Shown here piece by piece: positions 1-64,000 of a DNA stretch of 64,000 bases (position 1 is its first letter; the number at the start of each line of letters is the position of its first letter). The notes under the pieces are model-generated. The model had not been told where the DNA came from. It saw only the letters and a list, made by a program, of their open reading frames with translations, and made no database searches. Made by a program: the position numbers and the translations under genes. The DNA comes from Pseudomonadota bacterium (GTDB lineage Bacteria; Pseudomonadota; Gammaproteobacteria; Burkholderiales; Thiobacillaceae), in the NCBI GenBank assembly GCA_021820845.1, contig JAKADC010000008.1:62001-126000 (forward strand), in the 5' to 3' direction.

Positions 1-207
1 TTGCCGTCCGGACTCGCGGGCGGCGGCGGCACCGATTTCCGGCCGGTGTTCGACTGGGTCGAGCACGAAAACCGCAGCCCGAACATGCTGGTGTATTTCA
101 CCGACGCCGAAGGCGACTTCCCCAAGACGCCGCCGGGCTACCCGGTGATCTGGCTCGTCAAGGGCAAGGGCGGCGTGCCCTGGGGCGAGCGGGTGCAACT
201 GAATTGA
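1..207 (+). CDS. C-terminal end of a VWA-like (DUF2201-type) metallopeptidase-associated protein, 5' partial
   Basis: The frame is open from the first base, so the gene begins upstream of the window; 68 codons and the stop are visible. The pattern GGTDF followed about 20 residues later by YFTDAEG and then an IWLV strand resembles the end of the VWA-like domain in DUF2201 proteins, where GGT(D/S)F and TDG/TDxxG motifs lie near the metal-binding face. Proteins of this family are often paired with a MoxR-type AAA ATPase, but that region lies outside the window. The stop codon overlaps the TTG proposed as the start of hslO, so the two may be translationally coupled. Family assignment is by motif recall and only moderately sure. 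Confidence 0.6.
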   Translation: MPSGLAGGGGTDFRPVFDWVEHENRSPNMLVYFTDAEGDFPKTPPGYPVIWLVKGKGGVPWGERVQLN

Positions 208-1079
208 GCGTGCCGGCCGGACGCGTACGCAGCTTCCTCTTCGAGCAACTCGACATTCGCGGCGCCTGGGTGCAACTCGGCGAGGCGTGGCGCGAGATGA
301 CGGCCGGCCGCGATTATCCGGTGCCGGTCCTGCAGCTGCTAGGCCAGCTCGCCGGCGTGACCGCGCTGATCACCGCCAATCTCAAGCAGCCGGGACGGCT
401 GACCTTTCAGTTGCGGGGCGACGGCGAGGTGTCACTGCTGGTGATGGACTGCGACGAGCAGTTGCGCCTGCGCGGCATGGCGCGCAGGCTCGAACGCACC
501 GACGCAAGCGGAAGCGCGGGCATTCCCCCGGCATCGTCCGGCAGCTTGCGGACCCTGCTGGGCGACGGATCGCTGACGCTCACGCTCGACGTCGCCGGGA
601 TGCGCCAGCCCTACCAGAGCCACGTTCCCCTGGAGGGCGGCTCGCTCGCCGCCGTGTTCGAGCATTACCTCGCGCAGTCCGAGCAGGCGCCGACCCGCCT
701 GTGGCTGGCGGCCAACGGCGAGACCGCGGCGGGACTCTTCCTGCAGGCGCTGCCCGGCGCGGCCGCGCGCGACGCCGACGGCTGGAACCGGGTGCAGATC
801 CTCGCCGACACCGTGCAGTCCGACGAACTGCTCGGCCTCGGCGCGATCAAGCTGATCGAGCGGCTGTTCCCGGAGGAAGACGTGCGCGTCTACGATCCGC
901 GCCCGGTCAGCTATCACTGCCCCTACGATCCGGCCAAGATCTATTCGATGCTGCGCGGCGTGGGACGCGCCGAATGCGAAGCCGTCATCGCCGAGCAGGG
1001 CGAGATACGGGTACACGACGACATCTGCAACCACGAGTACGTACTGGATGCGGACGCGGTGGCGGCCCTCTTCAAATAG
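204..1079 (+). CDS. hslO: Hsp33-family redox chaperone with altered zinc centre
   Basis: Full-length Hsp33-like protein of 291 residues. The N-terminus RSFLFEQLDIRG and the C-terminal zinc-domain layout match Hsp33, a cytoplasmic holdase activated when four zinc-bound cysteines (CxC and CxxC) are oxidised. Here only the outer cysteine of each pair is present: Cys239 (HCPYD, second Cys replaced by Tyr241) and Cys275 (HDDIC, first Cys replaced by Asp272). An extra Cys258 lies between them. The classical four-cysteine switch therefore cannot form; Asp or His might substitute as ligands, or the protein may be a constitutive or redox-insensitive chaperone. The start is taken as TTG overlapping the preceding stop; GTG at 210 is an in-frame alternative. 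A strong hairpin follows the stop. Confidence 0.9.
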   Translation: MSVPAGRVRSFLFEQLDIRGAWVQLGEAWREMTAGRDYPVPVLQLLGQLAGVTALITANLKQPGRLTFQLRGDGEVSLLVMDCDEQLRLRGMARRLERTDASGSAGIPPASSGSLRTLLGDGSLTLTLDVAGMRQPYQSHVPLEGGSLAAVFEHYLAQSEQAPTRLWLAANGETAAGLFLQALPGAAARDADGWNRVQILADTVQSDELLGLGAIKLIERLFPEEDVRVYDPRPVSYHCPYDPAKIYSMLRGVGRAECEAVIAEQGEIRVHDDICNHEYVLDADAVAALFK

Positions 1080-1128
1080 CAAACAAGACGACGGGCGAGG
1101 CCGCGCGGGCGGATGCGAAGATCGGTGA

Positions 1129-1164
1129 AACGCGGACGATTCACGCGCGTGAATCGTCCGCGTT
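1129..1164 (+). terminator. 36-bp perfect palindrome after hslO
   Basis: Bases 1129-1164 are identical to their own reverse complement, with AACGCGGACGATTCACG leading into the centre. As RNA this folds into a hairpin of up to 16-17 bp with almost no loop, about 50 bases after the hslO stop. It is followed by TTCGTTACG, not a clean U-run, so it may be a factor-assisted terminator or a binding site for a dimeric protein. The rest of the 1080-1383 gap holds only the promoter described next. Confidence 0.55.
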
Positions 1165-1268
1165 CGTTACGAGTGGGAGGCACCGTCGAGGCTCGGAAAA
1201 CGGCCGGCCACGGGCGTGTGTGGTAATAACGCAACGCAAATTTGGCGTAGTAGAAGAAAATCAGGGGA

Positions 1269-1299
1269 TTGTGGTTTTCTTTTGCCGATTTGTTAAAAT
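1269..1299 (+). promoter_or_regulatory. Probable sigma-70 promoter of the small lipoprotein gene
   Basis: An extended -10 element TGtTAAAAT occupies 1291-1299, with a partial -35 (TTGTGG) at 1269-1274 and a 19-base spacer. Transcription would begin near 1306, giving a leader of about 78 bases before the ATG at 1384, which has AAAAGGGAAAA as a plausible ribosome-binding site. The region is AT-richer than its surroundings. Predicted from sequence only. Confidence 0.45.
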
Positions 1300-1383
1300 T
1301 CCGCGCGTCGGCTGGATCTCAAGTCCCGGACCGATCTCTGGTGTGGGTTTTTATATTCGTAAGAAAAGAAAAGGGAAAATCAA

Positions 1384-1638
1384 ATGAAATATTCCGTCCT
1401 CCTGGCCGCTCTGCTGGCTGTTTCCATGACCGCTTGCGGCAAAAAAGAAGAAGCCGCTGCGCCCGCCGAAGCGCCCGCTGCTGCTGCGCCCGCTCCGGAA
1501 GCTGCTGCTCCGGCTCCGGAAGCTGCTCCCGCAGCGCCTGCTGAGGCTGCTCCTGCTGCTCCCGCCGACGCTGCTCCCGCCGCGCCTGCTGACGCCGCTC
1601 CCGCTGCCCCGGCTGACGCTGCTCCTGCTACCAAGTAA
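1384..1638 (+). CDS. Small Ala/Pro-rich repeat lipoprotein
   Basis: 84-residue protein with a short signal peptide (hydrophobic residues 5-15) ending in SMTAC, a reasonable lipobox with Cys18 as the lipidated residue. The mature part begins GKKEE and then consists almost wholly of Ala, Pro and acidic residues, including four tandem eight-residue units AAPAAPA(E/D) at residues 47-78. It would be an extended, non-globular tail tethered to the membrane, perhaps a spacer or peptidoglycan-associated brush. I do not recognise a named family. It has its own promoter and a strong terminator, so it is a single-gene unit, and the composition suggests high expression is tolerated. Confidence 0.8.
   Translation: MKYSVLLAALLAVSMTACGKKEEAAAPAEAPAAAAPAPEAAAPAPEAAPAAPAEAAPAAPADAAPAAPADAAPAAPADAAPATK
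1522..1617 (+). repeat. Four 24-bp tandem repeats within the lipoprotein gene
   Basis: Four in-frame 24-base units encode AAPAAPAE, AAPAAPAD, AAPAAPAD and AAPAAPAD. The units differ at synonymous third positions (GCT/GCC, CCC/CCG/CCT), so they are not freshly duplicated, but they keep the length phase and could still vary in copy number between strains. Confidence 0.75.
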
Positions 1639-1655
1639 TTTCAGGTTCAGGAACG

Positions 1656-1685
1656 AAAAAACCGGCCTTCGGGCCGGTTTTTTTT
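1656..1685. terminator. Bidirectional rho-independent terminator
   Basis: AAAAAACCGGCC, a TTCG tetraloop, then GGCCGG and eight T residues. The A-run on one side and T-run on the other let the same hairpin stop transcripts from both sides: the lipoprotein gene ending at 1638 and the convergent aminotransferase gene ending at 1684. Confidence 0.9.
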
Positions 1686-2847
1686 ATGCCTGCAAGAAGT
1701 GGTCGATGCGGTTGAGCGCTTCGGCCAGGCGCGGCAGCGGCTGGGTGTAGGCGAAGCGGACGTGGCGTTTCGCATCATGCTGCGCGAAGTCGATCCCTGG
1801 CGTGACCGCCACGCCAGCCTGTTCGAGCAACTGCCGGGCGAAGGCCTCGCTGTCCGCGGTGAAGCGGCTGCAATCGGCATACAGATAGAACGCACCCTGC
1901 GGGACGACCGGGATCGCGAAGCCGCGATCGCGCAAGGCGGGGAGTAGAAAGTCGCGGCGGGCGCGGAGTTCGGCCTTGCGCGCATCGAGTTGTGCGAGGT
2001 TCGCGGGCGAGAACGCGGCGAGTGCGGCGTGTTGCGCGGGGGTGGACGGCGCCAGAAAGAGATTCTGCGCCAGCCTTTCGAGCGCGGGGATCGCCCATGC
2101 CGGCGCCACGAGCCAGCCGAGCCGCCATCCGGTCATCAGAAAATACTTGGAGAAACTGTTGACGACGAACACGTCGTCCCAGCGGGCGGCGCTGTGCTCG
2201 TCGCCGTCGTAGGTCAACGCCAGATAGATCTCGTCGACGATCAGCGCCACGCCTCGTGCGCGGCACCACTCGCGTATGCGCCCAAGTTCGTGGGGCGGAA
2301 TGACCGTGCCGGTCGGGTTCGACGGGCTGGCGATCAGGACCGCGCGGGTGGACGGCGTCGCATGACGCTCGACCGCTTCGAGCGTGAGCTGGAAGCCGCT
2401 GCCGGCATCGACCGGCACGCTGACGGGCCGTGCATCGCAGAAGCCGGCGAAATGCCGGTTGCAGGGATAGCCCGGGTCCGCCATCAGCACCTCGTCGCCC
2501 GGACCGGTCAGCAGGCCCAGCGCCAGCAGGAGGGCGCCGGACGCGCCGGGCGTCACGACGACGCGGTCCGGATCGACCGCGGCCTGCCAGCGCGTGGCAT
2601 GAAACCCGGCGATTGCCTCGCGCAGTGCTGGCAGGCCGCGGGCGTCGGTGTAATGCGTGCGGCCGCCGCGCAGCGCGGCGACGCCCGCTTCGACGACGGG
2701 CGCCGGCGTGGCGAAATCCGGTTCGCCGATTTCAAGATGGACGATGTCGCGGCCGGCGGCTTCGAGCGCCTGCGCCCGCGCGAGGATCGCCATGACGTGG
2801 AAGGGCGCGATGTCGCCCACGCGCCCGGCCGTCCGGTGCTCAGCCAT
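1684..2847 (-). CDS. Class I/II PLP-dependent aminotransferase
   Basis: 387-residue cytosolic fold-type I aminotransferase. Visible features are GEPD at 41-44, the SPSNPTG substrate/cofactor motif with Asn177, DEIY with Asp205, and the PLP lysine in NSFSK at Lys234 followed by the GWRLGW stretch. These place it among AspC/PatA-like subfamily-I aminotransferases, acting on an amino acid and a 2-oxo acid; the exact substrate cannot be read from sequence. Its start overlaps the end of mtfA by 8 bases, so the order of transcription is rmuC, mtfA, aminotransferase, probably as one leftward unit ending at the shared terminator. Confidence 0.92.
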   Translation of the reverse strand: MAEHRTAGRVGDIAPFHVMAILARAQALEAAGRDIVHLEIGEPDFATPAPVVEAGVAALRGGRTHYTDARGLPALREAIAGFHATRWQAAVDPDRVVVTPGASGALLLALGLLTGPGDEVLMADPGYPCNRHFAGFCDARPVSVPVDAGSGFQLTLEAVERHATPSTRAVLIASPSNPTGTVIPPHELGRIREWCRARGVALIVDEIYLALTYDGDEHSAARWDDVFVVNSFSKYFLMTGWRLGWLVAPAWAIPALERLAQNLFLAPSTPAQHAALAAFSPANLAQLDARKAELRARRDFLLPALRDRGFAIPVVPQGAFYLYADCSRFTADSEAFARQLLEQAGVAVTPGIDFAQHDAKRHVRFAYTQPLPRLAEALNRIDHFLQA

Positions 2848-3634
2848 GTCCGTGGGGCGCCCCGAGGGTGCCGGTCATGGCGGCCAGCGGGTCCTGGCGA
2901 TAGAACTGCCGCAGCTGGCCATAGACGGCGGGATATTCCGCATCGAGGAGATCGGGTGTTTCGAAAAACGTTTCGGTCACCACCGCGAAGAATTCGCCAG
3001 GGCTCGCGGTGGCATAGGGGTCGATGGTCGTGTCTTCGCCGCCGTCGACGCGCCTGCAGAGATCCTCGTACGCCGTCCCGAAATCGTGCGCCCACGCCGA
3101 CGCGTCCATGCCGCGATGCAGCGGCGGGTAGCCGTTGGCGTCGCCATTGAGCATGTCGAGCTTGTGCGCGAATTCGTGCAGCACGACGTTGAAGCCGTCG
3201 GCCTGGCCGCTCGCTTCGATGTCGGCGATCGAGAGCACGAGCGGCCCGCCCAGCCAGGATTCTCCGACGAGGATGTCGCGCGAGTGATGCACCACCCCGG
3301 CCTCGTCCGTTTCCTCGCGCGCGCGCAGAAACTCGTCGGGGTAGAGAACGATCTCGTTCCAGCCGCGGTAGCTCGCCTCGCCGAGGTTGAGCGTCAACAG
3401 GCAGGCCTGCAAGGCGACCGCGAGCCGGACTACGTCGTCGACCTCGGCGCCGCCGGCGGCGGAAAAAGTCTTGTCGTGGATGAACAGGCTGGCCGCTTCC
3501 CGCAGGCGCGTCCGCTCCGACGCATCGAGGCGGTGCAGGATCGGCAACCGGGCGACGCCGGCCTCGAAGGCCGGAGACGGAATCGCATTGCGTTCGAGTA
3601 TGCGGGCGCGCCGCCAGCGGCCGAGCCAGCTCAT
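2840..3634 (-). CDS. mtfA: MtfA-type zinc metallopeptidase (M90)
   Basis: 264 residues, the usual size for the family. The HEFAHKLD motif (His153, Glu154, His157) is the zinc-binding and catalytic HExxH of M90 peptidases, preceded by the conserved WxGPLVLS-like segment (SWLGGPLVLS). In enterobacteria MtfA binds the glucose-PTS repressor Mlc and has aminopeptidase activity; whether an Mlc partner exists here is unknown. Located 10 bases after the rmuC stop on the same strand and overlapping the next gene, so likely co-transcribed. Confidence 0.92.
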   Translation of the reverse strand: MSWLGRWRRARILERNAIPSPAFEAGVARLPILHRLDASERTRLREAASLFIHDKTFSAAGGAEVDDVVRLAVALQACLLTLNLGEASYRGWNEIVLYPDEFLRAREETDEAGVVHHSRDILVGESWLGGPLVLSIADIEASGQADGFNVVLHEFAHKLDMLNGDANGYPPLHRGMDASAWAHDFGTAYEDLCRRVDGGEDTTIDPYATASPGEFFAVVTETFFETPDLLDAEYPAVYGQLRQFYRQDPLAAMTGTLGAPHGHG

Positions 3635-3644
3635 CCGCCCGGCC

Positions 3645-4934
3645 TCACTCGTCGTCGAGCAGGCGCGCGCCCGCCGCGTCCGGATGATCGAGCTCGACGC
3701 GCTCGATCTGCTGGAAGCGGCGGCTGATCTTGTCGCTGGAAATGCGAACCTCGCTGACGTCCTTGCTGGCCTGTTCGATGTGGGTCGCGAGCTTCTTCAT
3801 GCGCTCGTCGAAGCGGGCGAAATCCTTCGCCAGCTTGCCCAGTTCGTCCTTGATGACGTGCGCCATGCGGCGCGTCTCGGAATCGCGGATCACCGCCCGG
3901 GCCGTGTTGAGCACCGCCATCAGCGTGGTCGGGGACGTGAGCCACACGCGTTTTTTCTGCGCGTGCTCGACCAGGTCGGGATGGTAGGCGTGGATCTCGG
4001 CGAATACCGCCTCGGCGGGCAGGAACATCACCGCGCCGTCGGACGTCTCGCCCTCGACGATGTATTTGGCCGCGATGTCATCGACGTGCTTCTTGACGTC
4101 CATCTTGAACTGCCGCCGCGACGCCTCGCGCTCGGCCGCAGGAAGGCCGTCGTCGAACATGCGGCTGTAGTTTTCGAGCGGAAACTTGGAATCGACGCAC
4201 ACCGTGCCGGTCGGTTCGGGCAGGATCAGGACGCAGTCGGCGCGCGCACCGCCCTTCAGGGTGTGCTGGAAGGCATAGGCGTCGGGCGGCAGGCTGTTTC
4301 GCACCAGTGCCTCGAGCTGCACCTCGCCGAAGGCGCCGCGCGAACGCTTGTCGCCCAGAATTTCCTGCAGCGACACGACGTTCGACGCAAGTCCTTCGAT
4401 CTTCTTCTGCGCCTCGTCGATCACGGCGAGCCGCGCCATCACCGAGGTGAAGGTTTCGTTGGTCTTCTTGAAGCCCTCGTCGAGCCGCTCGGCGACCTTG
4501 CCCGAGATTTCGCTCAGCCGTCCGTCGACGGTCTGCGACAGCTGCTGCACCCGTTCGCTGAACTGCGTGGTCATGCCCTTGAGCGTGTCCTGCAGCAGGC
4601 TCTGCTCGGCGCGCCCCTGCTCGATCAGCTTTTCGAGCATCGCGGTCTGAAACTGGCCGAGATGCTCGCTGACGCCGGCGCGCGTGTCGGCGAGGCGTTC
4701 GGTCTGCGCGATCTGCAGGGCGGCCAGCTGGGCTTGCATGCGGTCGGACTGCCGCGAGAGCCCCGTGTGCAGGTCGGTCAGCACGGCACGATGGCGGGTT
4801 TCCATATCCTGCGCCAGCAGTACTGGCAGCCCGGCCTGTTCGCGCCGCAGCGCGCCGAGGCGCACGAGCAGGAGAGCCGCGACGAGGATGAGGGCCGCAA
4901 GGCCGATCAGGAGGCCGATTTCGAAAGGATGCAT
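3645..4934 (-). CDS. rmuC: RmuC-family DNA recombination protein
   Basis: About 429 residues. The ATG at 4934 is preferred because it gives MHPFEIGLLIG followed by a single N-terminal membrane helix; the upstream in-frame codons run into the typA terminator. After the helix comes a long coiled-coil segment (about residues 30-180) and then the conserved RmuC nuclease-like core with RGAFGEVQLE, the VCVDSKFPLENY stretch and FLPAEAVFAEIH. RmuC limits recombination between short inverted repeats in E. coli and is predicted to be a membrane-anchored restriction-endonuclease-fold protein. First gene of the leftward rmuC-mtfA-aminotransferase group. Confidence 0.93.
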   Translation of the reverse strand: MHPFEIGLLIGLAALILVAALLLVRLGALRREQAGLPVLLAQDMETRHRAVLTDLHTGLSRQSDRMQAQLAALQIAQTERLADTRAGVSEHLGQFQTAMLEKLIEQGRAEQSLLQDTLKGMTTQFSERVQQLSQTVDGRLSEISGKVAERLDEGFKKTNETFTSVMARLAVIDEAQKKIEGLASNVVSLQEILGDKRSRGAFGEVQLEALVRNSLPPDAYAFQHTLKGGARADCVLILPEPTGTVCVDSKFPLENYSRMFDDGLPAAEREASRRQFKMDVKKHVDDIAAKYIVEGETSDGAVMFLPAEAVFAEIHAYHPDLVEHAQKKRVWLTSPTTLMAVLNTARAVIRDSETRRMAHVIKDELGKLAKDFARFDERMKKLATHIEQASKDVSEVRISSDKISRRFQQIERVELDHPDAAGARLLDDE

Positions 4935-4961
4935 GGCATCGATTTTACCTGCCGGGGCAAG

Positions 4962-4988
4962 AAAAAGCCCGGCGCTCGGCCGGGCTTT
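4962..4988 (-). terminator. Rho-independent terminator of typA
   Basis: The arms AAAGCCCGGC and GCCGGGCTTT enclose a five-base loop. Read leftward the stem is followed by a T-run (AAAAA on the top strand at 4962-4966). It lies 24 bases past the typA stop and just upstream of the chosen rmuC start. Confidence 0.8.
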
Positions 4989-5011
4989 CAACGATGCAGC
5001 AAGGGTGACGC

Positions 5012-6844
<1,833 letters not shown>

Positions 6845-6873
6845 GATGGGGTAGGGATTGCGGGAAACCGCGC

Positions 6874-6882
6874 ATTCTAGCA
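6874..6882 (-). promoter_or_regulatory. Extended -10 promoter of typA
   Basis: Read on the minus strand the sequence is TGcTAGAAT followed by a GC-rich stretch, with transcription expected to start near 6867, about 23 bases ahead of the typA ATG. No good -35 is visible at normal spacing, which fits an extended -10 promoter. Confidence 0.5.
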
Positions 6883-6897
6883 CGGTATTCTGACTAT

Positions 6898-8160
6898 TTA
6901 TTGGGCAAGGCGGTGCGCGGCCAGCCGCGCGTCGATGCGGGCGATCATCCGCCGGTAGCGCGCGCTGCCGACCGGGCCGAAGCGGCGGTCGAACTCGGTC
7001 TGCGGCATGAATTCCGGCTGGTCGTGAAAGTCGGGCAGCAGATCCGCGTCGCTGCGGGCGGTGGCGAGCAACTGGCGGACGCGCGCGGCGTCGGGGCCGG
7101 TCGCGCGCGTCCCGAGCCTGACGCCGGCGCGGTCGTTGGCGAGATCGGTGAAGCTGAAGCCCGAGCCGCGCGTGGCGTCGTCTTCCTCCTTGATCAGGCC
7201 GATGGCGTTGGCGAGGCGGCTGCCGCCGTTGGCCGACAGCGCGGCGGAAATCACGAAATGCTCGGCGAAGTCGCGCCGCCCGTGAACCGACAGCAGCACG
7301 CGCGGCGCCCGGCGAATCGAGTGGCTGTCGCCCTCCAGCAGCTTGGGGAGGCTGATCCCGACCACGTACGCGGCCAGCGCGGTGAGCGCCGCCCGGTTTT
7401 CCTCGCCCGCATCGTTGCCGGTTTGCAGGGCGTAGGTGAAGAGCGGGCCGATGACGCTCACCAGCGGCACCGTGCTGCCGCGCGGGTGGGGTTTGAGCAG
7501 GGTGTTGAGTTGGGCCGCGTAGGCAAGCATGCGTGCCCGGTCTTCGGGCGCGATCAGGAGTTCCGCGCTTTTGCGTTCGATGCGTGTCAGCAGTTCGGGG
7601 CGCCACCGGTAGTCCAGCGTCGCCTGGTTTTCGTCGAAGCGCACGTCGGTGAAGGCGTCGGCCAGCGCCGCGTAGGTCTTGTCGCGTCGGAGCCAGCGGT
7701 GCGCGAGCCGCGCGGTCCAGTCGGCCAGCGCCCCGGGCAGGGGCAGGCTGCCGAGCTGCAGGCTCTGGATGCGGACGCCGCCGGGGACTTCGGCGACTTC
7801 GGCGGTGATGTTGAGGTAATGGCCGAACGGATTGGGCGGGACCTTCAGCGTGGCGGCGAGCGTGGCGAGCCCCGGCGTGAGTTCGGCGGAGATGCCGCTG
7901 ACGCGCCGCAGTTCGACGGCGTAGTTGAGCAGCCGGTCGAGTTCGGCCTCGTCGAGCCGGATGCTCTGCACGACGTCGGGCGTCTGTCCGCGCGGGTCGT
8001 GCTTTTCGAACAGCGATTTGATCCAGGCGAGGTCGGCGCGGCGGAATTGCGCCGGCGGCTCGATCGCCGGCGCGTCGTCCAGCGCGAGCCAGGGCAGCAC
8101 GACGAGTGCGGCCAGCACCGCGAACAGCGTGCTCCAGCCGACCAGCCGCCTGACGCTCAT
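6898..8160 (-). CDS. Membrane-anchored conserved hypothetical protein beside truncated haemoglobin
   Basis: 420 residues. It starts MSVRRLVGW with one hydrophobic helix (about residues 5-27), then a long soluble, probably periplasmic portion. I recognise no catalytic motif. The first half contains repeated amphipathic strands (for example IQSLQLGSLPLPG) that resemble lipid- or membrane-associated beta segments; the second half includes RDFAEHFVISAALSANGG and GSGFSFTDLANDRAG, spaced as in uncharacterised proteobacterial proteins. The ATG overlaps the stop of the preceding haemoglobin gene (ATGA), so the two are translationally coupled. Function unknown. Confidence 0.8.
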   Translation of the reverse strand: MSVRRLVGWSTLFAVLAALVVLPWLALDDAPAIEPPAQFRRADLAWIKSLFEKHDPRGQTPDVVQSIRLDEAELDRLLNYAVELRRVSGISAELTPGLATLAATLKVPPNPFGHYLNITAEVAEVPGGVRIQSLQLGSLPLPGALADWTARLAHRWLRRDKTYAALADAFTDVRFDENQATLDYRWRPELLTRIERKSAELLIAPEDRARMLAYAAQLNTLLKPHPRGSTVPLVSVIGPLFTYALQTGNDAGEENRAALTALAAYVVGISLPKLLEGDSHSIRRAPRVLLSVHGRRDFAEHFVISAALSANGGSRLANAIGLIKEEDDATRGSGFSFTDLANDRAGVRLGTRATGPDAARVRQLLATARSDADLLPDFHDQPEFMPQTEFDRRFGPVGSARYRRMIARIDARLAAHRLAQ

Positions 8161-8537
8161 TCCGGCTGGTTGCGCATGAAATCGGCGGTCTTGAAGAAGG
8201 CCGCGACGAGTTCCTGCTGCATCGCGGCGTCCACCCCGACGTCCTGCATCGCGCGCTTCATGCAGTCCATCCACTGGTCGCGTTCCGCCTCGCCGATGGC
8301 GAAGGGCATGTGGCGGCGGCGCAGGAAAGGATGGCCGAAGCGGTCGGTGTATTCCGGGGGGCCGCCGGTCCAGCCGGAGAGGAACCAGTAGAGCTTGTTG
8401 CGCGATTCGGTCAGGTCGGCCGGATGCAGCTTGCGGATGCCGTAGTAGTCGGGATCCTCGTCCATCAGGTCGTAGAAGCGGTCGACCAGCCGGCGCAGGG
8501 TCTCGCTGCCGCCGAGGCGTTCGTAATGGGTTTGCAT
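8157..8537 (-). CDS. Group II truncated haemoglobin
   Basis: 126 residues with the layout of group II (trHbO-like) globins: YERLGG at the start of helix A, FYDLM with the B10 tyrosine, the LHP segment, then RRHMPF with the probable proximal histidine, and DQWM with the Trp typical of group II at G8. These small haemoproteins bind O2 or NO and are linked to oxygen/NO chemistry or peroxide handling. It lies 3 bases after purT and overlaps the membrane-anchored unknown by four bases, suggesting a shared message and possibly a functional partnership with that protein. Confidence 0.93.
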   Translation of the reverse strand: MQTHYERLGGSETLRRLVDRFYDLMDEDPDYYGIRKLHPADLTESRNKLYWFLSGWTGGPPEYTDRFGHPFLRRRHMPFAIGEAERDQWMDCMKRAMQDVGVDAAMQQELVAAFFKTADFMRNQPE

Positions 8538-8540
8538 CGC

Positions 8541-9737
8541 TCAGACTTTCACGGGTTTGACGGTGGCGGCCGCGGTCCTGGCACGGTCGCGCGCGGCGTC
8601 GGCGGTTTCGGCGACGGCGAGTGCCACGCCCATCCGGCGCCTGACGAAGGCCGCCGGCTTGCCGAACAGGCGGATGTCGACGCCGGGCGCGCGCATCGCT
8701 TCGGCGACGCCGTCGAAGGCGATCCCCGTCGCGTCCATGGCGCCGTAGATCACTGCCGAGGCGCCGGGCTCGCGCAGGCTCACGTCGACCGGCAGGCCGA
8801 GGATCGCGCGGGCGTGCAGTTCGAACTCGTTCTGCCGCTGCGTCGCCATCGTCACCATGCCGGTGTCGTGCGGACGCGGGCTCACCTCGGAGAACCACAC
8901 CGCGTCACCCTTGACGAACAGTTCCACGCCGAAGATGCCGCGTCCGCCAAGCTTGCCGGTGACCGCGGCGGCGATCGCCTGCGCGCGTTCGAGCGCCGCG
9001 GCCGACATCGCCTGCGGCTGCCACGATTCGACGTAGTCGCCCTTGACCTGCAGGTGGCCGATCGGGGCGCAGAAGCGCGTTTCGATCTCGCCGGATTGCC
9101 CGAGCGCGCGAACCGTCAGCAGCGTGATTTCGTAGTCGAAGTCGATCACGCCCTCGACGATGACGCGTCCCTTGCGCACGCGTCCGCCCGCAGCGGCATA
9201 GTCCCACGCGGCGCCAAGCTGGCTGGCGTCGTCGACGCGCGACTGACCCTTGCCGGACGACGACATCACCGGCTTGACGATCACCGGGTAGCCCAGTTTT
9301 TCGGCGGCGGCGCCCATCTCGGCGAGGCTGTCGGCGAACACGTAGGGCGAGGTCGGCAGCCTCAGCGTCTCGGCGGCGAGCCGGCGGATGCCCTCGCGGT
9401 TCATCGTGAGGTGGGCGGCGCGCGCGGTGGGGATGACCTCGGCCAGGCCGGCGGCTTCGATCTCGAGCAGGGTTTCGGTGGCGATGGCTTCGATCTCCGG
9501 CACCACCAGATCGGGTTCTTCCGTTTCGACCAGCGCGCGCAAGGCCGCGCCGTCGCTCATGTCGATGACGTGGGCGCGATGCGCGACCTGGTGGCCGGGG
9601 GCGTCGGCGTAGCGATCGACCGCGACGACCTCGACGCCCAGCCGCTGCAGGGCGATGATGACTTCCTTGCCGAGTTCGCCCGCCCCCAGCAGCATGACGC
9701 GGGTAGCGGAAGGAGAGAGCGGGGTGCCGAGGCGCAT
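8541..9737 (-). CDS. purT: Formate-dependent phosphoribosylglycinamide formyltransferase
   Basis: 398 residues using the ATG at 9737, which aligns the beginning ([18 protein letters not shown]) with known PurT proteins; an upstream in-frame ATG at 9758 is less likely. It is an ATP-grasp enzyme with the N-terminal GAGELGKE dinucleotide-like fold, the [16 protein letters not shown]-binding loop and the [10 protein letters not shown] motif of the active site. It formylates GAR using formate and ATP in purine synthesis, an alternative to PurN. A TAAAAT -10 lies about 30 bases upstream; the haemoglobin gene follows almost directly. Confidence 0.96.
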
Positions 9738-9765
9738 ACCGGGATCCAGCAGAACCAAAAGCGCG

Positions 9766-9771
9766 ATTTTA
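9766..9771 (-). promoter_or_regulatory. -10 element upstream of purT
   Basis: On the minus strand GGTAAAATCGCGC gives a TAAAAT -10 box with a GC-rich discriminator, placing the start near 9759 and a leader of about 22 bases before the chosen ATG. This also argues against the ATG at 9758, which would coincide with the transcript end. Confidence 0.4.
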
Positions 9772-9780
9772 CCGTGGCTT

Positions 9781-11364
9781 TTACAGGTAGCCCTCGATCG
9801 GAAGCGCCTGCAGCACGCGCAGCAGGCCGCGCTGGAGCGGCGTGGTGTCGGGCTCGACGTCGAAGGTGCGCGCCACGCCCTCGTCGACGTCGGTCCATTG
9901 CAGCCTTCTCTCGATCAGCCCGTCGACGGTCCGGATGATGAGTCGCGGCCGGAAGCTGCGTTCGGGCCGCATCGCGTCCTCGGCGATCGCGGTGACCTCG
10001 CGCGCGAGTTCGGGCGAATGGATCACGAGGCCCATCTCGGTGTTGAGGAGCATCGAGCGCGGATCGAGATTGAAGCTCCCGATGAACACCTGGGTGTCGT
10101 CCAGGACGAAGGTCTTGGCGTGCAGGCTGGCGCGCGACGAGCCGTGATGCAGGTCGCGCAGCCGGCCGCCGATGGGTTCGGCCACCGGCTTCAGTTCGTA
10201 GAGATTGACGCCGGCTTCGAGGAGCGGAATGCGGTAGTTGGCGTAGCCGGCGTGCACGATCGGGACGTCGCTCGCGGCGTAGGCGTTGGTCAGCACGTCG
10301 ACCTGCACGCCGCGGCTGCGCCAGTATTCGAGATACGCCATCCCGGTCGCGCCGGGCACGAAATAGGGCGAGACGATGAGGGCGTGCCGCGTGGGGTTGA
10401 GCCACAGGCCGGCGAGCTGGCCGAGCAGCAGCTTCGAAGGCGATTTGCTGCGCTTGATCGCCTTTTCCGGCGGGTCGACGATGAGGTCGGCGCGCGCGAC
10501 GTGCCAGGGGGTCGTGCCCGCGAGCAGGCCGGGAACCGGGTCGGCGGCGGCCAGCGCGCGGCCGTAATCGCTGTCGAGTTCGTGCGCGCGGAATGCCTGG
10601 AGCCGCGCGGTGGCGCGCTCGAGCCGCGCGTCGCTGGGCCGCGCCGGCAGCGCGGAAACGGGCACGGCCGCCTCGCTGTTCCAGTATTCGTCGAACGACC
10701 GCGACAGACTGTCGACGACGGCGCCCGCCGCGAGCACGTCGAGGTCGATGAACGCCAGATCGTGGCCGGCGCTGAAGTATTCGTCGCCGATGTTGCGGCC
10801 GCCGGTGATCGCGGCCTGACCGTCGGCGATGAAGACCTTGTTGTGCATGCGGTGGTTGAGGCGGGTGCGTTCGCGCAGCGCTTCCCAGCCCCTGACGAAC
10901 AGGTTGGTGCTGCGGCTGTGGAACGGATTGAACAGTCTGACCTGGATGTTGGGATGCGCGTTCAGGGCGGCCAGCCCCAGCTCCTTGTCGGCCGTGTCGA
11001 TGTCGTCGATCAGCAGGCGCACGCGCACGCCGCGGTCGGCGGCGGCCAGCAGGGCGGCGGCGACCAGCTTGCCCGTGGTGTCGTTGTGGAACAGGTAGTA
11101 CTGCGCGTCGAGCGTGCGCGTCGCGCGCTGCGCCAGCGCGAGGCGGGCGGCCAGCGCCGCATGGCCTTCCTGCAGCAGATGAAAGCCCGATTCGCCGGGC
11201 GGAATCCGCGCCGCCAGCCGCGTCTTCAAGGGACTGTCGGCCTGGCTCGACAGCGCGTGCGAGGGGAGGCGTTCAGCTTCGAGATTGAGGGTCGGCGCGC
11301 AGCCCGCAAGCAGTATCAGCGCGGCCAGGCCGATGCAGGCTCGCCAGTCAGGCCGTGCGCGCAT
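9781..11364 (-). CDS. clsC: ClsC-like phospholipase D / cardiolipin synthase lipoprotein
   Basis: 527 residues. The signal peptide ends in LILLAGC, a lipobox. Two PLD catalytic motifs are present: HNKVFIADG with downstream [10 protein letters not shown], and HAKTFVLDD with GSFNLDPRS. The first-motif context [10 protein letters not shown] is characteristic of the ClsC/YmdC group, which makes cardiolipin by joining phosphatidylethanolamine and phosphatidylglycerol in E. coli together with YmdB. No YmdB homologue is seen nearby. The start overlaps the end of ampD by 17 bases. The symbol reflects family resemblance; another PLD substrate is possible. Confidence 0.85.
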
Positions 11365-11908
11365 CCAGCCGCTGCCAGGCGAAATGAGGACCGGGGTCGG
11401 TCTTGCGGCCCGGCGCGATGTCGCTGTGGCCGACCACGGCGCGGATCGGGTACGCCGCTTTCAGCGCGGCCAGCAGCGGGATCAGCGCCGCGTACTGGGC
11501 GTCGGTGAAGGGCTGGTCGTCGGCGCCTTCCAGCTCGATGCCGACGGAAAAGTCGTTGCAGCGCTCGCGCCCGAGCCAGCTCGACTTGCCCGCGTGCCAG
11601 GCGCGACGGGCGCACGGCACGAACTGGATCAGGCTGCCGTCCCGGCGGATGAAGAAATGCGCCGACACCTCGAGGCCGCGGATGGACTGGAAATACGGAT
11701 GCGCATCCCAGTCGAGGCGGTTGGTGAAGAGTTCGCTCACCGCGTCGCCGCCGAACTCCCCCGGCGGCAGGGAGATGCTGTGGATGACGACGAGCTCGAT
11801 CGCCATGCCCGCCGGCCTGTCGTCGCAATTGGGCGAGGGCATCCGGCGCGCGCCGTGCAGCCAGCCGGAGGCGTCGAGAGCGGGCGGCGGAGGGGGGCGA
11901 GTCGGCAT
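11348..11908 (-). CDS. ampD: 1,6-anhydro-N-acetylmuramyl-L-alanine amidase AmpD
   Basis: 186 residues, typical for AmpD. It contains VIHSIS with the first zinc histidine, the HFFIRRDG strand, a conserved FSVGIELEG with catalytic Glu, and GHSDIAPGRKTDPG, which supplies the second histidine and the Asp ligand. It acts in the cytoplasm, releasing the peptide from anhydromuropeptides during cell-wall recycling, and so affects AmpR-controlled beta-lactamase where present. Co-directional with, and overlapping, the ClsC-like gene; divergent from hpt with 88 bases between. Confidence 0.95.
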   Translation of the reverse strand: MPTRPPPPPALDASGWLHGARRMPSPNCDDRPAGMAIELVVIHSISLPPGEFGGDAVSELFTNRLDWDAHPYFQSIRGLEVSAHFFIRRDGSLIQFVPCARRAWHAGKSSWLGRERCNDFSVGIELEGADDQPFTDAQYAALIPLLAALKAAYPIRAVVGHSDIAPGRKTDPGPHFAWQRLDARTA

Positions 11909-11996
11909 CGCGCAAGCTTACTCGACCCGCGCGAAGTCTGGAAACATCGGCTGACACCGCTTAGACTGCCGACTTTTCAGGAATTCCGGGTGCGCC

Positions 11997-12542
11997 ATGA
12001 CACCGCTCGACGCGCAAGCATTGCTGGACCAGGCCGAGCGCATCGCGTCGGAGGAAGACGTGCAGGCCGTGCTCGATCGCCTGGCGGGCGAAATCGGGCA
12101 GGCGCTGGGGCAGACGTTTCCGCTGGTGCTGGCCGTGATGGGCGGCGCGGTGGTGTTCGCGGGCCAGTTGCTGCCGCGGCTGCGGTTCCCGCTCGAATTC
12201 GACTATCTGCACGTCACCCGCTACCGCGGCAATACCGAGGGCGGCGCGGTGGAATGGCGCGTGTTGCCGGGACAGAACGTGGCCGGCCGCAACGTGCTGG
12301 TGCTGGACGATATCCTCGACGAGGGCGAAACGCTCGCGGCGATTCGCGACAAGCTGGTCGGCATGGGCGCGGCGCAGGTGTGGTCGGCCGTGTTGACCGA
12401 CAAGGACAACGGCCTGGCAAAACCGATCCGGGCCGATTTCGTGGGGCTGGACGTGCCCGACCGCTACGTGTTCGGCTGCGGCATGGACGCGTACGGATTG
12501 TGGCGCAATCTTCCGGCCATTTACGCTTTAAAGGACAAATAG
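11997..12542 (+). CDS. hpt: Hypoxanthine-guanine phosphoribosyltransferase
   Basis: 181-residue type I phosphoribosyltransferase. The PRPP-binding loop is VLVLDDILDEGETL, with GGAVVFAGQLL upstream for the PPi loop and DYLHVTRYRG for the flexible loop. It converts hypoxanthine and guanine to IMP and GMP. One base separates its stop from the next gene, a 5'-methylthio-nucleoside phosphorylase that yields adenine or hypoxanthine, so the pair forms a logical salvage unit: the phosphorylase frees the base and this enzyme recaptures it. Confidence 0.93.
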   Translation: MTPLDAQALLDQAERIASEEDVQAVLDRLAGEIGQALGQTFPLVLAVMGGAVVFAGQLLPRLRFPLEFDYLHVTRYRGNTEGGAVEWRVLPGQNVAGRNVLVLDDILDEGETLAAIRDKLVGMGAAQVWSAVLTDKDNGLAKPIRADFVGLDVPDRYVFGCGMDAYGLWRNLPAIYALKDK

Positions 12543-12543
12543 G

Positions 12544-13299
12544 ATGCTCGGCATCATTGGCGGCACCGGCCTCACGCAATTGGCCAACCTGGAAATCACC
12601 CATCGCCAGGTGGCGCGCACGCCCTACGGCGAACCCTCGGGCGCGCTCACCTTCGGCCGCATCTGCGGCCAGGAGGTGATCTTCCTGGCGCGCCACGGCT
12701 ACGGACACACGATTCCGCCGCACGAGGTGAACTACCGGGCCAACCTGTGGGCGCTGCACGATCACGGCGTCGACCGCGTCGTCTCGGTGGCGACCGTCGG
12801 CGGTATTCTTCCGGACCTGGTGCCGGGCACGCTCGTCATTCCCGACCAGATCATCGACTACACGCACGGCCGCGGCGCCACCTATTTCGCCGGAAACGGC
12901 AAGCCGGTCACCCACCTCGATTTCACGTATCCCTATTGCGACACCATGCGTGCCGCGCTGCTGAAGGCTGCGAGCAATGCCGGCATCAGCCTGCGCGACG
13001 GCGGCGTCTATGCCGCCGTGCAGGGGCCGCGCCTGGAAACGGCGGCCGAAATCAACCGCATGGAACGCGACGGCGCCGACATGGTCGGCATGACCGGCAT
13101 GCCCGAGGCGTACCTGGCGCGGGAATTGGAGCTCTGCTACGCCGCGGTCGGCACGGTGATCAACTATGCGGCGGGGCGGGGGCTTTCGGCCGACGGCATC
13201 CAGATGGAGGAAATCCAGCCGGTGCTGGGCGAGGTGATGCTGCAGGTGCGGCGCCTGCTGGAACAGCTCGTGACCGACGACGGCGTGTGCAGCCTGTGA
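12544..13299 (+). CDS. S-methyl-5'-thioinosine (or thioadenosine) phosphorylase
   Basis: 251-residue PNP/MTAP-family enzyme: GGTG at the N-terminus, RHGYGHTIPPHEVNYRAN, the GGI strand, QGPRLETAAEI and DMVGMTGMPEA. The overall pattern, including VIPDQIIDYTHGR, is closest to the S-methyl-5'-thioinosine phosphorylases described in Pseudomonas, which work after deamination of methylthioadenosine and release hypoxanthine. Being coupled to a hypoxanthine phosphoribosyltransferase supports that choice, but classical MTA phosphorylase activity cannot be ruled out. Confidence 0.88.
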   Translation: MLGIIGGTGLTQLANLEITHRQVARTPYGEPSGALTFGRICGQEVIFLARHGYGHTIPPHEVNYRANLWALHDHGVDRVVSVATVGGILPDLVPGTLVIPDQIIDYTHGRGATYFAGNGKPVTHLDFTYPYCDTMRAALLKAASNAGISLRDGGVYAAVQGPRLETAAEINRMERDGADMVGMTGMPEAYLARELELCYAAVGTVINYAAGRGLSADGIQMEEIQPVLGEVMLQVRRLLEQLVTDDGVCSL

Positions 13300-13320
13300 G
13301 GCCGGATTGAAACGGACCGC

Positions 13321-14043
13321 ATGAAACTCTTTCGCGCGCTGCAGTCGCAGGGATTCGGGTCGCGCAAGGATTGCGTGGCGCGGGCGCGTTCGGGGGCCGT
13401 CGCGGTCAACGGCGTCGTTTGCGACGATCCCGGGGCCGAGGTCGACCCTGCCGGTCTCGAACTGACCGTCGACGGCGTCGCCTGGACATACCGCGAAAAA
13501 GCCTACGTGCTGATGCACAAGCCGGCCGGCTACGAGTGCTCGCACCATCCCAGCCATCATCCCAGCGTCTTTTCGCTGTTGCCTTCGCCGCTGCTGCAGC
13601 GCGGCGTCCAGTGCGTGGGAAGGCTCGACCAGGACACGACCGGCCTGCTGCTGTTTTCCGACGACGGCCAGTTCATCCATCGCATGATTTCGCCCAGAAA
13701 AGGCGTCGCCAAGGTCTACCGGGCAGTGTGCGCGGAACCGGTGGACGACGCCATGCTGGCGGCGCTGCGCACGGGCGTCCAGCTCAACGACGAGCCCGCG
13801 CCGATCGCCGCGCTGGCATGCGAAAAGCTCGACGAGCGCACGCTGCGGCTCGCGCTCGCCGAGGGCAAATACCATCAGGTCAAGCGCATGATCGGCGCGA
13901 CGGGCAACCGCGTCGAAAGCCTGCACCGCGAAGCGATCGGCAACTATGCCTTGCCCGCCGACCTGGCACCCGGCGGCTGGCGCTGGCTGACGCGCGACGA
14001 CCTCAACCAGCTGGAGCAGGCATGGCCGTCCGTGACGTCCTGA
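13321..14043 (+). CDS. rsuA: 16S rRNA pseudouridine-516 synthase (RsuA family)
   Basis: 240 residues with an N-terminal S4-like RNA-binding segment (residues 1-60), then the catalytic core. [12 protein letters not shown] contains the catalytic Asp, and KYHQVKRM is the family's motif III. RsuA makes pseudouridine 516 in 16S rRNA during small-subunit assembly. The [11 protein letters not shown] segment fits RsuA better than RluB/E/F. Its last 22 bases overlap the start of the peptide deformylase gene. Confidence 0.9.
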
Positions 14044-14555
14044 AGATGGGCGATCCGCGCCTGCTGGAACCGGCGCGGCCGGTCGAGGATTTCGCCTCGA
14101 TCGAACTGGCGCAGCTCATCGTCGACATGCGCGACACGATGCGCGCGCTCAACGGAGCGGGCCTGGCGGCGCCGCAGATCGGCGTCGGCCTGCAGGTCGT
14201 GATCTTCGAGGTCGCGTCCAATCCGCGCTATCCGGACGCCGAGCGGGTGCCCTTCACGGTGCTGGTCAACCCCGTGCTGACGCCCTTGTCCGAGGTCATG
14301 GAGGAAGGCTGGGAAGGCTGCCTCTCGGTTCCCGGCATGCGCGGGCTGGTGCCGCGTCACGTGGCCCTGCGCTACCAGGGATTCGACGCCGCGGGGCAGC
14401 CGCTCGATCGCAGCGTCGAAGGGTTTCATGCCCGCGTGGTGCAGCACGAGGTCGACCACCTGCGCGGCATCCTGTATCCGATGCGCATTCGCGACCTGCG
14501 CAATTTCGGCTTTACCGACACCCTGTTCCCCGGGCAGACCCTGCAGGACGACTGA
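14022..14555 (+). CDS. def: Peptide deformylase
   Basis: 177 residues from the ATG at 14022, inside the end of rsuA. All three deformylase motifs are intact: [18 protein letters not shown] with the metal cysteine, and QHEVDHLRG with the two histidines and catalytic Glu. It removes the formyl group from nascent proteins. The [10 protein letters not shown] start and the longer loop near residue 65 resemble second-copy (Def2-type) enzymes of betaproteobacteria; a main def next to fmt may exist elsewhere. Confidence 0.94.
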
Positions 14556-14593
14556 CGGATTTCCGGCAGGGTCTGGCACGCAACTCGCTTGTC

Positions 14594-14620
14594 TAAAGTT
14601 GCGCCGGTCTGCGCCGCTAT
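14594..14620 (+). promoter_or_regulatory. Candidate sigma-28 (FliA) promoter
   Basis: TAAAGTTG at 14594-14601, eleven bases, then GCCGCTAT at 14613-14620. Against the enterobacterial flagellar consensus TAAAGTTT-N11-GCCGATAA this is 7/8 and 6/8 with exact spacing. It lies 50 bases ahead of a FlaF-like gene, which gives the match independent support. Confidence 0.6.
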
Positions 14621-14669
14621 TTGCTACGTAACCGTGGGCGAGGTGCCCCGGCACGCAGCAAGGACATCC

Positions 14670-15053
14670 ATGAGCCCGGAACACCCGATCCAGCAGGCAC
14701 AGCGCCGCATCCATCACGCCGAGGCGATGATGGCCGAGGCCGCCAGGCTCGAAGACATCGCCGCCCAGTTGATGGCGGTGCAGCGGCACTGGAACGCGCC
14801 CAACCGTTCGCTCGAACTGATGGCCGCGCTGGAGGCGAGCCGCAGCGCCTGGCAGGCGATCCAGACCGCGCTCGCCGAGGGTGCGTTGCCCTTGCCGGCC
14901 GACGCGCAGCACAACCTGCTGATCCTTTCCGTGTATGCCGACAGCAAGATCGCCGCATGCGAGGCCACGCCGGATGTCGATATCCTCGGCAGCCTGATCG
15001 CGCTGACGCGCACCCTGGCGGGCAGCCTCAAGGAATGGCGGGAGGCGGCATGA
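14670..15053 (+). CDS. FlaF-like flagellar protein
   Basis: 127 residues, all helical in appearance, no signal peptide. The spacing of RLEDIAAQL, LMAALEASRSAW, LPLPADAQHNLLIL and the ending LIALTRTLAGSL follows the FlaF family (LxxAL..NRxLW, LP..R..L..L, LI.INR.IA.GL). FlaF in alphaproteobacteria assists flagellin assembly or translation with FlbT; its job in betaproteobacteria is not established. The ATG has AAGGA five bases upstream, and a sigma-28-like promoter precedes it. No other flagellar gene is in the window except possibly its overlapping partner. Assignment is by pattern and promoter context. Confidence 0.65.
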   Translation: MSPEHPIQQAQRRIHHAEAMMAEAARLEDIAAQLMAVQRHWNAPNRSLELMAALEASRSAWQAIQTALAEGALPLPADAQHNLLILSVYADSKIAACEATPDVDILGSLIALTRTLAGSLKEWREAA

Positions 15054-15271
15054 CCATTGCGCCCGATCCCGTGCCGCACGCTCGCGGCCTCGCCGGCGGT
15101 GTGGGCGCCGGCACGTCGGTTCGCCCCGGCCGCGGGCGCAACCGCGTGAAGACCGAGGTGGAGGAAAAGATCAAGAAGCCCGCCGACGGCGTGCGCAAGA
15201 AGTCTCCGCCTGCGCGCAAATCCCCTCCCCGCGGGCGTTACGTCGACGAGTACGCGCGTCCGGCCGTCTAG
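15050..15271 (+). CDS. Small basic protein of unknown function, coupled to the FlaF-like gene
   Basis: 73 residues starting at an ATG that overlaps the preceding stop (ATGA). The first 30 residues are Gly/Arg/Pro-rich and the middle is strongly basic (KKPADGVRKKSPP), ending with RGRYVDEYARP. It looks disordered, with no membrane segment. The four-base overlap with the FlaF-like gene and the shared candidate flagellar promoter suggest a role in flagellin or flagellar regulation, but I do not recognise a family. It could be a spurious frame, though the overlap geometry favours a real gene. Confidence 0.5.
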   Translation: MTIAPDPVPHARGLAGGVGAGTSVRPGRGRNRVKTEVEEKIKKPADGVRKKSPPARKSPPRGRYVDEYARPAV

Positions 15272-15281
15272 GCCGGGCCCC

Positions 15282-17828
15282 TCACTTCAACGCCTCGACC
15301 AATTCGGCCTCCAGCGCCTCGCGTTCCGCAGGTTCCTGCAGCGCCGCGCCGCGAATCAGGAAGGTGTCCTCCACCCGCTCGCCGAGCGTGTCGATCTTGG
15401 CGGCATAGAGGCTCACCGCGTGCCGCATCAGCACCTCGGCGATCGCAAACAGCAGACCGCCGCGGTCCGCGCAGGTGATGGACAACATATAGCCGTGTCC
15501 CTGCGCGTCGGCCTCCAGCCGGACCGTGGTCGGGTAGGGGTGATGGCGCTGCTGGCGCGACAGCCGGCCGCGCGGCACCACCTGCATCGGACGCGACGGG
15601 TCGAGGTCGCGCGCCAACTCGAATTCCACGAAGCTCAGGAAATCGCGGTAATGGATGCCGCGGTTGACCAGGTCCATGACCTGGAAACTGTCGAGCGCGT
15701 AGCCGTTGCGGGCGGTGTGGATCTTGGCTTCGAGAATCGTGTACTGGATGCGGGCGAAGAAACCGCAGATGCGGGCGAAGATATCGGGCCGGTCGGGCGC
15801 GTAGACGAGAACCTGGATGCCTTCGCCGGCGGGCGACAGCCGTGCCCGGACGACGGCGTCGGGACTGTCGGTGCGGCGCCATAGCACGCGCGCCTGCCAG
15901 GCCATGTCGCGGGCGTCGAAACGCACGAAATAGCGTTCGTCGAGATGCCGCCACAGGGCGTCGGCGGCGTCGGCCGGCAGCCCGTACAGGGCGAGGTTGA
16001 CCCGCGCCTCGTTCTGGCGCGCGGCGATGTCCGCGGTCGCGGCCTCGCTGCCGACCAGCCAGGCGTGGGCGGCGTGATAGAGATCTTCCAGAAGCTTGCC
16101 TTTCCACGCGTTCCAGACCCTCGGACTGGTGCCGCGAATGTCGGCCACGGTCAGCAGATACAGCGCGGCGAGGCGACGGGTATCGCCGACACGGGTGGCG
16201 AAGGCGGCGATCACGGCCGGGTCGCTGATGTCCTCCTTCTGCGAGGTGCGCGACATCGCGAGGTGCATGTCCACCAGCGACCCGACCAGATCGGTGTCCG
16301 TTCGATCGAGCCCGTGCCTGCGGCAGAACCGGCGCGCGTCGACGGCGCCGAGCACCGAGTGGTCGCCGCCACGCCCCTTGGCGATGTCGTGGAACAGCGC
16401 CGCAAGATAGAGCAGCTCGGGCTTGTCGAAGTCGGCGATGAGGCGGCTGGCGAGCGGAAACTCGTGCGCGAGCGCCGGCACGGTGAAGCGCCGCACGTTG
16501 CGCAGCACTGTGAGGATGTGCTCGTCGACGGTGTAGACGTGAAACAGGTCGTGCTGCATCTGCCCGACGACGCGGCCGAACGCGGGAATGTAGCGGCCGA
16601 GCAGGCCGTAGCGATGCATCGCGCGCAGCGCGCGGGTGATGCCGAGGGGCTGGCGCAGCAGCGTCATGAACAGGGCGCGGTGTGCCGGCTCGGCGCGGAA
16701 CGCGGCGTCGACGCGGGTGCTGCCGCGCCACAGCGCGCGCAGCGTTGCGGGCTCGAACCCGGCCAGCGCAGGGTGCTGGGCATACACGATGAAGGCACGC
16801 AGCAGGGCGTCGGGCTTGCGTTCGAACAGGTCGGCGGCACGCGCTTCGATGAGATCGGCGCGCACCTGGAAATCCGCGTCGATCGGCTGCGGCGGCGCCG
16901 TCACCGGAAACAGGCGAACGCGCAGCGACTGGATGAGGATGTCGTTGACGCGCTGGATCAGCTTGGCGCCGCGATAGTATCCCTGCATCAGCCGCTCGCC
17001 GGGCTGGCGGTGGGGCGTGGCGGCCAGGCCCAGGCGGGCGGCGAGTTCGGTCTGGTAGTCGAAGGCGAGGCGGTCTTCGCGCCGCCCGGCCAGCAGATGC
17101 AGATGGATCCTCAGCGCGGACAGCGTGCGTTCCTCGCGCGCAATGCGGCGCGCCTCCGCATGGGTGAGCAGGCCGGCGCGCGCGATGCCGCTCCAGCCGC
17201 CGAGAATGCCACAGGCCTGGGCGAGCCAGTGCACCGTATGCAGATCCCGCAGGCCGCCGGGGCCGTCCTTCAGGTTGGGTTCGAGCTTGTACGCGCTGTC
17301 GTCCGAGCGCGCGTGGCGCGCCTGCTGCTCGGCCAGCTTGGCGTCGAAGAAGCGCTGGGGATCGAAGCGCGCCTGGAAGCGGCGCCCGAACTCGTCGAAC
17401 AGGCTGGCCGCCCCGCACACGTAACGCGCCTCCAGCAGGTTGGTCTCCACCGTGACGTCGACGGCCTCGGCAAGGCAGGCGTCGATCGTGCGCACGCTGT
17501 GGCCGATCTCCAGCCCGATGTCCCAGCAGGCCCGCACCCAGTGCTCCAGCGGCGCCTCGTCGGCGGGTGCGGGTTCGTGCGGAAGCAGCAGCAGAACGTC
17601 CACGTCGGAGCCGGGAAACAGTTCGCCGCGGCCGTAGCCGCCGACGGCGGCGAGACAGAAGCCCGGCGGAAGCGAGAGCCGGGCCGAGAGTTCGGTCAGG
17701 ACGCCGTCGACCAGCGCGGCATGGCCGGTCAGGTAATGGGTGGCAGGCTTCTTGAGGAAGGCCGCGGCCAGTTCGGCGCGGCCGGATCGGAGCCGCTCGC
17801 GCAGGTCGGCGAACGGCGCGGCGCTCAC
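15282..17828 (-). CDS. glnD: Bifunctional PII uridylyltransferase / uridylyl-removing enzyme
   Basis: 848 residues. The N-terminal nucleotidyltransferase motif GGYGRGELFPGSDVDV lies around residues 65-80, an HD domain (HDIAKGRGGDHS) in the middle, and two C-terminal ACT domains that sense glutamine (one near RMLARI-like ARICGFFARI, the other in the last 70 residues). GlnD uridylylates PII when glutamine is low and removes UMP when it is high. Its target GlnB is encoded at 44305. The GTG start overlaps the map stop (GTGA), a normal arrangement; the gene runs leftward from map. Confidence 0.96.
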   Translation of the reverse strand: MSAAPFADLRERLRSGRAELAAAFLKKPATHYLTGHAALVDGVLTELSARLSLPPGFCLAAVGGYGRGELFPGSDVDVLLLLPHEPAPADEAPLEHWVRACWDIGLEIGHSVRTIDACLAEAVDVTVETNLLEARYVCGAASLFDEFGRRFQARFDPQRFFDAKLAEQQARHARSDDSAYKLEPNLKDGPGGLRDLHTVHWLAQACGILGGWSGIARAGLLTHAEARRIAREERTLSALRIHLHLLAGRREDRLAFDYQTELAARLGLAATPHRQPGERLMQGYYRGAKLIQRVNDILIQSLRVRLFPVTAPPQPIDADFQVRADLIEARAADLFERKPDALLRAFIVYAQHPALAGFEPATLRALWRGSTRVDAAFRAEPAHRALFMTLLRQPLGITRALRAMHRYGLLGRYIPAFGRVVGQMQHDLFHVYTVDEHILTVLRNVRRFTVPALAHEFPLASRLIADFDKPELLYLAALFHDIAKGRGGDHSVLGAVDARRFCRRHGLDRTDTDLVGSLVDMHLAMSRTSQKEDISDPAVIAAFATRVGDTRRLAALYLLTVADIRGTSPRVWNAWKGKLLEDLYHAAHAWLVGSEAATADIAARQNEARVNLALYGLPADAADALWRHLDERYFVRFDARDMAWQARVLWRRTDSPDAVVRARLSPAGEGIQVLVYAPDRPDIFARICGFFARIQYTILEAKIHTARNGYALDSFQVMDLVNRGIHYRDFLSFVEFELARDLDPSRPMQVVPRGRLSRQQRHHPYPTTVRLEADAQGHGYMLSITCADRGGLLFAIAEVLMRHAVSLYAAKIDTLGERVEDTFLIRGAALQEPAEREALEAELVEALK

Positions 17829-18634
17829 GCGGCGTGGAGGATGCGGTCGGGCACCGCCGGCGTGCCGGCCGACACGGTCAGCACCTCGTAGCCGCTGTCG
17901 GTGACCAGCACCGTGTGCTCCCATTGCGCGGACAGGCTGCGGTCCTTGGTGACGATGGTCCAGCCGTCCGGCATCTGGCGGATGTCGCGGCGACCGGCGT
18001 TGATCATCGGTTCGATGGTGAAAATCATGCCGGGCTCGAGCACGAGGCCCGTCCCGGGCTTGCCGTAGTGCAGGACCTGCGGATCCTCGTGGAAACTCCT
18101 GCCGATGCCGTGCCCGCAGAATTCGCGCACCACGCTGTAGCCGTGGTTCTCGGCGAAGCGCTGGATGGCGTGGCCGACGTCGCCGAGCCGCGCGCCCGGC
18201 TTGACGCGCTCGATGCCGACCCACATCGCCTCGTAGGTCACCTGGATCAGCCGCTTCGCCTGGATCGACGCCTCGCCGACCGCGAACATGCGGCTGGTGT
18301 CGCCGTGCCAGCCGTCCTTGATGACGGTGATGTCGAGGTTGACGATGTCGCCGTTCTTCAGCACCTTGTCGCCCGGCACGCCGTGGCACACCTGATTGTT
18401 GACCGAGGTGCAGATCGACTTCGGATAAGGCGTGTGGCCGGACGGCGCGTAGTTCAGCGGCGCCGGGACCGTGCCCTGCACGTTCACCATGAGATCGTGG
18501 CATAGCCGGTCGAGCTCGCCGGTCGTGACGCCGGGCTTGACGAAGGGGGTGATGTAGTCGAGCACCTCGGAGGCGAGCCGTCCGGCGACGCGCATGCCTT
18601 CGATGTCGGCGCCGGTCTTGATGGTGACAGTCAT
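17825..18634 (-). CDS. map: Methionine aminopeptidase, type I
   Basis: 269 residues from the ATG at 18634 (MTVTIKTGADIEGMR), the conserved start; upstream codons are discarded. Metal ligands of the pita-bread fold are visible: D in NLDITVI, D in GWHGDTSR, H in CGHGIG, E in TIEPMIN and E in QWEHTVLV. It removes initiator methionine after deformylation. Map is first in a leftward map-glnD unit. In many relatives map and rpsB are immediate divergent neighbours; here about 3 kb of two-component and secreted-protein genes lie between. Confidence 0.96.
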   Translation of the reverse strand: MTVTIKTGADIEGMRVAGRLASEVLDYITPFVKPGVTTGELDRLCHDLMVNVQGTVPAPLNYAPSGHTPYPKSICTSVNNQVCHGVPGDKVLKNGDIVNLDITVIKDGWHGDTSRMFAVGEASIQAKRLIQVTYEAMWVGIERVKPGARLGDVGHAIQRFAENHGYSVVREFCGHGIGRSFHEDPQVLHYGKPGTGLVLEPGMIFTIEPMINAGRRDIRQMPDGWTIVTKDRSLSAQWEHTVLVTDSGYEVLTVSAGTPAVPDRILHAA

Positions 18635-18660
18635 GTAAGGGCGGGCAGAATTAAAGCTGC

Positions 18661-18666
18661 ATTTTA
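18661..18666 (-). promoter_or_regulatory. -10 element upstream of map
   Basis: On the minus strand CGCTAAAATGCAGC contains TAAAAT, about 27 bases before the map ATG; the start would be near 18654. No convincing -35. Confidence 0.4.
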
Positions 18667-18712
18667 GCGTCCCGACGGGTGCCGAAAAAACCATTGCAGC
18701 GGCGAGGGGGAT

Positions 18713-18739
18713 AAAAAAAGGGACGCCCCGGGGCGTCCC
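18713..18739 (-). terminator. Rho-independent terminator after the small secreted protein genes
   Basis: A perfect 20-base palindrome GGGACGCCCC-GGGGCGTCCC at 18720-18739 is followed, reading leftward, by seven T residues (A-run 18713-18719). It lies 37 bases beyond the stop at 18776 and ahead of the map promoter. Confidence 0.8.
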
Positions 18740-18775
18740 CATCAGCCGGTCCGGCGCACCGGACCGTCCCCGCTT

Positions 18776-19111
18776 TTATTGGCCCGCGGACGAGGCCCCT
18801 TCGCTGCGAACCTGCTCGCGGGTTTCGCTGCGGATCTGCTCGCGGTTCTGGTTGCGCTGCGCGTCGCCGGCGGCGCTGCCGTCGCGTTGCTGCGTACGCG
18901 TTTCGTCGCGATACTGGCTACGGGTTTCCCGCGGCTGTGCGCTGCCGGAATGGGACATGCCGCCGTTCTGCATGCTCGCGCCGCCGCCCATGCCGCCACC
19001 AGAGCCACCCATCCCCCCCATGCCGCCGTTGCCGCCTCGGGCGAAGACCGTGCCGCTCGAGAGGCCGACGGCAAGCAGGACCAACGGAATCATTTTCAGC
19101 GATTTCATCAT
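18776..19111 (-). CDS. Small secreted Gly/Met-rich then Gln/Arg/Glu-rich protein
   Basis: 111 residues beginning MMKSLKMIPLVLLAVG with a clear signal peptide cleaved near TVFARG. The mature protein has a Gly/Met tract (GGNGGMGGMGGSGG), a serine/asparagine linker, then a charged helix rich in Arg, Gln and Glu (repeated REQVRSE/REQIRSE units). A strong ribosome-binding site AAAGGAG precedes the ATG at 19111. The Met-rich tract could bind copper or silver, but this is a guess from composition. It is second in a two-gene unit, 22 bases after the proline-rich secreted protein, and diverges from a response regulator gene. Confidence 0.75.
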   Translation of the reverse strand: MMKSLKMIPLVLLAVGLSSGTVFARGGNGGMGGMGGSGGGMGGGASMQNGGMSHSGSAQPRETRSQYRDETRTQQRDGSAAGDAQRNQNREQIRSETREQVRSEGASSAGQ

Positions 19112-19133
19112 TTCACTCCTTTTCGGATTGAGA

Positions 19134-19502
19134 TTACCGACCCCGTCGCCCGGACCCGCCCGGTGAGCCGATGCCTGCGCCTCCACCTGTACCTCCGCCG
19201 GCGCCAGTGCCCGGCGGCGCGCCGGCCGGGCCCTGCCAGCGACGCTCGTAACCGGCGCCGTAGGGCAGATGGGTCGGCGCCTGCGCGTCGGCCGGAGCCG
19301 GCGGCGGCGCAATCAGATTGCGCTGCACCGTCTCGTCGATCCGGCCGCTGCCCGGTGCCGGCAGAACGTCGCGCGGCAGGGACAGGTTGAGTGGGCGGGC
19401 CGCCGGGGACTTGGCATTCGCCTGGCGCGCCTCCGCCCAGCCCGGCAAAGCCAATGCCAGGACAGACGGAAAAAAGATCAGATGGAGGCGCAACAGGCTC
19501 AT
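19134..19502 (-). CDS. Small secreted Pro/Gly-rich protein
   Basis: 122 residues from ATG at 19502, with a signal peptide (LLRLHLIFFPSVLALALPGWAEA). The mature region contains LNLSLPRDVLPAPGSGRIDETVQRN, then LPYGAGYERRWQG, and ends with a glycine-rich tail (GTGAGGGTGGGAG). I recognise no family. It precedes the Gly/Met-rich protein by 22 bases, and both end at a strong terminator. The upstream gap of 287 bases to the response regulator has a small inverted repeat and is the likely shared control region. Confidence 0.65.
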   Translation of the reverse strand: MSLLRLHLIFFPSVLALALPGWAEARQANAKSPAARPLNLSLPRDVLPAPGSGRIDETVQRNLIAPPPAPADAQAPTHLPYGAGYERRWQGPAGAPPGTGAGGGTGGGAGIGSPGGSGRRGR

Positions 19503-19601
19503 GTTCGGGTTCGCGTTCTGGGGTGTGCCGCGGAATTGCGACTGCGGCCAGTGTGGCCGCGCCACGTCGCCGCGCCATGTCGGCTCGATGGCGCCGCGTG
19601 T

Positions 19602-19618
19602 CACTCTGTGTCCGAGTG
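19602..19618. promoter_or_regulatory. Candidate operator between secreted-protein genes and response regulator
   Basis: CACTC-N7-GAGTG forms a small inverted repeat inside a longer GTGTCACTC...GAGTGTGACA arrangement with imperfect symmetry. Position between divergent genes is suitable for an operator. The arms are short and the site is tentative. Nothing else recognisable is in 19503-19789. Confidence 0.25.
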
Positions 19619-19789
19619 TGACAGGCGCGCGGTAATAGCCCTCATCCGGAGTAGGATAAACGGCGCGAGGCGGTTTGCGTCGACGTAGCGAACCGTCCGG
19701 CCGGCTTCCCGAAAGACACCAACCTTCGATCGACTGCGAGCCATGATGCAACGTACCCCGTTTACCTCCCGCGACGCCCGGAGCGCGCC

Positions 19790-20503
19790 ATGACGGCCGG
19801 CGCGCCGCACGTCCTCGTGGTGGACGACGACCCGGGAATGCGTTCGCTGCTCGAGGCCTACCTGGGCGATAGCGGTTTCGCGGTGGAGACGGCGATGGAC
19901 GGCCCCGCGATGTGGGCGGCCGTGGAACGCGGCATGCCCGATGCCATCGTGCTCGACCTGATGCTGCCCGGCGAGGACGGTCTGTCGCTCGCGCGCCGCC
20001 TGCGCGGCCAGTCGAACGTGCCCATTCTCATGCTGTCGGCGCGCGGCGAGGAAATCGACCGCGTGGTCGGGCTGGAAATGGGCGCCGACGACTACCTGGC
20101 CAAGCCTTTCAGCCCGCGCGAGCTGCTGGCGCGGCTGCGTGCGCTGTTGCGGCGCAGCCAGGCGCAGGACGAGATCGCCGCGCAGCCCGCGGCGTCGGCC
20201 TTCGGGCCGTTCCAGTTCGATGCGGCGGGCCACCGGCTCACGCGGGAGGGGGTCGAGGTGAAGCTGTCGGCTGCCGAATTCGCGCTGTTGCGGATCTTTG
20301 TTGAGCATCCGCTGCGGGTGCTGTCGCGCGACATCCTGATCGACATGCTGAAGGGCTACGAACGCGACCCGTTCGACCGCAGCATCGACACCCGCGTCAC
20401 CCGGCTGCGCCGCAAGATCGAGCCCGATTCCGCCGAACCGGTCTACATCCGCACCGTGCGCGGCGAAGGCTACCTGTTCAATCCGCGCGGCGGCGAGGCG
20501 TGA
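19790..20503 (+). CDS. OmpR-family response regulator
   Basis: 237 residues. The receiver domain (about 6-120) has the acidic pocket DDD, phospho-acceptor Asp in IVLDLMLPGEDG, a Ser/Thr (LSARG) and Lys in LAKPFSP. The DNA-binding winged helix (about 140-235) contains KLSAAEFALLR, RDILIDMLKG, SIDTRVTRLRRKIE and VRGEGYLF. This closely resembles OmpR itself. The kinase gene overlaps its stop but is broken, so the regulator may receive phosphate from another kinase or acetyl phosphate. The divergent small secreted proteins are candidate targets. Confidence 0.95.
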   Translation: MTAGAPHVLVVDDDPGMRSLLEAYLGDSGFAVETAMDGPAMWAAVERGMPDAIVLDLMLPGEDGLSLARRLRGQSNVPILMLSARGEEIDRVVGLEMGADDYLAKPFSPRELLARLRALLRRSQAQDEIAAQPAASAFGPFQFDAAGHRLTREGVEVKLSAAEFALLRIFVEHPLRVLSRDILIDMLKGYERDPFDRSIDTRVTRLRRKIEPDSAEPVYIRTVRGEGYLFNPRGGEA

Positions 20504-21568
20504 GGCTGTCGTCGCGCGGGACGTTGACGCAGCAGAACGCGCTGCTGCTGGTCATGTTCTTCATCGCCTTCGAGCTGCTGGCGGCGTCGGCCGTCACCTT
20601 TTTCCTGATGCTGCCGATGGCGCGCCGTTCGGCCGCCGACCTCGCCGGACTGATGACGCTGTCGGCCCAGACGTGGAGCGAATTGCCGCCGGTCACCCGC
20701 CCCGCCTTCGAATACGAACTCGCGCGTTCGCACGCGCTGGCGCTGCGCGCCGAGCCGCCGCAAGATCCGGTGCGGCCATCGTGGCGCGAGCCGTATCTGT
20801 ATTTTCTCGCGGCCTCGCTGAGCGCGCGCATCGGCGCACCGGTCACCGCGTCGCACGAGGAGATCCGGGGCGAGGAATGGATCTGGGTGTCGCTGCCTGC
20901 CGGCGACGGACGTCTTTCCGTGGGGTTTCCCCACAGCCGGGTCGGCCCGCGTCCCCTCCACGCGCTGCTGGCGTCGCTCGCGAGCGGCGCGGTCCTGAGC
21001 CTGTTCGCGGCGTGGTGGCTGGCGCGGCGCACCACCCGGCCGTTGAAGCGGCTGCAGGACGCGGTCACCTCACTGGGGCGCGGACAGACGCCCGAACGCC
21101 TGCCCGAGACGGGGCCGCGCGAACTCGCCGTCCTGAGCCGCCGCTTCAACGACATGGCGAAACAGGTGGAGGATCTGCTCGCCGCCCGGACCATGCTGCT
21201 GGCCGGCGTGTCGCACGACCTGCGCACGCCGCTCGCGCGGCTGCGCCTGGCGGCGGAGATGCTGGTGAAAAAGCCGAGCGCGGAACTGGCGGCACAGGTC
21301 GAAGCCGACATCGAGGCGATGGACCGACTGATCGCCGACGTCCTGACCCTGGCGCGGGGATTCGGCCACGAGGTGTCGAGGCGGGTGGCGCTGCCCGTTC
21401 TACCGGCTGGAAGCCTCCCGCAGCGTCAGTACCGGCGGTTCCGGGCTGGGGCTCGCGATCGTGCGCCAGCTGGCGGCGGCGCAGGGCTGGGAGGCCAGTC
21501 CCCAGGCGCGGCCGGGCGGCGGGCTCGAGGTCTGGCTGCACATTGCCGCGTCGCCGCCCGAAGCTTGA
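20500..21568 (+). pseudogene. EnvZ-like sensor histidine kinase with internal deletion and frameshift
   Basis: The first 297 or so codons encode a normal EnvZ-type kinase start: membrane helix (14-40), periplasmic loop, second helix (about 155-170), HAMP (TRPLKRLQDAVTSL) and the HisKA motif GVSHDLRTPLARLRL. After LTLARGFGHEV the frame breaks. From about 21395 a different frame (+1) encodes PFYRLEASRS, GGSGLGLAIVRQLAAAQG and a normal C-terminus ending at 21568. The N box and G1 box of the ATPase domain are missing, roughly 75-100 codons. The kinase cannot bind ATP as written. Either a real lesion or an assembly error; the intact regulator next door makes it worth checking. Confidence 0.85.
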
Positions 21569-21593
21569 ACTGGGCACCTGTTCTATTTACAAT
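21565..21593 (+). promoter_or_regulatory. Sigma-70 promoter of rpsB
   Basis: TTGAAC at 21565-21570 and TACAAT at 21588-21593 with an ideal 17-base spacer, at the very end of the kinase remnant. Transcription is expected near 21600, giving a leader of about 110 bases. Confidence 0.7.
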
Positions 21594-21600
21594 TGCCGGC

Positions 21601-21620
21601 TGTCCGAAATGGTTCGGACA
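21601..21620 (+). promoter_or_regulatory. Inverted repeat at the rpsB transcription start
   Basis: TGTCCGAA-N4-TTCGGACA, perfect eight-base arms. It would form a hairpin at the 5' end of the rpsB message, or serve as an operator overlapping the start site. Ribosomal protein S2 autoregulates rpsB-tsf through the leader in E. coli, so an RNA role is plausible, but this exact hairpin is not one I can match to a known motif. Confidence 0.5.
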
Positions 21621-21710
21621 AATTCGCACACCTGTCATTAGAGGGTGGCGGCGCGTCGGGACGATACGCCGCTGCAGACGGGTGGAGGCTCAACCCTTTA
21701 GGAGATCGTC

Positions 21711-22454
21711 ATGTCTGTCACCATGCGCCAAATGCTGGAGGCCGGTGTCCACTTCGGCCACCAGACCCGCTTCTGGAACCCCAAGATGGCCCCGTTCATT
21801 TTCGGCCATCGCAACAAGATTCACATCGTCAACCTGGAAAAATCCCTGCCGCTGTTCCAGGATGCGCAGAAATTCGTCCGCCAGCTCGCCGCCAACAAGG
21901 GCAACGTGCTGTTCGTCGGCACCAAGCGTGCTGCGCGCGACATCGTGCGCGAGGAAGCTCAGCGCGCGGGCATGCCTTACGTTGATAACCGCTGGCTGGG
22001 CGGCATGCTGACGAACTTCAAGACGGTCAAGCAGTCGATCAAGCGCCTGAACGACCTCGAGGCGCAACTCAACGAGCCGGGCCGCCTGTCGAAGAAGGAA
22101 ATCCTCACCGTGCAGCGTGAAGTCGACAAGCTGAACCGCAGCCTGGGCGGCATCCGCGAAATGGGCGGCCTGCCCGATGCGCTGTTCATCATCGACGTCG
22201 GCTACCAGAAGGGCGCCGTGGTCGAGGCCAAGAAGCTCGGCATCCCGGTGATCGGCGTGGTCGACACGAACAACAGCCCCGACGGCGTGGACTACGTCAT
22301 TCCCGGCAACGACGACTCGGCCCGCGCGATCCGCCTGTACGCCCGCGGCATGGCCGACGCGGCGCTGGAAGGTCGCGCCCAGGTCATCAGCGAAATCACC
22401 GGCGGCGAAGAGTTCGTCGAGGTGGAAGAAGAGGGCGGCGTCGCCGCCGAATAA
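21711..22454 (+). CDS. rpsB: 30S ribosomal protein S2
   Basis: 247 residues, starting [26 protein letters not shown], with the conserved [22 protein letters not shown] section cut by normal S2 motifs and DNNWLGGML-like [10 protein letters not shown]2 binds late to the 30S head and is needed for S1 binding. AGGAG lies eight bases before the ATG. First gene of the long rightward cluster; followed by two hairpins before tsf. Confidence 0.98.
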
Positions 22455-22472
22455 GCGCGCCGCGCTGCATCG

Positions 22473-22527
22473 TCGCCGGAAGACTTTTCCGGCGAGCGAA
22501 TTCGAGGAGGGGCGTTGGCCCCTCTTT
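22473..22527 (+). terminator. Two hairpins between rpsB and tsf, probable attenuator
   Basis: First hairpin: TCGCCGGAA, loop GACTT, TTCCGGCGA (22473-22495). Second: GAGGGGC, loop GTTG, GCCCCTC followed by TTT (22507-22527). The second looks like a weak rho-independent terminator. Partial termination here would let rpsB be made in excess of tsf and downstream genes. Confidence 0.6.
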
Positions 22528-22572
22528 CTGTATTGGCTGAATTTAATCGAGTAATTCGGATAGGAGTTCGAA

Positions 22573-23445
22573 ATGGCTGAAATCACTGCAAGCATGGTCA
22601 AGGATCTGCGCGAAAAAACCGATGCGCCGATGATGGACTGCAAGAAGGCGCTGACCGAGGCCGGCGGCGACATGCAGAAGGCCGAAGAAATTCTGCGCGT
22701 CCGCTTCGGCAACAAGGCCGCCAAGAGCGCCGGCCGCGTCGCGGCCGAAGGCGTGGTGACGATCGCGATCGCCGCCGACGGCAAGTCGGCCGCGATGGTC
22801 GAGGTCAACTGCGAAACCGACTTCGTCGCCAAGAACGACGATTTCCTGGCGCTGTCCAATGCGCTCGCCGGCATGGTGCTGGAGCAGAATCCGGCGGACG
22901 TCGCCGCGCTGTCCGCGCTGCCGTACAAGGGCAGCACGGTCGAGGCTTTCCGCACCGAACTGGTCGGCAAGATCGGCGAGAACATGTCGGTGCGCCGTTT
23001 CGTGCGCCTGAGCGGCCAGGGCAAATTCGCCAGCTATATCCACGGCGGCAAGATCGGCGTGCTGGTCGATGTGACCGGTGACGAAGCGCTGGCGCGCGAC
23101 ATCGCCATGCACATCGCGGCGTCCAAGCCGAAATCGCTGGACGCGTCGGGCGTCGCCCAGGAGTTGATCGACACCGAACGCCGCGTCGCGATCGAGAAGG
23201 CCAAGGAAGCCGGCAAGCCGGAAGCCATGCTGGACAAGATCGCCGAGGGCACGGTGCAGAAATTCCTCAAGGAAGTGACCCTGCTGTCGCAGCCCTTCGT
23301 CAAGGACGACAAGCAGACCGTCGAGCAGATCCTGAAATCGAAGAATTCCCAGTGCCACGGCTTCACCATGTTCGTGGTGGGCGAGGGCATCGAGAAGAAG
23401 GTGTCCGACTTCGCCGCGGAAGTCGCGGCGGCCGCCCAGGTCTGA
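22573..23445 (+). CDS. tsf: Elongation factor Ts
   Basis: 290 residues. The N-terminal UBA-like module ([19 protein letters not shown]) and the [10 protein letters not shown] motif that contacts EF-Tu are intact. It exchanges GDP for GTP on EF-Tu. Preceded by GGATAGGAG. Six bases separate it from pyrH. Confidence 0.98.
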
Positions 23446-23451
23446 CCGGGC

Positions 23452-24165
23452 ATGGGGCCGGCCCGACGCATCCTGCTGAAGCTCTCCGGCGAAGCCCTGA
23501 TGGGGCCGGACACCTTCGGCTACCATGCCGAGACCCTGGCCGGCTTCGTCCGGCAGATCGGTGAAGTCGTCGCCCTCGGCGTGCAGGTCGGCATCGTGGT
23601 CGGCGGCGGCAACCTGTTCCGCGGCGCCACCGGCGCGCTCGCGGGGATGAATCGCGCGACGGCCGACTCGATGGGCATGCTCGCCACGGTCATGAACGCC
23701 CTGGCGCTGAAGGACGCGCTGCAGCAGGCGGGCGTCCCGGCGCGGGTGCAGACCGCGGTCCACATCGCCCACGTCGGCGAGGATTTCGAGCGTGACGCGG
23801 CGGTGCGCGAACTGGAAGCCGGAAACGTGGTCATTTTCGGCGGCGGAACCGGCAACCCGTTCTTCACGACCGACACCGCGGCGGCGCTGCGCGCGGCCGA
23901 GATCGGCGCCGATCTGCTGTTGAAGGCGACCAAGGTGGACGGCGTCTATACCGCCGACCCAAAAAAGGATCCTGCTGCCAGACGCTACGAAGCGCTCTCG
24001 TTCGACGAGGCGATTGCCGGCAATCTCGGCGTGCTCGATACCGCCGCCTTCGCCGTGTGTCGCGAACAGAACCTGTCGCTCGTCGTGTTCGACGTCTTCA
24101 AGCCCGGCGCACTGAAACGCGTGGTGTTGGGCGAGGATGAGGGGACGCGGGTAAGCAACCGTTGA
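23452..24165 (+). CDS. pyrH: UMP kinase
   Basis: 237 residues of the amino-acid-kinase fold: [19 protein letters not shown], the uridylate site around [13 protein letters not shown] and [13 protein letters not shown]. It phosphorylates UMP to UDP, regulated by UTP and GTP. Standard position between tsf and frr. Confidence 0.97.
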
Positions 24166-24174
24166 GGAGCTGAA

Positions 24175-24744
24175 ATGGCTGAAACCACCATTGCCGATAT
24201 CAAGCAGTCTGCCGTGCAGAAGATGGGCAAGACGCTGGAAGCGCTGAAGAACGATCTCGCCAAGGTGCGCACGGGACGGGCGCATGCCGGCATCCTCGAC
24301 CACGTGCTGGTCGATTACTACGGCAACCCGACGCCGGTGCCGCAGGTGGCCAACGTCTCGCTGGTCGACAGCCGCACGCTGGGCGTGCAGCCGTACGAAA
24401 AGAACATGGTCGGCAAGATCGAGAAGGCGATCCGCGACGGCGATCTCGGCCTGAACCCGGCGACGCACGGCGACGTCATTCGCGTGCCGATGCCTTCGCT
24501 CACGGAAGAGCGTCGGCGCGACCTGATCAAGGTCGTGCGCAACGAAGCCGAAGGCGCGCGCGTCGCCGTGCGCAACATCCGCCGCGACGCCAACGGCGCG
24601 CTGAAGGACATGGTGAAGGCCAAGACCGCGACCGAGGACGAGGAGCGCCGCACGCAGGACGAAGTCCAGAAACTGACCGACAAGTACATCGGCGAGATCG
24701 ACAAGATGCTGGCCGACAAAGAGAAGGACCTGCTCGCAGTCTGA
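24175..24744 (+). CDS. frr: Ribosome recycling factor
   Basis: 189 residues with [23 protein letters not shown] and [14 protein letters not shown], all diagnostic. It splits post-termination ribosomes with EF-G. GAGG lies ahead of the ATG; nine bases follow the pyrH stop. Confidence 0.98.
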
Positions 24745-24767
24745 GCGTTTCAGGCGAGCATACCGGC

Positions 24768-25514
24768 GTGGCTACCCGCACGAAGCAAGCGATTCCGGCA
24801 GTTGCCGATGTGCCGCGGCACGTCGCCATCATCATGGACGGCAACGGCCGCTGGGCAAGGCGCCGGCTGATGCCGCGCGTCGCCGGGCACCGCAAGGGCG
24901 TCGAAGCGCTGCGCGGGGTCATTCGCGCCTGTGCCGAGCGCGGCGTGTCGCATCTCACCGTCTTCGCCTTCAGCTCCGAAAACTGGCGGCGTCCGCAGGA
25001 AGAGGTCACCCTGCTGATGGAACTGTTCATGCGCGCGCTGGAAAACGAAGTCGCGCGCCTGCACGAAAACGGCATCCGCTTCCGCGTCATCGGCAACCTC
25101 GCGGGGTTTTCCGAACGCATCCAGGCGCTGATCCGCGACGCCGAAGCGCTCACGCGCGACAACACGCGGCTGGTGTTCACCGTCGCCGCCAATTACGGCG
25201 GACGCTGGGACATCGTGCAGGCAGTGAGGGAGCTGATCGCCGAGGGCGCGACGGCGGACGGCGTCGACGAGGCCGCGTTGGCCCGGCACCTGTGCATGGC
25301 CGACGCGCCCGAGCCGGATCTCTTCATCCGTACCGGCGGCGAGCAGCGCATCAGCAATTTCCTGATGTGGCAGCTGGCCTATACGGAACTCTATTTCACC
25401 GATGCGCTGTGGCCCGATTTCAATGCCGCGGCGCTGGACAAAGCCATTGCCTCCTACCGTACCCGTGAACGCCGCTTTGGGCGAACCAGCGAACAGGTTC
25501 GATCCGCCCTGTGA
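24768..25514 (+). CDS. uppS: Undecaprenyl diphosphate synthase (cis-prenyltransferase)
   Basis: 248 residues from GTG at 24768. [10 protein letters not shown] carries the catalytic Asp, [11 protein letters not shown] and [12 protein letters not shown] the substrate and IPP sites. It builds the C55 carrier lipid used for peptidoglycan and lipopolysaccharide. Together with dxr it links isoprenoid supply to envelope synthesis in this cluster. Confidence 0.97.
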
Positions 25515-25536
25515 CCGCCTGCCGGATGTCCCCTCC

Positions 25537-26343
25537 ATGACGCCCCTTCTTCGCCGGGTAGGCACCGCCGCATGGCTTCTGGCGCTGTTCGTGCCCGCCG
25601 CACTGTGGGCCCCGGCGTGGCTGTGGGCGGTCCTGATGGCGGGCGTGGTGGGCCTGGCCGCGCGCGAATGGGGCCATCTGAGTGCTTTCTCGCGGCGCGC
25701 ATCGGGCGTCTATGCCGCGGTGCTGATGCTCGGCGCGCTGGCGTTGCCGAATGCGCTTGCAGCGAACTGGCCGCTTTTACAGACGGGACTCGTCGCGCTG
25801 GCTGTCGCGTTCTGGCTGCTCGTTGCGCCCTTCTGGCTGCTGGGACACTGGCATGTCCCCCGCGCGTTCGTCCGTGCCGCGATCGGCGTCGTGGTGCTGT
25901 TGCCGACCTGGGCGGCGCTTCTCTACCTGCATGCGCGCGGTCCCGGCGTGCTGCTCGGCGTGATGGCGATCATCTGGATCGCGGATACCGCCGCCTATTT
26001 TTCGGGGCGCTTTTTCGGGCGGCACAAGCTTGCGCCCGTCATCAGTCCCGGCAAGACATGGGAAGGGGTGGCGGGTGCGTTCGTCGCGGTGGCGGTGTAT
26101 GCGGGCGGCCTGAGCCTGTGGGGGCAGCTGCCGTTCTGGCCGCTGCTCGGCATGGTATCCGGGCTGCTCTATCTGTCCGTCCTGGGCGATCTGTTCGAGT
26201 CATGGATCAAGCGCCTGTCGGGCTTGAAGGACAGCGGCGACACGCTGCCCGGACATGGCGGCGTGCTCGACCGCATCGATGCGCTCACTTCCACCCTGCC
26301 CATCGCCACCGCCATGCTGATGTGGCTGGAACGTTCGACATGA
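25537..26343 (+). CDS. cdsA: Phosphatidate cytidylyltransferase
   Basis: 268 residues, polytopic with about seven hydrophobic helices. Contains SPGKTWEGV and the CDP-alcohol-type signature [22 protein letters not shown]. Makes CDP-diacylglycerol for phospholipids. The ATG at 25537 gives a membrane helix start; the stop overlaps the dxr ATG (ATGA). Confidence 0.96.
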
Positions 26344-27521
26344 CACCACGCGTCCTTACCATTCTCGGCGCAACCGGCACCATCGGCGTCAATACGCTCG
26401 ATGTCGTGGCGCGCCATCCCGGGCGGTTCCAGGTCTTCGCGCTGACCGGCGCCACCCAGGTCGAGCGCATGGTGGAACAATGCCGGGCGCACCGTCCGCG
26501 CTTCGCGGTGATGAGCGAGCCGGCGGCCGCCGCGGCGCTCCGCGCACGGATCGCCGCGGAAGGCCTGGGCGTCGAAGTGCTCGAAGGCAGCGCGGCGCTG
26601 ACCGAAGTGGCGACCGCAGCCGAGGTCGACACCGTGATGGCGGCGATCGTGGGCGCGGCCGGCCTGCCGGCGACGCTCGCCGCCGCCCAGGCGGGCAAGC
26701 GCATCCTGCTCGCCAACAAGGAAACCCTGGTCGTGTCGGGCCAGCTCTTCATGGACGCGATCGCCGCCAGCGGCGCCGAACTGCTGCCGATCGATTCCGA
26801 GCACAACGCCATCTTCCAGGCATTGCCGCGCGACTTCGACGGCGACTTTCAGCGCGCCGGCGTGAAGACGCTCTGGCTCACCGCCTCGGGCGGCCCGTTC
26901 CGTTCCTTCTCCGCCGAGGCCATCGCCGCGGCCACGCCGGTGCAGGCAGTGGCGCACCCCAACTGGGTGATGGGCAGGAAGATTTCGGTCGATTCTGCGA
27001 GCCTGATGAACAAGGGGCTCGAAGTCATCGAAGCGCGCTGGCTGTTCAACGCGCGCCCCGAGCAGATCAAGGTGGTCGTGCATCCGCAGAGCATCGTGCA
27101 TTCGATGGTCGAATACGCCGACGGTTCGGTGATCGCGCAGATGGGCACGCCCGACATGCGCACGCCGATCGCCTACGCGCTGGGCTTCCCCGAACGGATC
27201 GACGCCGGCGTGTCGGCGCTCGACCTGATGGGCCGGCAGCTCACCTTCGAGGCGCCCGACACGGTGCGTTTCCCCTGCCTGCAACTGGCGTTCGATGCCC
27301 TCGCTGCGGGCGGCAACGCCGCGGCCGTGCTCAACGCCGCCAATGAGGTCGCGGTGGCGCGCTTTCTCGACGGCGCGGCGTCCTTCAATGCCATCTCCGC
27401 CAGTATCGCCCATGCGCTCGACGCGCTCGCGGGCGGGGCGGCCGACACCCTGGACGACTTGCTCGAGGCGGACCGCCAGGCGCGCCGCGTGGCGAGCGCA
27501 TATCTGGAAGCCCGCGCGTGA
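26340..27521 (+). CDS. dxr: 1-deoxy-D-xylulose 5-phosphate reductoisomerase
   Basis: 393 residues. NADPH-binding GATGTIG at the N-terminus, [21 protein letters not shown] and [10 protein letters not shown] are the family's metal and substrate segments. It makes methylerythritol 4-phosphate, first committed step of the non-mevalonate isoprenoid path that feeds uppS. Overlaps both neighbours by four bases. Confidence 0.97.
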
Positions 27522-28870
27522 GCGTGCTGCACACGGTCCTGTGGTTCCTGGTCGCCATTTCCATTCTGGTGGTGGCGCACGAATTCGGCCACTACCTGGC
27601 GGCTCGGCTCGCCGGCGTCAAGGTGCTGCGCTTCTCGCTCGGCTTCGGCAGGCCGCTGTTCAGCCGGCGCTGGGGCAGGGACGGGACCGAATGGTCGCTG
27701 GCGATGCTGCCATTCGGGGGGTACGTCAAGATGCTCGACGAACGCGAGGGCCCGGTGCCCGCGGAAGAGGCGCACCGCAGCTTCAACCGCGCGAGCGTGT
27801 GGCGCCGCATCGGCATCGTCGCGGCGGGCCCTGTCGCCAATTTCGTGCTTGCCGTGGCGTTCTACTGGATGCTGTTTCTGCATGGCATGCCGGCGATGAA
27901 ACCGCTGATCGGCGATCCGCCGGCCGGCAGCCCGGCTGCCGAGGCGGGACTGGTGTCCGGTGACGAGATCCGCCGAGTCAATGGCGCGGACACCCCGTCG
28001 TTTCAGGACCTTCGGCTCGAACTGCTGCGCGCCGGGGTGGCCGGGGACCCGATCCAACTGAGGCTGGCCGACGGGCGCAGCGTCCAGATCGAAGCCCCGC
28101 CGATGCAGACCGACGATCTCGAACGGGACACCTTGCGTCCGCTCGGCATCGTGCGCTACGAGCCCGCGATCGAACCGGTCATCGGCGAGGTGCTGCCCGG
28201 GGACGTCGCCGCGCGCGCAGGGTTCCAGAGCGGCGACCGGCTGATCACCGCCGACGGAGCGCCGGTTGCGACGTGGCAGGACTGGGTGAAGCTCGTGCGC
28301 AGCCATCCGGCGCAGCCCTTGCGGATCGAATATGAACGGGCGTCCCGGCAGTACGCCGTGACGATCGTGCCCGAGACGGTCGAGGAGAACGGCGCGCGGA
28401 TCGGCAAGATCGGCGCGGGTCCCAAAATCGATGCCGCCGTGTTCGACGCGCTGACGACCGAACTGCGCTATGGCCCGTTCGAGGCGCTACAGCGCGGTGC
28501 CCGCAAGACCTGGGAAATGAGCGTGTTCACGCTGGAGATGATGGGGCGCATGGTGTTGGGGCAGGTGTCGTGGAGAAACCTGTCGGGCCCGCTGACGATC
28601 GCCGATTACGCCGGCCAGAGCGCCAAGCTCGGATGGCTCAGTTTCATCGGATTCCTGGCGCTGGTGAGCGTGAGTCTGGGCGTGCTGAACCTGCTGCCCG
28701 TGCCGCTGTTGGACGGGGGGCACCTCATGTATTATGTTGCCGAAGTTTTGACCGGTCGCCCGGTGTCCGAACGCACCATGGAAATAGGGAGCCGGATCGG
28801 CATGGCGCTCCTGCTCCTGCTGATGTCGTTTGCCCTATTCAACGATTTGCAACGCCTGATTGGCGGATGA
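27518..28870 (+). CDS. rseP: Site-2 zinc metalloprotease RseP
   Basis: 450 residues. First membrane helix holds HEFGH (His21, Glu22, His25), two PDZ domains fill the periplasmic part, and the third metal ligand lies in PLLDGGHL near residue 400 inside a later helix. It cuts anti-sigma factor RseA after DegS and so frees sigma-E under envelope stress. GTG start overlaps the dxr stop, and its own stop overlaps bamA. Confidence 0.96.
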
Positions 28871-31179
28871 TAAGAACCATGACCCTGAACCGTTTGACGC
28901 TCGCCCTTGTCGCTGCGCTTGCCGCGCAATCCGTGTTCGCTGCGGAGCCCTTCGTGGTCAAGGACATTCGCGTCGAGGGGATTCAGCGCACCGAGGCGGG
29001 CACGGTCTTCAGCTATCTTCCGGTCAAGGTCGGCGACACGATGACCGACGAGAAGACCGCGGCGGCCATCAAGGCGCTCTACGCGACCGGTTTTTTCAAG
29101 GACGTGCGTCTGGAGGCCCGTGACGGCGTGCTGATCGTCACCGTCCAGGAGCGCCCGTCGATCGCCAAGATCACGCTGACCGGCATCAAGGAATTTTCCC
29201 AGGACGATCTGAAGAAGGGGCTCAAGGAGACCGGGCTCGCCGAAGGCCGCGTGCTCGACCGCTCTCTCCTGGACAAGGCCGAGCAGGAGCTGCAGCGGCA
29301 ATACTTCAACCGCGGCAAATACGCGGTCCATATCAAATCCACGCTCACGCCTCTGGATCGCAACCGCGTCGCCGTGCAGTTCGACGTGGTGGAGGGCCAG
29401 AGCGCGAAAATCCGCCAGATCAACATCGTCGGCAACCACGCGTTCAAGGAAAAGGAACTGCTGAAGGAGTTCACCTCGACCACGCCGGGCTGGTTCACCT
29501 GGTACACGAAGAACGATCAATATTCCAAGACGCGCCTCGCCGGCGACATCGAGGCGTTGCGCTCGTTCTACCTCAATCGCGGCTATCTCGAATTCAGCGT
29601 CGATTCGACGCAGGTTTCGATTTCCCCCGACAAGCAGGGCATCTACATCACCGTCAACGTGACCGAAGGGCCGCAATACAAGGTGTCCGACGTCAAGCTG
29701 GCCGGGCAGATGCTGGTGCCGGAAGCCGAGCTGAAGAAGCTCGTCACCATCAAGCCGGGCGAGGTGTTCGCGCGCGACCGGCTGACCGAGACGACCAAGG
29801 CGATCGGCGATCGCCTCGGTAACGACGGCTACGCGTTTGCGAACGTCAACGCCGTGCCCGACCTCGACAAGGAAAAGCATATGGTCGCCTTCACCCTGTT
29901 CGTCGACCCGGGCCGCCGCGTGTACGTGAACCGCGTCAACGTGACGGGCAACACGAAGACGCGCGACGAAGTCGTGCGCCGCGAAGTGCGCCAGATGGAA
30001 GGGGCCTACTACGACGCTGGGAAAATCAATCTTTCGCGTGACCGCCTCAATCGCCTGGGCTACTTCAACGAGGTGAATATCGAGACCCCGGCGGTGCAGG
30101 GCACGACCGACCAGGTCGACGTCAACGTGGCCGTGGCCGAGAAGTCCACTGGCAGCATCATGGTGGGCGCAGGCTTCTCGTCGTCCGAGGGACTCGTGCT
30201 CTCCGGATCGGTATCGCAGAACAACGTGTTCGGCACCGGCAACCGGCTGTCGGCGCAGATCAACTCGGGCAGCGTCAACAAGGTGTATGCGTTGTCGTTC
30301 ACCAACCCCTACTACACCATCGACGGCGTCAGCCTGGGCTACGACCTCTACCGGCGCGACCTCGATGCGACCTCGCTCTCCGGCGTCAGCCCCTACAAGA
30401 CATCCACCATCGGCGTCGGCGCGCGCCTCGGCCTGCCGATCAACGAGCGCGATTTCATCTCGTTCGGCCTCACCTACGAACAGACTTCGGTCACCACCTT
30501 TTCGGACAGCCCGTACCAGTACCAGCAGTTCGTCAAAGACTACGGCAACGACAACGATACACTGCGCCTCGACACGTCCTGGGCGCGCGACACCCGGAAC
30601 AGCTACCTGTTCCCGACGAAGGGCCTGCTGCAGCGGGTGGCGGCCGAGGTCGGCACGCCCGCCGGCAGCCTGCAATACTACAAGCTGACGCTCCAGCATC
30701 AGCAGTACTTCCCGCTGGGCCGGAATTTCACCCTCATGCTGAACGGCGAGCTCGGCTATGGCGACGGGTTGTCCGGCAAGCCGCTTCCGTTCTTCAAGAA
30801 CTTCTACGCGGGCGGCAGCAGTTCGGTGCGCGGCTTCAAGAACGGCACCCTGGGACCCAAGGACATCTATGGCAACGCGCTCGGCGGCGACCAGCGCATC
30901 GTCGGCAACGCCGAGCTCTTCTTCCCCTTGCCGGGTGTCAAGGACGACCAGTCGCTGCGCATGTCCGTGTTCGTCGATACCGGCGCGTCGTTCGGTCCCT
31001 ATGACGTGAACGACCGCTACAAGAGCTTCGCGTTCGGCGACTTGCGCTATTCCGCCGGCGTCGCCGTGCTGTGGGTTTCACCGCTCGGGCCGCTCAAATT
31101 CAGTCTGGCGCAACCGCTGGTCAAGAAGGATGGCGACAAGTCTGAGATGTTTCAATTCACCCTCGGCCAGGTGTTCTGA
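28867..31179 (+). CDS. bamA: Outer-membrane protein assembly factor BamA
   Basis: 770 residues from ATG at 28867 (ATGA overlap with rseP); ATG at 28879 is an alternative. Signal peptide ends at SVFAAEP. Five POTRA domains span roughly 24-420 and the 16-strand barrel about 445-770, with the VRGF motif of strand loop 6 (GGSSSVRGFKNG) and a C-terminal aromatic signal (FQFTLGQVF). Core of the BAM machine; BamD is encoded at 44693. Confidence 0.97.
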   Translation: MIRTMTLNRLTLALVAALAAQSVFAAEPFVVKDIRVEGIQRTEAGTVFSYLPVKVGDTMTDEKTAAAIKALYATGFFKDVRLEARDGVLIVTVQERPSIAKITLTGIKEFSQDDLKKGLKETGLAEGRVLDRSLLDKAEQELQRQYFNRGKYAVHIKSTLTPLDRNRVAVQFDVVEGQSAKIRQINIVGNHAFKEKELLKEFTSTTPGWFTWYTKNDQYSKTRLAGDIEALRSFYLNRGYLEFSVDSTQVSISPDKQGIYITVNVTEGPQYKVSDVKLAGQMLVPEAELKKLVTIKPGEVFARDRLTETTKAIGDRLGNDGYAFANVNAVPDLDKEKHMVAFTLFVDPGRRVYVNRVNVTGNTKTRDEVVRREVRQMEGAYYDAGKINLSRDRLNRLGYFNEVNIETPAVQGTTDQVDVNVAVAEKSTGSIMVGAGFSSSEGLVLSGSVSQNNVFGTGNRLSAQINSGSVNKVYALSFTNPYYTIDGVSLGYDLYRRDLDATSLSGVSPYKTSTIGVGARLGLPINERDFISFGLTYEQTSVTTFSDSPYQYQQFVKDYGNDNDTLRLDTSWARDTRNSYLFPTKGLLQRVAAEVGTPAGSLQYYKLTLQHQQYFPLGRNFTLMLNGELGYGDGLSGKPLPFFKNFYAGGSSSVRGFKNGTLGPKDIYGNALGGDQRIVGNAELFFPLPGVKDDQSLRMSVFVDTGASFGPYDVNDRYKSFAFGDLRYSAGVAVLWVSPLGPLKFSLAQPLVKKDGDKSEMFQFTLGQVF

Positions 31180-31203
31180 GGATAGCCGTCACTGGAGTAT
31201 TTC

Positions 31204-31707
31204 ATGATGAAATTCAAGCAGCTCGCTGTTTCCTTGATTCTCGCCTCCGCGTTTGCGGCCCCGCCTACCCTGGCCGACACCAAGATCGGCTTCGTCAACA
31301 CCGAGCGCCTGCTTCGCGAGGCGCCCCTGTCGATCGCGGCGCAGAAGAAGCTCGAGCGCGAATTTTCCGGACGCGACCAGGACCTTCAGAGACTCGCCAA
31401 GCAGGCGCGCGATCTGCAGGCGAAACTCGACAAGGACGGCGTCACCATGTCGGACAGCGACCGCAAGGCCAAGGAACGCGACCTCAACAACCTCAACGTC
31501 GAACTCCAGCGCAAGGGACGCGAGTTCCGCGAAGACCTCAACCTGCGCCGCAATGAGGAATTGAGCCAGATCCAGGAGCGCGCGCGCAAGGCGATCCAGG
31601 ACATCGCCAAGGCCGAGAAATACGACCTGATCATCGAACAGGCGGTCTACGTCGATTCCAAGAGCGACATCACCGACCGGGTGATGAAGGCCCTGGGCGG
31701 CAAATAA
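31204..31707 (+). CDS. skp: Periplasmic chaperone Skp/OmpH
   Basis: 167 residues with signal peptide ending PTLAD. The [10 protein letters not shown] strand is followed by a long coiled coil (residues 50-125) and a short C-terminal [15 protein letters not shown] sheet part, matching Skp. It escorts unfolded outer-membrane proteins to BamA, its immediate neighbour. Confidence 0.94.
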
Positions 31708-31730
31708 ATCGGCGGCAGGAACATCGCTCG

Positions 31731-32762
31731 ATGGCTTGCACGCTGGCCGAACTCGTCGCGCGTTTCGGCGGAGAACTTCTGGGCGACGGCAACGTCCCGA
31801 TTCGCCAGGTCGCGCCGCTGGATCAGGCGCGCGCGGATGAAATCGGCTTCGTCTCGCAGTCCCGCTATCTGGCGCAACTGGCGACATCCCGCGCCGGCGC
31901 GGTGATCCTGCCGCTGGATGCGCGCGATGCCACTGCCCTGCCGCGCATCCTCACCCCGAATCCTTATCTGTATTTCGCGCGCGTCTCGGCGCTGCTGAAT
32001 CCGCCGCCGCGCCCGCCCGCGGGCGTCCACCCGGCGGCGACGGTCGCGACGGACGCGGAGATCGCCGCCGATGCCAGCATCGGCCCCGGTGCAGTGATCG
32101 GCAGCGGGGCGCGCGTCGGAGCACGCACGGTCGTCGGGCCCAACTGCGTCGTCGGCGAGCACGCACGCATCGGCGCGGATTGCCTGCTGCACGCCAACGT
32201 CACGCTGTACCACCGCTGCGAGGTCGGCGATCGCGCCATTCTGCACTCGGGCTGCGTCATCGGCGCGGACGGGTTCGGCTTCGCGCCCAACGAGGGACGC
32301 TGGGAAAAGATCCCGCAGATCGGCCGCGTGCGGATCGGCGACGATGTCGAGATCGGCGCCTGCACCACGATCGACCGGGGCGCGCTGGAAGACACGGTGA
32401 TCGAAGAGGGCGTCAAGCTCGACAACCTGATCCAGGTCGCGCACAACGTGACGATCGGCGCGCACACGGCGATCGCCGCCTGCACGGGGATCGCCGGCAG
32501 CGCGAAGATCGGGCGCCATTGCACGATCGGCGGCGCGGCGATGATCTTCGGCCACATCGAGATCGCCGACGGCACCCGCATCTCGACCAACACGCTGATC
32601 ACCAAATCACTGCCGAAGGCGGGCACCTACACGTCGGCACTGCCATTCTCCGAGCACGAGGTGTGGCAGAAGAACGCCGTCCACATGCGCAACCTCGACA
32701 AGCTCGTCGGCCGCGTCAAGGAACTGGAAAGAAAACTCAAGGAACTGGAATCCAAATCATGA
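31731..32762 (+). CDS. lpxD: UDP-3-O-acylglucosamine N-acyltransferase
   Basis: 343 residues: an N-terminal uridine-binding domain (about 1-95), then many hexapeptide repeats forming a left-handed beta helix, with catalytic His in [11 protein letters not shown], and a C-terminal helix rich in Lys/Glu. Adds the second 3-hydroxyacyl chain in lipid A synthesis. Stop overlaps fabZ. Confidence 0.97.
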
Positions 32763-33202
32763 TCATGGACATCGAGCAGGTGATGCAGTACCTGCCGCAC
32801 CGCTACCCTTTTCTGCTGATCGACAAGGTGATCGAGCTCGAGCTCGGCAAGTCCATCACGGCGGTCAAGAACGTGACGATCAACGAGCCGTTCTTCGAGG
32901 GCCATTTCCCCGGCGCGCCGGTGATGCCGGGCGTGCTGATCCTGGAAGCGATGGCGCAGGCTGCGGGCATCCTGTCCTTCAAGACGAGGAACTATTCGCC
33001 GGAGCAGATCGGCATCATCTACTTTGCGGGCATCGACGGCGCGCGCTTCAAGAAGCCGGTCCGGCCCGGCGACCAGCTGGTGCTCAAGGCCGAGATCGTG
33101 CGCGAGATGCGCGGCATCTGGAAGTACACCGGGCGCGCGGAAGTCGACGGCGCGCTGGTGGCCGAAGCCGAGCTGATGGCCACCCTGCGCGACAAGGCCT
33201 GA
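32759..33202 (+). CDS. fabZ: 3-hydroxyacyl-ACP dehydratase FabZ
   Basis: 147 residues from the ATG overlapping the lpxD stop; ATG at 32765 is an alternative. Hotdog fold with catalytic His in HRYPFLLID and Glu in [12 protein letters not shown]. It draws on the same 3-hydroxyacyl-ACP pool as LpxA/LpxD, which explains its place between them. Confidence 0.97.
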
Positions 33203-33203
33203 T

Positions 33204-33980
33204 ATGGCGAGGATTCATCCCACCGCGCTCGTCGCGCCGGGCGCGCGGCTTGCCGACGACGTCGAAATCGGTCCGTATGCGATCGTCGGCGAGCACGTCG
33301 AGATCGGCGCCGGCACGCACATCGGCGCGCATGCCGTCATCACCGGCCATACGCGGATCGGCGCGCGCAACCAGATTTTCCATTTCGTCTCGCTGGGCGA
33401 GGCGCCGCAGGACAAGAAATACGCAGGCGAGCCGACACGACTCGAGATCGGCGACGACAACGTCGTCCGCGAGTTCTGCACGTTCAATACCGGGACGGTG
33501 CAGGATCGCGGCGTCACCACCATCGGCAACCACAACTGGATCATGGCCTACGTCCACATCGCGCACGACTGCGTCGTCGGCGATCGCACGGTCTTCGCCA
33601 ACAACGCCTCGCTGGCCGGACATGCGGAAGTCGGCGACTTCGCGATCCTCGGCGGCTTCACCGGCGTGCACCAGTTCTGCAAGATCGGCGCGTACGTGAT
33701 GACCGGCATTTCCAGCGTGGTGTTCAAGGACATTCCGCCCTTCATCATGGCGTCCGGCCAGCCGGCCGCACCGCACGGCCTCAACAGCGAAGGGCTCAAG
33801 CGGCGCGGATTTTCCGCCGAGTCGCTGTCCGCGCTGAAGCGCGCCTACAAGATCCTCTATCGTGAGGGCAACACGCTGGCCGAGGCCCAGGCCAAGCTCG
33901 CACCCGAGGCGGCGCAGCATCCCGAAGTGCAGCAGTTGCTCGATTTCCTCGCGCGCGCCGGGCGCGGCATCATCCGGTGA
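33204..33980 (+). CDS. lpxA: UDP-N-acetylglucosamine acyltransferase
   Basis: 258 residues, hexapeptide-repeat trimer enzyme with the catalytic His in YVHIAHDC and a C-terminal helical domain. First step of lipid A synthesis. One base separates it from fabZ; stop overlaps the GTG of lpxB. Confidence 0.98.
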
Positions 33981-35110
33981 TCGATCTTGGAGTCGTCGCC
34001 GGCGAAGCGTCCGGCGATCTCCTCGGCGCGCACTTCGTCGGCGCGCTGAAACAGCGGTTTCCCCATCTGCACGCCGCCGGCATCGCCGGCCCCCGCCTGG
34101 TCCGTGCCGGCGTGGACGCCGTCTATCCCAGCGAGAAGCTGGCGGTCAACGGCTACGTCGAAGTGCTTCGCCATCTGCCGGAGCTCTTGTGGATCCGTTC
34201 GCGCGTCACCCGCTATTTCCTGCGTGAACGCCCGCGCGCCTTCGTCGGGATCGATGCGCCGGACTTCAACTTCACGCTGGAAACGAAGCTCAGGCAGGCC
34301 GGCATTCCCACGCTGCATTTCGTCAGTCCCTCGATCTGGGCGTGGCGGCCCGAACGCATCCATCGCATCGCGCAGGCGGTTTCGCACATGCTGGTGGTGT
34401 TTCCGTTCGAGGAGGCGATCTATCGGGAGGCGGGCATACCGGTCACCTACGTCGGCCACCCGCTGGCCGACATGATTCCGCTGCAATCCGACACGGCGGC
34501 GGCGAAGACGGCGCTGGGACTGGCGGCCGGGCCGGTCGTCGCGTTGCTGCCCGGCAGCCGCGTGAACGAGGTGACGCGTCACGCCCGGCTGATGCTCGAC
34601 GCCGCCGTGCGCATCCGCCGGCACCACCCCGACGCGCAATTCGTATTGCCCGCCGCGACCGAAGCTGCGGCGCGCGTGGTGCGCGAGGCCGGGCAGGGGC
34701 TGGACCTGTCGCTGCACATTCTCGCAGGGCAGTCGCACGCCGCGCTGGCGGCCTGCGACGTGGCGCTGGTGGCGTCGGGCACGGCAACGCTCGAAGCCGC
34801 ACTCTACAAAAAGCCCATGGTGATCACGTATCGCGTGCCGGCGCTGACCGCGCGTCTGATGCGAAAAAAGGCACTGCTGCCGTGGATCGGCCTGCCGAAC
34901 ATCCTGGCGCGCGAGTTCGTGGTTCCGGAACGGGTGCAGGAAGCCGCCACGGCGGAGAATCTCGCGAACGACGCGCTCGCCTGGCTGGAGGACGCGCCGC
35001 GCCGGGAGGCCGTTGCCGAACGATTCCACGCGATGCACCTGAGCCTGCGGCAGGACGCCAGCGCGCGCATTGCCGAAACCGTCGCGCCCTATCTCGAGGG
35101 GCCACGATGA
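33977..35110 (+). CDS. lpxB: Lipid A disaccharide synthase
   Basis: 377 residues, GT19 glycosyltransferase: [12 protein letters not shown] at the N-terminus, [17 protein letters not shown], the [10 protein letters not shown] loop and [11 protein letters not shown]. Joins UDP-diacylglucosamine and lipid X at the inner membrane. GTG start overlaps lpxA; stop overlaps rnhB. Confidence 0.97.
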
Positions 35111-35703
35111 CACTGCATTGGGGACCGCCGGGGCTGTGCGGGGTCGACGAGGCCGGGCGCGGTCCCTTGGCGGGGCCGGTCGTCGCGGCGGCGGTCATGC
35201 TCGACCCCGGCCGGCGCATCGACGGCCTGCGCGATTCGAAGAAACTCTCGGCGGCGGCACGCGAGCGCCTCGACTCGGTCATCCGTGGGCAAGCGGTCGC
35301 CTGGTGCGTGGCCGAGGCCTGCGTCGAGGAGATCGACCGCCTCAACATCCTCCACGCGACGATGCTTGCGATGCGGCGGGCGGTCGAGGGGCTCGCGCGG
35401 GCGCCGGACGAGGTGTGGGTGGACGGCAACCGCTGCCCGGACTGGCCGTGGCGTTCGCAGGCCGTGGTCAAGGGCGACGACAAGGTGGCGGCGATCGCGG
35501 CGGCGTCGATTCTCGCCAAGACCGCGCGCGACCGGCTGATGCGCGGCCTGCATGACGAATACCCCGTCTACGGGTTCGCGCAGCACATGGGCTACGGCAC
35601 GGCGGCGCATCTGGCTGCGCTGCAGGCCCACGGGGCGTGCCCGCAGCATCGGCGGAGCTTCGCGCCGGTTAAACTCGCCCTCGACCAGGGTTCCTTATTC
35701 TGA
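35107..35703 (+). CDS. rnhB: Ribonuclease HII
   Basis: 198 residues. [14 protein letters not shown] supplies the first Asp-Glu pair, [10 protein letters not shown] the next motif, and [15 protein letters not shown] another metal Asp. Removes ribonucleotides from DNA. Last gene of the overlapping lpx block. Confidence 0.96.
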
Positions 35704-35715
35704 AAGGCAAATCCG

Positions 35716-36174
35716 ATGAACCTGTTTCTGCTCCTGCACGTTTCGAGCGTCGTCGTCTGGGTGGGCGGCATGTTCTTCGCCTACATGGCGCTGCGCCCCG
35801 TGGCCGCCGGCGTGCTCGAGCCGCCGCAACGGCTGACGCTGTGGGCTGGCGTGTTCGGCAAGTTCTTTCCCTGGGTGTGGGCGTCGGTCGTTCTGATCCT
35901 GGTGAGCGGCCTGTACATGCTGATGCTGCTCGGTGGCGGGTCGGCGCCGCACTATGCGATGACCATGCTGGCGCTCGGCCTGGTGATGATGCTGATTTTC
36001 GCGCACGTATTCTTCGCGCCCTACAGAAAGCTCAAGCGCGCGGTCGGCGCGCAGGACTGGAAAGCGGGCGGCATGGCGCTCGCGCAGATCCGCAGGCTGA
36101 TAGGCATCAATCTCGGCCTGGGCCTGCTGACGATCGCGATCGTCTTCGTCGGACGCGCGCTGCTGCCCGGCTAG
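35716..36174 (+). CDS. CopD-like small integral membrane protein
   Basis: 152 residues with four membrane helices. The first helix contains LHVSSVVVWVGGMFF, with the His and Trp typical of CopD-family membrane proteins, and later LLGGGSAPHYAM and AHVFFAPYRKLK. Family members are annotated as copper-resistance or haem-linked membrane proteins, but function for such stand-alone forms is not settled. Follows rnhB by 12 bases. Confidence 0.8.
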   Translation: MNLFLLLHVSSVVVWVGGMFFAYMALRPVAAGVLEPPQRLTLWAGVFGKFFPWVWASVVLILVSGLYMLMLLGGGSAPHYAMTMLALGLVMMLIFAHVFFAPYRKLKRAVGAQDWKAGGMALAQIRRLIGINLGLGLLTIAIVFVGRALLPG

Positions 36175-36192
36175 GCTCGCGTGCGCGACGCG

Positions 36193-36588
36193 TCAGGGCT
36201 CGTCCTGCGCCGGCGCGGCCAGCAGCGCTTGTGCAGCCTGGCGGATCGCGTTGGGCCGCGCCTCGCACTGGAGCTCGGCATGAAAGCGCCCGTCGCGGTA
36301 GAGATAGACCGTCGGCAGATGGAAGATGTCGAAGCAGCGCGCCACGCCCGTCGCCTCGCTCACGTCGACTTCATGAAAGGCGGCGGCCACACCGTCGAGC
36401 GCCTCGGGCAGCAGACGCTTCCAGGCGCGGCACGCGCCGCAGTGCGGCGCGCTGAACAGCACCACTTCGATTCCGGTAGAGGCCGCGAGGCGGGCGTGAT
36501 AGCTGCCTTCGGCAAGGCGTGAAAATCCGGCCGGGGCCGTCGCGGCGCGACTGGTAGAATCGGGATTTTCCTCGCGGCTGGTTCCCAT
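36193..36588 (-). CDS. Thioredoxin-fold protein
   Basis: 131 residues with a CGAC active site in FSAPHCGACRAWK, the DVSEATGVARCFDIFHLPTVYLYRDG strand-cis-Pro region in shortened form, and no signal peptide, so a cytoplasmic thioredoxin-like protein. The proposed ATG shares bases with the ATG of the divergent antiporter, and a promoter for the latter lies inside the first codons; the true start may be further in. Converges on the CopD-like gene. Confidence 0.8.
   Translation of the reverse strand: MGTSREENPDSTSRAATAPAGFSRLAEGSYHARLAASTGIEVVLFSAPHCGACRAWKRLLPEALDGVAAAFHEVDVSEATGVARCFDIFHLPTVYLYRDGRFHAELQCEARPNAIRQAAQALLAAPAQDEP
36552..36560 (+). promoter_or_regulatory. Extended -10 promoter of the CaCA antiporter gene
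   Basis: TGgTAGAAT followed by CGGG, about 27 bases before the ATG at 36587. It sits within the 5' codons of the opposite-strand thioredoxin-like gene. Confidence 0.5.
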
Positions 36589-37588
36589 GCTGTTTCTCGA
36601 ACTCCTCGGCTATCTGTTCCTCATCCTCGTGGCGGCGGAAATCTTTGTCAACGCGCTCGAACACCTGGGCGAGAAACTGCACATCTCGGAAGGCGTGACC
36701 GGCTCGCTTTTCGCGGCGATCGGAACCGCCATGCCCGAAACGCTGGTGCCGCTGCTGGCGATCTTCGCCGGCAGCGACAACGACGCCACGAACGAGGAAA
36801 TCGGCGTCGGGGCCATCCTCGGCGCGCCGCTGATGCTGTCGACCCTGTCGCTTTCTCTGATGGGCATGGCTGTACTCAAAAGGCGCGGCATCCGCGGCCA
36901 CCTCTCGCCCGAAAGGACCGGGCTCAAGCGCGATCTGGATTTCTTCCTGATGGCGTTCCTGCTCGCGTTCGCCGCGATGTTCGTGCCGCACGGGGAGGGA
37001 TGGGCGCGCGCCGGGCTCGCTTTCGTCATGGTGCTGATCTACTTCGTCTACGTGATGCTGACCCTGCGCGCATCGAGCAAGCTGGTGGAAGAAGGGCACG
37101 GCACCGAGGCCGAATCGCCGATGCTGCTTTCGCGCCTGGGATTCCCGCAGAACCTGTTCTTCATCGTGGTGCAGTTGGCGCTTGCCCTGGCGCTGCTGGT
37201 CGGCGGCGCCAAGGGCTTCATCCACGGCGTGGAACTCGCCGCGCCCGTACTCGGCGTCTCTGCGCTGCTGCTGTCGCTGATGATCATTCCGATCGCGACC
37301 GAATTGCCGGAAAAGGTGAACTCGATCCTGTGGATCCGCAAGCACAAGGACACGCTCGCGTTCGGCAACATCACCGGCGCGATGGTATTCCAGGGCACGC
37401 TGCTGCCCGCGATCGGCATTTCGCTCACGCCGTGGGTGCCCCAGAAGGAAGTGCTGCTCGGCGTGGTGATCACGCTTGTCGCGGCGTTCTGGCTGCGCTG
37501 GGCGGCGCTGAGCGGCGGCCTGCGCGTCTGGCACCTGTTCATCAACGGCGCGCTCTACGCGACCTATCTCGTGGCCGTGCTGGCCTAG
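36587..37588 (+). CDS. CaCA-family sodium/calcium-type antiporter
   Basis: 333 residues, about ten membrane helices in two homologous halves. The alpha repeats are visible: GSLFAAIGTAMPET in the first half and MIIPIATELPEKVNSI in the second, each with the Glu that binds cation. Family members exchange Ca2+ (or another divalent) for Na+ or H+. The topology is standard; the substrate cannot be deduced. Confidence 0.88.
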   Translation: MLFLELLGYLFLILVAAEIFVNALEHLGEKLHISEGVTGSLFAAIGTAMPETLVPLLAIFAGSDNDATNEEIGVGAILGAPLMLSTLSLSLMGMAVLKRRGIRGHLSPERTGLKRDLDFFLMAFLLAFAAMFVPHGEGWARAGLAFVMVLIYFVYVMLTLRASSKLVEEGHGTEAESPMLLSRLGFPQNLFFIVVQLALALALLVGGAKGFIHGVELAAPVLGVSALLLSLMIIPIATELPEKVNSILWIRKHKDTLAFGNITGAMVFQGTLLPAIGISLTPWVPQKEVLLGVVITLVAAFWLRWAALSGGLRVWHLFINGALYATYLVAVLA

Positions 37589-37622
37589 ACGATAAAACGG
37601 CTACGCGTCGTGAGCGCGTGGC

Positions 37623-38522
37623 TCAGTGCGCGAGATGCCGCCGCCGCGCCACCCCGCCCACCAGGGCCAGGCCGCTCAGCATCATGGCCCAGGTGCTGGC
37701 TTCCGGAATCGCCGTCACCTGCCAGCCGATGTCCTGCATGCCGGCGAAGTCGAGCTGGGTGAAATTCTTGCGCGTGCCGTTCGCAATGCTCGGCGTCATG
37801 GCGGCTTCCTGCCACGCGCCGTCGTAAAGGCCCGTCGTGCCCTCGGCCCAGTGGGACAAGTCGGCGCTCAATGGGACCGTTCCCGACGCGGCGCCGACGA
37901 AATTCGTGCCGACGACGTGGTTGGCGAACGAATCCGACGTGCCGAAACCGAGCACGTGGCCGAGTTCGTGCACCGCCACCGAGTAGAAATCGTATTGCGA
38001 GGGCGCGAGCCCGCCGCTGCGCGTGCCGAAGTACCAGTTGGTGTTGGTGTCGAAGGTGATCGAGCCGCCCCACGGGGCGACGTCGACCGCGCTGGCGCCT
38101 CGAACGACGCCCTGGCCGCGCCGCGTGGCGTCCTCGCAGAAGCCGCCCATGCCCGAGCAGTTGTAGCCGCCGGGTCCGCCTTCGCCGAGCGTGTTGTCGG
38201 TGAAGTTGAAGCCGCCGACGTAGACGCGGATCACGTTGGCCGCGAACGAATCGTTGCTGTTGACGACGGTGGCGCCGGACGGATCGGCGGGGTTCAAGAA
38301 AACCGTATCGAAGTGGTTCGACCCGGAAGAGGTGATGCCGGTGAGCTGGTCGGAAAAGCGGTTTTCGAACAGATTGGCGGCGGCGTCCAGCGCGGACCGG
38401 CGGCCGGCGTCGTGGAAAAATCCGCTCGCGTCGTGGCTGTAATCGAACTGGATGTCGATATTGGCCTCCGCCGGCGCACTTGAGGCGACCAGGAGGGCGG
38501 CGGCAAGAACGCGCGTATTCAT
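37623..38522 (-). CDS. PEP-CTERM-anchored putative metzincin-like metalloprotease
   Basis: 299 residues from ATG at 38522. Signal peptide (VLAAALLVASSAPAEA), a Ca-binding-like Asp/Asn-rich middle, and the zinc motif HELGHVLGFG (His, Glu, His of HExxHxxG). The usual third metzincin ligand at position 11 is Thr, with Asp two residues later as a possible substitute. The C-terminus has IPEASTWAMM, a hydrophobic helix and ARRRH, the PEP-CTERM sorting signal cut by an exosortase. So it is probably exported and processed for the cell surface or exopolysaccharide. No exosortase gene lies in the window. Confidence 0.85.
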   Translation of the reverse strand: MNTRVLAAALLVASSAPAEANIDIQFDYSHDASGFFHDAGRRSALDAAANLFENRFSDQLTGITSSGSNHFDTVFLNPADPSGATVVNSNDSFAANVIRVYVGGFNFTDNTLGEGGPGGYNCSGMGGFCEDATRRGQGVVRGASAVDVAPWGGSITFDTNTNWYFGTRSGGLAPSQYDFYSVAVHELGHVLGFGTSDSFANHVVGTNFVGAASGTVPLSADLSHWAEGTTGLYDGAWQEAAMTPSIANGTRKNFTQLDFAGMQDIGWQVTAIPEASTWAMMLSGLALVGGVARRRHLAH

Positions 38523-38667
38523 ACGATGCTCCTTTCGCTGGGCCAGACCGATGCCGTGCATGTCGCGCGGCAGCATAACCGGGGCAAGCCTGGCGAGGAA
38601 TCGGGACGGGACAACGATTCGAGTCGCGGTACTCGTCCTTCACGCCGCGGCAGCCCCCGCGAGCCGG

Positions 38668-39837
38668 CTATCGGTTCACCTTAGACGACGACGCGTCGCG
38701 ACGGAAGGGCCCATCGAGTTCGTCGATGTAATGGCCGATCGCGTCGGTTTCGCGGGCCAGAAAGCGATCGACCGCCTCGCGGAACTCGGCATTTTCCAGC
38801 CAGTGCCAGGAATGCGTGGCAGTGGGGACGAGGCCGCGCGCGAGCTTGTGCTCGCCCTGCGCGCCGCCTTCGAACACTTGCAGTCCGTGTGTGATCGCGT
38901 ATTCGATGCCTTGCTGATAACAGGTCTCGAAATGCAGGCCGGGCACATATTCAAGCGTGCCCCAGTGGCGGCCATACAGCCGCTCGCCGTCCTTCATGCA
39001 GAACGAGGCGGCCGTCGGCACGCCGTCCTTGTCCCCAACGATGAGCAGCAGGTTGTCCGGCATCATCTCGCGCAGATTCGCAAAGAAAGCGCGATTGAGG
39101 TGCGGCTCGCTGCCGTGGCGGGCGTAGGTGTCCGCATAGCAGCGATAGAAATGATCCCAGTCGGCGTCGGTGCTGTCGCGCCCCTCGAGCCAGCGGAAGG
39201 TCACGCCGAACGCGGCGAGCTTCTTTCTTTCCTGGCGGATTTTCTTGCGCTTGTCGTGCGTGAGCGCAGCGAGAAAATCATCGAATCCCGCATAGCCCTC
39301 GTTTTTCCAGTGGAACTGGAAGCCGGTGCGATGCAGCAAGGGCGTTGCCTCGAGCGCCGCGTGATCCGCCGCCGTGGGGAAGAGGACGTGGAAGGATGAG
39401 AACCCCATCTCGTGCGTGAGCGCGAGCGCGGCCTGGATCAGCGCCGCCCGGTCGGCATCGTGCCTTGCCAGCAAACGCGGGCCGGGCACCGGGGAAAAGG
39501 GCACGCAGCAGACCAGCTTGGGATAGTAGGCCAGGCCGTGGCGGCGGTACGCGTCGGCCCATGCCCAGTCGAACACGAACTCGCCCCAGGAGTGATGCTT
39601 GACGTAGAGCGGCATCGCGGCTTCGAGACGGCCGTCCCTGAAGAGGGCGAGGTGCACCGGCTCCCAGCCGATTTCCGGGCCGACGCAGCCGGCCGCCTCC
39701 AGCGCGTGCAGGAAAGCGTGCTGCACGAACGGCGAGTCGCCGGCCAGCGCGTTCCAGGCGTCGGCGTCGAGTTCCGCGATTCGCGGAACGACGCGCACGA
39801 CAGCTTCCGTCTCCGGGGGCTTTGCTTCAAAATGCAT
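38668..39837 (-). CDS. DUF482 / FemAB-like GNAT acyltransferase
   Basis: 389 residues from ATG at 39837 (ATG at 39858 is an in-frame alternative lying next to the sucC start). Contains SPFVQHAFLHALE, PLYVKHHSWGEFVFDWAWA, HDKRKKIRQERKK and YGRHWGTLEYVPGLHFETCYQQGIEYA broken by normal spacing, all typical of the DUF482 family, a two-domain acetyltransferase-like fold. Some relatives are encoded with lipid or peptidoglycan genes, but the reaction is unknown. Divergent from sucC. Confidence 0.88.
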   Translation of the reverse strand: MHFEAKPPETEAVVRVVPRIAELDADAWNALAGDSPFVQHAFLHALEAAGCVGPEIGWEPVHLALFRDGRLEAAMPLYVKHHSWGEFVFDWAWADAYRRHGLAYYPKLVCCVPFSPVPGPRLLARHDADRAALIQAALALTHEMGFSSFHVLFPTAADHAALEATPLLHRTGFQFHWKNEGYAGFDDFLAALTHDKRKKIRQERKKLAAFGVTFRWLEGRDSTDADWDHFYRCYADTYARHGSEPHLNRAFFANLREMMPDNLLLIVGDKDGVPTAASFCMKDGERLYGRHWGTLEYVPGLHFETCYQQGIEYAITHGLQVFEGGAQGEHKLARGLVPTATHSWHWLENAEFREAVDRFLARETDAIGHYIDELDGPFRRDASSSKVNR

Positions 39838-39863
39838 GCTTTGGCGAACTTCGATCAAAAACG

Positions 39864-41020
<1,157 letters not shown>

Positions 41021-41024
<4 letters not shown>

Positions 41025-41896
41025 GCATCCTCGTCGACAAGAACACGAAAGTGATCTGCCAGGGCTTCACCGGCAAGCAGGGCAGCTTCCATTCCGAGCA
41101 GGCGATCGCGTACGGCACCCGAATGGTCGGCGGCGTGACGCCGGGCAAGGGCGGACAGACGCATCTCGGCCTGCCCGTGTTCAACACCGTGCGCGACGCC
41201 GTGCGCGAGACCGGCGCGCAGGCGAGCATGATCTACGTGCCCGCCGCGTTCGCCGCCGACTCGATCCTCGAGGCGGCGGATGCCGGCATCGAGGTCATCG
41301 TCTGCATCACCGAGGGCATCCCGGTGCTCGATATGCTCAACGTGAAAGCCGCCTTGCGCGCCAACGGCGCGAAGCTGATCGGCCCCAACTGTCCCGGCGT
41401 CATCACGTCGGGCGAATGCAAGATCGGCATCATGCCGGGCGTCATTCATCAAAAGGGAAAAATCGGCATCGTCTCGCGCTCCGGCACGCTCACCTACGAG
41501 GCGGTGCACCAGACGACGCAACTGGGCCTCGGCCAGTCGACCTGCGTCGGCATCGGCGGCGATCCGATCAAGGGCCTGGACTTCATCGACTGCCTGGAAA
41601 TGTTCGAGGCCGATCCGCAGACCGAGGCGGTGATCCTGGTCGGCGAGATCGGCGGCAGCCGCGAGGAAGCGGCGGCCGAGTACATCCGCTCGAACATGAA
41701 GAAGCCGGTCGCCGCGTACATCGCGGGGCGCACGGCGCCCAAGGGCAAGCGGATGGGCCACGCCGGCGCGATCATCGCCGGCGGCGCCGGCACCGCGGAT
41801 GCGAAAATCCGGGCATTGGAAGCGGCCGGCGCCGTCGTCGCGCAAAGCCCGGCAGGGCTGGGCGAGGCGGTGCAGGCGGCGCTGGCAAGGCGATAG
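41021..41896 (+). CDS. sucD: Succinyl-CoA synthetase alpha subunit
   Basis: 291 residues. CoA-binding [24 protein letters not shown], and the phosphorylated histidine in [12 protein letters not shown]. Forms the alpha/beta complex with SucC. The PaiB-like gene begins two bases after the stop. Confidence 0.97.
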
Positions 41897-41898
41897 AG

Positions 41899-42504
41899 AT
41901 GTACCTCCCGGCGCATTTCAAGGAAGACGATCCCGGGCGCATTGCCGCGCTCATCAGGGACAACGCGTTCGGGATGCTGGTCACGGCGCCGGAGGGGCGG
42001 CCCTTCGTCAGCCATCTGCCCTTCCTGTTCGAGCGCGTACCGGGCGCGCAGGGCAGCCTGCGAGGCCACATGGCGCGTGCGAACCCGCACTGGCAGCACC
42101 TTGGTTCCGGTGCAGGGGCGCTCGCGGTCTTTCAGGGGCCGCATGCCTACATCTCCCCATCGTGGTACGCGTCGCCCGGCGTTCCGACGTGGAACTACGC
42201 GGTGGTCCATTTGCGCGGCACGCCGCGGCTCATCGAGAATGAATCCGAGCTCGAGGCGCTGTTGGAGCGGCAAACGTCGGTTCATGAACAGGACATGGCC
42301 TGCCCCTGGAAGCCCGACCTCGTCGGCGAGCGTCGCAGCAGGCTTCTCGGCATGATCGTCGGATTCGAGATTGAAATTTCCGAGATACAGGCCAAATTCA
42401 AACTGAGCCAGAACCGCCCCGCGGAAGACCGGTCGCGCATCGCGGCGGAATTGCGCGGTTCAGCCCGTCAGACCGACGTCGCGGTCGCGGATCTCATGTC
42501 TTGA
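41899..42504 (+). CDS. PaiB-like FMN-binding protein
   Basis: 201 residues. MYLPAHFKEDD at the start, SHLPFLFER, GHMARANPHW and YISPSWYASPGVPTWNY are diagnostic of the PaiB family. In Bacillus PaiB is linked to protease and sporulation control; structures show a flavin-reductase-like split barrel. Placement directly after sucCD suggests co-transcription but not a shared pathway. Confidence 0.9.
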   Translation: MYLPAHFKEDDPGRIAALIRDNAFGMLVTAPEGRPFVSHLPFLFERVPGAQGSLRGHMARANPHWQHLGSGAGALAVFQGPHAYISPSWYASPGVPTWNYAVVHLRGTPRLIENESELEALLERQTSVHEQDMACPWKPDLVGERRSRLLGMIVGFEIEISEIQAKFKLSQNRPAEDRSRIAAELRGSARQTDVAVADLMS

Positions 42505-42574
42505 AGCTGCCTGACCGCCTCCGTCCGAAGAGGAGCGCTGCGTTTTCCGCACCAGATATGGAGGCGTTTCCCCG

Positions 42575-44191
42575 ATGAAACTCGCTATCGCCCAATTCAA
42601 CCTTACGGTCGGTGACATTGCCGGTAATGCCGCCCGTCTGCTGGCTGCGGCACGCGAAGCCGACGCGGCGGGCGCCGAGCTGCTGCTGACGCCCGAGATG
42701 TCGATCTGCGGCTACCCGGCCGAAGACCTCGTGCTGCGCCGCGACTTCACGGAAGCGTGCGACGCGGCGGTCCGCCAGCTCGCGGCGGATGCGCCCCCCG
42801 GCCTTGCGCTCGTCGTGGGTTATCCCGAACGCAGCCGCGGTAGCCTCTTCAACGCCGCGGCGTTGCTGCGCGGCGGCCAGGTCGAGGCGGTGTATCGCAA
42901 GCACCATCTGCCGAATCATTCCGTGTTCGACGAGCAGCGGGTCTTCGACAGCGGCCAGACAGCTTGCGTCTTCACCTGCGGCGGCGTGAAGTTCGGGCTC
43001 AATATCTGCGGCGATATCTGGGATCCGGGTCCGGCGACGCGCGCGATGGAAGCCGGCGCCGAGTGGTTGCTGGTGCCCAATGCCTCGCCGTACCACCTCA
43101 ACAAGGAGCGCGAGCGCGTGGCCGCAGCGCGTTCGCGCCAACTCGAAACCGGCCTGCCCGTCATTTACGCGAATATGGTCGGCGGACAGGACGAACTCGT
43201 GTTCGACGGCGCATCGTTCGCCCTCGGTGCCGACGGGGAGGTGGCGGCGCAATGCCCGGCCTGGCAGGAAGGCCTGTTCCATTTCGAGCTTGCCGGCGAT
43301 ACCTGTACGGGGCCGCAGGCCACGCTGCCCGGCGAGGATGCGGCGGTCTACGATGCGCTGGTGATGGCGGTGCGCGACTACGTCGGCAAGAACGGATTCC
43401 GCGGCGTGCACCTCGGACTGTCGGGCGGCATCGACTCGGCATTGACCCTCGCGATCGCGACGGATGCGCTAGGCGCGGACAGGGTTCATGCGGTGATGAT
43501 GCCGTCGGATTACACGGCCGAGATCAGCGTCGAGGACGCGTCCGACATGGCGAAGCGGCTTGGCGTGCGTTATTCCGAAATCCCGATCAAGCCGATATTC
43601 GATGCCTTCCGGACGCAACTGGCCGGCGAGTTTGCCGGCCGCGAACCCGACACGACGGAAGAAAACCTGCAGGCGCGCGTGCGCGGTGCGCTGCTCATGG
43701 CGCTATCGAACAAATTCGGCACGCTGGTACTGACCACCGGCAACAAGAGCGAAATGGCCGTCGGCTACGCCACCCTCTACGGCGACATGGCGGGCGGGTT
43801 CGCCGTGCTGGCGGATGTGGCGAAGACGCGCGTCTACCGGCTGGCGGATTACCGCAACCGCAGGCGGGAAACGGGCGGCGTCATCCCGCTGCGCATCATC
43901 GAGCGTCCGCCGTCGGCCGAGCTGCGCCCGGACCAGACCGACCAGGACAGCCTGCCCCCCTACGACGTGCTCGACGCGATTCTGGCCGCGTACGTCGAGC
44001 GCGACATGTCGGCGCGCGCGATCGTCGCGCTGGGGTTCGACGCGGCCACGGTGAAGAAAGTCATCCGCATGGTGGATTTCGCCGAATACAAGCGCCGGCA
44101 GTCGCCGCCGGGGCCGCGCATCACGCCGCGCAATTTCGGCAAGGACCGGCGCTATCCGATCACCTCGAAATACCGGCCCGAACTCGCCTGA
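42575..44191 (+). CDS. nadE: Glutamine-dependent NAD+ synthetase
   Basis: 538 residues, two domains. The N-terminal glutaminase (nitrilase fold, 1-250) has Glu in LTPEMSICGYPAEDL and catalytic Cys in LNICGDIWD; the C-terminal synthetase has the P-loop LSGGIDSAL, TTGNKSEMAVGYATLYGDM and KRRQSPPGPRI. Makes NAD+ from nicotinic acid adenine dinucleotide; quinolinate enters by NadC at 48299. Next to glnB, and PII proteins have been found to regulate this type of NadE in some proteobacteria. Confidence 0.97.
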   Translation: MKLAIAQFNLTVGDIAGNAARLLAAAREADAAGAELLLTPEMSICGYPAEDLVLRRDFTEACDAAVRQLAADAPPGLALVVGYPERSRGSLFNAAALLRGGQVEAVYRKHHLPNHSVFDEQRVFDSGQTACVFTCGGVKFGLNICGDIWDPGPATRAMEAGAEWLLVPNASPYHLNKERERVAAARSRQLETGLPVIYANMVGGQDELVFDGASFALGADGEVAAQCPAWQEGLFHFELAGDTCTGPQATLPGEDAAVYDALVMAVRDYVGKNGFRGVHLGLSGGIDSALTLAIATDALGADRVHAVMMPSDYTAEISVEDASDMAKRLGVRYSEIPIKPIFDAFRTQLAGEFAGREPDTTEENLQARVRGALLMALSNKFGTLVLTTGNKSEMAVGYATLYGDMAGGFAVLADVAKTRVYRLADYRNRRRETGGVIPLRIIERPPSAELRPDQTDQDSLPPYDVLDAILAAYVERDMSARAIVALGFDAATVKKVIRMVDFAEYKRRQSPPGPRITPRNFGKDRRYPITSKYRPELA

Positions 44192-44292
44192 CCGCAATGG
44201 CTTTCGTGATGAGTCCGCGCGAGTCGAGTTTCTTTTTTTCACCTTTCCCCCGCACCGGGAGAGGGCGCGAATGCAACGCCAGAACCGACTGA

Positions 44293-44643
<351 letters not shown>

Positions 44644-44692
44644 CGCCGCCTCCGGGCAGCCGGGCTGCCAGGGTTCAATCACGCTTCCGGTT

Positions 44693-45538
44693 TTACCAGA
44701 AGCGGTACCACGCCTTGTCCTTGATGGTGACGCCCTTGAGATATTTGCTGTTGGGGTAGTTGAGCTTCAGCACCCGCAGCGCGTCGTCGCGCGGCGCGGT
44801 GAGCTGGAGATTGCCGTAGGCGACGACCATGATGCCAAGCGCCTCCTCGACGGCGGGCGCCTGGGGATAGTCCGTCAGCACGGCCTTGGCGCGGTTGGCC
44901 GCGGCCACCCAGGCCTTGCGCTTCATGTAATAGCGGGCGACGTGGATTTCGTTGCTGGCCAGCGCGTTGACCAGGTACTTCATGCGGGCGGTCGCGTCCG
45001 GCGCGTACTTGCTGTTGGGGAAGCGCGTGATCAATTCCTTGAAGGCCAGGAATGCGTCGCGCGCGGCCTTGGGATCGCGTTCGCTCATGTCCTGGTCGAC
45101 CAGGTTGCCAAACAGGCCGAGATCGTCGTTAAAATTCGCCAGCCCCTTCAGATAGTAGGCGTAATCGACGTTAGGGTGGTTGGGGTGGAGCTTGATGAAG
45201 CGGTCGCAGGCGGCGATGGCCGAGATCGGCTCGTTGTCCTTGTAATAGGCGTAGCCGACTTCCAGTTGCGCCTGCTGCGCATAGCGGCCGAAGGGGTAGC
45301 GCGCTTCGAGCGTTTCGAACAGCTTGACCGCGCGCTCGTAGTTGCCGTCGTTGAGGTTGTCCTTGGCTTCGGCGTAGAGCCTTTGCGCCGACCAGCCCGC
45401 GGTTTCGTCCTTTACCTCGGGCAACAGGCCGCAGCCGCCGAGGACAAGGGCGCTTGCCAACAGCACGCTGCCCGCGATCCGACGCAAGCCGGGCGCCCGA
45501 TTGAACGCGTTAGAACCGGATGAACATTGCTCAAGCAT
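44693..45538 (-). CDS. bamD: Outer-membrane assembly lipoprotein BamD
   Basis: About 281 residues. A hydrophobic stretch ends in LVLGGC, the lipobox, followed by five TPR-like repeats (YAEAKDNLNDGNYERAV..., YYLKGLANFNDDLG...). BamD is the essential BAM lipoprotein. Start uncertain: ATG at 45538, GTG at 45550 or TTG at 45487; the TTG gives the most typical short signal peptide with Cys at residue 19. The 45538 ATG shares bases with the divergent rluD ATG. Confidence 0.94.
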   Translation of the reverse strand: MLEQCSSGSNAFNRAPGLRRIAGSVLLASALVLGGCGLLPEVKDETAGWSAQRLYAEAKDNLNDGNYERAVKLFETLEARYPFGRYAQQAQLEVGYAYYKDNEPISAIAACDRFIKLHPNHPNVDYAYYLKGLANFNDDLGLFGNLVDQDMSERDPKAARDAFLAFKELITRFPNSKYAPDATARMKYLVNALASNEIHVARYYMKRKAWVAAANRAKAVLTDYPQAPAVEEALGIMVVAYGNLQLTAPRDDALRVLKLNYPNSKYLKGVTIKDKAWYRFW

Positions 45539-46514
45539 GGGAAAAGACACAGAAAATTTGTCGGATGATTATAAGGGAAATAGCGCGGACGGCGTCCGCC
45601 GGCTGGTAATCCCCATCGCGCAGGGCGGCCAGCGCCTCGACCAGGCCCTGTCGTCCCTGCTGCCCGAGTTCTCGCGCAACCGCATCCAGAACTGGATCCG
45701 CGCGCGCAAGATCGCGGTGGACGATGCCTGGGGCACGACCAAGATGAAGGTCATCGGTGGCGAATCGGTGCGCGTCGAGATCGAGCCGGATCCGGACGCG
45801 ACGCCCGACGCGCCGGAGGCGATCCCGCTCGACGTCGTGTACGAGGACCCCATGCTGATGGTGATCAACAAGCCGGTCGGCCTCGTGGTGCACCCCGGCA
45901 GCGGCAATCGGCACGGCACCCTGCTCAACGCGCTGTTGCACCGCGTGCCGCAGGTTGCCGAGCTGCCGCGCGCCGGCATCGTGCACCGGCTCGACAAGGA
46001 TACCTCGGGCCTGCTCGTCGTCGCCAAGACCCTGCGGGCCCACACCGACCTGGTGCGGCAGCTTCAGGCGCGCACCGTCAAGCGCGAATACCTCGCGCTG
46101 GTGTACGGCGAGGTCGACCGGCCCGGCACGGTCGATGCGCCGCTCGCGCGCGATCCGCACAATCGCACCAAGCGCACCGTGCACAGCAGCGGCAAGGAAG
46201 CGGTGACGCACTACGACGTGGTCGAGCGGTTTCCGGGGATCACGCTCCTGCGCTGCCGCCTGGAGACGGGCCGGACGCACCAGATCCGGGTTCACATGCA
46301 GCACGTCGGCCATCCGCTGGTCGGCGACACCGTCTACAGCGCCGGGCGCCGCGGCCATCTCAAGATCCCGTTTCCGCGCCAGGCGCTGCATGCGGAAAAA
46401 CTGGGGCTGGTCCACACGGTCACGCAGGAATTCGTGCAGTGGGAATGCCCGCTGCCGCCCGATTTCGCCTCCCTGCTGCATGCGCTGCGCGAAGATACCG
46501 ACTGGGTGAAGTGA
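45537..46514 (+). CDS. rluD: 23S rRNA pseudouridine synthase RluD
   Basis: 325 residues. N-terminal S4 domain (about 30-90), catalytic Asp in HRLDKDTSGLLVV, and the GRTHQIRVH motif. Modifies helix 69 of 23S rRNA. Divergent from bamD, a common betaproteobacterial order; its stop overlaps the GTG of pgeF. Confidence 0.96.
   Translation: MGKDTENLSDDYKGNSADGVRRLVIPIAQGGQRLDQALSSLLPEFSRNRIQNWIRARKIAVDDAWGTTKMKVIGGESVRVEIEPDPDATPDAPEAIPLDVVYEDPMLMVINKPVGLVVHPGSGNRHGTLLNALLHRVPQVAELPRAGIVHRLDKDTSGLLVVAKTLRAHTDLVRQLQARTVKREYLALVYGEVDRPGTVDAPLARDPHNRTKRTVHSSGKEAVTHYDVVERFPGITLLRCRLETGRTHQIRVHMQHVGHPLVGDTVYSAGRRGHLKIPFPRQALHAEKLGLVHTVTQEFVQWECPLPPDFASLLHALREDTDWVK
45568..45573 (-). promoter_or_regulatory. 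-10 element upstream of bamD, inside rluD
   Basis: On the minus strand the sequence reads CCTTATAATCATCC, a perfect TATAAT, with a start near 45561. No good -35. It lies within the first codons of rluD. Confidence 0.45.
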
Positions 46515-47239
46515 AGCTGATCGTTCCCGACTGGCCCGCGCCGGCGCGGGTTAAAAGCCTCATGACGACGCGGGTGGGCGGCGTGAGCGAGACCTCCTGG
46601 GCGAGCCTCAATCTCGGCGACCACGTCGGCGACGATCCGGCCCGCGTCGCCGCGAATCGTGCTCGCCTGCGGCGGCACCTGCCATCGGAGCCGGGCTGGC
46701 TCAGGCAGGTGCACAGCGCCCGCGCGGTAGAACTCGGAGGCGAACCGCATCCAGAAGCCGACGCGGCGTTCACCCGGGACGCCGGCCAGGTCTGCGCGGT
46801 GCTGACCGCCGATTGCCTGCCGGCGCTCTTCTGCGACCGTTCCGGGAGCGTGGTTGCCGCCGCGCACGCGGGCTGGCGCGGCCTTGCGGGCGGCGTGCTC
46901 GAAACCACCGTCGCCGCGATGCAGGTGGCGCCTGGGGACGTCCTCGTCTGGCTGGGCGCGGCCATCGGCCCGCAGGCGTTCGAAGTCGGCGACGATGTCC
47001 GCGAGACGTTCGTCGCGCAGCATCCGGACGCCGCTGCCGCGTTTCGCCCGCATCCCGATGCGCGCCCCGGAAAATGGCTCGCCGACATCTACCGGCTCGC
47101 GCGCATCCGGCTCGATCGCATCGGCGTGCGCGCGGTCCACGGCGGAGGACGCTGCACGTTCAATGAATCCGACGTCTTCTTTTCCTACCGCCGCGACGGC
47201 GTGACCGGGCGCATGGCCTCGCTGATCTGGCTCGCGTAG
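46511..47239 (+). CDS. pgeF: Peptidoglycan editing factor PgeF (YfiH/laccase-domain)
   Basis: 242 residues from GTG at 46511, which overlaps the rluD stop. LTADCLPALF with metal Cys, AAHAGWRGLAGG with His, and a late SYRRDGVTGRMASLIW are the family's features. Removes mis-incorporated amino acids (L-Ser for L-Ala) from peptidoglycan precursors in E. coli; older annotation as polyphenol oxidase. The 47240-47412 gap after it shows no gene, only weak hairpins. Confidence 0.95.
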   Translation: MKLIVPDWPAPARVKSLMTTRVGGVSETSWASLNLGDHVGDDPARVAANRARLRRHLPSEPGWLRQVHSARAVELGGEPHPEADAAFTRDAGQVCAVLTADCLPALFCDRSGSVVAAAHAGWRGLAGGVLETTVAAMQVAPGDVLVWLGAAIGPQAFEVGDDVRETFVAQHPDAAAAFRPHPDARPGKWLADIYRLARIRLDRIGVRAVHGGGRCTFNESDVFFSYRRDGVTGRMASLIWLA

Positions 47240-47412
47240 CGCGTCCGCTTGCAAGGCCATGCTTGCATCGCAAACGCTTCATCCGCAACACGGCAAGCAC
47301 GGGTCGGGGCGGGAGGCCGCGACCGGCACCGTCGCCGCACGCCGCTGAAACCGCGCACACGCGGGGCCGGTTTCCCCGTGCCGGCCGATTCCGCCGTGGC
47401 CGCAGCAGCGCA

Positions 47413-47832
47413 CTATTCCTTGGCCGGCAACCCCTGAAAAGCATCCCGCACCCGCAGGTAATGCGGAAAGCGCGGCAGGCCTTTTTTCGTCAGATGCTGA
47501 TAGCGATAGGTGATGCGCGTGCCGACCGGCGGCGGTTCACGGCGCAGCGAATCGGAGAGCCCGCTGCCGAGGCGGAAGCGTCCCCCGTCGGGCGTTTCCA
47601 TCAGGAGCGCGCCGGTCATGCCGAGGTACTTGCCCTTGCCGGGAACGTAGCCGACGACGACCGCCTCGGCGTCGTCGAATTTTTCGCTGACCCAGTATTG
47701 CGCGACGTCGATGTCGCCGGCGTAGATCCTGGCCAGCAGCATGGCGGGCGGCGCGTCGCTCCACGCGGGTTGCGGCGGCCACGCCGCCCACGCCAGGGTC
47801 AATGCGGCGAGCGCGCGCTTCAGTCCAGCCAT
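47413..47832 (-). pseudogene. LigE-type ATP-dependent DNA ligase with catalytic core deleted in frame
   Basis: 139 residues with a signal-like N-terminus (LKRALAALTLAWAAWP), then LLARIYAGDIDVAQYWVSEKFD, the start of a LigE ligase up to the motif I lysine (SEK), joined directly to DAEAVVVGY, GKGKYLGM, FRLGSGLSD and TYRYQHLTKKGLPRF, the OB-fold end. In family members about 130-140 residues of nucleotidyltransferase domain lie between SEK(L/F)DG and DDAEA. The join near 47670-47682 keeps the frame. It cannot be an active ligase; it may persist as an exported OB-fold protein. Overlaps the GNAT gene by 13 bases. Confidence 0.8.
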
Positions 47833-48302
47833 TTCTGCAAGAACTGCGCGTCGCCCATGGCGGGGTCGAGACGGTACGCAGCGAATCCAAGCCGGCGGTA
47901 CAGGTTTCGTGCCGCCGCGTTCCCTTCCAGAACCTCCAGGGTGAGCTTGCACGCGCCGCGCTCGCGCGCGATGGCCTCGACCTCGGCGAGCAGCAGGCCG
48001 CCGATGCCGCGTCCACGGTGGCTGGACACGACGACGACATCGTGCACGTTGACCAGCGGACGGCACGCGAACGTGGAAAATCCCTCCATGGCGTTGACAA
48101 GGCCGACCGGGGCCGTGCCGTCGAACGCCAGCACGCTGAAGATGAAGGGCCGCGCCGCGAGCGCGGCAATCAGGTTGTCGCGCGCGAAGTCGCCGAGCGG
48201 CGCACCGCCGCCGGCGGGGTCGCGTGCGTAGGCATCCAGCAAGGCGACCAGCGCGGCGGCGTGGGCGGGCTCGCCGTAGCGCGCGCGGACGATCTCGATC
48301 AC
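47820..48302 (-). CDS. GNAT N-acetyltransferase
   Basis: 160 residues from GTG at 48302 (GTGA overlap with nadC). The acetyl-CoA loop is SSHRGRGIGGLLL, with VHDVVVV as the preceding strand and RNLYRRLGF typical of the family's C-terminal part. Substrate unknown. Links nadC and the ligase remnant into one leftward unit. Confidence 0.9.
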   Translation of the reverse strand: MIEIVRARYGEPAHAAALVALLDAYARDPAGGGAPLGDFARDNLIAALAARPFIFSVLAFDGTAPVGLVNAMEGFSTFACRPLVNVHDVVVVSSHRGRGIGGLLLAEVEAIARERGACKLTLEVLEGNAAARNLYRRLGFAAYRLDPAMGDAQFLQKWLD

Positions 48303-49141
48303 GCCGTGGCGATGCGCATCGAAAGATCCACCGCACGAACATGCTTGGTCAGGCTGCCGACGGAGATGCGGTCGACCCCCGTTTCGGCCACCGCGCGGAC
48401 GGTATCGAGCGTGATGTTGCCGGAGGCTTCGAGCAGCGCGCGGCCGCGGGTGAGCGTCACCGCGTGGCGCAGGTCGGCGAGGCTGAAATTGTCGAGCAGG
48501 ATGAGCGGCGCGCCGGCGGCGAGCGCCTGTTCGAGTTCGTCGATGTTTTCCACCTCGATCTGCACGCTCGCTTTGCCTTCCGCCAGCTTGAATGCCGAGG
48601 CGAGTACCGGTGCGATGCCGCCCGCCGCCATGATGTGGTTTTCCTTGATCAGGATGCCGTCGTACAGGCCCGCGCGCTGGTTCTGGCCGCCGCCGACGCG
48701 AACCGCGTATTTCTCGGCGACGCGCAGGCCGGGCAGGGTCTTGCGGGTATCGAGGATGGCGGCGTGAGTCCCGCGCACCGCCTCGACGTAGGGCCGCGTC
48801 GCGGTGGCCACCGCCGACAGGGTCTGCAGGAAGTTCAGCGCTGGACGCTCGGCGGTGAGGAGCGCGCGCGCGTTGCCGCTGACTTCGACCAGGACGGCGC
48901 CGGGCGCGACCGACGCCCCCTCGCTGACGCGCCAGTCGATGACGCAGCCGAGGTCGAGCGCGCGAAAGCAGGCGTCGAACCATGGACGGCCCGCGATCAC
49001 GGCTGCTTCACGACTGATCACGCGCGCGTGCGCGGTCTGCGTCGCGGGGATCAGCAGGGCCGTGAGATCGCCGCTGCCGACATCCTCCGCCAGCGCGCGG
49101 GCGACATCGGTCTCGACCGCGGAATCAAGCAATTCGGGCAT
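48299..49141 (-). CDS. nadC: Quinolinate phosphoribosyltransferase (decarboxylating)
   Basis: 280 residues. Contains DVGSGDLTALLIP at the N-terminus, LNFLQTLSAVAT, DTRKTLPGLR, the Lys/His segment VRVGGGQNQRAGLYDGILIKENH in part, and LLDNFSL. Converts quinolinate and PRPP to nicotinate mononucleotide, upstream of NadE. Confidence 0.96.
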   Translation of the reverse strand: MPELLDSAVETDVARALAEDVGSGDLTALLIPATQTAHARVISREAAVIAGRPWFDACFRALDLGCVIDWRVSEGASVAPGAVLVEVSGNARALLTAERPALNFLQTLSAVATATRPYVEAVRGTHAAILDTRKTLPGLRVAEKYAVRVGGGQNQRAGLYDGILIKENHIMAAGGIAPVLASAFKLAEGKASVQIEVENIDELEQALAAGAPLILLDNFSLADLRHAVTLTRGRALLEASGNITLDTVRAVAETGVDRISVGSLTKHVRAVDLSMRIATA

Positions 49142-49167
49142 GGCTGGTCTTTAATGGGACATGGCGG

Positions 49168-49195
49168 GTTGAAAAGGGCATAAACGCCACTATCT
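49168..49195 (+). promoter_or_regulatory. Heat-shock (sigma-32) promoter of clpB
   Basis: GTTGAAA at 49168-49174, a 13-base spacer and CACTATCT at 49188-49195, compared with CTTGAAA-N13-CCCCATNT: 6/7 at -35, and at -10 the C1, C3, A5, T6 and T8 positions match. About 67 bases ahead of clpB, as expected for a ClpB disaggregase under heat-shock control. Confidence 0.65.
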
Positions 49196-49261
49196 GGGTG
49201 CCATCGAATATAACCCAGAGCCTGTTTCTACCGAAATGGACTCCTAGCCACGAGGTCACTT

Positions 49262-51856
<2,595 letters not shown>

Positions 51857-51877
51857 CCGGGGCTGCCGGCCGAACGG

Positions 51878-51904
51878 GAGGGCGGATTCCGCCCTCTTTT
51901 TTTT
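51878..51904 (+). terminator. Rho-independent terminator of clpB
   Basis: GAGGGCGG, loop ATT, CCGCCCTC, then eight T residues, 21 bases after the stop. Confidence 0.92.
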
Positions 51905-51981
51905 GTGGGTGCGGCCTGACGGGCCGGACGGAGCGCGGGTTTGCGCCGTGCTGCCGCGCCGGTCGCGCCGCAGCGGCGATT

Positions 51982-52009
51982 TTGCCCGGGTCCGTCCACC
52001 TCCTAGAAT
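51982..52009 (+). promoter_or_regulatory. Sigma-70 promoter of tamA-tamB
   Basis: TTGCCC at 51982-51987, 16-base spacer, TAGAAT at 52004-52009. Start near 52016, which leaves only the TTG at 52040 as a plausible tamA start with a short leader. Confidence 0.55.
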
Positions 52010-52039
52010 GCCCCTGATGTCTTATTCCACGAGAATGTT

Positions 52040-53779
52040 TTGCCGGATCGCTTTTTCAAATTCCTGACCCTGCTTGCCATATTGTTGAGCTCGACGCCGG
52101 CTCACGCGCTGACGGTCGAAGTGGAAGCGCCCGCCGAGATCAAGGCGTTGCTGACGAAGCACCTGGAAACCGCTCGCGCCGCCCGCCAGGGCGAGAAACC
52201 GGACGCCGACGAATTCGAGCGGCTGCGCCGCCAAAGCGACCAGACCGCGCGCGACCTGCTCGCGACAGAAGGGTATTTCTCGCCGCGCATCGAAACCACG
52301 GTGGAGCGGAAGGGGGACGACTGGCGAGTCGATTACCGCGTCGACCCCGGCGCGCGCACCATCGTGCGCAGCGTGAAGCTGACATTCGACGGCGGCCTCA
52401 AGACGCGTCCCAACGCGGCGGCGCTGCGGAGCCGCATCGAAGGCGGTTTCCTGCTGAGGCCGGGAATGCCGTTTCGCCAGGCGGACTGGCACGCCGCCAA
52501 GCTGGCGGTGCTGCGGCCCTTGCTCGGAACCCGCTACCCGGCGGCACGGCTCGCGGCGAGCGAGGCGCACATCGACCCTGCCGCGCGCGCGGCCGATCTC
52601 ACGCTGACGATCGACAGCGGGCCGCCGTTTTTCTACGGCGAGCCGGTCATCCGTGGCACTCGGCGCTATCCCGTGTCGGTGGCGCGCAACCTCAATCCCG
52701 CCAAGCCGGGCAAGCCGTTTCGCCAGCAGGATTTGCTCGATTACCAGATGGCGCTCGAGGCGAGCGGGTATTACGCGCAGGCCATGGTCCATATCGACCC
52801 GGATCCCGCCCGCGCGGCGGCGGTGCCGATCTACGTCGACGTGGTGGAGCGGCCGGAAAAGCAGTTCAGCACTGGCGTGGGGATGAGCACGGACACCGGG
52901 CCCCGGGTGCAGGCGGGATGGCTGACGCGCGACGTCGGCGACCGCGGCTTGCGCCTGAAGCTCGACGCGCGCGTCGAAGCGAACCAGCAGGCCGGGTCGG
53001 CGGAGCTCGCCTGGCCGCGCACCTCGGCAGGCTACGAGAACAGCATCGGCACGCAACTCAGAGAGGCGGACATCAAGGGGCAGAAGACCCGCTCCACGAC
53101 GTTCGCGGCCAGACGAAACCGCACGCGCGGCCGGATCGAAACCACCCTGTCGCTCCAATACCAGACCGAGCGGCAGACCATCGGCGACGTGCTCAACGCG
53201 CACAACCAGGCGTTGACCGCGAACTACGCGTGGACCCATCGCACCGTCGGCCGCGCGTTCTATCCGCGAAGCGGCCACGTGCTCACCTTGCAGGGTGGCG
53301 GCGCGGCCGCGGCCCTGCTGTCGGACACCAGCTTTATTCGCCTGTACGGACGCTATACCCAGTTTTTCCGGGCCGGCGAAAATGGCCGCCTGATCCTGCG
53401 CGGCGAGGCGGGCGGGGTGCTCGCGGATACGCGCGACGGCATTCCCACCGACTTCCTGTTTCGCGCCGGCGGCGACAACTCGGTGCGCGGCTATGCCTAC
53501 CAGAGTCTTGGCCGCACGCTCGTCGGCGGCGTCGCCGCCGTGCGTTATCTCGCGACGGGCAGCGTCGAATACAACTATTTCTTCAGCCGCAACTGGGGCG
53601 CGGCGGTGTTCGTCGACGCGGGCGACGCGGCAGACAGCCCGGGCCAGCTTTCGCCGGTGTTCGGCTACGGCGTCGGGGCGCGTTACCGCTCGCCGGTGGG
53701 GCCGGTCAATCTCGACGTGGCGTACGGTGAGGCCACGCGCGCGTTTCGTCTGCATTTCTCGCTCGGAGTGTCGTTTTGA
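52040..53779 (+). CDS. tamA: Translocation and assembly module outer-membrane protein TamA
   Basis: 579 residues from TTG at 52040. Signal peptide FFKFLTLLAILLSSTPAHA. Three POTRA-like domains (about 25-260) then an Omp85 barrel with the GGDNSVRGYAY motif and terminal aromatic strand LHFSLGVSF. Acts with TamB in moving autotransporters, other outer-membrane proteins or lipids. Stop overlaps tamB TTG. Confidence 0.93.
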   Translation: MPDRFFKFLTLLAILLSSTPAHALTVEVEAPAEIKALLTKHLETARAARQGEKPDADEFERLRRQSDQTARDLLATEGYFSPRIETTVERKGDDWRVDYRVDPGARTIVRSVKLTFDGGLKTRPNAAALRSRIEGGFLLRPGMPFRQADWHAAKLAVLRPLLGTRYPAARLAASEAHIDPAARAADLTLTIDSGPPFFYGEPVIRGTRRYPVSVARNLNPAKPGKPFRQQDLLDYQMALEASGYYAQAMVHIDPDPARAAAVPIYVDVVERPEKQFSTGVGMSTDTGPRVQAGWLTRDVGDRGLRLKLDARVEANQQAGSAELAWPRTSAGYENSIGTQLREADIKGQKTRSTTFAARRNRTRGRIETTLSLQYQTERQTIGDVLNAHNQALTANYAWTHRTVGRAFYPRSGHVLTLQGGGAAAALLSDTSFIRLYGRYTQFFRAGENGRLILRGEAGGVLADTRDGIPTDFLFRAGGDNSVRGYAYQSLGRTLVGGVAAVRYLATGSVEYNYFFSRNWGAAVFVDAGDAADSPGQLSPVFGYGVGARYRSPVGPVNLDVAYGEATRAFRLHFSLGVSF

Positions 53780-56700
53780 GGCGCGCCGCCCGGGCGCTGG
53801 CCGGGCTGCTGCTCGCGCTGTCACTCGTCGTCGCCGTCGTCGCCGGCCTGGCGACGACGGCGCCCGGGTTTCGCTGGCTTGGCGAAGCGGCGGTTTCCCT
53901 GAGCGGAGGACGGGTCGCGGTCGAAGGGCTGCAAGGCCATCTCGGCGTTCCGATCCGCATCGAAAAACTCGTCGTCACGACCCCGAAACAGCGCATCACC
54001 GTCACGGGCGCGCGGCTCGAGTGGCGGCCGCAGACACTGCTGCGCCGGCGGCTCGACGTCGACCTGCTCGCGGCGCAGACGGTGCGCATCGACGTCCTCC
54101 GGAAGGACACGACGCCGGCGACGCTTCCTGCCAGCCTGCGCTTGCCCGTCGACGTGCGCGTGGCCGCCTGGGACGTCGCGAATCTCGAGGTGGCCAGCGC
54201 CGGAAGCACGCTCGGATTCAAGAAACTGCATGGCCGCATCGATGACGACGGCGACCGCTACCGGTTCAGCGGATTGACGGCGACCACGCCCTGGGCGGAG
54301 ACGAGCGGCGGGTTCGAACTCGGCAAGGACGCGCCGTTCACCTTGCGCGGGCGTTTCCGCGCGGTGCGCACGCAGCCCGTCCCGGTCGACGCCTCGCTCG
54401 ATGTCCACGGACGGCTGGCGGCGATCGCCTTCGGCTTCGAGGCCCGCGCCGAGGACATGCGCCTTACGGCCAGCGGCGAAGCGGCGCCGTTCGCGCGCGT
54501 GCGCCTGCCCCGCCTGCTGGTGGCGGGACAAGGCGTCGACCCCCGCCAGTTCGTGGCGGGGGCGCCGCACGCCGCGCTGGCGTTTTCCGGCGTGTTCGAA
54601 GGCCAGCCGGGTGAGCGCCTGCTCGGCACCTTCAGTCTCGGCAACAGTCTCGCGGGACGCCTCGATCAGGACCGCCTGCCGCTCGTCAGCCTGACTGGCG
54701 CGGTGGTCGGCGACTATGCGCGGGCCGATTTCAGCGCGCTGGCGATCGATCTCGGCGCGGCGGGGCGACTGACGGGGAGCGGGCAGTGGCGCGACGGCCG
54801 GCTGGGCGTGAGCCTTGAGGGTCCGCGGCTCAATCTCGCGGGCCTGCATCGCCGGCTGTACGCGACGCGCCTCAAGACCGCGCTGCGGCTCGACGGCGAC
54901 GCGACGCGCCAGACGCTGGCGGCCGAGGTCGGCGAAAGCTGGGGCCAGGGCCGCTTCACGCTGTCGCTCGCCGACGCGGTGCTGCGGCTCGAATCGGCAG
55001 ATTTCACCGGGCAGGCGGGACGGCTGCGCGCGAACGGCGCGTTGAGGCTCGACGCGACGCGCAGCTTCAGCGGGCGCTTCGACGCCAGCCGGATCGATCC
55101 CGCGCGCTTTGGCGAGTTTCCCCGCGCGCGGCTCAACGCGCGCGGCGAGGTTGCCGGCGCCTTGCGCCCCGAACCGAGCCTCGCGGCGCGGTTCACCCTG
55201 CCGCCGGGCGAATTCGATGGCGAGCCGGTGCGCGGTCAGGGGCGTCTGCGCTACGAGAGACGGCACCTGGTCGACGCCGACATCGATCTGGATCTGGCCG
55301 GCAACCGGGCAAAGCTGAAGGGCGCCTACGGCCGGACGGGCGACCGGCTGACGTGGGACATCGACGCGCCGGCGCTGGCACGCCTTCACCTCGGGCTCGC
55401 GGGGCGCCTGACCAGCCGGGGCAGCGCCAGCGGCGACCCCGCGCGGCTGCAGATCGAAGGTCAGGCGTCGGCACGCGGCCTGCGGCTGCCGGGCGATATC
55501 GCCGCCGACGCGATGAATCTGCACGTCACGCTGCAGGCCGCGGCCGACGGGGCCGCCGACGGCCAGCTCGACGCCAGCGGAATTCGGCTCGCAGGCCAGC
55601 GCCTGGACAGCGTCCACGCGACCCTGCAAGGCCGGCGCGACGCGCATGCGCTGACGCTCGACGTCCGCCTGCCCGGTTGGCGGACGACGGCGAGCCTGGC
55701 TGGCGCGCTCGATGCGAATACGGTCTGGCGCGGGCGACTGAACCAGGCCGACGCGCAGGGGGCCTGGCCGATGAAGCTCGTGGCACCCGCGACGCTGCTG
55801 CTGTCGCGCAGCCAGCAGCAGGTCGACGGCCTGGCGCTGACCGTCGCGGGCGGCCGCCTCAACGTCGATCACTTCAGCCGGCAGGGGACCCAAATCGCCA
55901 GTCGCGGCACGCTCGCGAACCTGCCGCTGGCGCCGGCGCTTGCGCTGCTGAAAACCGCGCCGCCCGTCACCACCGACCTGCGCCTGAGCGGCGACTGGGA
56001 TCTGCGCGCCGCCGACTCGCTCGACGGCCGCGTGCGGCTGCGCCGGCAGTCGGGCGACGTGCACCTCAAGGACCCGGCGATGAACCTCGGCCTGACCGCC
56101 CTGACGCTCGATCTCGATGCCGCCGCCAGCCGGACCCGCGTTCGCCTCGCCGTCGACGCCCGCGAAGCCGGCCGGCTTCGCATGGACGGGAGCGGGATGC
56201 TCGTGCGCGACGGCGCGCTGTTCGACGTGTCGCGCAGCGCACCGCTGGCATGGAACGCGCAGTTCGATGTGCCGGACCTGCGTGCCGCGCGGCCGTTCGT
56301 CCCGGTCGGGGTTCACGCCGACGCGCGCGTCAGTGCGCAGCTGACCGGCAGCGGCAGCCTCGCGGCGCCGCGCATCGACGGCCGCCTCGCCGCCGACCGC
56401 ATCCGCTTTTCCATGCCCGAACAGGGCGTGGCGATCACCGACGGCACGATCAGGCTACGCCTTGCGGACGACCAGGTTCAGGTGCAGCAGGGCGAGCTGA
56501 AGGGCAAAAGCGGCCGCATCGTGGTGAGCGGCGATGCGCGTCTGGCGAACCCCCAGGCGGGGCTCACGCTGACGTTCGAAAAATTCGCGGCGACCCATCG
56601 CAGCGACCGGCTCGTCATCGTGTCCGGCACGACCCGGCTCAATCTCGATCCCAGGCACCTGCAGCTCACCGGCAAGCTGACCGCCGACCGTGCCCGCCTG

Positions 56701-57552
56701 GAAATGCCGGAGACGAGCCGGCCGCAGTTGTCGAACGACGTCGTCGTCGCCGGGCAGCCCCGCGAAAAGCCGGCGGCGCAGCGCTATCCGCTGGCGCTCG
56801 ACCTGAATCTCAAGCTCGGCAACGATTTCCTGTTCAAGGGCGCGGGACTCGATGCGCGACTGGGCGGCCAGTTGCGCGTGTACACCGTCGATGAGGCGCC
56901 GTCCCCGGCACACCCGAAAGGTGAACGCCTAGCCGCCTATCCTGCGCAGGCGCTGCGCGGCGAAGGCAGCATCCGGGTCGAAAAGGGCCGCTACGCCGCC
57001 TATGCGCAGACGCTGGACATCGAGCGCGGCGTGCTGCGTTTCAACGGTCCCATCGACAACCCCGGTCTCGACGTGCTGGCGGTCCGCAAGACGCCGACGG
57101 TGAAGGCGGGCGTGGTGGTCGGCGGCACGGTGCAGAATCCGATCGTGACGCTGTATTCCGACCCGCCGCTTCCCGACACCGAAAAACTCGCCTGGCTGGT
57201 GCTCGGGCACGGCCTTCAGAACAGCGGCCAGGAGGAACTCGTGCTGCTGCAGGTGGCGGCCAGCGCGCTGCTGAGCCAGACCGAATCGGTCAACCTTCAG
57301 GCGAAGATGGCGGAGACGCTGGGCGTCGACACGTTCGACGTGCGCGCGGGCCCGAGCGACGCCCTCGCCAGCACCGTGGTCAGCGTCGGCAAGCGGCTGT
57401 CGGCGCGCGCAACGCTCACCTACGAGCAAAGCCTCGACGGGCTGAGCCAGGTCGTGAAGATGCTGTACCAGCTGTCGCCGCACGTGCGCCTGGAAGCGCG
57501 GGGCGGCCAGCCGAGCAGCTTCGACGCGTTCTATACCCGCGAATACGATTGA
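53776..57552 (+). CDS. tamB: Translocation and assembly module inner-membrane protein TamB
   Basis: 1258 residues, TTG start overlapping the tamA stop. One N-terminal membrane helix (8-30), then a very long beta-rich, repetitive periplasmic body of the AsmA-like bridge type, ending in the conserved TamB/DUF490 domain (last 400 residues; GGTVQNPIVTLYSDP, GLSQVVKMLYQLSP). AsmA-like proteins of this sort form lipid conduits between membranes. The bridge protein and its barrel partner are one transcription unit. Confidence 0.94.
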   Translation: MRRAARALAGLLLALSLVVAVVAGLATTAPGFRWLGEAAVSLSGGRVAVEGLQGHLGVPIRIEKLVVTTPKQRITVTGARLEWRPQTLLRRRLDVDLLAAQTVRIDVLRKDTTPATLPASLRLPVDVRVAAWDVANLEVASAGSTLGFKKLHGRIDDDGDRYRFSGLTATTPWAETSGGFELGKDAPFTLRGRFRAVRTQPVPVDASLDVHGRLAAIAFGFEARAEDMRLTASGEAAPFARVRLPRLLVAGQGVDPRQFVAGAPHAALAFSGVFEGQPGERLLGTFSLGNSLAGRLDQDRLPLVSLTGAVVGDYARADFSALAIDLGAAGRLTGSGQWRDGRLGVSLEGPRLNLAGLHRRLYATRLKTALRLDGDATRQTLAAEVGESWGQGRFTLSLADAVLRLESADFTGQAGRLRANGALRLDATRSFSGRFDASRIDPARFGEFPRARLNARGEVAGALRPEPSLAARFTLPPGEFDGEPVRGQGRLRYERRHLVDADIDLDLAGNRAKLKGAYGRTGDRLTWDIDAPALARLHLGLAGRLTSRGSASGDPARLQIEGQASARGLRLPGDIAADAMNLHVTLQAAADGAADGQLDASGIRLAGQRLDSVHATLQGRRDAHALTLDVRLPGWRTTASLAGALDANTVWRGRLNQADAQGAWPMKLVAPATLLLSRSQQQVDGLALTVAGGRLNVDHFSRQGTQIASRGTLANLPLAPALALLKTAPPVTTDLRLSGDWDLRAADSLDGRVRLRRQSGDVHLKDPAMNLGLTALTLDLDAAASRTRVRLAVDAREAGRLRMDGSGMLVRDGALFDVSRSAPLAWNAQFDVPDLRAARPFVPVGVHADARVSAQLTGSGSLAAPRIDGRLAADRIRFSMPEQGVAITDGTIRLRLADDQVQVQQGELKGKSGRIVVSGDARLANPQAGLTLTFEKFAATHRSDRLVIVSGTTRLNLDPRHLQLTGKLTADRARLEMPETSRPQLSNDVVVAGQPREKPAAQRYPLALDLNLKLGNDFLFKGAGLDARLGGQLRVYTVDEAPSPAHPKGERLAAYPAQALRGEGSIRVEKGRYAAYAQTLDIERGVLRFNGPIDNPGLDVLAVRKTPTVKAGVVVGGTVQNPIVTLYSDPPLPDTEKLAWLVLGHGLQNSGQEELVLLQVAASALLSQTESVNLQAKMAETLGVDTFDVRAGPSDALASTVVSVGKRLSARATLTYEQSLDGLSQVVKMLYQLSPHVRLEARGGQPSSFDAFYTREYD

Positions 57553-57639
57553 GTTTTTAGCTTTCGGAGCGCGGCCAATCGCGTCGGCTCGCGAACCCAT
57601 GCGGCGATTGCGGAGACAGGCGAATCCGCGAAATCACGA

Positions 57640-57648
57640 TGGTAGAAT
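57640..57648 (+). promoter_or_regulatory. Extended -10 promoter of surE
   Basis: TGgTAGAAT with a GC-rich discriminator (CGGGCGC); start near 57655 and a leader of about 70 bases. No clear -35. This likely starts the surE-pcm-nlpD-rpoS message. Confidence 0.55.
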
Positions 57649-57726
57649 CGGGCGCATGTTCGACGCCCGCATCATCGCCATGAGTCTCCCGCCCCGTTCG
57701 CCTGTCCCGCCCGGAGGCCGCCGCTG

Positions 57727-58470
57727 ATGCGCATCCTGCTGTCCAACGACGATGGCTACTTCGCGCCCGGCCTCGCCGCGCTGGCGCACAGGCTCTCGAC
57801 GCTCGCCGACGTCACGGTCGTGGCGCCCGAACGCGACCGCAGCGGCGCGTCCAATTCGCTCACGCTCGACCGCCCGCTGATGCTGCGCCAGGCGCCGAAC
57901 GGCTTCTACTACGTCAACGGCACGCCGACCGACTGCGTTCATCTCGCTGTCACCGGCATGCTGGACGATATGCCCGACATGGTGATATCCGGCATCAATC
58001 ACGGCGCCAACATGGGCGACGACACGATTTATTCCGGCACCGTCGCTGCGGCGACCGAAGGCTATCTGCTCGGGATCCCGTCGGTCGCGGTCTCGCTCGC
58101 CAGTCATGGCGCCAAGCATTTCGACACGGCCGCCGACGTGGTGGCCGAGCTGGTGCAGCGCATCCGGACGCGGCCGCCGACCGAACCGATGCTGCTCAAC
58201 GTCAACGTGCCCGACTGCGCGCCCGCCGTCCTCAAAGGCGTCGCCGTGACGCGGCTGGGCAAGCGCCACAAGGCCGAGGCGGTGGTGAAGACCACGAACC
58301 CGCGCGGCCAGACGGTGTACTGGGTAGGTGCCGCCGGCGCCGCGCAGGACGCGGGCGAAGGCACCGACTTTCATGCCGTCGCCGACGGCTACGTATCGAT
58401 AACCCCGCTGCAAATGGACCTGACCCGTTTCAGCCAGATGGACAGCGTGAACGCATGGCTGAAACCCTGA
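57727..58470 (+). CDS. surE: 5'/3'-nucleotidase SurE
   Basis: 247 residues. Metal motif [36 protein letters not shown] and [12 protein letters not shown], all diagnostic. Survival protein, nucleotidase active on nucleoside monophosphates. GGAGG before the ATG. Overlaps pcm by 16 bases. Confidence 0.97.
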
Positions 58471-59135
58471 ATCCGCGTGCCGGCATCGGCATGACCTCGG
58501 CGCGCACCCGCGGCCGCATGGTCGAACGCCTGCGCGAGCAGGGCATCAAGGACGAGATGGTGCTCGCCGCCATGGGCAGCGTGCCGCGCCACCTGTACGT
58601 CGACCAGGCGCTGGAGTCGCGCGCCTACGAAGACACGGCACTCCCGATCGGCTTCGGGCAGACGATTTCCAATCCCTACGTCGTCGCGCGCATGGCCGAG
58701 CTGGCGCGCCACGGCGAGAACGGCCACGGCCGCGAGCTGGGCCGCGTGCTGGAGATCGGGCTGGGCTGCGGCTACCAGGCGGCCGTGCTGGGCAAGCTGG
58801 CGCGCGAGGTGATGTCGCTGGAGCGCATCGCCCAGCTCGTCGGCAAGACCCGCGTGCGGCTGCGCGAACTTCGCGTCAACAACGTCAAGCCCAAGCACGG
58901 CGACGGCATGCAAGGCGCAAAGGATTTCGCGCCGTTCGACGCGATCGTGATCGCCGCCGCATTCGCCGAGGTTCCGCACGCTCTGCTCGAACAGCTGGCC
59001 GACGGCGGGCGGCTGGTGATGCCGCTCGGCCACGCCAGGCAGACGTTGTGCGTCGTGGAGCGCCAGGGCGACGTGTTCGCCGAGCGCATGCTCGAAGAGG
59101 TGAAGTTCGTTCCGCTGTTGCCGGGGGTGGCGTGA
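58455..59135 (+). CDS. pcm: Protein-L-isoaspartate O-methyltransferase
   Basis: 226 residues. AdoMet-binding [15 protein letters not shown] (usual form has GTGSGYQ), [13 protein letters not shown], and late PFDAIVIAA. Repairs isoaspartyl residues in aged proteins. Starts inside the end of surE; stop touches nlpD. Confidence 0.95.
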
Positions 59136-60088
59136 TGGCGCAGCCTGGCGGCGAACGCGCGCATGGGCTGTGGGCGATCGTCCTGCTGCTGGGGCTCGCC
59201 GGCTGCACGGCGAGCGGCATGGCGCCGGTCGAGGAACGCTCGCCGGCGCGCCGGACCGCCGACACGACGCGCGCCGTCACCCCGCAAATCGCCCCCTCCA
59301 CCAACGGCCTGCACACGGTCGAGCGCGGCGACACGCTGTACGCCATCGCCTTCGCCAACGGCCTCGATTACCGCGAAATCGCCATCTGGAACCAGCTCGA
59401 ATCCCCCGATCGCATTCTGGTCGGGCAGGTCCTGCGGCTCACGCCGCCGGCCGGAGCCGTCGAGATCAAGCCGCTCGACGACGAGCCGCCGCCGAGCGCA
59501 CAGCCGCTGACCGAGCCGACGTTGCTGCGCGAACCGCAGGCGCAGCTGCTGGTCTATTCCGAGTCCAACTGGGCGCAGGTGTCCGGCGCACGACCAGCGG
59601 CGCCGGCGACGCCCGTGGCGTCGGCGCCTTCCGCGGCGCCGGCGGCACCGCCCGCAGCGGCGCCCGCCGCGCCACCGGGGACGAAGTCCGCACCGCCGGC
59701 ACCCGCGGCGAACGGCAGCGTCGATGCCTGGCTGTGGCCGGTGGACGGCACTGTCGTCGGGCGTTTCGGCGCGGCAGGCGGCAAGGGCATCGATATTGCC
59801 GGGCAGCGCAATACGCCGGTGAGGGCGGTCGCGCCCGGCAAAGTGGTATACAGTGGCAGCGGTCTGCGCGGTTACGGGCGCCTGCTGATCATCAAGCACG
59901 CCGGCGAATTCCTGTCGGCCTATGCGCACAACGAAACCATCCTCGTTAAGGAAGGCGACATGGTGACAGCAGGGCAGAAGATCGCCCTGATGGGCGACAG
60001 CGGTGCCGACCGTGTCGAACTGCATTTTGAAATCCGCCGTTATGGAAAACCGCTCGACCCCCTGACATATTTGCCGGAGCGCTCATGA
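59135..60088 (+). CDS. nlpD: Lipoprotein NlpD with LysM and degenerate LytM domain
   Basis: 317 residues. Lipobox LLGLAGC, a LysM domain (HTVERGDTLYAIAFANGL), an Ala/Pro-rich linker, then an M23-type fold. Zinc residues are missing: KGIDIAG lacks the first His-x3-Asp and LHFEIR has only one His of the HxH motif. This matches NlpD, a non-enzymatic activator of AmiC-type amidases in septum splitting. Stop overlaps rpoS; promoters for rpoS often lie within nlpD. Confidence 0.94.
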   Translation: MAQPGGERAHGLWAIVLLLGLAGCTASGMAPVEERSPARRTADTTRAVTPQIAPSTNGLHTVERGDTLYAIAFANGLDYREIAIWNQLESPDRILVGQVLRLTPPAGAVEIKPLDDEPPPSAQPLTEPTLLREPQAQLLVYSESNWAQVSGARPAAPATPVASAPSAAPAAPPAAAPAAPPGTKSAPPAPAANGSVDAWLWPVDGTVVGRFGAAGGKGIDIAGQRNTPVRAVAPGKVVYSGSGLRGYGRLLIIKHAGEFLSAYAHNETILVKEGDMVTAGQKIALMGDSGADRVELHFEIRRYGKPLDPLTYLPERS

Positions 60089-61035
60089 GCCGCGAACCTA
60101 GCGACGAACCTGAAGAAGACTTGTCCGAACAGAACGACGCCGAGACGGAGCAGCAAGCTGCGGTGGACAGCAACGAGGAACTGGCATCGGCCATCCTCGA
60201 CGAGCCGCAGGTCGACGTGACCCAGCTCTATCTCAACGAGATCGGCCAGGCGCCGCTGCTGACCGCCGAAGAGGAAGTCGCGCTGGCGCGGCTGACCGTG
60301 CAGGGTGACTTCAGCGCGCGCCAGACCATGATCGAGCGCAACCTGCGCCTGGTGGTCAACATTGCGAAGCATTATTCCAACCGCGGCCTGACCCTGCTCG
60401 ACCTGGTCGAGGAGGGCAACCTCGGCCTCATCCACGCCCTGGAAAAATTCGATCCCGAGCGTGGCTTCCGCTTCTCGACCTACGCCACGTGGTGGATCCG
60501 GCAGAACATCGAGCGCGCGATCATGAACCAGTCGCGCACGATCCGCCTGCCGGTGCACATCATCAAGGAACTCAACATCTACCTGCGGGCGCAGCGGCAC
60601 CTGGAGACCCACGGCGTCACCGACGCCACGCCGGACGACATCGCCGCGCTGACCGGGCACCCCGTCGCGGACGTGCGCCGCATCATGCAGCTGAACGAGC
60701 GGGTCGCATCGCTCGACGCGCCGCTCGACGTCGATCCCACGCTGTCGCTCGGCGAGGCGATCGCCGACGACAATGCCCACCTGCCCGACGAAATGCTGCA
60801 GCTCGACGAGATCGAGCATCACGTCCACGAATGGCTGACCCAGCTCAACGACAAGCAGCGCTGGGTGATCGAGCGGCGTTTCGGGCTGAACAACTGCGAG
60901 GCCTGCACGCTCGAGGACCTGGCGCTCGAGTTGCAGGTCACGCGCGAGCGCGTGCGGCAGATCCAGATGGAGTCGCTGCGGGTGCTGCGGCAATTGCTGC
61001 GGCGGCGCGGCGTGTCCAAGGACGAGCTCTTCTGA
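60085..61035 (+). CDS. rpoS: RNA polymerase sigma factor RpoS
   Basis: 316 residues. Sigma 1.2 region DVTQLYLNEIGQAPLLTAEEE in part, region 2 (NLRLVVNIAKHYSNRGLTLLDLVEEGNLGL and FSTYATWWIRQNIERAI, cited as landmarks), regions 3 and 4 with ERRFGLNN and the helix-turn-helix TRERVRQIQ. General stress and stationary-phase sigma factor, downstream of nlpD as usual. Confidence 0.97.
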   Translation: MSREPSDEPEEDLSEQNDAETEQQAAVDSNEELASAILDEPQVDVTQLYLNEIGQAPLLTAEEEVALARLTVQGDFSARQTMIERNLRLVVNIAKHYSNRGLTLLDLVEEGNLGLIHALEKFDPERGFRFSTYATWWIRQNIERAIMNQSRTIRLPVHIIKELNIYLRAQRHLETHGVTDATPDDIAALTGHPVADVRRIMQLNERVASLDAPLDVDPTLSLGEAIADDNAHLPDEMLQLDEIEHHVHEWLTQLNDKQRWVIERRFGLNNCEACTLEDLALELQVTRERVRQIQMESLRVLRQLLRRRGVSKDELF

Positions 61036-61049
61036 CCCCAGAGCGGCAC

Positions 61050-61709
61050 ATGATCGACGTGCGCTGGCCGCAGATCGACACCGTCTTCCTCGACATGGAC
61101 GGCACGCTGCTCGACCTCTATTTCGACAACCATTTCTGGCGCGAGCACATGCCGCGCCGCTACGCGGAATACCACGGGCTGGACGAGGCGGTGGCGCGCG
61201 CGCAGCTCGACGCGCACTACGAACGCCACGCCGGCACGCTCAACTGGTACTGCATCGATTTCTGGAGCAGCGAACTTGCGCTCGACATCGTGCAGCTCAA
61301 GGAAGAGGTCGTTCACCTGATTGCCGTGCGCCCGGACGTTCCCGCATTCCTGCAGGCCGTGCGCGCCTCGGGCCGCCGCATCGTGATGGTGACCAACGCC
61401 CATCCCAAGAGCCTCGGACTCAAGATGCGCGAGACTCGCATCGACGCCTATTTCGATGCGCTGATCTCGGCGCACCAGCTCGGCCTGCCGAAGGAACATC
61501 CGGAGTTCTGGCAGGCCCTGCAAGCGGTCGAGCCGTTCGACAAGGCCCGCACCCTGTTTGTCGACGACAGCCTGCCGGTTCTGAAGAGTGCCCGGGCCTA
61601 CGGCATCGCGCACCTGCTGGCGGTGTGCAATCCGGATTCGCGGCAACCGCACAAGGATTGCGGAGAGTTCACGGCGATCACGAGTTTTGAGCAGGTGATG
61701 CCGGCGTAG
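61050..61709 (+). CDS. HAD-superfamily phosphatase (YrfG-like nucleotidase)
   Basis: 219 residues. Motif I FLDMDGTLLDLYFDN, motif II MVTNAHPKSLGLK, motif III/IV around GLPKEHP and LFVDDSLPVLKSA. The YFDNHFW cap context is like YrfG, which dephosphorylates purine nucleotides (GMP, IMP). Fifteen bases after rpoS, possibly in the same message. Confidence 0.88.
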   Translation: MIDVRWPQIDTVFLDMDGTLLDLYFDNHFWREHMPRRYAEYHGLDEAVARAQLDAHYERHAGTLNWYCIDFWSSELALDIVQLKEEVVHLIAVRPDVPAFLQAVRASGRRIVMVTNAHPKSLGLKMRETRIDAYFDALISAHQLGLPKEHPEFWQALQAVEPFDKARTLFVDDSLPVLKSARAYGIAHLLAVCNPDSRQPHKDCGEFTAITSFEQVMPA

Positions 61710-61871
61710 GGGGTTGCGTTCGCAACTGAGATTGTCGAAGCGCTGTTGGGGAGTAGAGAGGATTTCGCAGGACTGAGGGTCGGTGGCCGGGGGTAGCCCG
61801 GCGGCTAGTCACTTTTCTTGTCTCGCCAAGAAAAGTAACCAAAAGAAGGCGACCCCGACATGCCCGAAATC

Positions 61872-61996
61872 CCGAAGATCAAGCGCGCCGGGCGGGCGGC
61901 AAAGAACTCGCCCCGCCTTCGATGTTTTTGACTGGTTTTTGTGGGCGGGGCTCAAACACCTTTGCCGCTGATCCACCCGACGCACTTGATCTTCGG
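61872..61996. repeat. Long hairpin within the left arm
   Basis: CCGAAGATCAAG (61872-61883) pairs perfectly with CTTGATCTTCGG (61985-61996); inside, GCGGCAAAG (61896-61904) pairs with CTTTGCCGC (61960-61968) and GCCCCGCC (61910-61917) with GGCGGGGC (61944-61951). The apex is T-rich. Confidence 0.8.
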
Positions 61997-62158
61997 CGGG
62001 CCTGTGAGGGGAAGAAAAGTCAAAACCAGTTTGACGCTGTGCGGCAGTCCCGAACCGGATCAAGGGCTTCGCGACGGCAAATTTGCGTCCTCACCCAAGT
62101 ATACGAACAATCACGTCATCACTGCCCTGGTTTTGACTTGTCGCCCCTCTCAGTCCCG

Positions 62159-62278
62159 CCGGAAATCGAGTCTCCCGGGCGGATCAGCGGCAAAGGTGTC
62201 TGAGCCCCGCTCACCTTCGAAATCCAAGTCATAGCGGGGCGAGTTCTTTGCCGCCCGTCCGGGAGGCTCGGTTTCCGG
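62159..62278. repeat. Long hairpin within the right arm
   Basis: CCGGAAATCGAG (62159-62170) pairs with CTCGGTTTCCGG (62267-62278), eleven standard pairs and one G-U as RNA from the top strand. Inner stems GCGGCAAAG (62187-62195)/CTTTGCCGC (62246-62254) and GCCCCGC (62204-62210)/GCGGGGC (62234-62240). Same plan as the left hairpin, different outer-stem sequence. Confidence 0.8.
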
Positions 62279-62471
62279 GGTTTCGGGAATGAGCGGGGGC
62301 GCCTTTTCTTGGGTTACTTTCTTTTGGCGAGACAAAAGAAAGTGACTAGCTGCCGGGCTACCCCCGGCCAACGGTCACTCGTTCTGCGAAGACCTCGACT
62401 GCCGACAATTTCCATCGCCATGCCCAGAATGGGCTTCGACGAACTCAGCGCGAACGGCGCGGGGAGCCCGC

Positions 62472-62852
62472 TCAAACCCGCTCGATCAGCACCGCGGCCC
62501 CCACGCTGCGCCCCTCCGTCGCCAGGATGTTGTAGGTGCGGCACAGCGCGCCGATGTCCATCACCTCCAGTCCGATGTTCGCCTCGGCCAGGGCGCGCGT
62601 GAGCGCCGGATGGGGGAAGCGCAGTCTAGCGCCCGTGCCGAGCAGCAGGATGTCGAGTTCGCGCTGCGCGACCCATTCGAAGTGGGCCGGGGTCAGCGCC
62701 TCGAAGCCAAGGCCGGCCCAGGGGGCGATTTCGATGCCGCGCGCGGTCAGCAGCAGGCTCGCGTCGTGGCGCCGGCCGTTGATGAGGACATGGTCCTCGC
62801 CGTAGCCGGTGAAGAGCATCTGGCCGGCGTCGGTGTTGAGATGGAGCTTCAT
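62472..62852 (-). CDS. Mth938-like (DUF498) domain protein
   Basis: 126 residues. Small alpha/beta fold family with LLTARGIEIAPW, LDILLLGTGARLRFPHPAL and MDIGALCRTYNIL, diagnostic of the DUF498/NDUFAF3-like group. The human relative NDUFAF3 assists respiratory complex I assembly; bacterial function is not proven. Divergent from alaA. Confidence 0.9.
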   Translation of the reverse strand: MKLHLNTDAGQMLFTGYGEDHVLINGRRHDASLLLTARGIEIAPWAGLGFEALTPAHFEWVAQRELDILLLGTGARLRFPHPALTRALAEANIGLEVMDIGALCRTYNILATEGRSVGAAVLIERV

Positions 62853-62951
62853 GCCCGAACCTTAGCAGATCGGGGCCGCGGGCGAGACGTGAACGCGCTT
62901 CGGCGGCCGCCGCGGCGCCCGGTTTCGTTTGCCCGGGCAGGGCGCGTCCGG

Positions 62952-62957
62952 TAAAAT
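62952..62957 (+). promoter_or_regulatory. -10 element upstream of alaA
   Basis: CCGGTAAAATTGC has TAAAAT at 62952-62957, with a start near 62964 and a leader of about 55 bases that begins with a hairpin. Confidence 0.45.
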
Positions 62958-62967
62958 TGCACGCTTT

Positions 62968-62989
62968 CCAAGGCTTTGTTTTGCCTTGG
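62968..62989 (+). promoter_or_regulatory. Leader hairpin of alaA
   Basis: CCAAGGC, loop TTTGTTTT, GCCTTGG then TTTT. It follows the predicted start site directly and looks like a small attenuator or stability hairpin. Confidence 0.45.
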
Positions 62990-63018
62990 TTTTACGCAGG
63001 TTGACCAGGAAGACCGCC

Positions 63019-64000
63019 GTGACGGCCGACAACAAGCCACGCTTACGCACCATCCATAAATCGTCCAAGCTCGACAATGTCTGCTACGACATCCGCGGCC
63101 CCGTGATGGCGCGTTCCCGCCAGATGGAGGAAGAGGGCCAGCGCATCATCAAGCTGAACATCGGCAATCCCGCGCCCTTCAACTTCGAGGCGCCCGAGGA
63201 GATCGTGCAGGACGTGATCCTCAACCTGCCGAACGCGTCGGGCTACAGCGATTCCAAGGGCCTATTCTCGGCGCGCAAGGCGATCATGCACGAGACGCAG
63301 CGCAAGGGCATCGCCGGGGTGACAATCGACGATATCTTCGTCGGCAACGGCGTCTCCGAGCTGATCGTGATGTCGATGCAGGCGCTTCTGAACAACGGCG
63401 ACGAGGTGCTGGTGCCGGCGCCCGACTATCCGCTGTGGACGGCCGCCGTGAGCCTGGGCGGCGGCAAGCCGCGCCATTACCTGTGCGACGAAGGCGCGGG
63501 CTGGCTGCCCGACCTCGACGACATCCGCGCCAAGATCACGCCGAACACGCGCGCGATCGTCATCATCAACCCGAACAACCCGACCGGCGCGCTGTATCCG
63601 ACCGAGCTGCTGCTGGAAATCCTGGAAATCGCGCGCCAGCACCAGCTGATCGTCTATGCCGACGAGATCTACGACAAGGTGCTCTACGACGGCGTCGTCC
63701 ACACCTCGATCGCCTCGCTCGCCGATGACGTGCTGATCGTCACCTTCAACGGCCTGTCGAAGAATTACCGCGCCTGCGGCTACCGCTCGGGCTGGCTCAT
63801 CGTGTCGGGCGACAGGCGCCATGCCAAGGATTACCTGGAAGGACTCAACATGCTGGCGTCGATGCGCCTGTGCTCGAACGTGCCGGGCCAGTACGCGATC
63901 CAGACCGCGCTCGGCGGCTACCAGAGCATCAACGACCTGGTCGCGCCGAGCGGGCGGCTGACGCGCCAGCGCGACCTGGCGCACGAGCTTCTGACGCTGA
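63019..64000 (+). CDS. alaA: Alanine transaminase AlaA, 3' partial
   Basis: At least 327 residues from GTG at 63019 (AGGA eight bases upstream); the gene runs off the window. KSSKLDNVCYDIRGPV at the N-terminus, LNIGNPAPF, INPNNPTGA, YADEIYDK and the PLP-lysine motif TFNGLSKNYR match AlaA (YfbQ) of E. coli almost throughout. It makes alanine from pyruvate and glutamate. In some betaproteobacteria it precedes a homoserine dehydrogenase gene; that would lie beyond the window. Confidence 0.94.
   Translation, partial: MTADNKPRLRTIHKSSKLDNVCYDIRGPVMARSRQMEEEGQRIIKLNIGNPAPFNFEAPEEIVQDVILNLPNASGYSDSKGLFSARKAIMHETQRKGIAGVTIDDIFVGNGVSELIVMSMQALLNNGDEVLVPAPDYPLWTAAVSLGGGKPRHYLCDEGAGWLPDLDDIRAKITPNTRAIVIINPNNPTGALYPTELLLEILEIARQHQLIVYADEIYDKVLYDGVVHTSIASLADDVLIVTFNGLSKNYRACGYRSGWLIVSGDRRHAKDYLEGLNMLASMRLCSNVPGQYAIQTALGGYQSINDLVAPSGRLTRQRDLAHELLTL

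Follow-up and report, generated by a model that had tools for sequence, protein, structure and literature searches.

A pair of structured arms between two convergent genes

The window, by which we mean the whole 64,000-nucleotide stretch of a Thiobacillaceae contig that was analysed, contains near its right end two long facing arms on either side of a 96-bp centre (97 bp by the ends of the profile matches), lying between two genes that are both directed toward them. The left neighbour, which ends at 61709, is presumably a HAD-like gene behind rpoS, and the right neighbour (62472-62852, minus strand) is one we take to be Mth938-like. The arms are 78% identical over their aligned part, or 77% with gaps counted. 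An earlier note, made from the letters of the DNA alone, had described facing arms, a centre and hairpins here, and these were found as claimed:

61726..61741, minus strand: CTTCGAC..CTCAG repeat outside the left arm, one of a repeat pair; the label REP-like is our assumption
61758..62030, plus strand: left arm, outer tip to the left and inner end to the right (profile match over nearly the whole arm)
61786..61802, plus strand: left tip hairpin GCCGGG-GGTAG-CCCGGC, where footprints are joined
61811..61836, no strand: left covarying ACTTTTCTTG hairpin (ACTTTTCTTG/CAAGAAAAGT) with loop TCTCGC (consensus helix 2)
61872..61996, no strand: left long stem (consensus helices 6-9, 33 pairs)
62031..62126, no strand: centre, 96 bp, of a compact (cargo-less) copy, from comparison of interiors with relatives
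62127..62396, minus strand: right arm, an inverted copy of the left arm (profile match)
62159..62278, no strand: right long stem
62313..62346, no strand: right covarying ACTTTCTTTTG hairpin, counterpart of the left ACTTTTCTTG hairpin
62352..62368, minus strand: right tip hairpin, GCCGGG-CTACC-CCCGGC as read on the plus strand, where footprints are joined
62433..62448, plus strand: second repeat of the pair, outside the right arm, likewise labelled REP-like by assumption

The CCGAAGATCAAG and CCGGAAATCGAG stems are located at the long-stem positions, 61872-61996 and 62159-62278. The element is not a chance structure, does not code for protein and is not an Rfam family. Rfam searches at gathering level returned no match in the window or in 20 loci of the family, a lax search of the window gave matches at chance level (best E 0.29), and ARAGORN found no tRNA in the window. 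We also observed that the window's unit, like those at loci L204, L213, L215 and L289-L291, is nested within another pair of inverted repeats; the enclosing pairs are of three different REP-like types, depending on the site, as if repeats had been inserted mid-repeat.

A multi-copy family in Thiobacillus

The window element is one copy, in compact and gene-less form, of a multi-copy Thiobacillus family. With the whole element as query, matches were found in 34 of 35 same-genus relatives and, weakly, in 5 of 24 other genomes (40 of 60 with the window's own genome counted). The window's genome itself holds the window pair and one decayed piece. In this decayed relative of the arm (G000:C20:267015-267136, locus L003), the small hairpin has a further palindrome, GGAGTACATGCCAAGGCATGTACTCC, within its loop.

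Scanning named genomes with the arm core gave 90 stretches. Among the 80 with titles, the names were Thiobacillus, Thiobacillaceae, Hydrogenophilales or those of more broadly named metagenome-assembled genomes (Gammaproteobacteria, Proteobacteria or Betaproteobacteria bacterium), the remainder being one Rhizobium and one Burkholderiaceae MAG; the Rhizobium-titled record and one titled Gammaproteobacteria mb.4 are the same-genus genomes G005 and G032. The arm-core pattern matched the window's genome in an order-wide sample and none of the 299 others, one of which belongs to the same genus. As far as seen in these sequence searches, the window's arm type appears confined to the genus.

With a profile built from 108 arms, a unit can be described as two convergent arms of ~265 nt each. 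Such units are present, among others, in the genome of the cultured strain T. thioparus DSM 505. Neighbouring arms less than 2.5 kb apart were convergent in 105 of 120 cases, the other orders occurring 9, 4 and 2 times (redundant loci included), and some arms were solitary or in non-convergent order. In G032, several contigs (C1, C2, C6, C8 and C18) start or stop within or beside an arm match; with contigs broken at arms, the copy numbers counted in draft genomes are probably too low.

Arm structure is under selection and looks outward-read

We examined covariation in 62 related arms with a consensus of 60 base pairs, against 500 shuffles and on five measures. Paired cells made up 97.5% (shuffles, 93.1 +/- 0.2), 24 of the 60 pairs had changes on both sides (11.6 +/- 1.4), and there were 176 double-compensated cells (48.3 +/- 5.5), and none of the 500 shuffles attained the observed value on even one of the five measures. 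Relatedness can lift sequences above shuffles without structure, which weakens this test; a slide control free of that flaw, in which partners were moved by one to three columns, left only 3-7 pairs and 5-12 cells with double changes. Protein-coding arms are ruled out by single-base indels in aligned stems together with the covariation across stems. The arm structure is thus under selection, and the claims of the earlier note that the stems covary while staying paired and that structure rather than protein is selected both hold.

A second signal concerns the strand. We call the strand running from centre to tip outward, so that an A-C on the tip-to-centre strand is a G-U on the outward one. 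For 85 of 92 arms, the outward strand folded as RNA was predicted to be the more stable one (mean, -133.9 versus -123.8 kcal/mol), and when G-U pairs were forbidden this advantage vanished and slightly reversed (-1.3). Over 58 pairs of the tip-to-centre strand, A-C occurred in 67 cells and 30 pairs versus 13 cells and 11 pairs for G-U, both in compact arms (19 versus 3) and in cargo arms (48 versus 10). This count omits two loop-closing pairs, one of them U-G in 60 of 62 arms and the other in 11; over all 60 pairs the cells are 67 A-C versus 84 G-U, while the pairs are still 30 versus 13. The apical loop is 59% A on the outward strand, which by eye enters a T-rich stretch past the long stem. 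A terminator scan showed no excess (2 sites; shuffles, 1.4 +/- 1.3), and a search for promoter-like sites found none. With the caveats from the wobble counts, the structure looks as though it is selected on the outward-read strand, according to these folding models. Both arms show the outward signal, on opposite physical strands, which would make RNA a more natural carrier than a single-stranded DNA intermediate.

These results bear on two roles that the earlier note had offered. A transcript-end structure for the rpoS-HAD genes finds no support: the family occurs at many unrelated sites, and since the outward strand is the more stable one, the arm adjoining the HAD-like gene is wrongly oriented for the end of its transcript. 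A putative structured RNA gains from the covariation and the strand signal. We separately rejected a general role as terminator of flanking genes, for which the strand signal is opposite and flanking genes are convergent at 13 of 27 cargo units and 7 of 16 compact ones; under the same crude longest-ORF rule, the figure in other genera was 3 of 17, with one more undetermined.

Most larger interiors enclose one low-GC gene

What lies between the arms became apparent only from relatives: that the arms are cassette ends enclosing genes cannot be read from the window sequence. We reduced 92 pairs to 55 distinct interiors, 36 of 193-1167 bp and 19 of 70-103 bp. The window's centre is among the latter, and those of the 18 others that were displayed are mostly similar to it. 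A longest ORF of at least 100 amino acids was present in 31 of the 36 larger interiors, with a median gap of 85 bp before it and 84 bp after it, and cargo interiors had a GC content of 0.48 versus 0.61 for their loci. The 31 cargo ORFs are mostly unrelated, the exceptions being a group of four with one common flank (81-84% identity) and a pair from a different site (54%). Because homologues recur only at the same site, movement of cargo between sites was not seen.

Twenty of the 31 ORFs were scanned against Pfam, which assigned a family to 11 of them and revealed no transposase or integrase. The families are, one per line where not repeated:

CAP12/Pycsar TIR
AbiU2 HEPN (twice)
DUF2971
RDD
DUF4145
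P63C
RraB
RraB with DUF695
SHOCT
DUF3592

Six cargo proteins were tried with PADLOC; three matched (the candidate families PDC-S35 and PDC-S31, and PD-T7-4 weakly), and neither of the AbiU2 proteins, nor the P63C protein, matched any model. At the inner edges of four loci (L036, L054, L062 and L085) we saw a hairpin headed by GTAG that by eye fits REPs of the RAYT type; on the strand read from the cargo, its sequence is GTAGGGCGCAAT...ATTGCGCC.

Compact and cargo units differ in how alike their arms are. Arm identity within a unit averaged 75.6% in compact units (70-80%, n = 15) and 84.1% in cargo units (78-95%, n = 31; Mann-Whitney p 1e-7), and in 10 of the 15 compact units, the window's included, one arm resembled the left arm of the window more closely and its partner the right arm. 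Palindrome instability follows a short-spacer rule. Long palindromes are reported, from work on E. coli, to threaten genome stability (PMC3315005), and the unlikeness of compact arms looks like a limit on how similar the arms are permitted to be.

Recurrent sites and the footprint palindrome

The outer flanks of 165 arms fell into 25 shared clusters and 17 singletons, and at the same intergenic site different species carry different cargo. REP-like repeats crowd the unit sites. At the window's own site, 56 genomes searched gave 25 distinct intergenic states: 10 traceless (0-42 bp), 9 with one or two arms, 2 with only the outer REPs, 2 with only a palindrome and 2 with another insert, arm-free where displayed. 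A second site, on the side of a gene presumed from its translation to be trpC, also had 25 states, of which 16 were traceless, 1 held another insert, 2 had the palindrome only and 6 had arms. The third, which we take from translations to be ampD/purT, had 13 (3 traceless or in another neighbourhood, 3 with the palindrome only, two of these decayed, 3 partial and 4 full).

The palindrome left at such sites, here called the footprint, is 25 bp long, GTTGGCCGGG-N5-CCCGGCCAAC, and is made up of the outer half of each arm tip. An exact search found it in 13 places in 12 of 56 genomes. At 12 of these the site has arms in another genome, with both flanks matched in 10 cases at six sites, and the thirteenth is a plain terminator-like hairpin. 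The exact search selects for the junction; the three site scans were not selected by pattern, and of their seven footprint-only states (2/25, 2/25 and 3/13) three are also in the exact-palindrome list and four are absent from it. The junction may have arisen through a site-specific recombinase, through a deletion between two 6-bp repeats, GCCGGG/CCCGGC, located at the base of a cruciform, or as an insertion target; that the palindrome is nearly absent elsewhere than at unit sites makes an independent target less likely.

We also compared arms at shared sites in different loci (137 arms) with arms at different sites. The same-site excess in likeness was 0.075 in the outermost 18 nt (z 7.5), absent in the next 22 nt and 0.012-0.022 farther in (z 2.6-5.9). 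Scaled to the available variation, it was 0.19 in the outer 18 nt and 0.06-0.15 from position 40 inward. Since the scaled excess is also present deeper in the arm, it does not single out turnover of whole units over exchange between fixed arms or plain descent. The outer flanks were compared by eye for a target duplication; with one genome per species, intergenic divergence was too high to place the ends.

Possible readings: cassettes moved in trans, fixed repeats or exchange

Arms that recur around one foreign-looking gene each suggest an undescribed kind of bacterial gene cassette. We lean, by a little, toward the view that the window element represents, in its empty state, a family of non-autonomous single-gene cassettes whose structured ends are read outward, and that these cassettes are moved in trans or disappear through deletion of the palindrome. 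That units move, and how, we infer from comparing genomes. Everything inward from the tip hairpin GCCGGG-N5-CCCGGC would be gained and lost as one unit, with a recombinase supplied in trans acting at the palindromic tip core; for loss only, deletion between the 6-bp repeats at the cruciform base could take its place. The arms would act as RNA, in the form of outward-facing 3'-end or terminator structures that would seal the cargo transcript from host genes whichever way the cargo gene points. On this reading the window would hold a cargo-free unit, its arms presumably staying dissimilar since long palindromes that are almost perfect and have a short spacer are unstable.

Several points stand against this explanation. 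Neither an enzyme, nor a target duplication, nor the gain of a unit between sister strains was seen in the genomes compared, one per species. The tip spacers are inverted (GGTAG/CTACC), so an ordinary site-specific recombinase would invert the unit and not excise it. The earlier suggestion of a hairpin element mobile in trans fares in two ways: the multi-copy family, the recurrent sites, the footprints and the lack of an enzyme inside speak for it, and movement itself was not seen.

A more specific version, which we regard as possible though less likely than not, is a new cassette system that captures single genes, a part of them from defence-associated families, between long arms. The inner arm would be an outward-read RNA that seals the cargo transcript, and the tips would form a palindromic core (at the site, CGTTGGCCGGG-N5-CCCGGCCAACG) for a recombinase in trans that leaves an exact footprint. 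The joint of the excised unit would be CTAGCNGCCGGG-N5-CCCGGCNGCTAG, which is implied and was not seen.

It is rather unlikely, in our judgement, that these are immobile structured repeats, with arms that spread long ago, ordinary accessory genes between them and footprints that are deletion scars of an unstable palindrome. Such repeats would need neither the enzyme nor the target duplication that went unseen, deletion at the GCCGGG repeats yields exactly the footprints found, and the sites are crowded by REP-like repeats, with some arms alone or otherwise ordered. They do not account for a single low-GC gene per unit, set off by ~85 bp on each side in 31 units, for convergence in 105 of 120 neighbours or for cargo that differs between species at the same site.

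Fixed slots with homologous exchange, in which the arms provide homology for an enzyme-free swap of cargo between incoming DNA and resident units, seem unlikely to us. Fixed sites, variable cargo and arms similar across the genus fit such exchange, as does the slightly greater likeness of same-site arms over most of their length, beyond the tip; the armless footprints are left unexplained, and the same-site excess is small and may be plain vertical descent.

Candidate enzymes and vehicles

The earlier note had pointed to a Y1/RAYT-type enzyme, which was searched for. Y1_Tnp matched in 40 of 56 Thiobacillus genomes and not in G000, G005, G012, G019, G020, G024 or G035, seven genomes with 5-24 arm matches and a completeness of 87-100%. 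Gaps in metagenome-assembled genomes are a caveat to such absences; G024, however, consists of a single contig, and the listed completeness of G005 is 100%. An integron integrase was over the cut-off in 38 of the 56 genomes and absent over that cut-off in G005 and G035, with 17 and 24 arm matches. Each of these enzymes therefore lacks a qualifying match in arm-rich genomes, and we rejected both as the necessary enzyme.

Movement of the units by a REP-type Y1 (RAYT/IS200-like) transposase is very improbable given the seven arm-bearing genomes with no Y1_Tnp match, even though the transposase is widespread in the genus and GTAG hairpins seen by eye at several inner edges fit the published REP description (PMC2817692). 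We give still less credence to integron cassettes or their remains moved by a resident integron integrase: the enzyme is common and present in the window's own genome, and integron cargo resembles the arm-enclosed cargo in size and novelty, but two arm-rich genomes have no integrase over the cut-off, the arms are inverted, the units are scattered, and ten integrase neighbourhoods, some of them short contigs, contained no arm match and no match of the 36 larger interiors. Cargo taken from integron arrays was likewise rejected for want of any common sequence in those ten neighbourhoods. In the window's genome, the integron integrase over the NCBIfam cut-off lies at G000:C24:323488-324426, and a repeat search beside it gave no clear cassette array.

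Plasmid or phage vehicles were also rejected, as the plasmid search gave a single match, 62 nt long, in a 2.5-Mb Variovorax replicon and the phage search gave none.

Comparison with known systems

Mobile insertion cassettes and MITEs with cargo are non-autonomous elements with inverted ends and a passenger gene but no internal transposase. The units resemble them in that inverted ends flank a segment with no transposase of its own, none being present among the 20 scanned of the 31 cargo ORFs, and differ in that their arms are ~265 nt long with a covarying structure, not the short ends of one insertion sequence, and that neither a parent element (one short plasmid match, no phage match) nor a target duplication was found. 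Integron gene cassettes typically hold a single small gene each, in many cases with no known function, drawn from a large pool. This pattern is shared by the units, genus-wide, but they have long inverted arms on both sides and stand singly at many sites with no array.

dif modules are bounded by inverted palindromic cores with a short spacer. Such small modules pose the same puzzle of excision as our units and resemble them in layout; dif modules are described from Acinetobacter plasmids (PMC13141974), and the Thiobacillus units are chromosomal and have long structured arms. REP/BIME sequences with RAYT (PMC2817692) are, like the arms, extragenic palindromes in inverted pairs with GTAG-headed hairpins, which in the units occur at some inner edges. 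The arms are about ten times longer, enclose unrelated genes and reside in several genomes without a Y1 match, and short GT(A/G)G-headed palindromes in high copy, as expected of REPs, were not what we found, GTAG hairpins being present only in some inner edges. The beta-proteobacterial repeat element BRE shares with the arms its betaproteobacterial hosts and mostly intergenic positions and is set apart by its description as ~90 bp long, often tandem and 69% GC (PMC3110155). Among the open-licence PMC papers searched, few of them in full, we found no published description of this cassette-like family.

If the units move, Thiobacillus would possess, in addition to its integrons, a stock of single-gene cassettes spread over the chromosome, the ends of which differ from those of the cassette types compared. 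The footprint offers a direct target for finding an enzyme and the strand signal a direct prediction for RNA-seq, while the cargo list is a source of unknown small proteins, some from defence-associated families.

Compact pairs in other genera of the order

A 74-nt piece comprising the tip and the second hairpin matched 93 of 300 genomes and 47 of 134 genera of the order, Thiobacillus included. Ten other genera yielded 20 distinct convergent pairs, 19 of which span 372-602 bp; if units move, these compact pairs would represent the same system or its ancestor. In these pairs and two Thiobacillus pairs, 39 of 44 arms were predicted to be more stable on the outward strand, and with G-U forbidden 35 of the 44 still were, by less, which indicates that wobble pairs are not the sole source of the outward advantage in the loci of other genera. 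The remaining pair, at L294, is 1545 bp long and by eye has a lipoprotein-like gene inside. A further 26 loci in other genera had a single tip in the stretch examined, and one locus carried an extra tip in the same direction.
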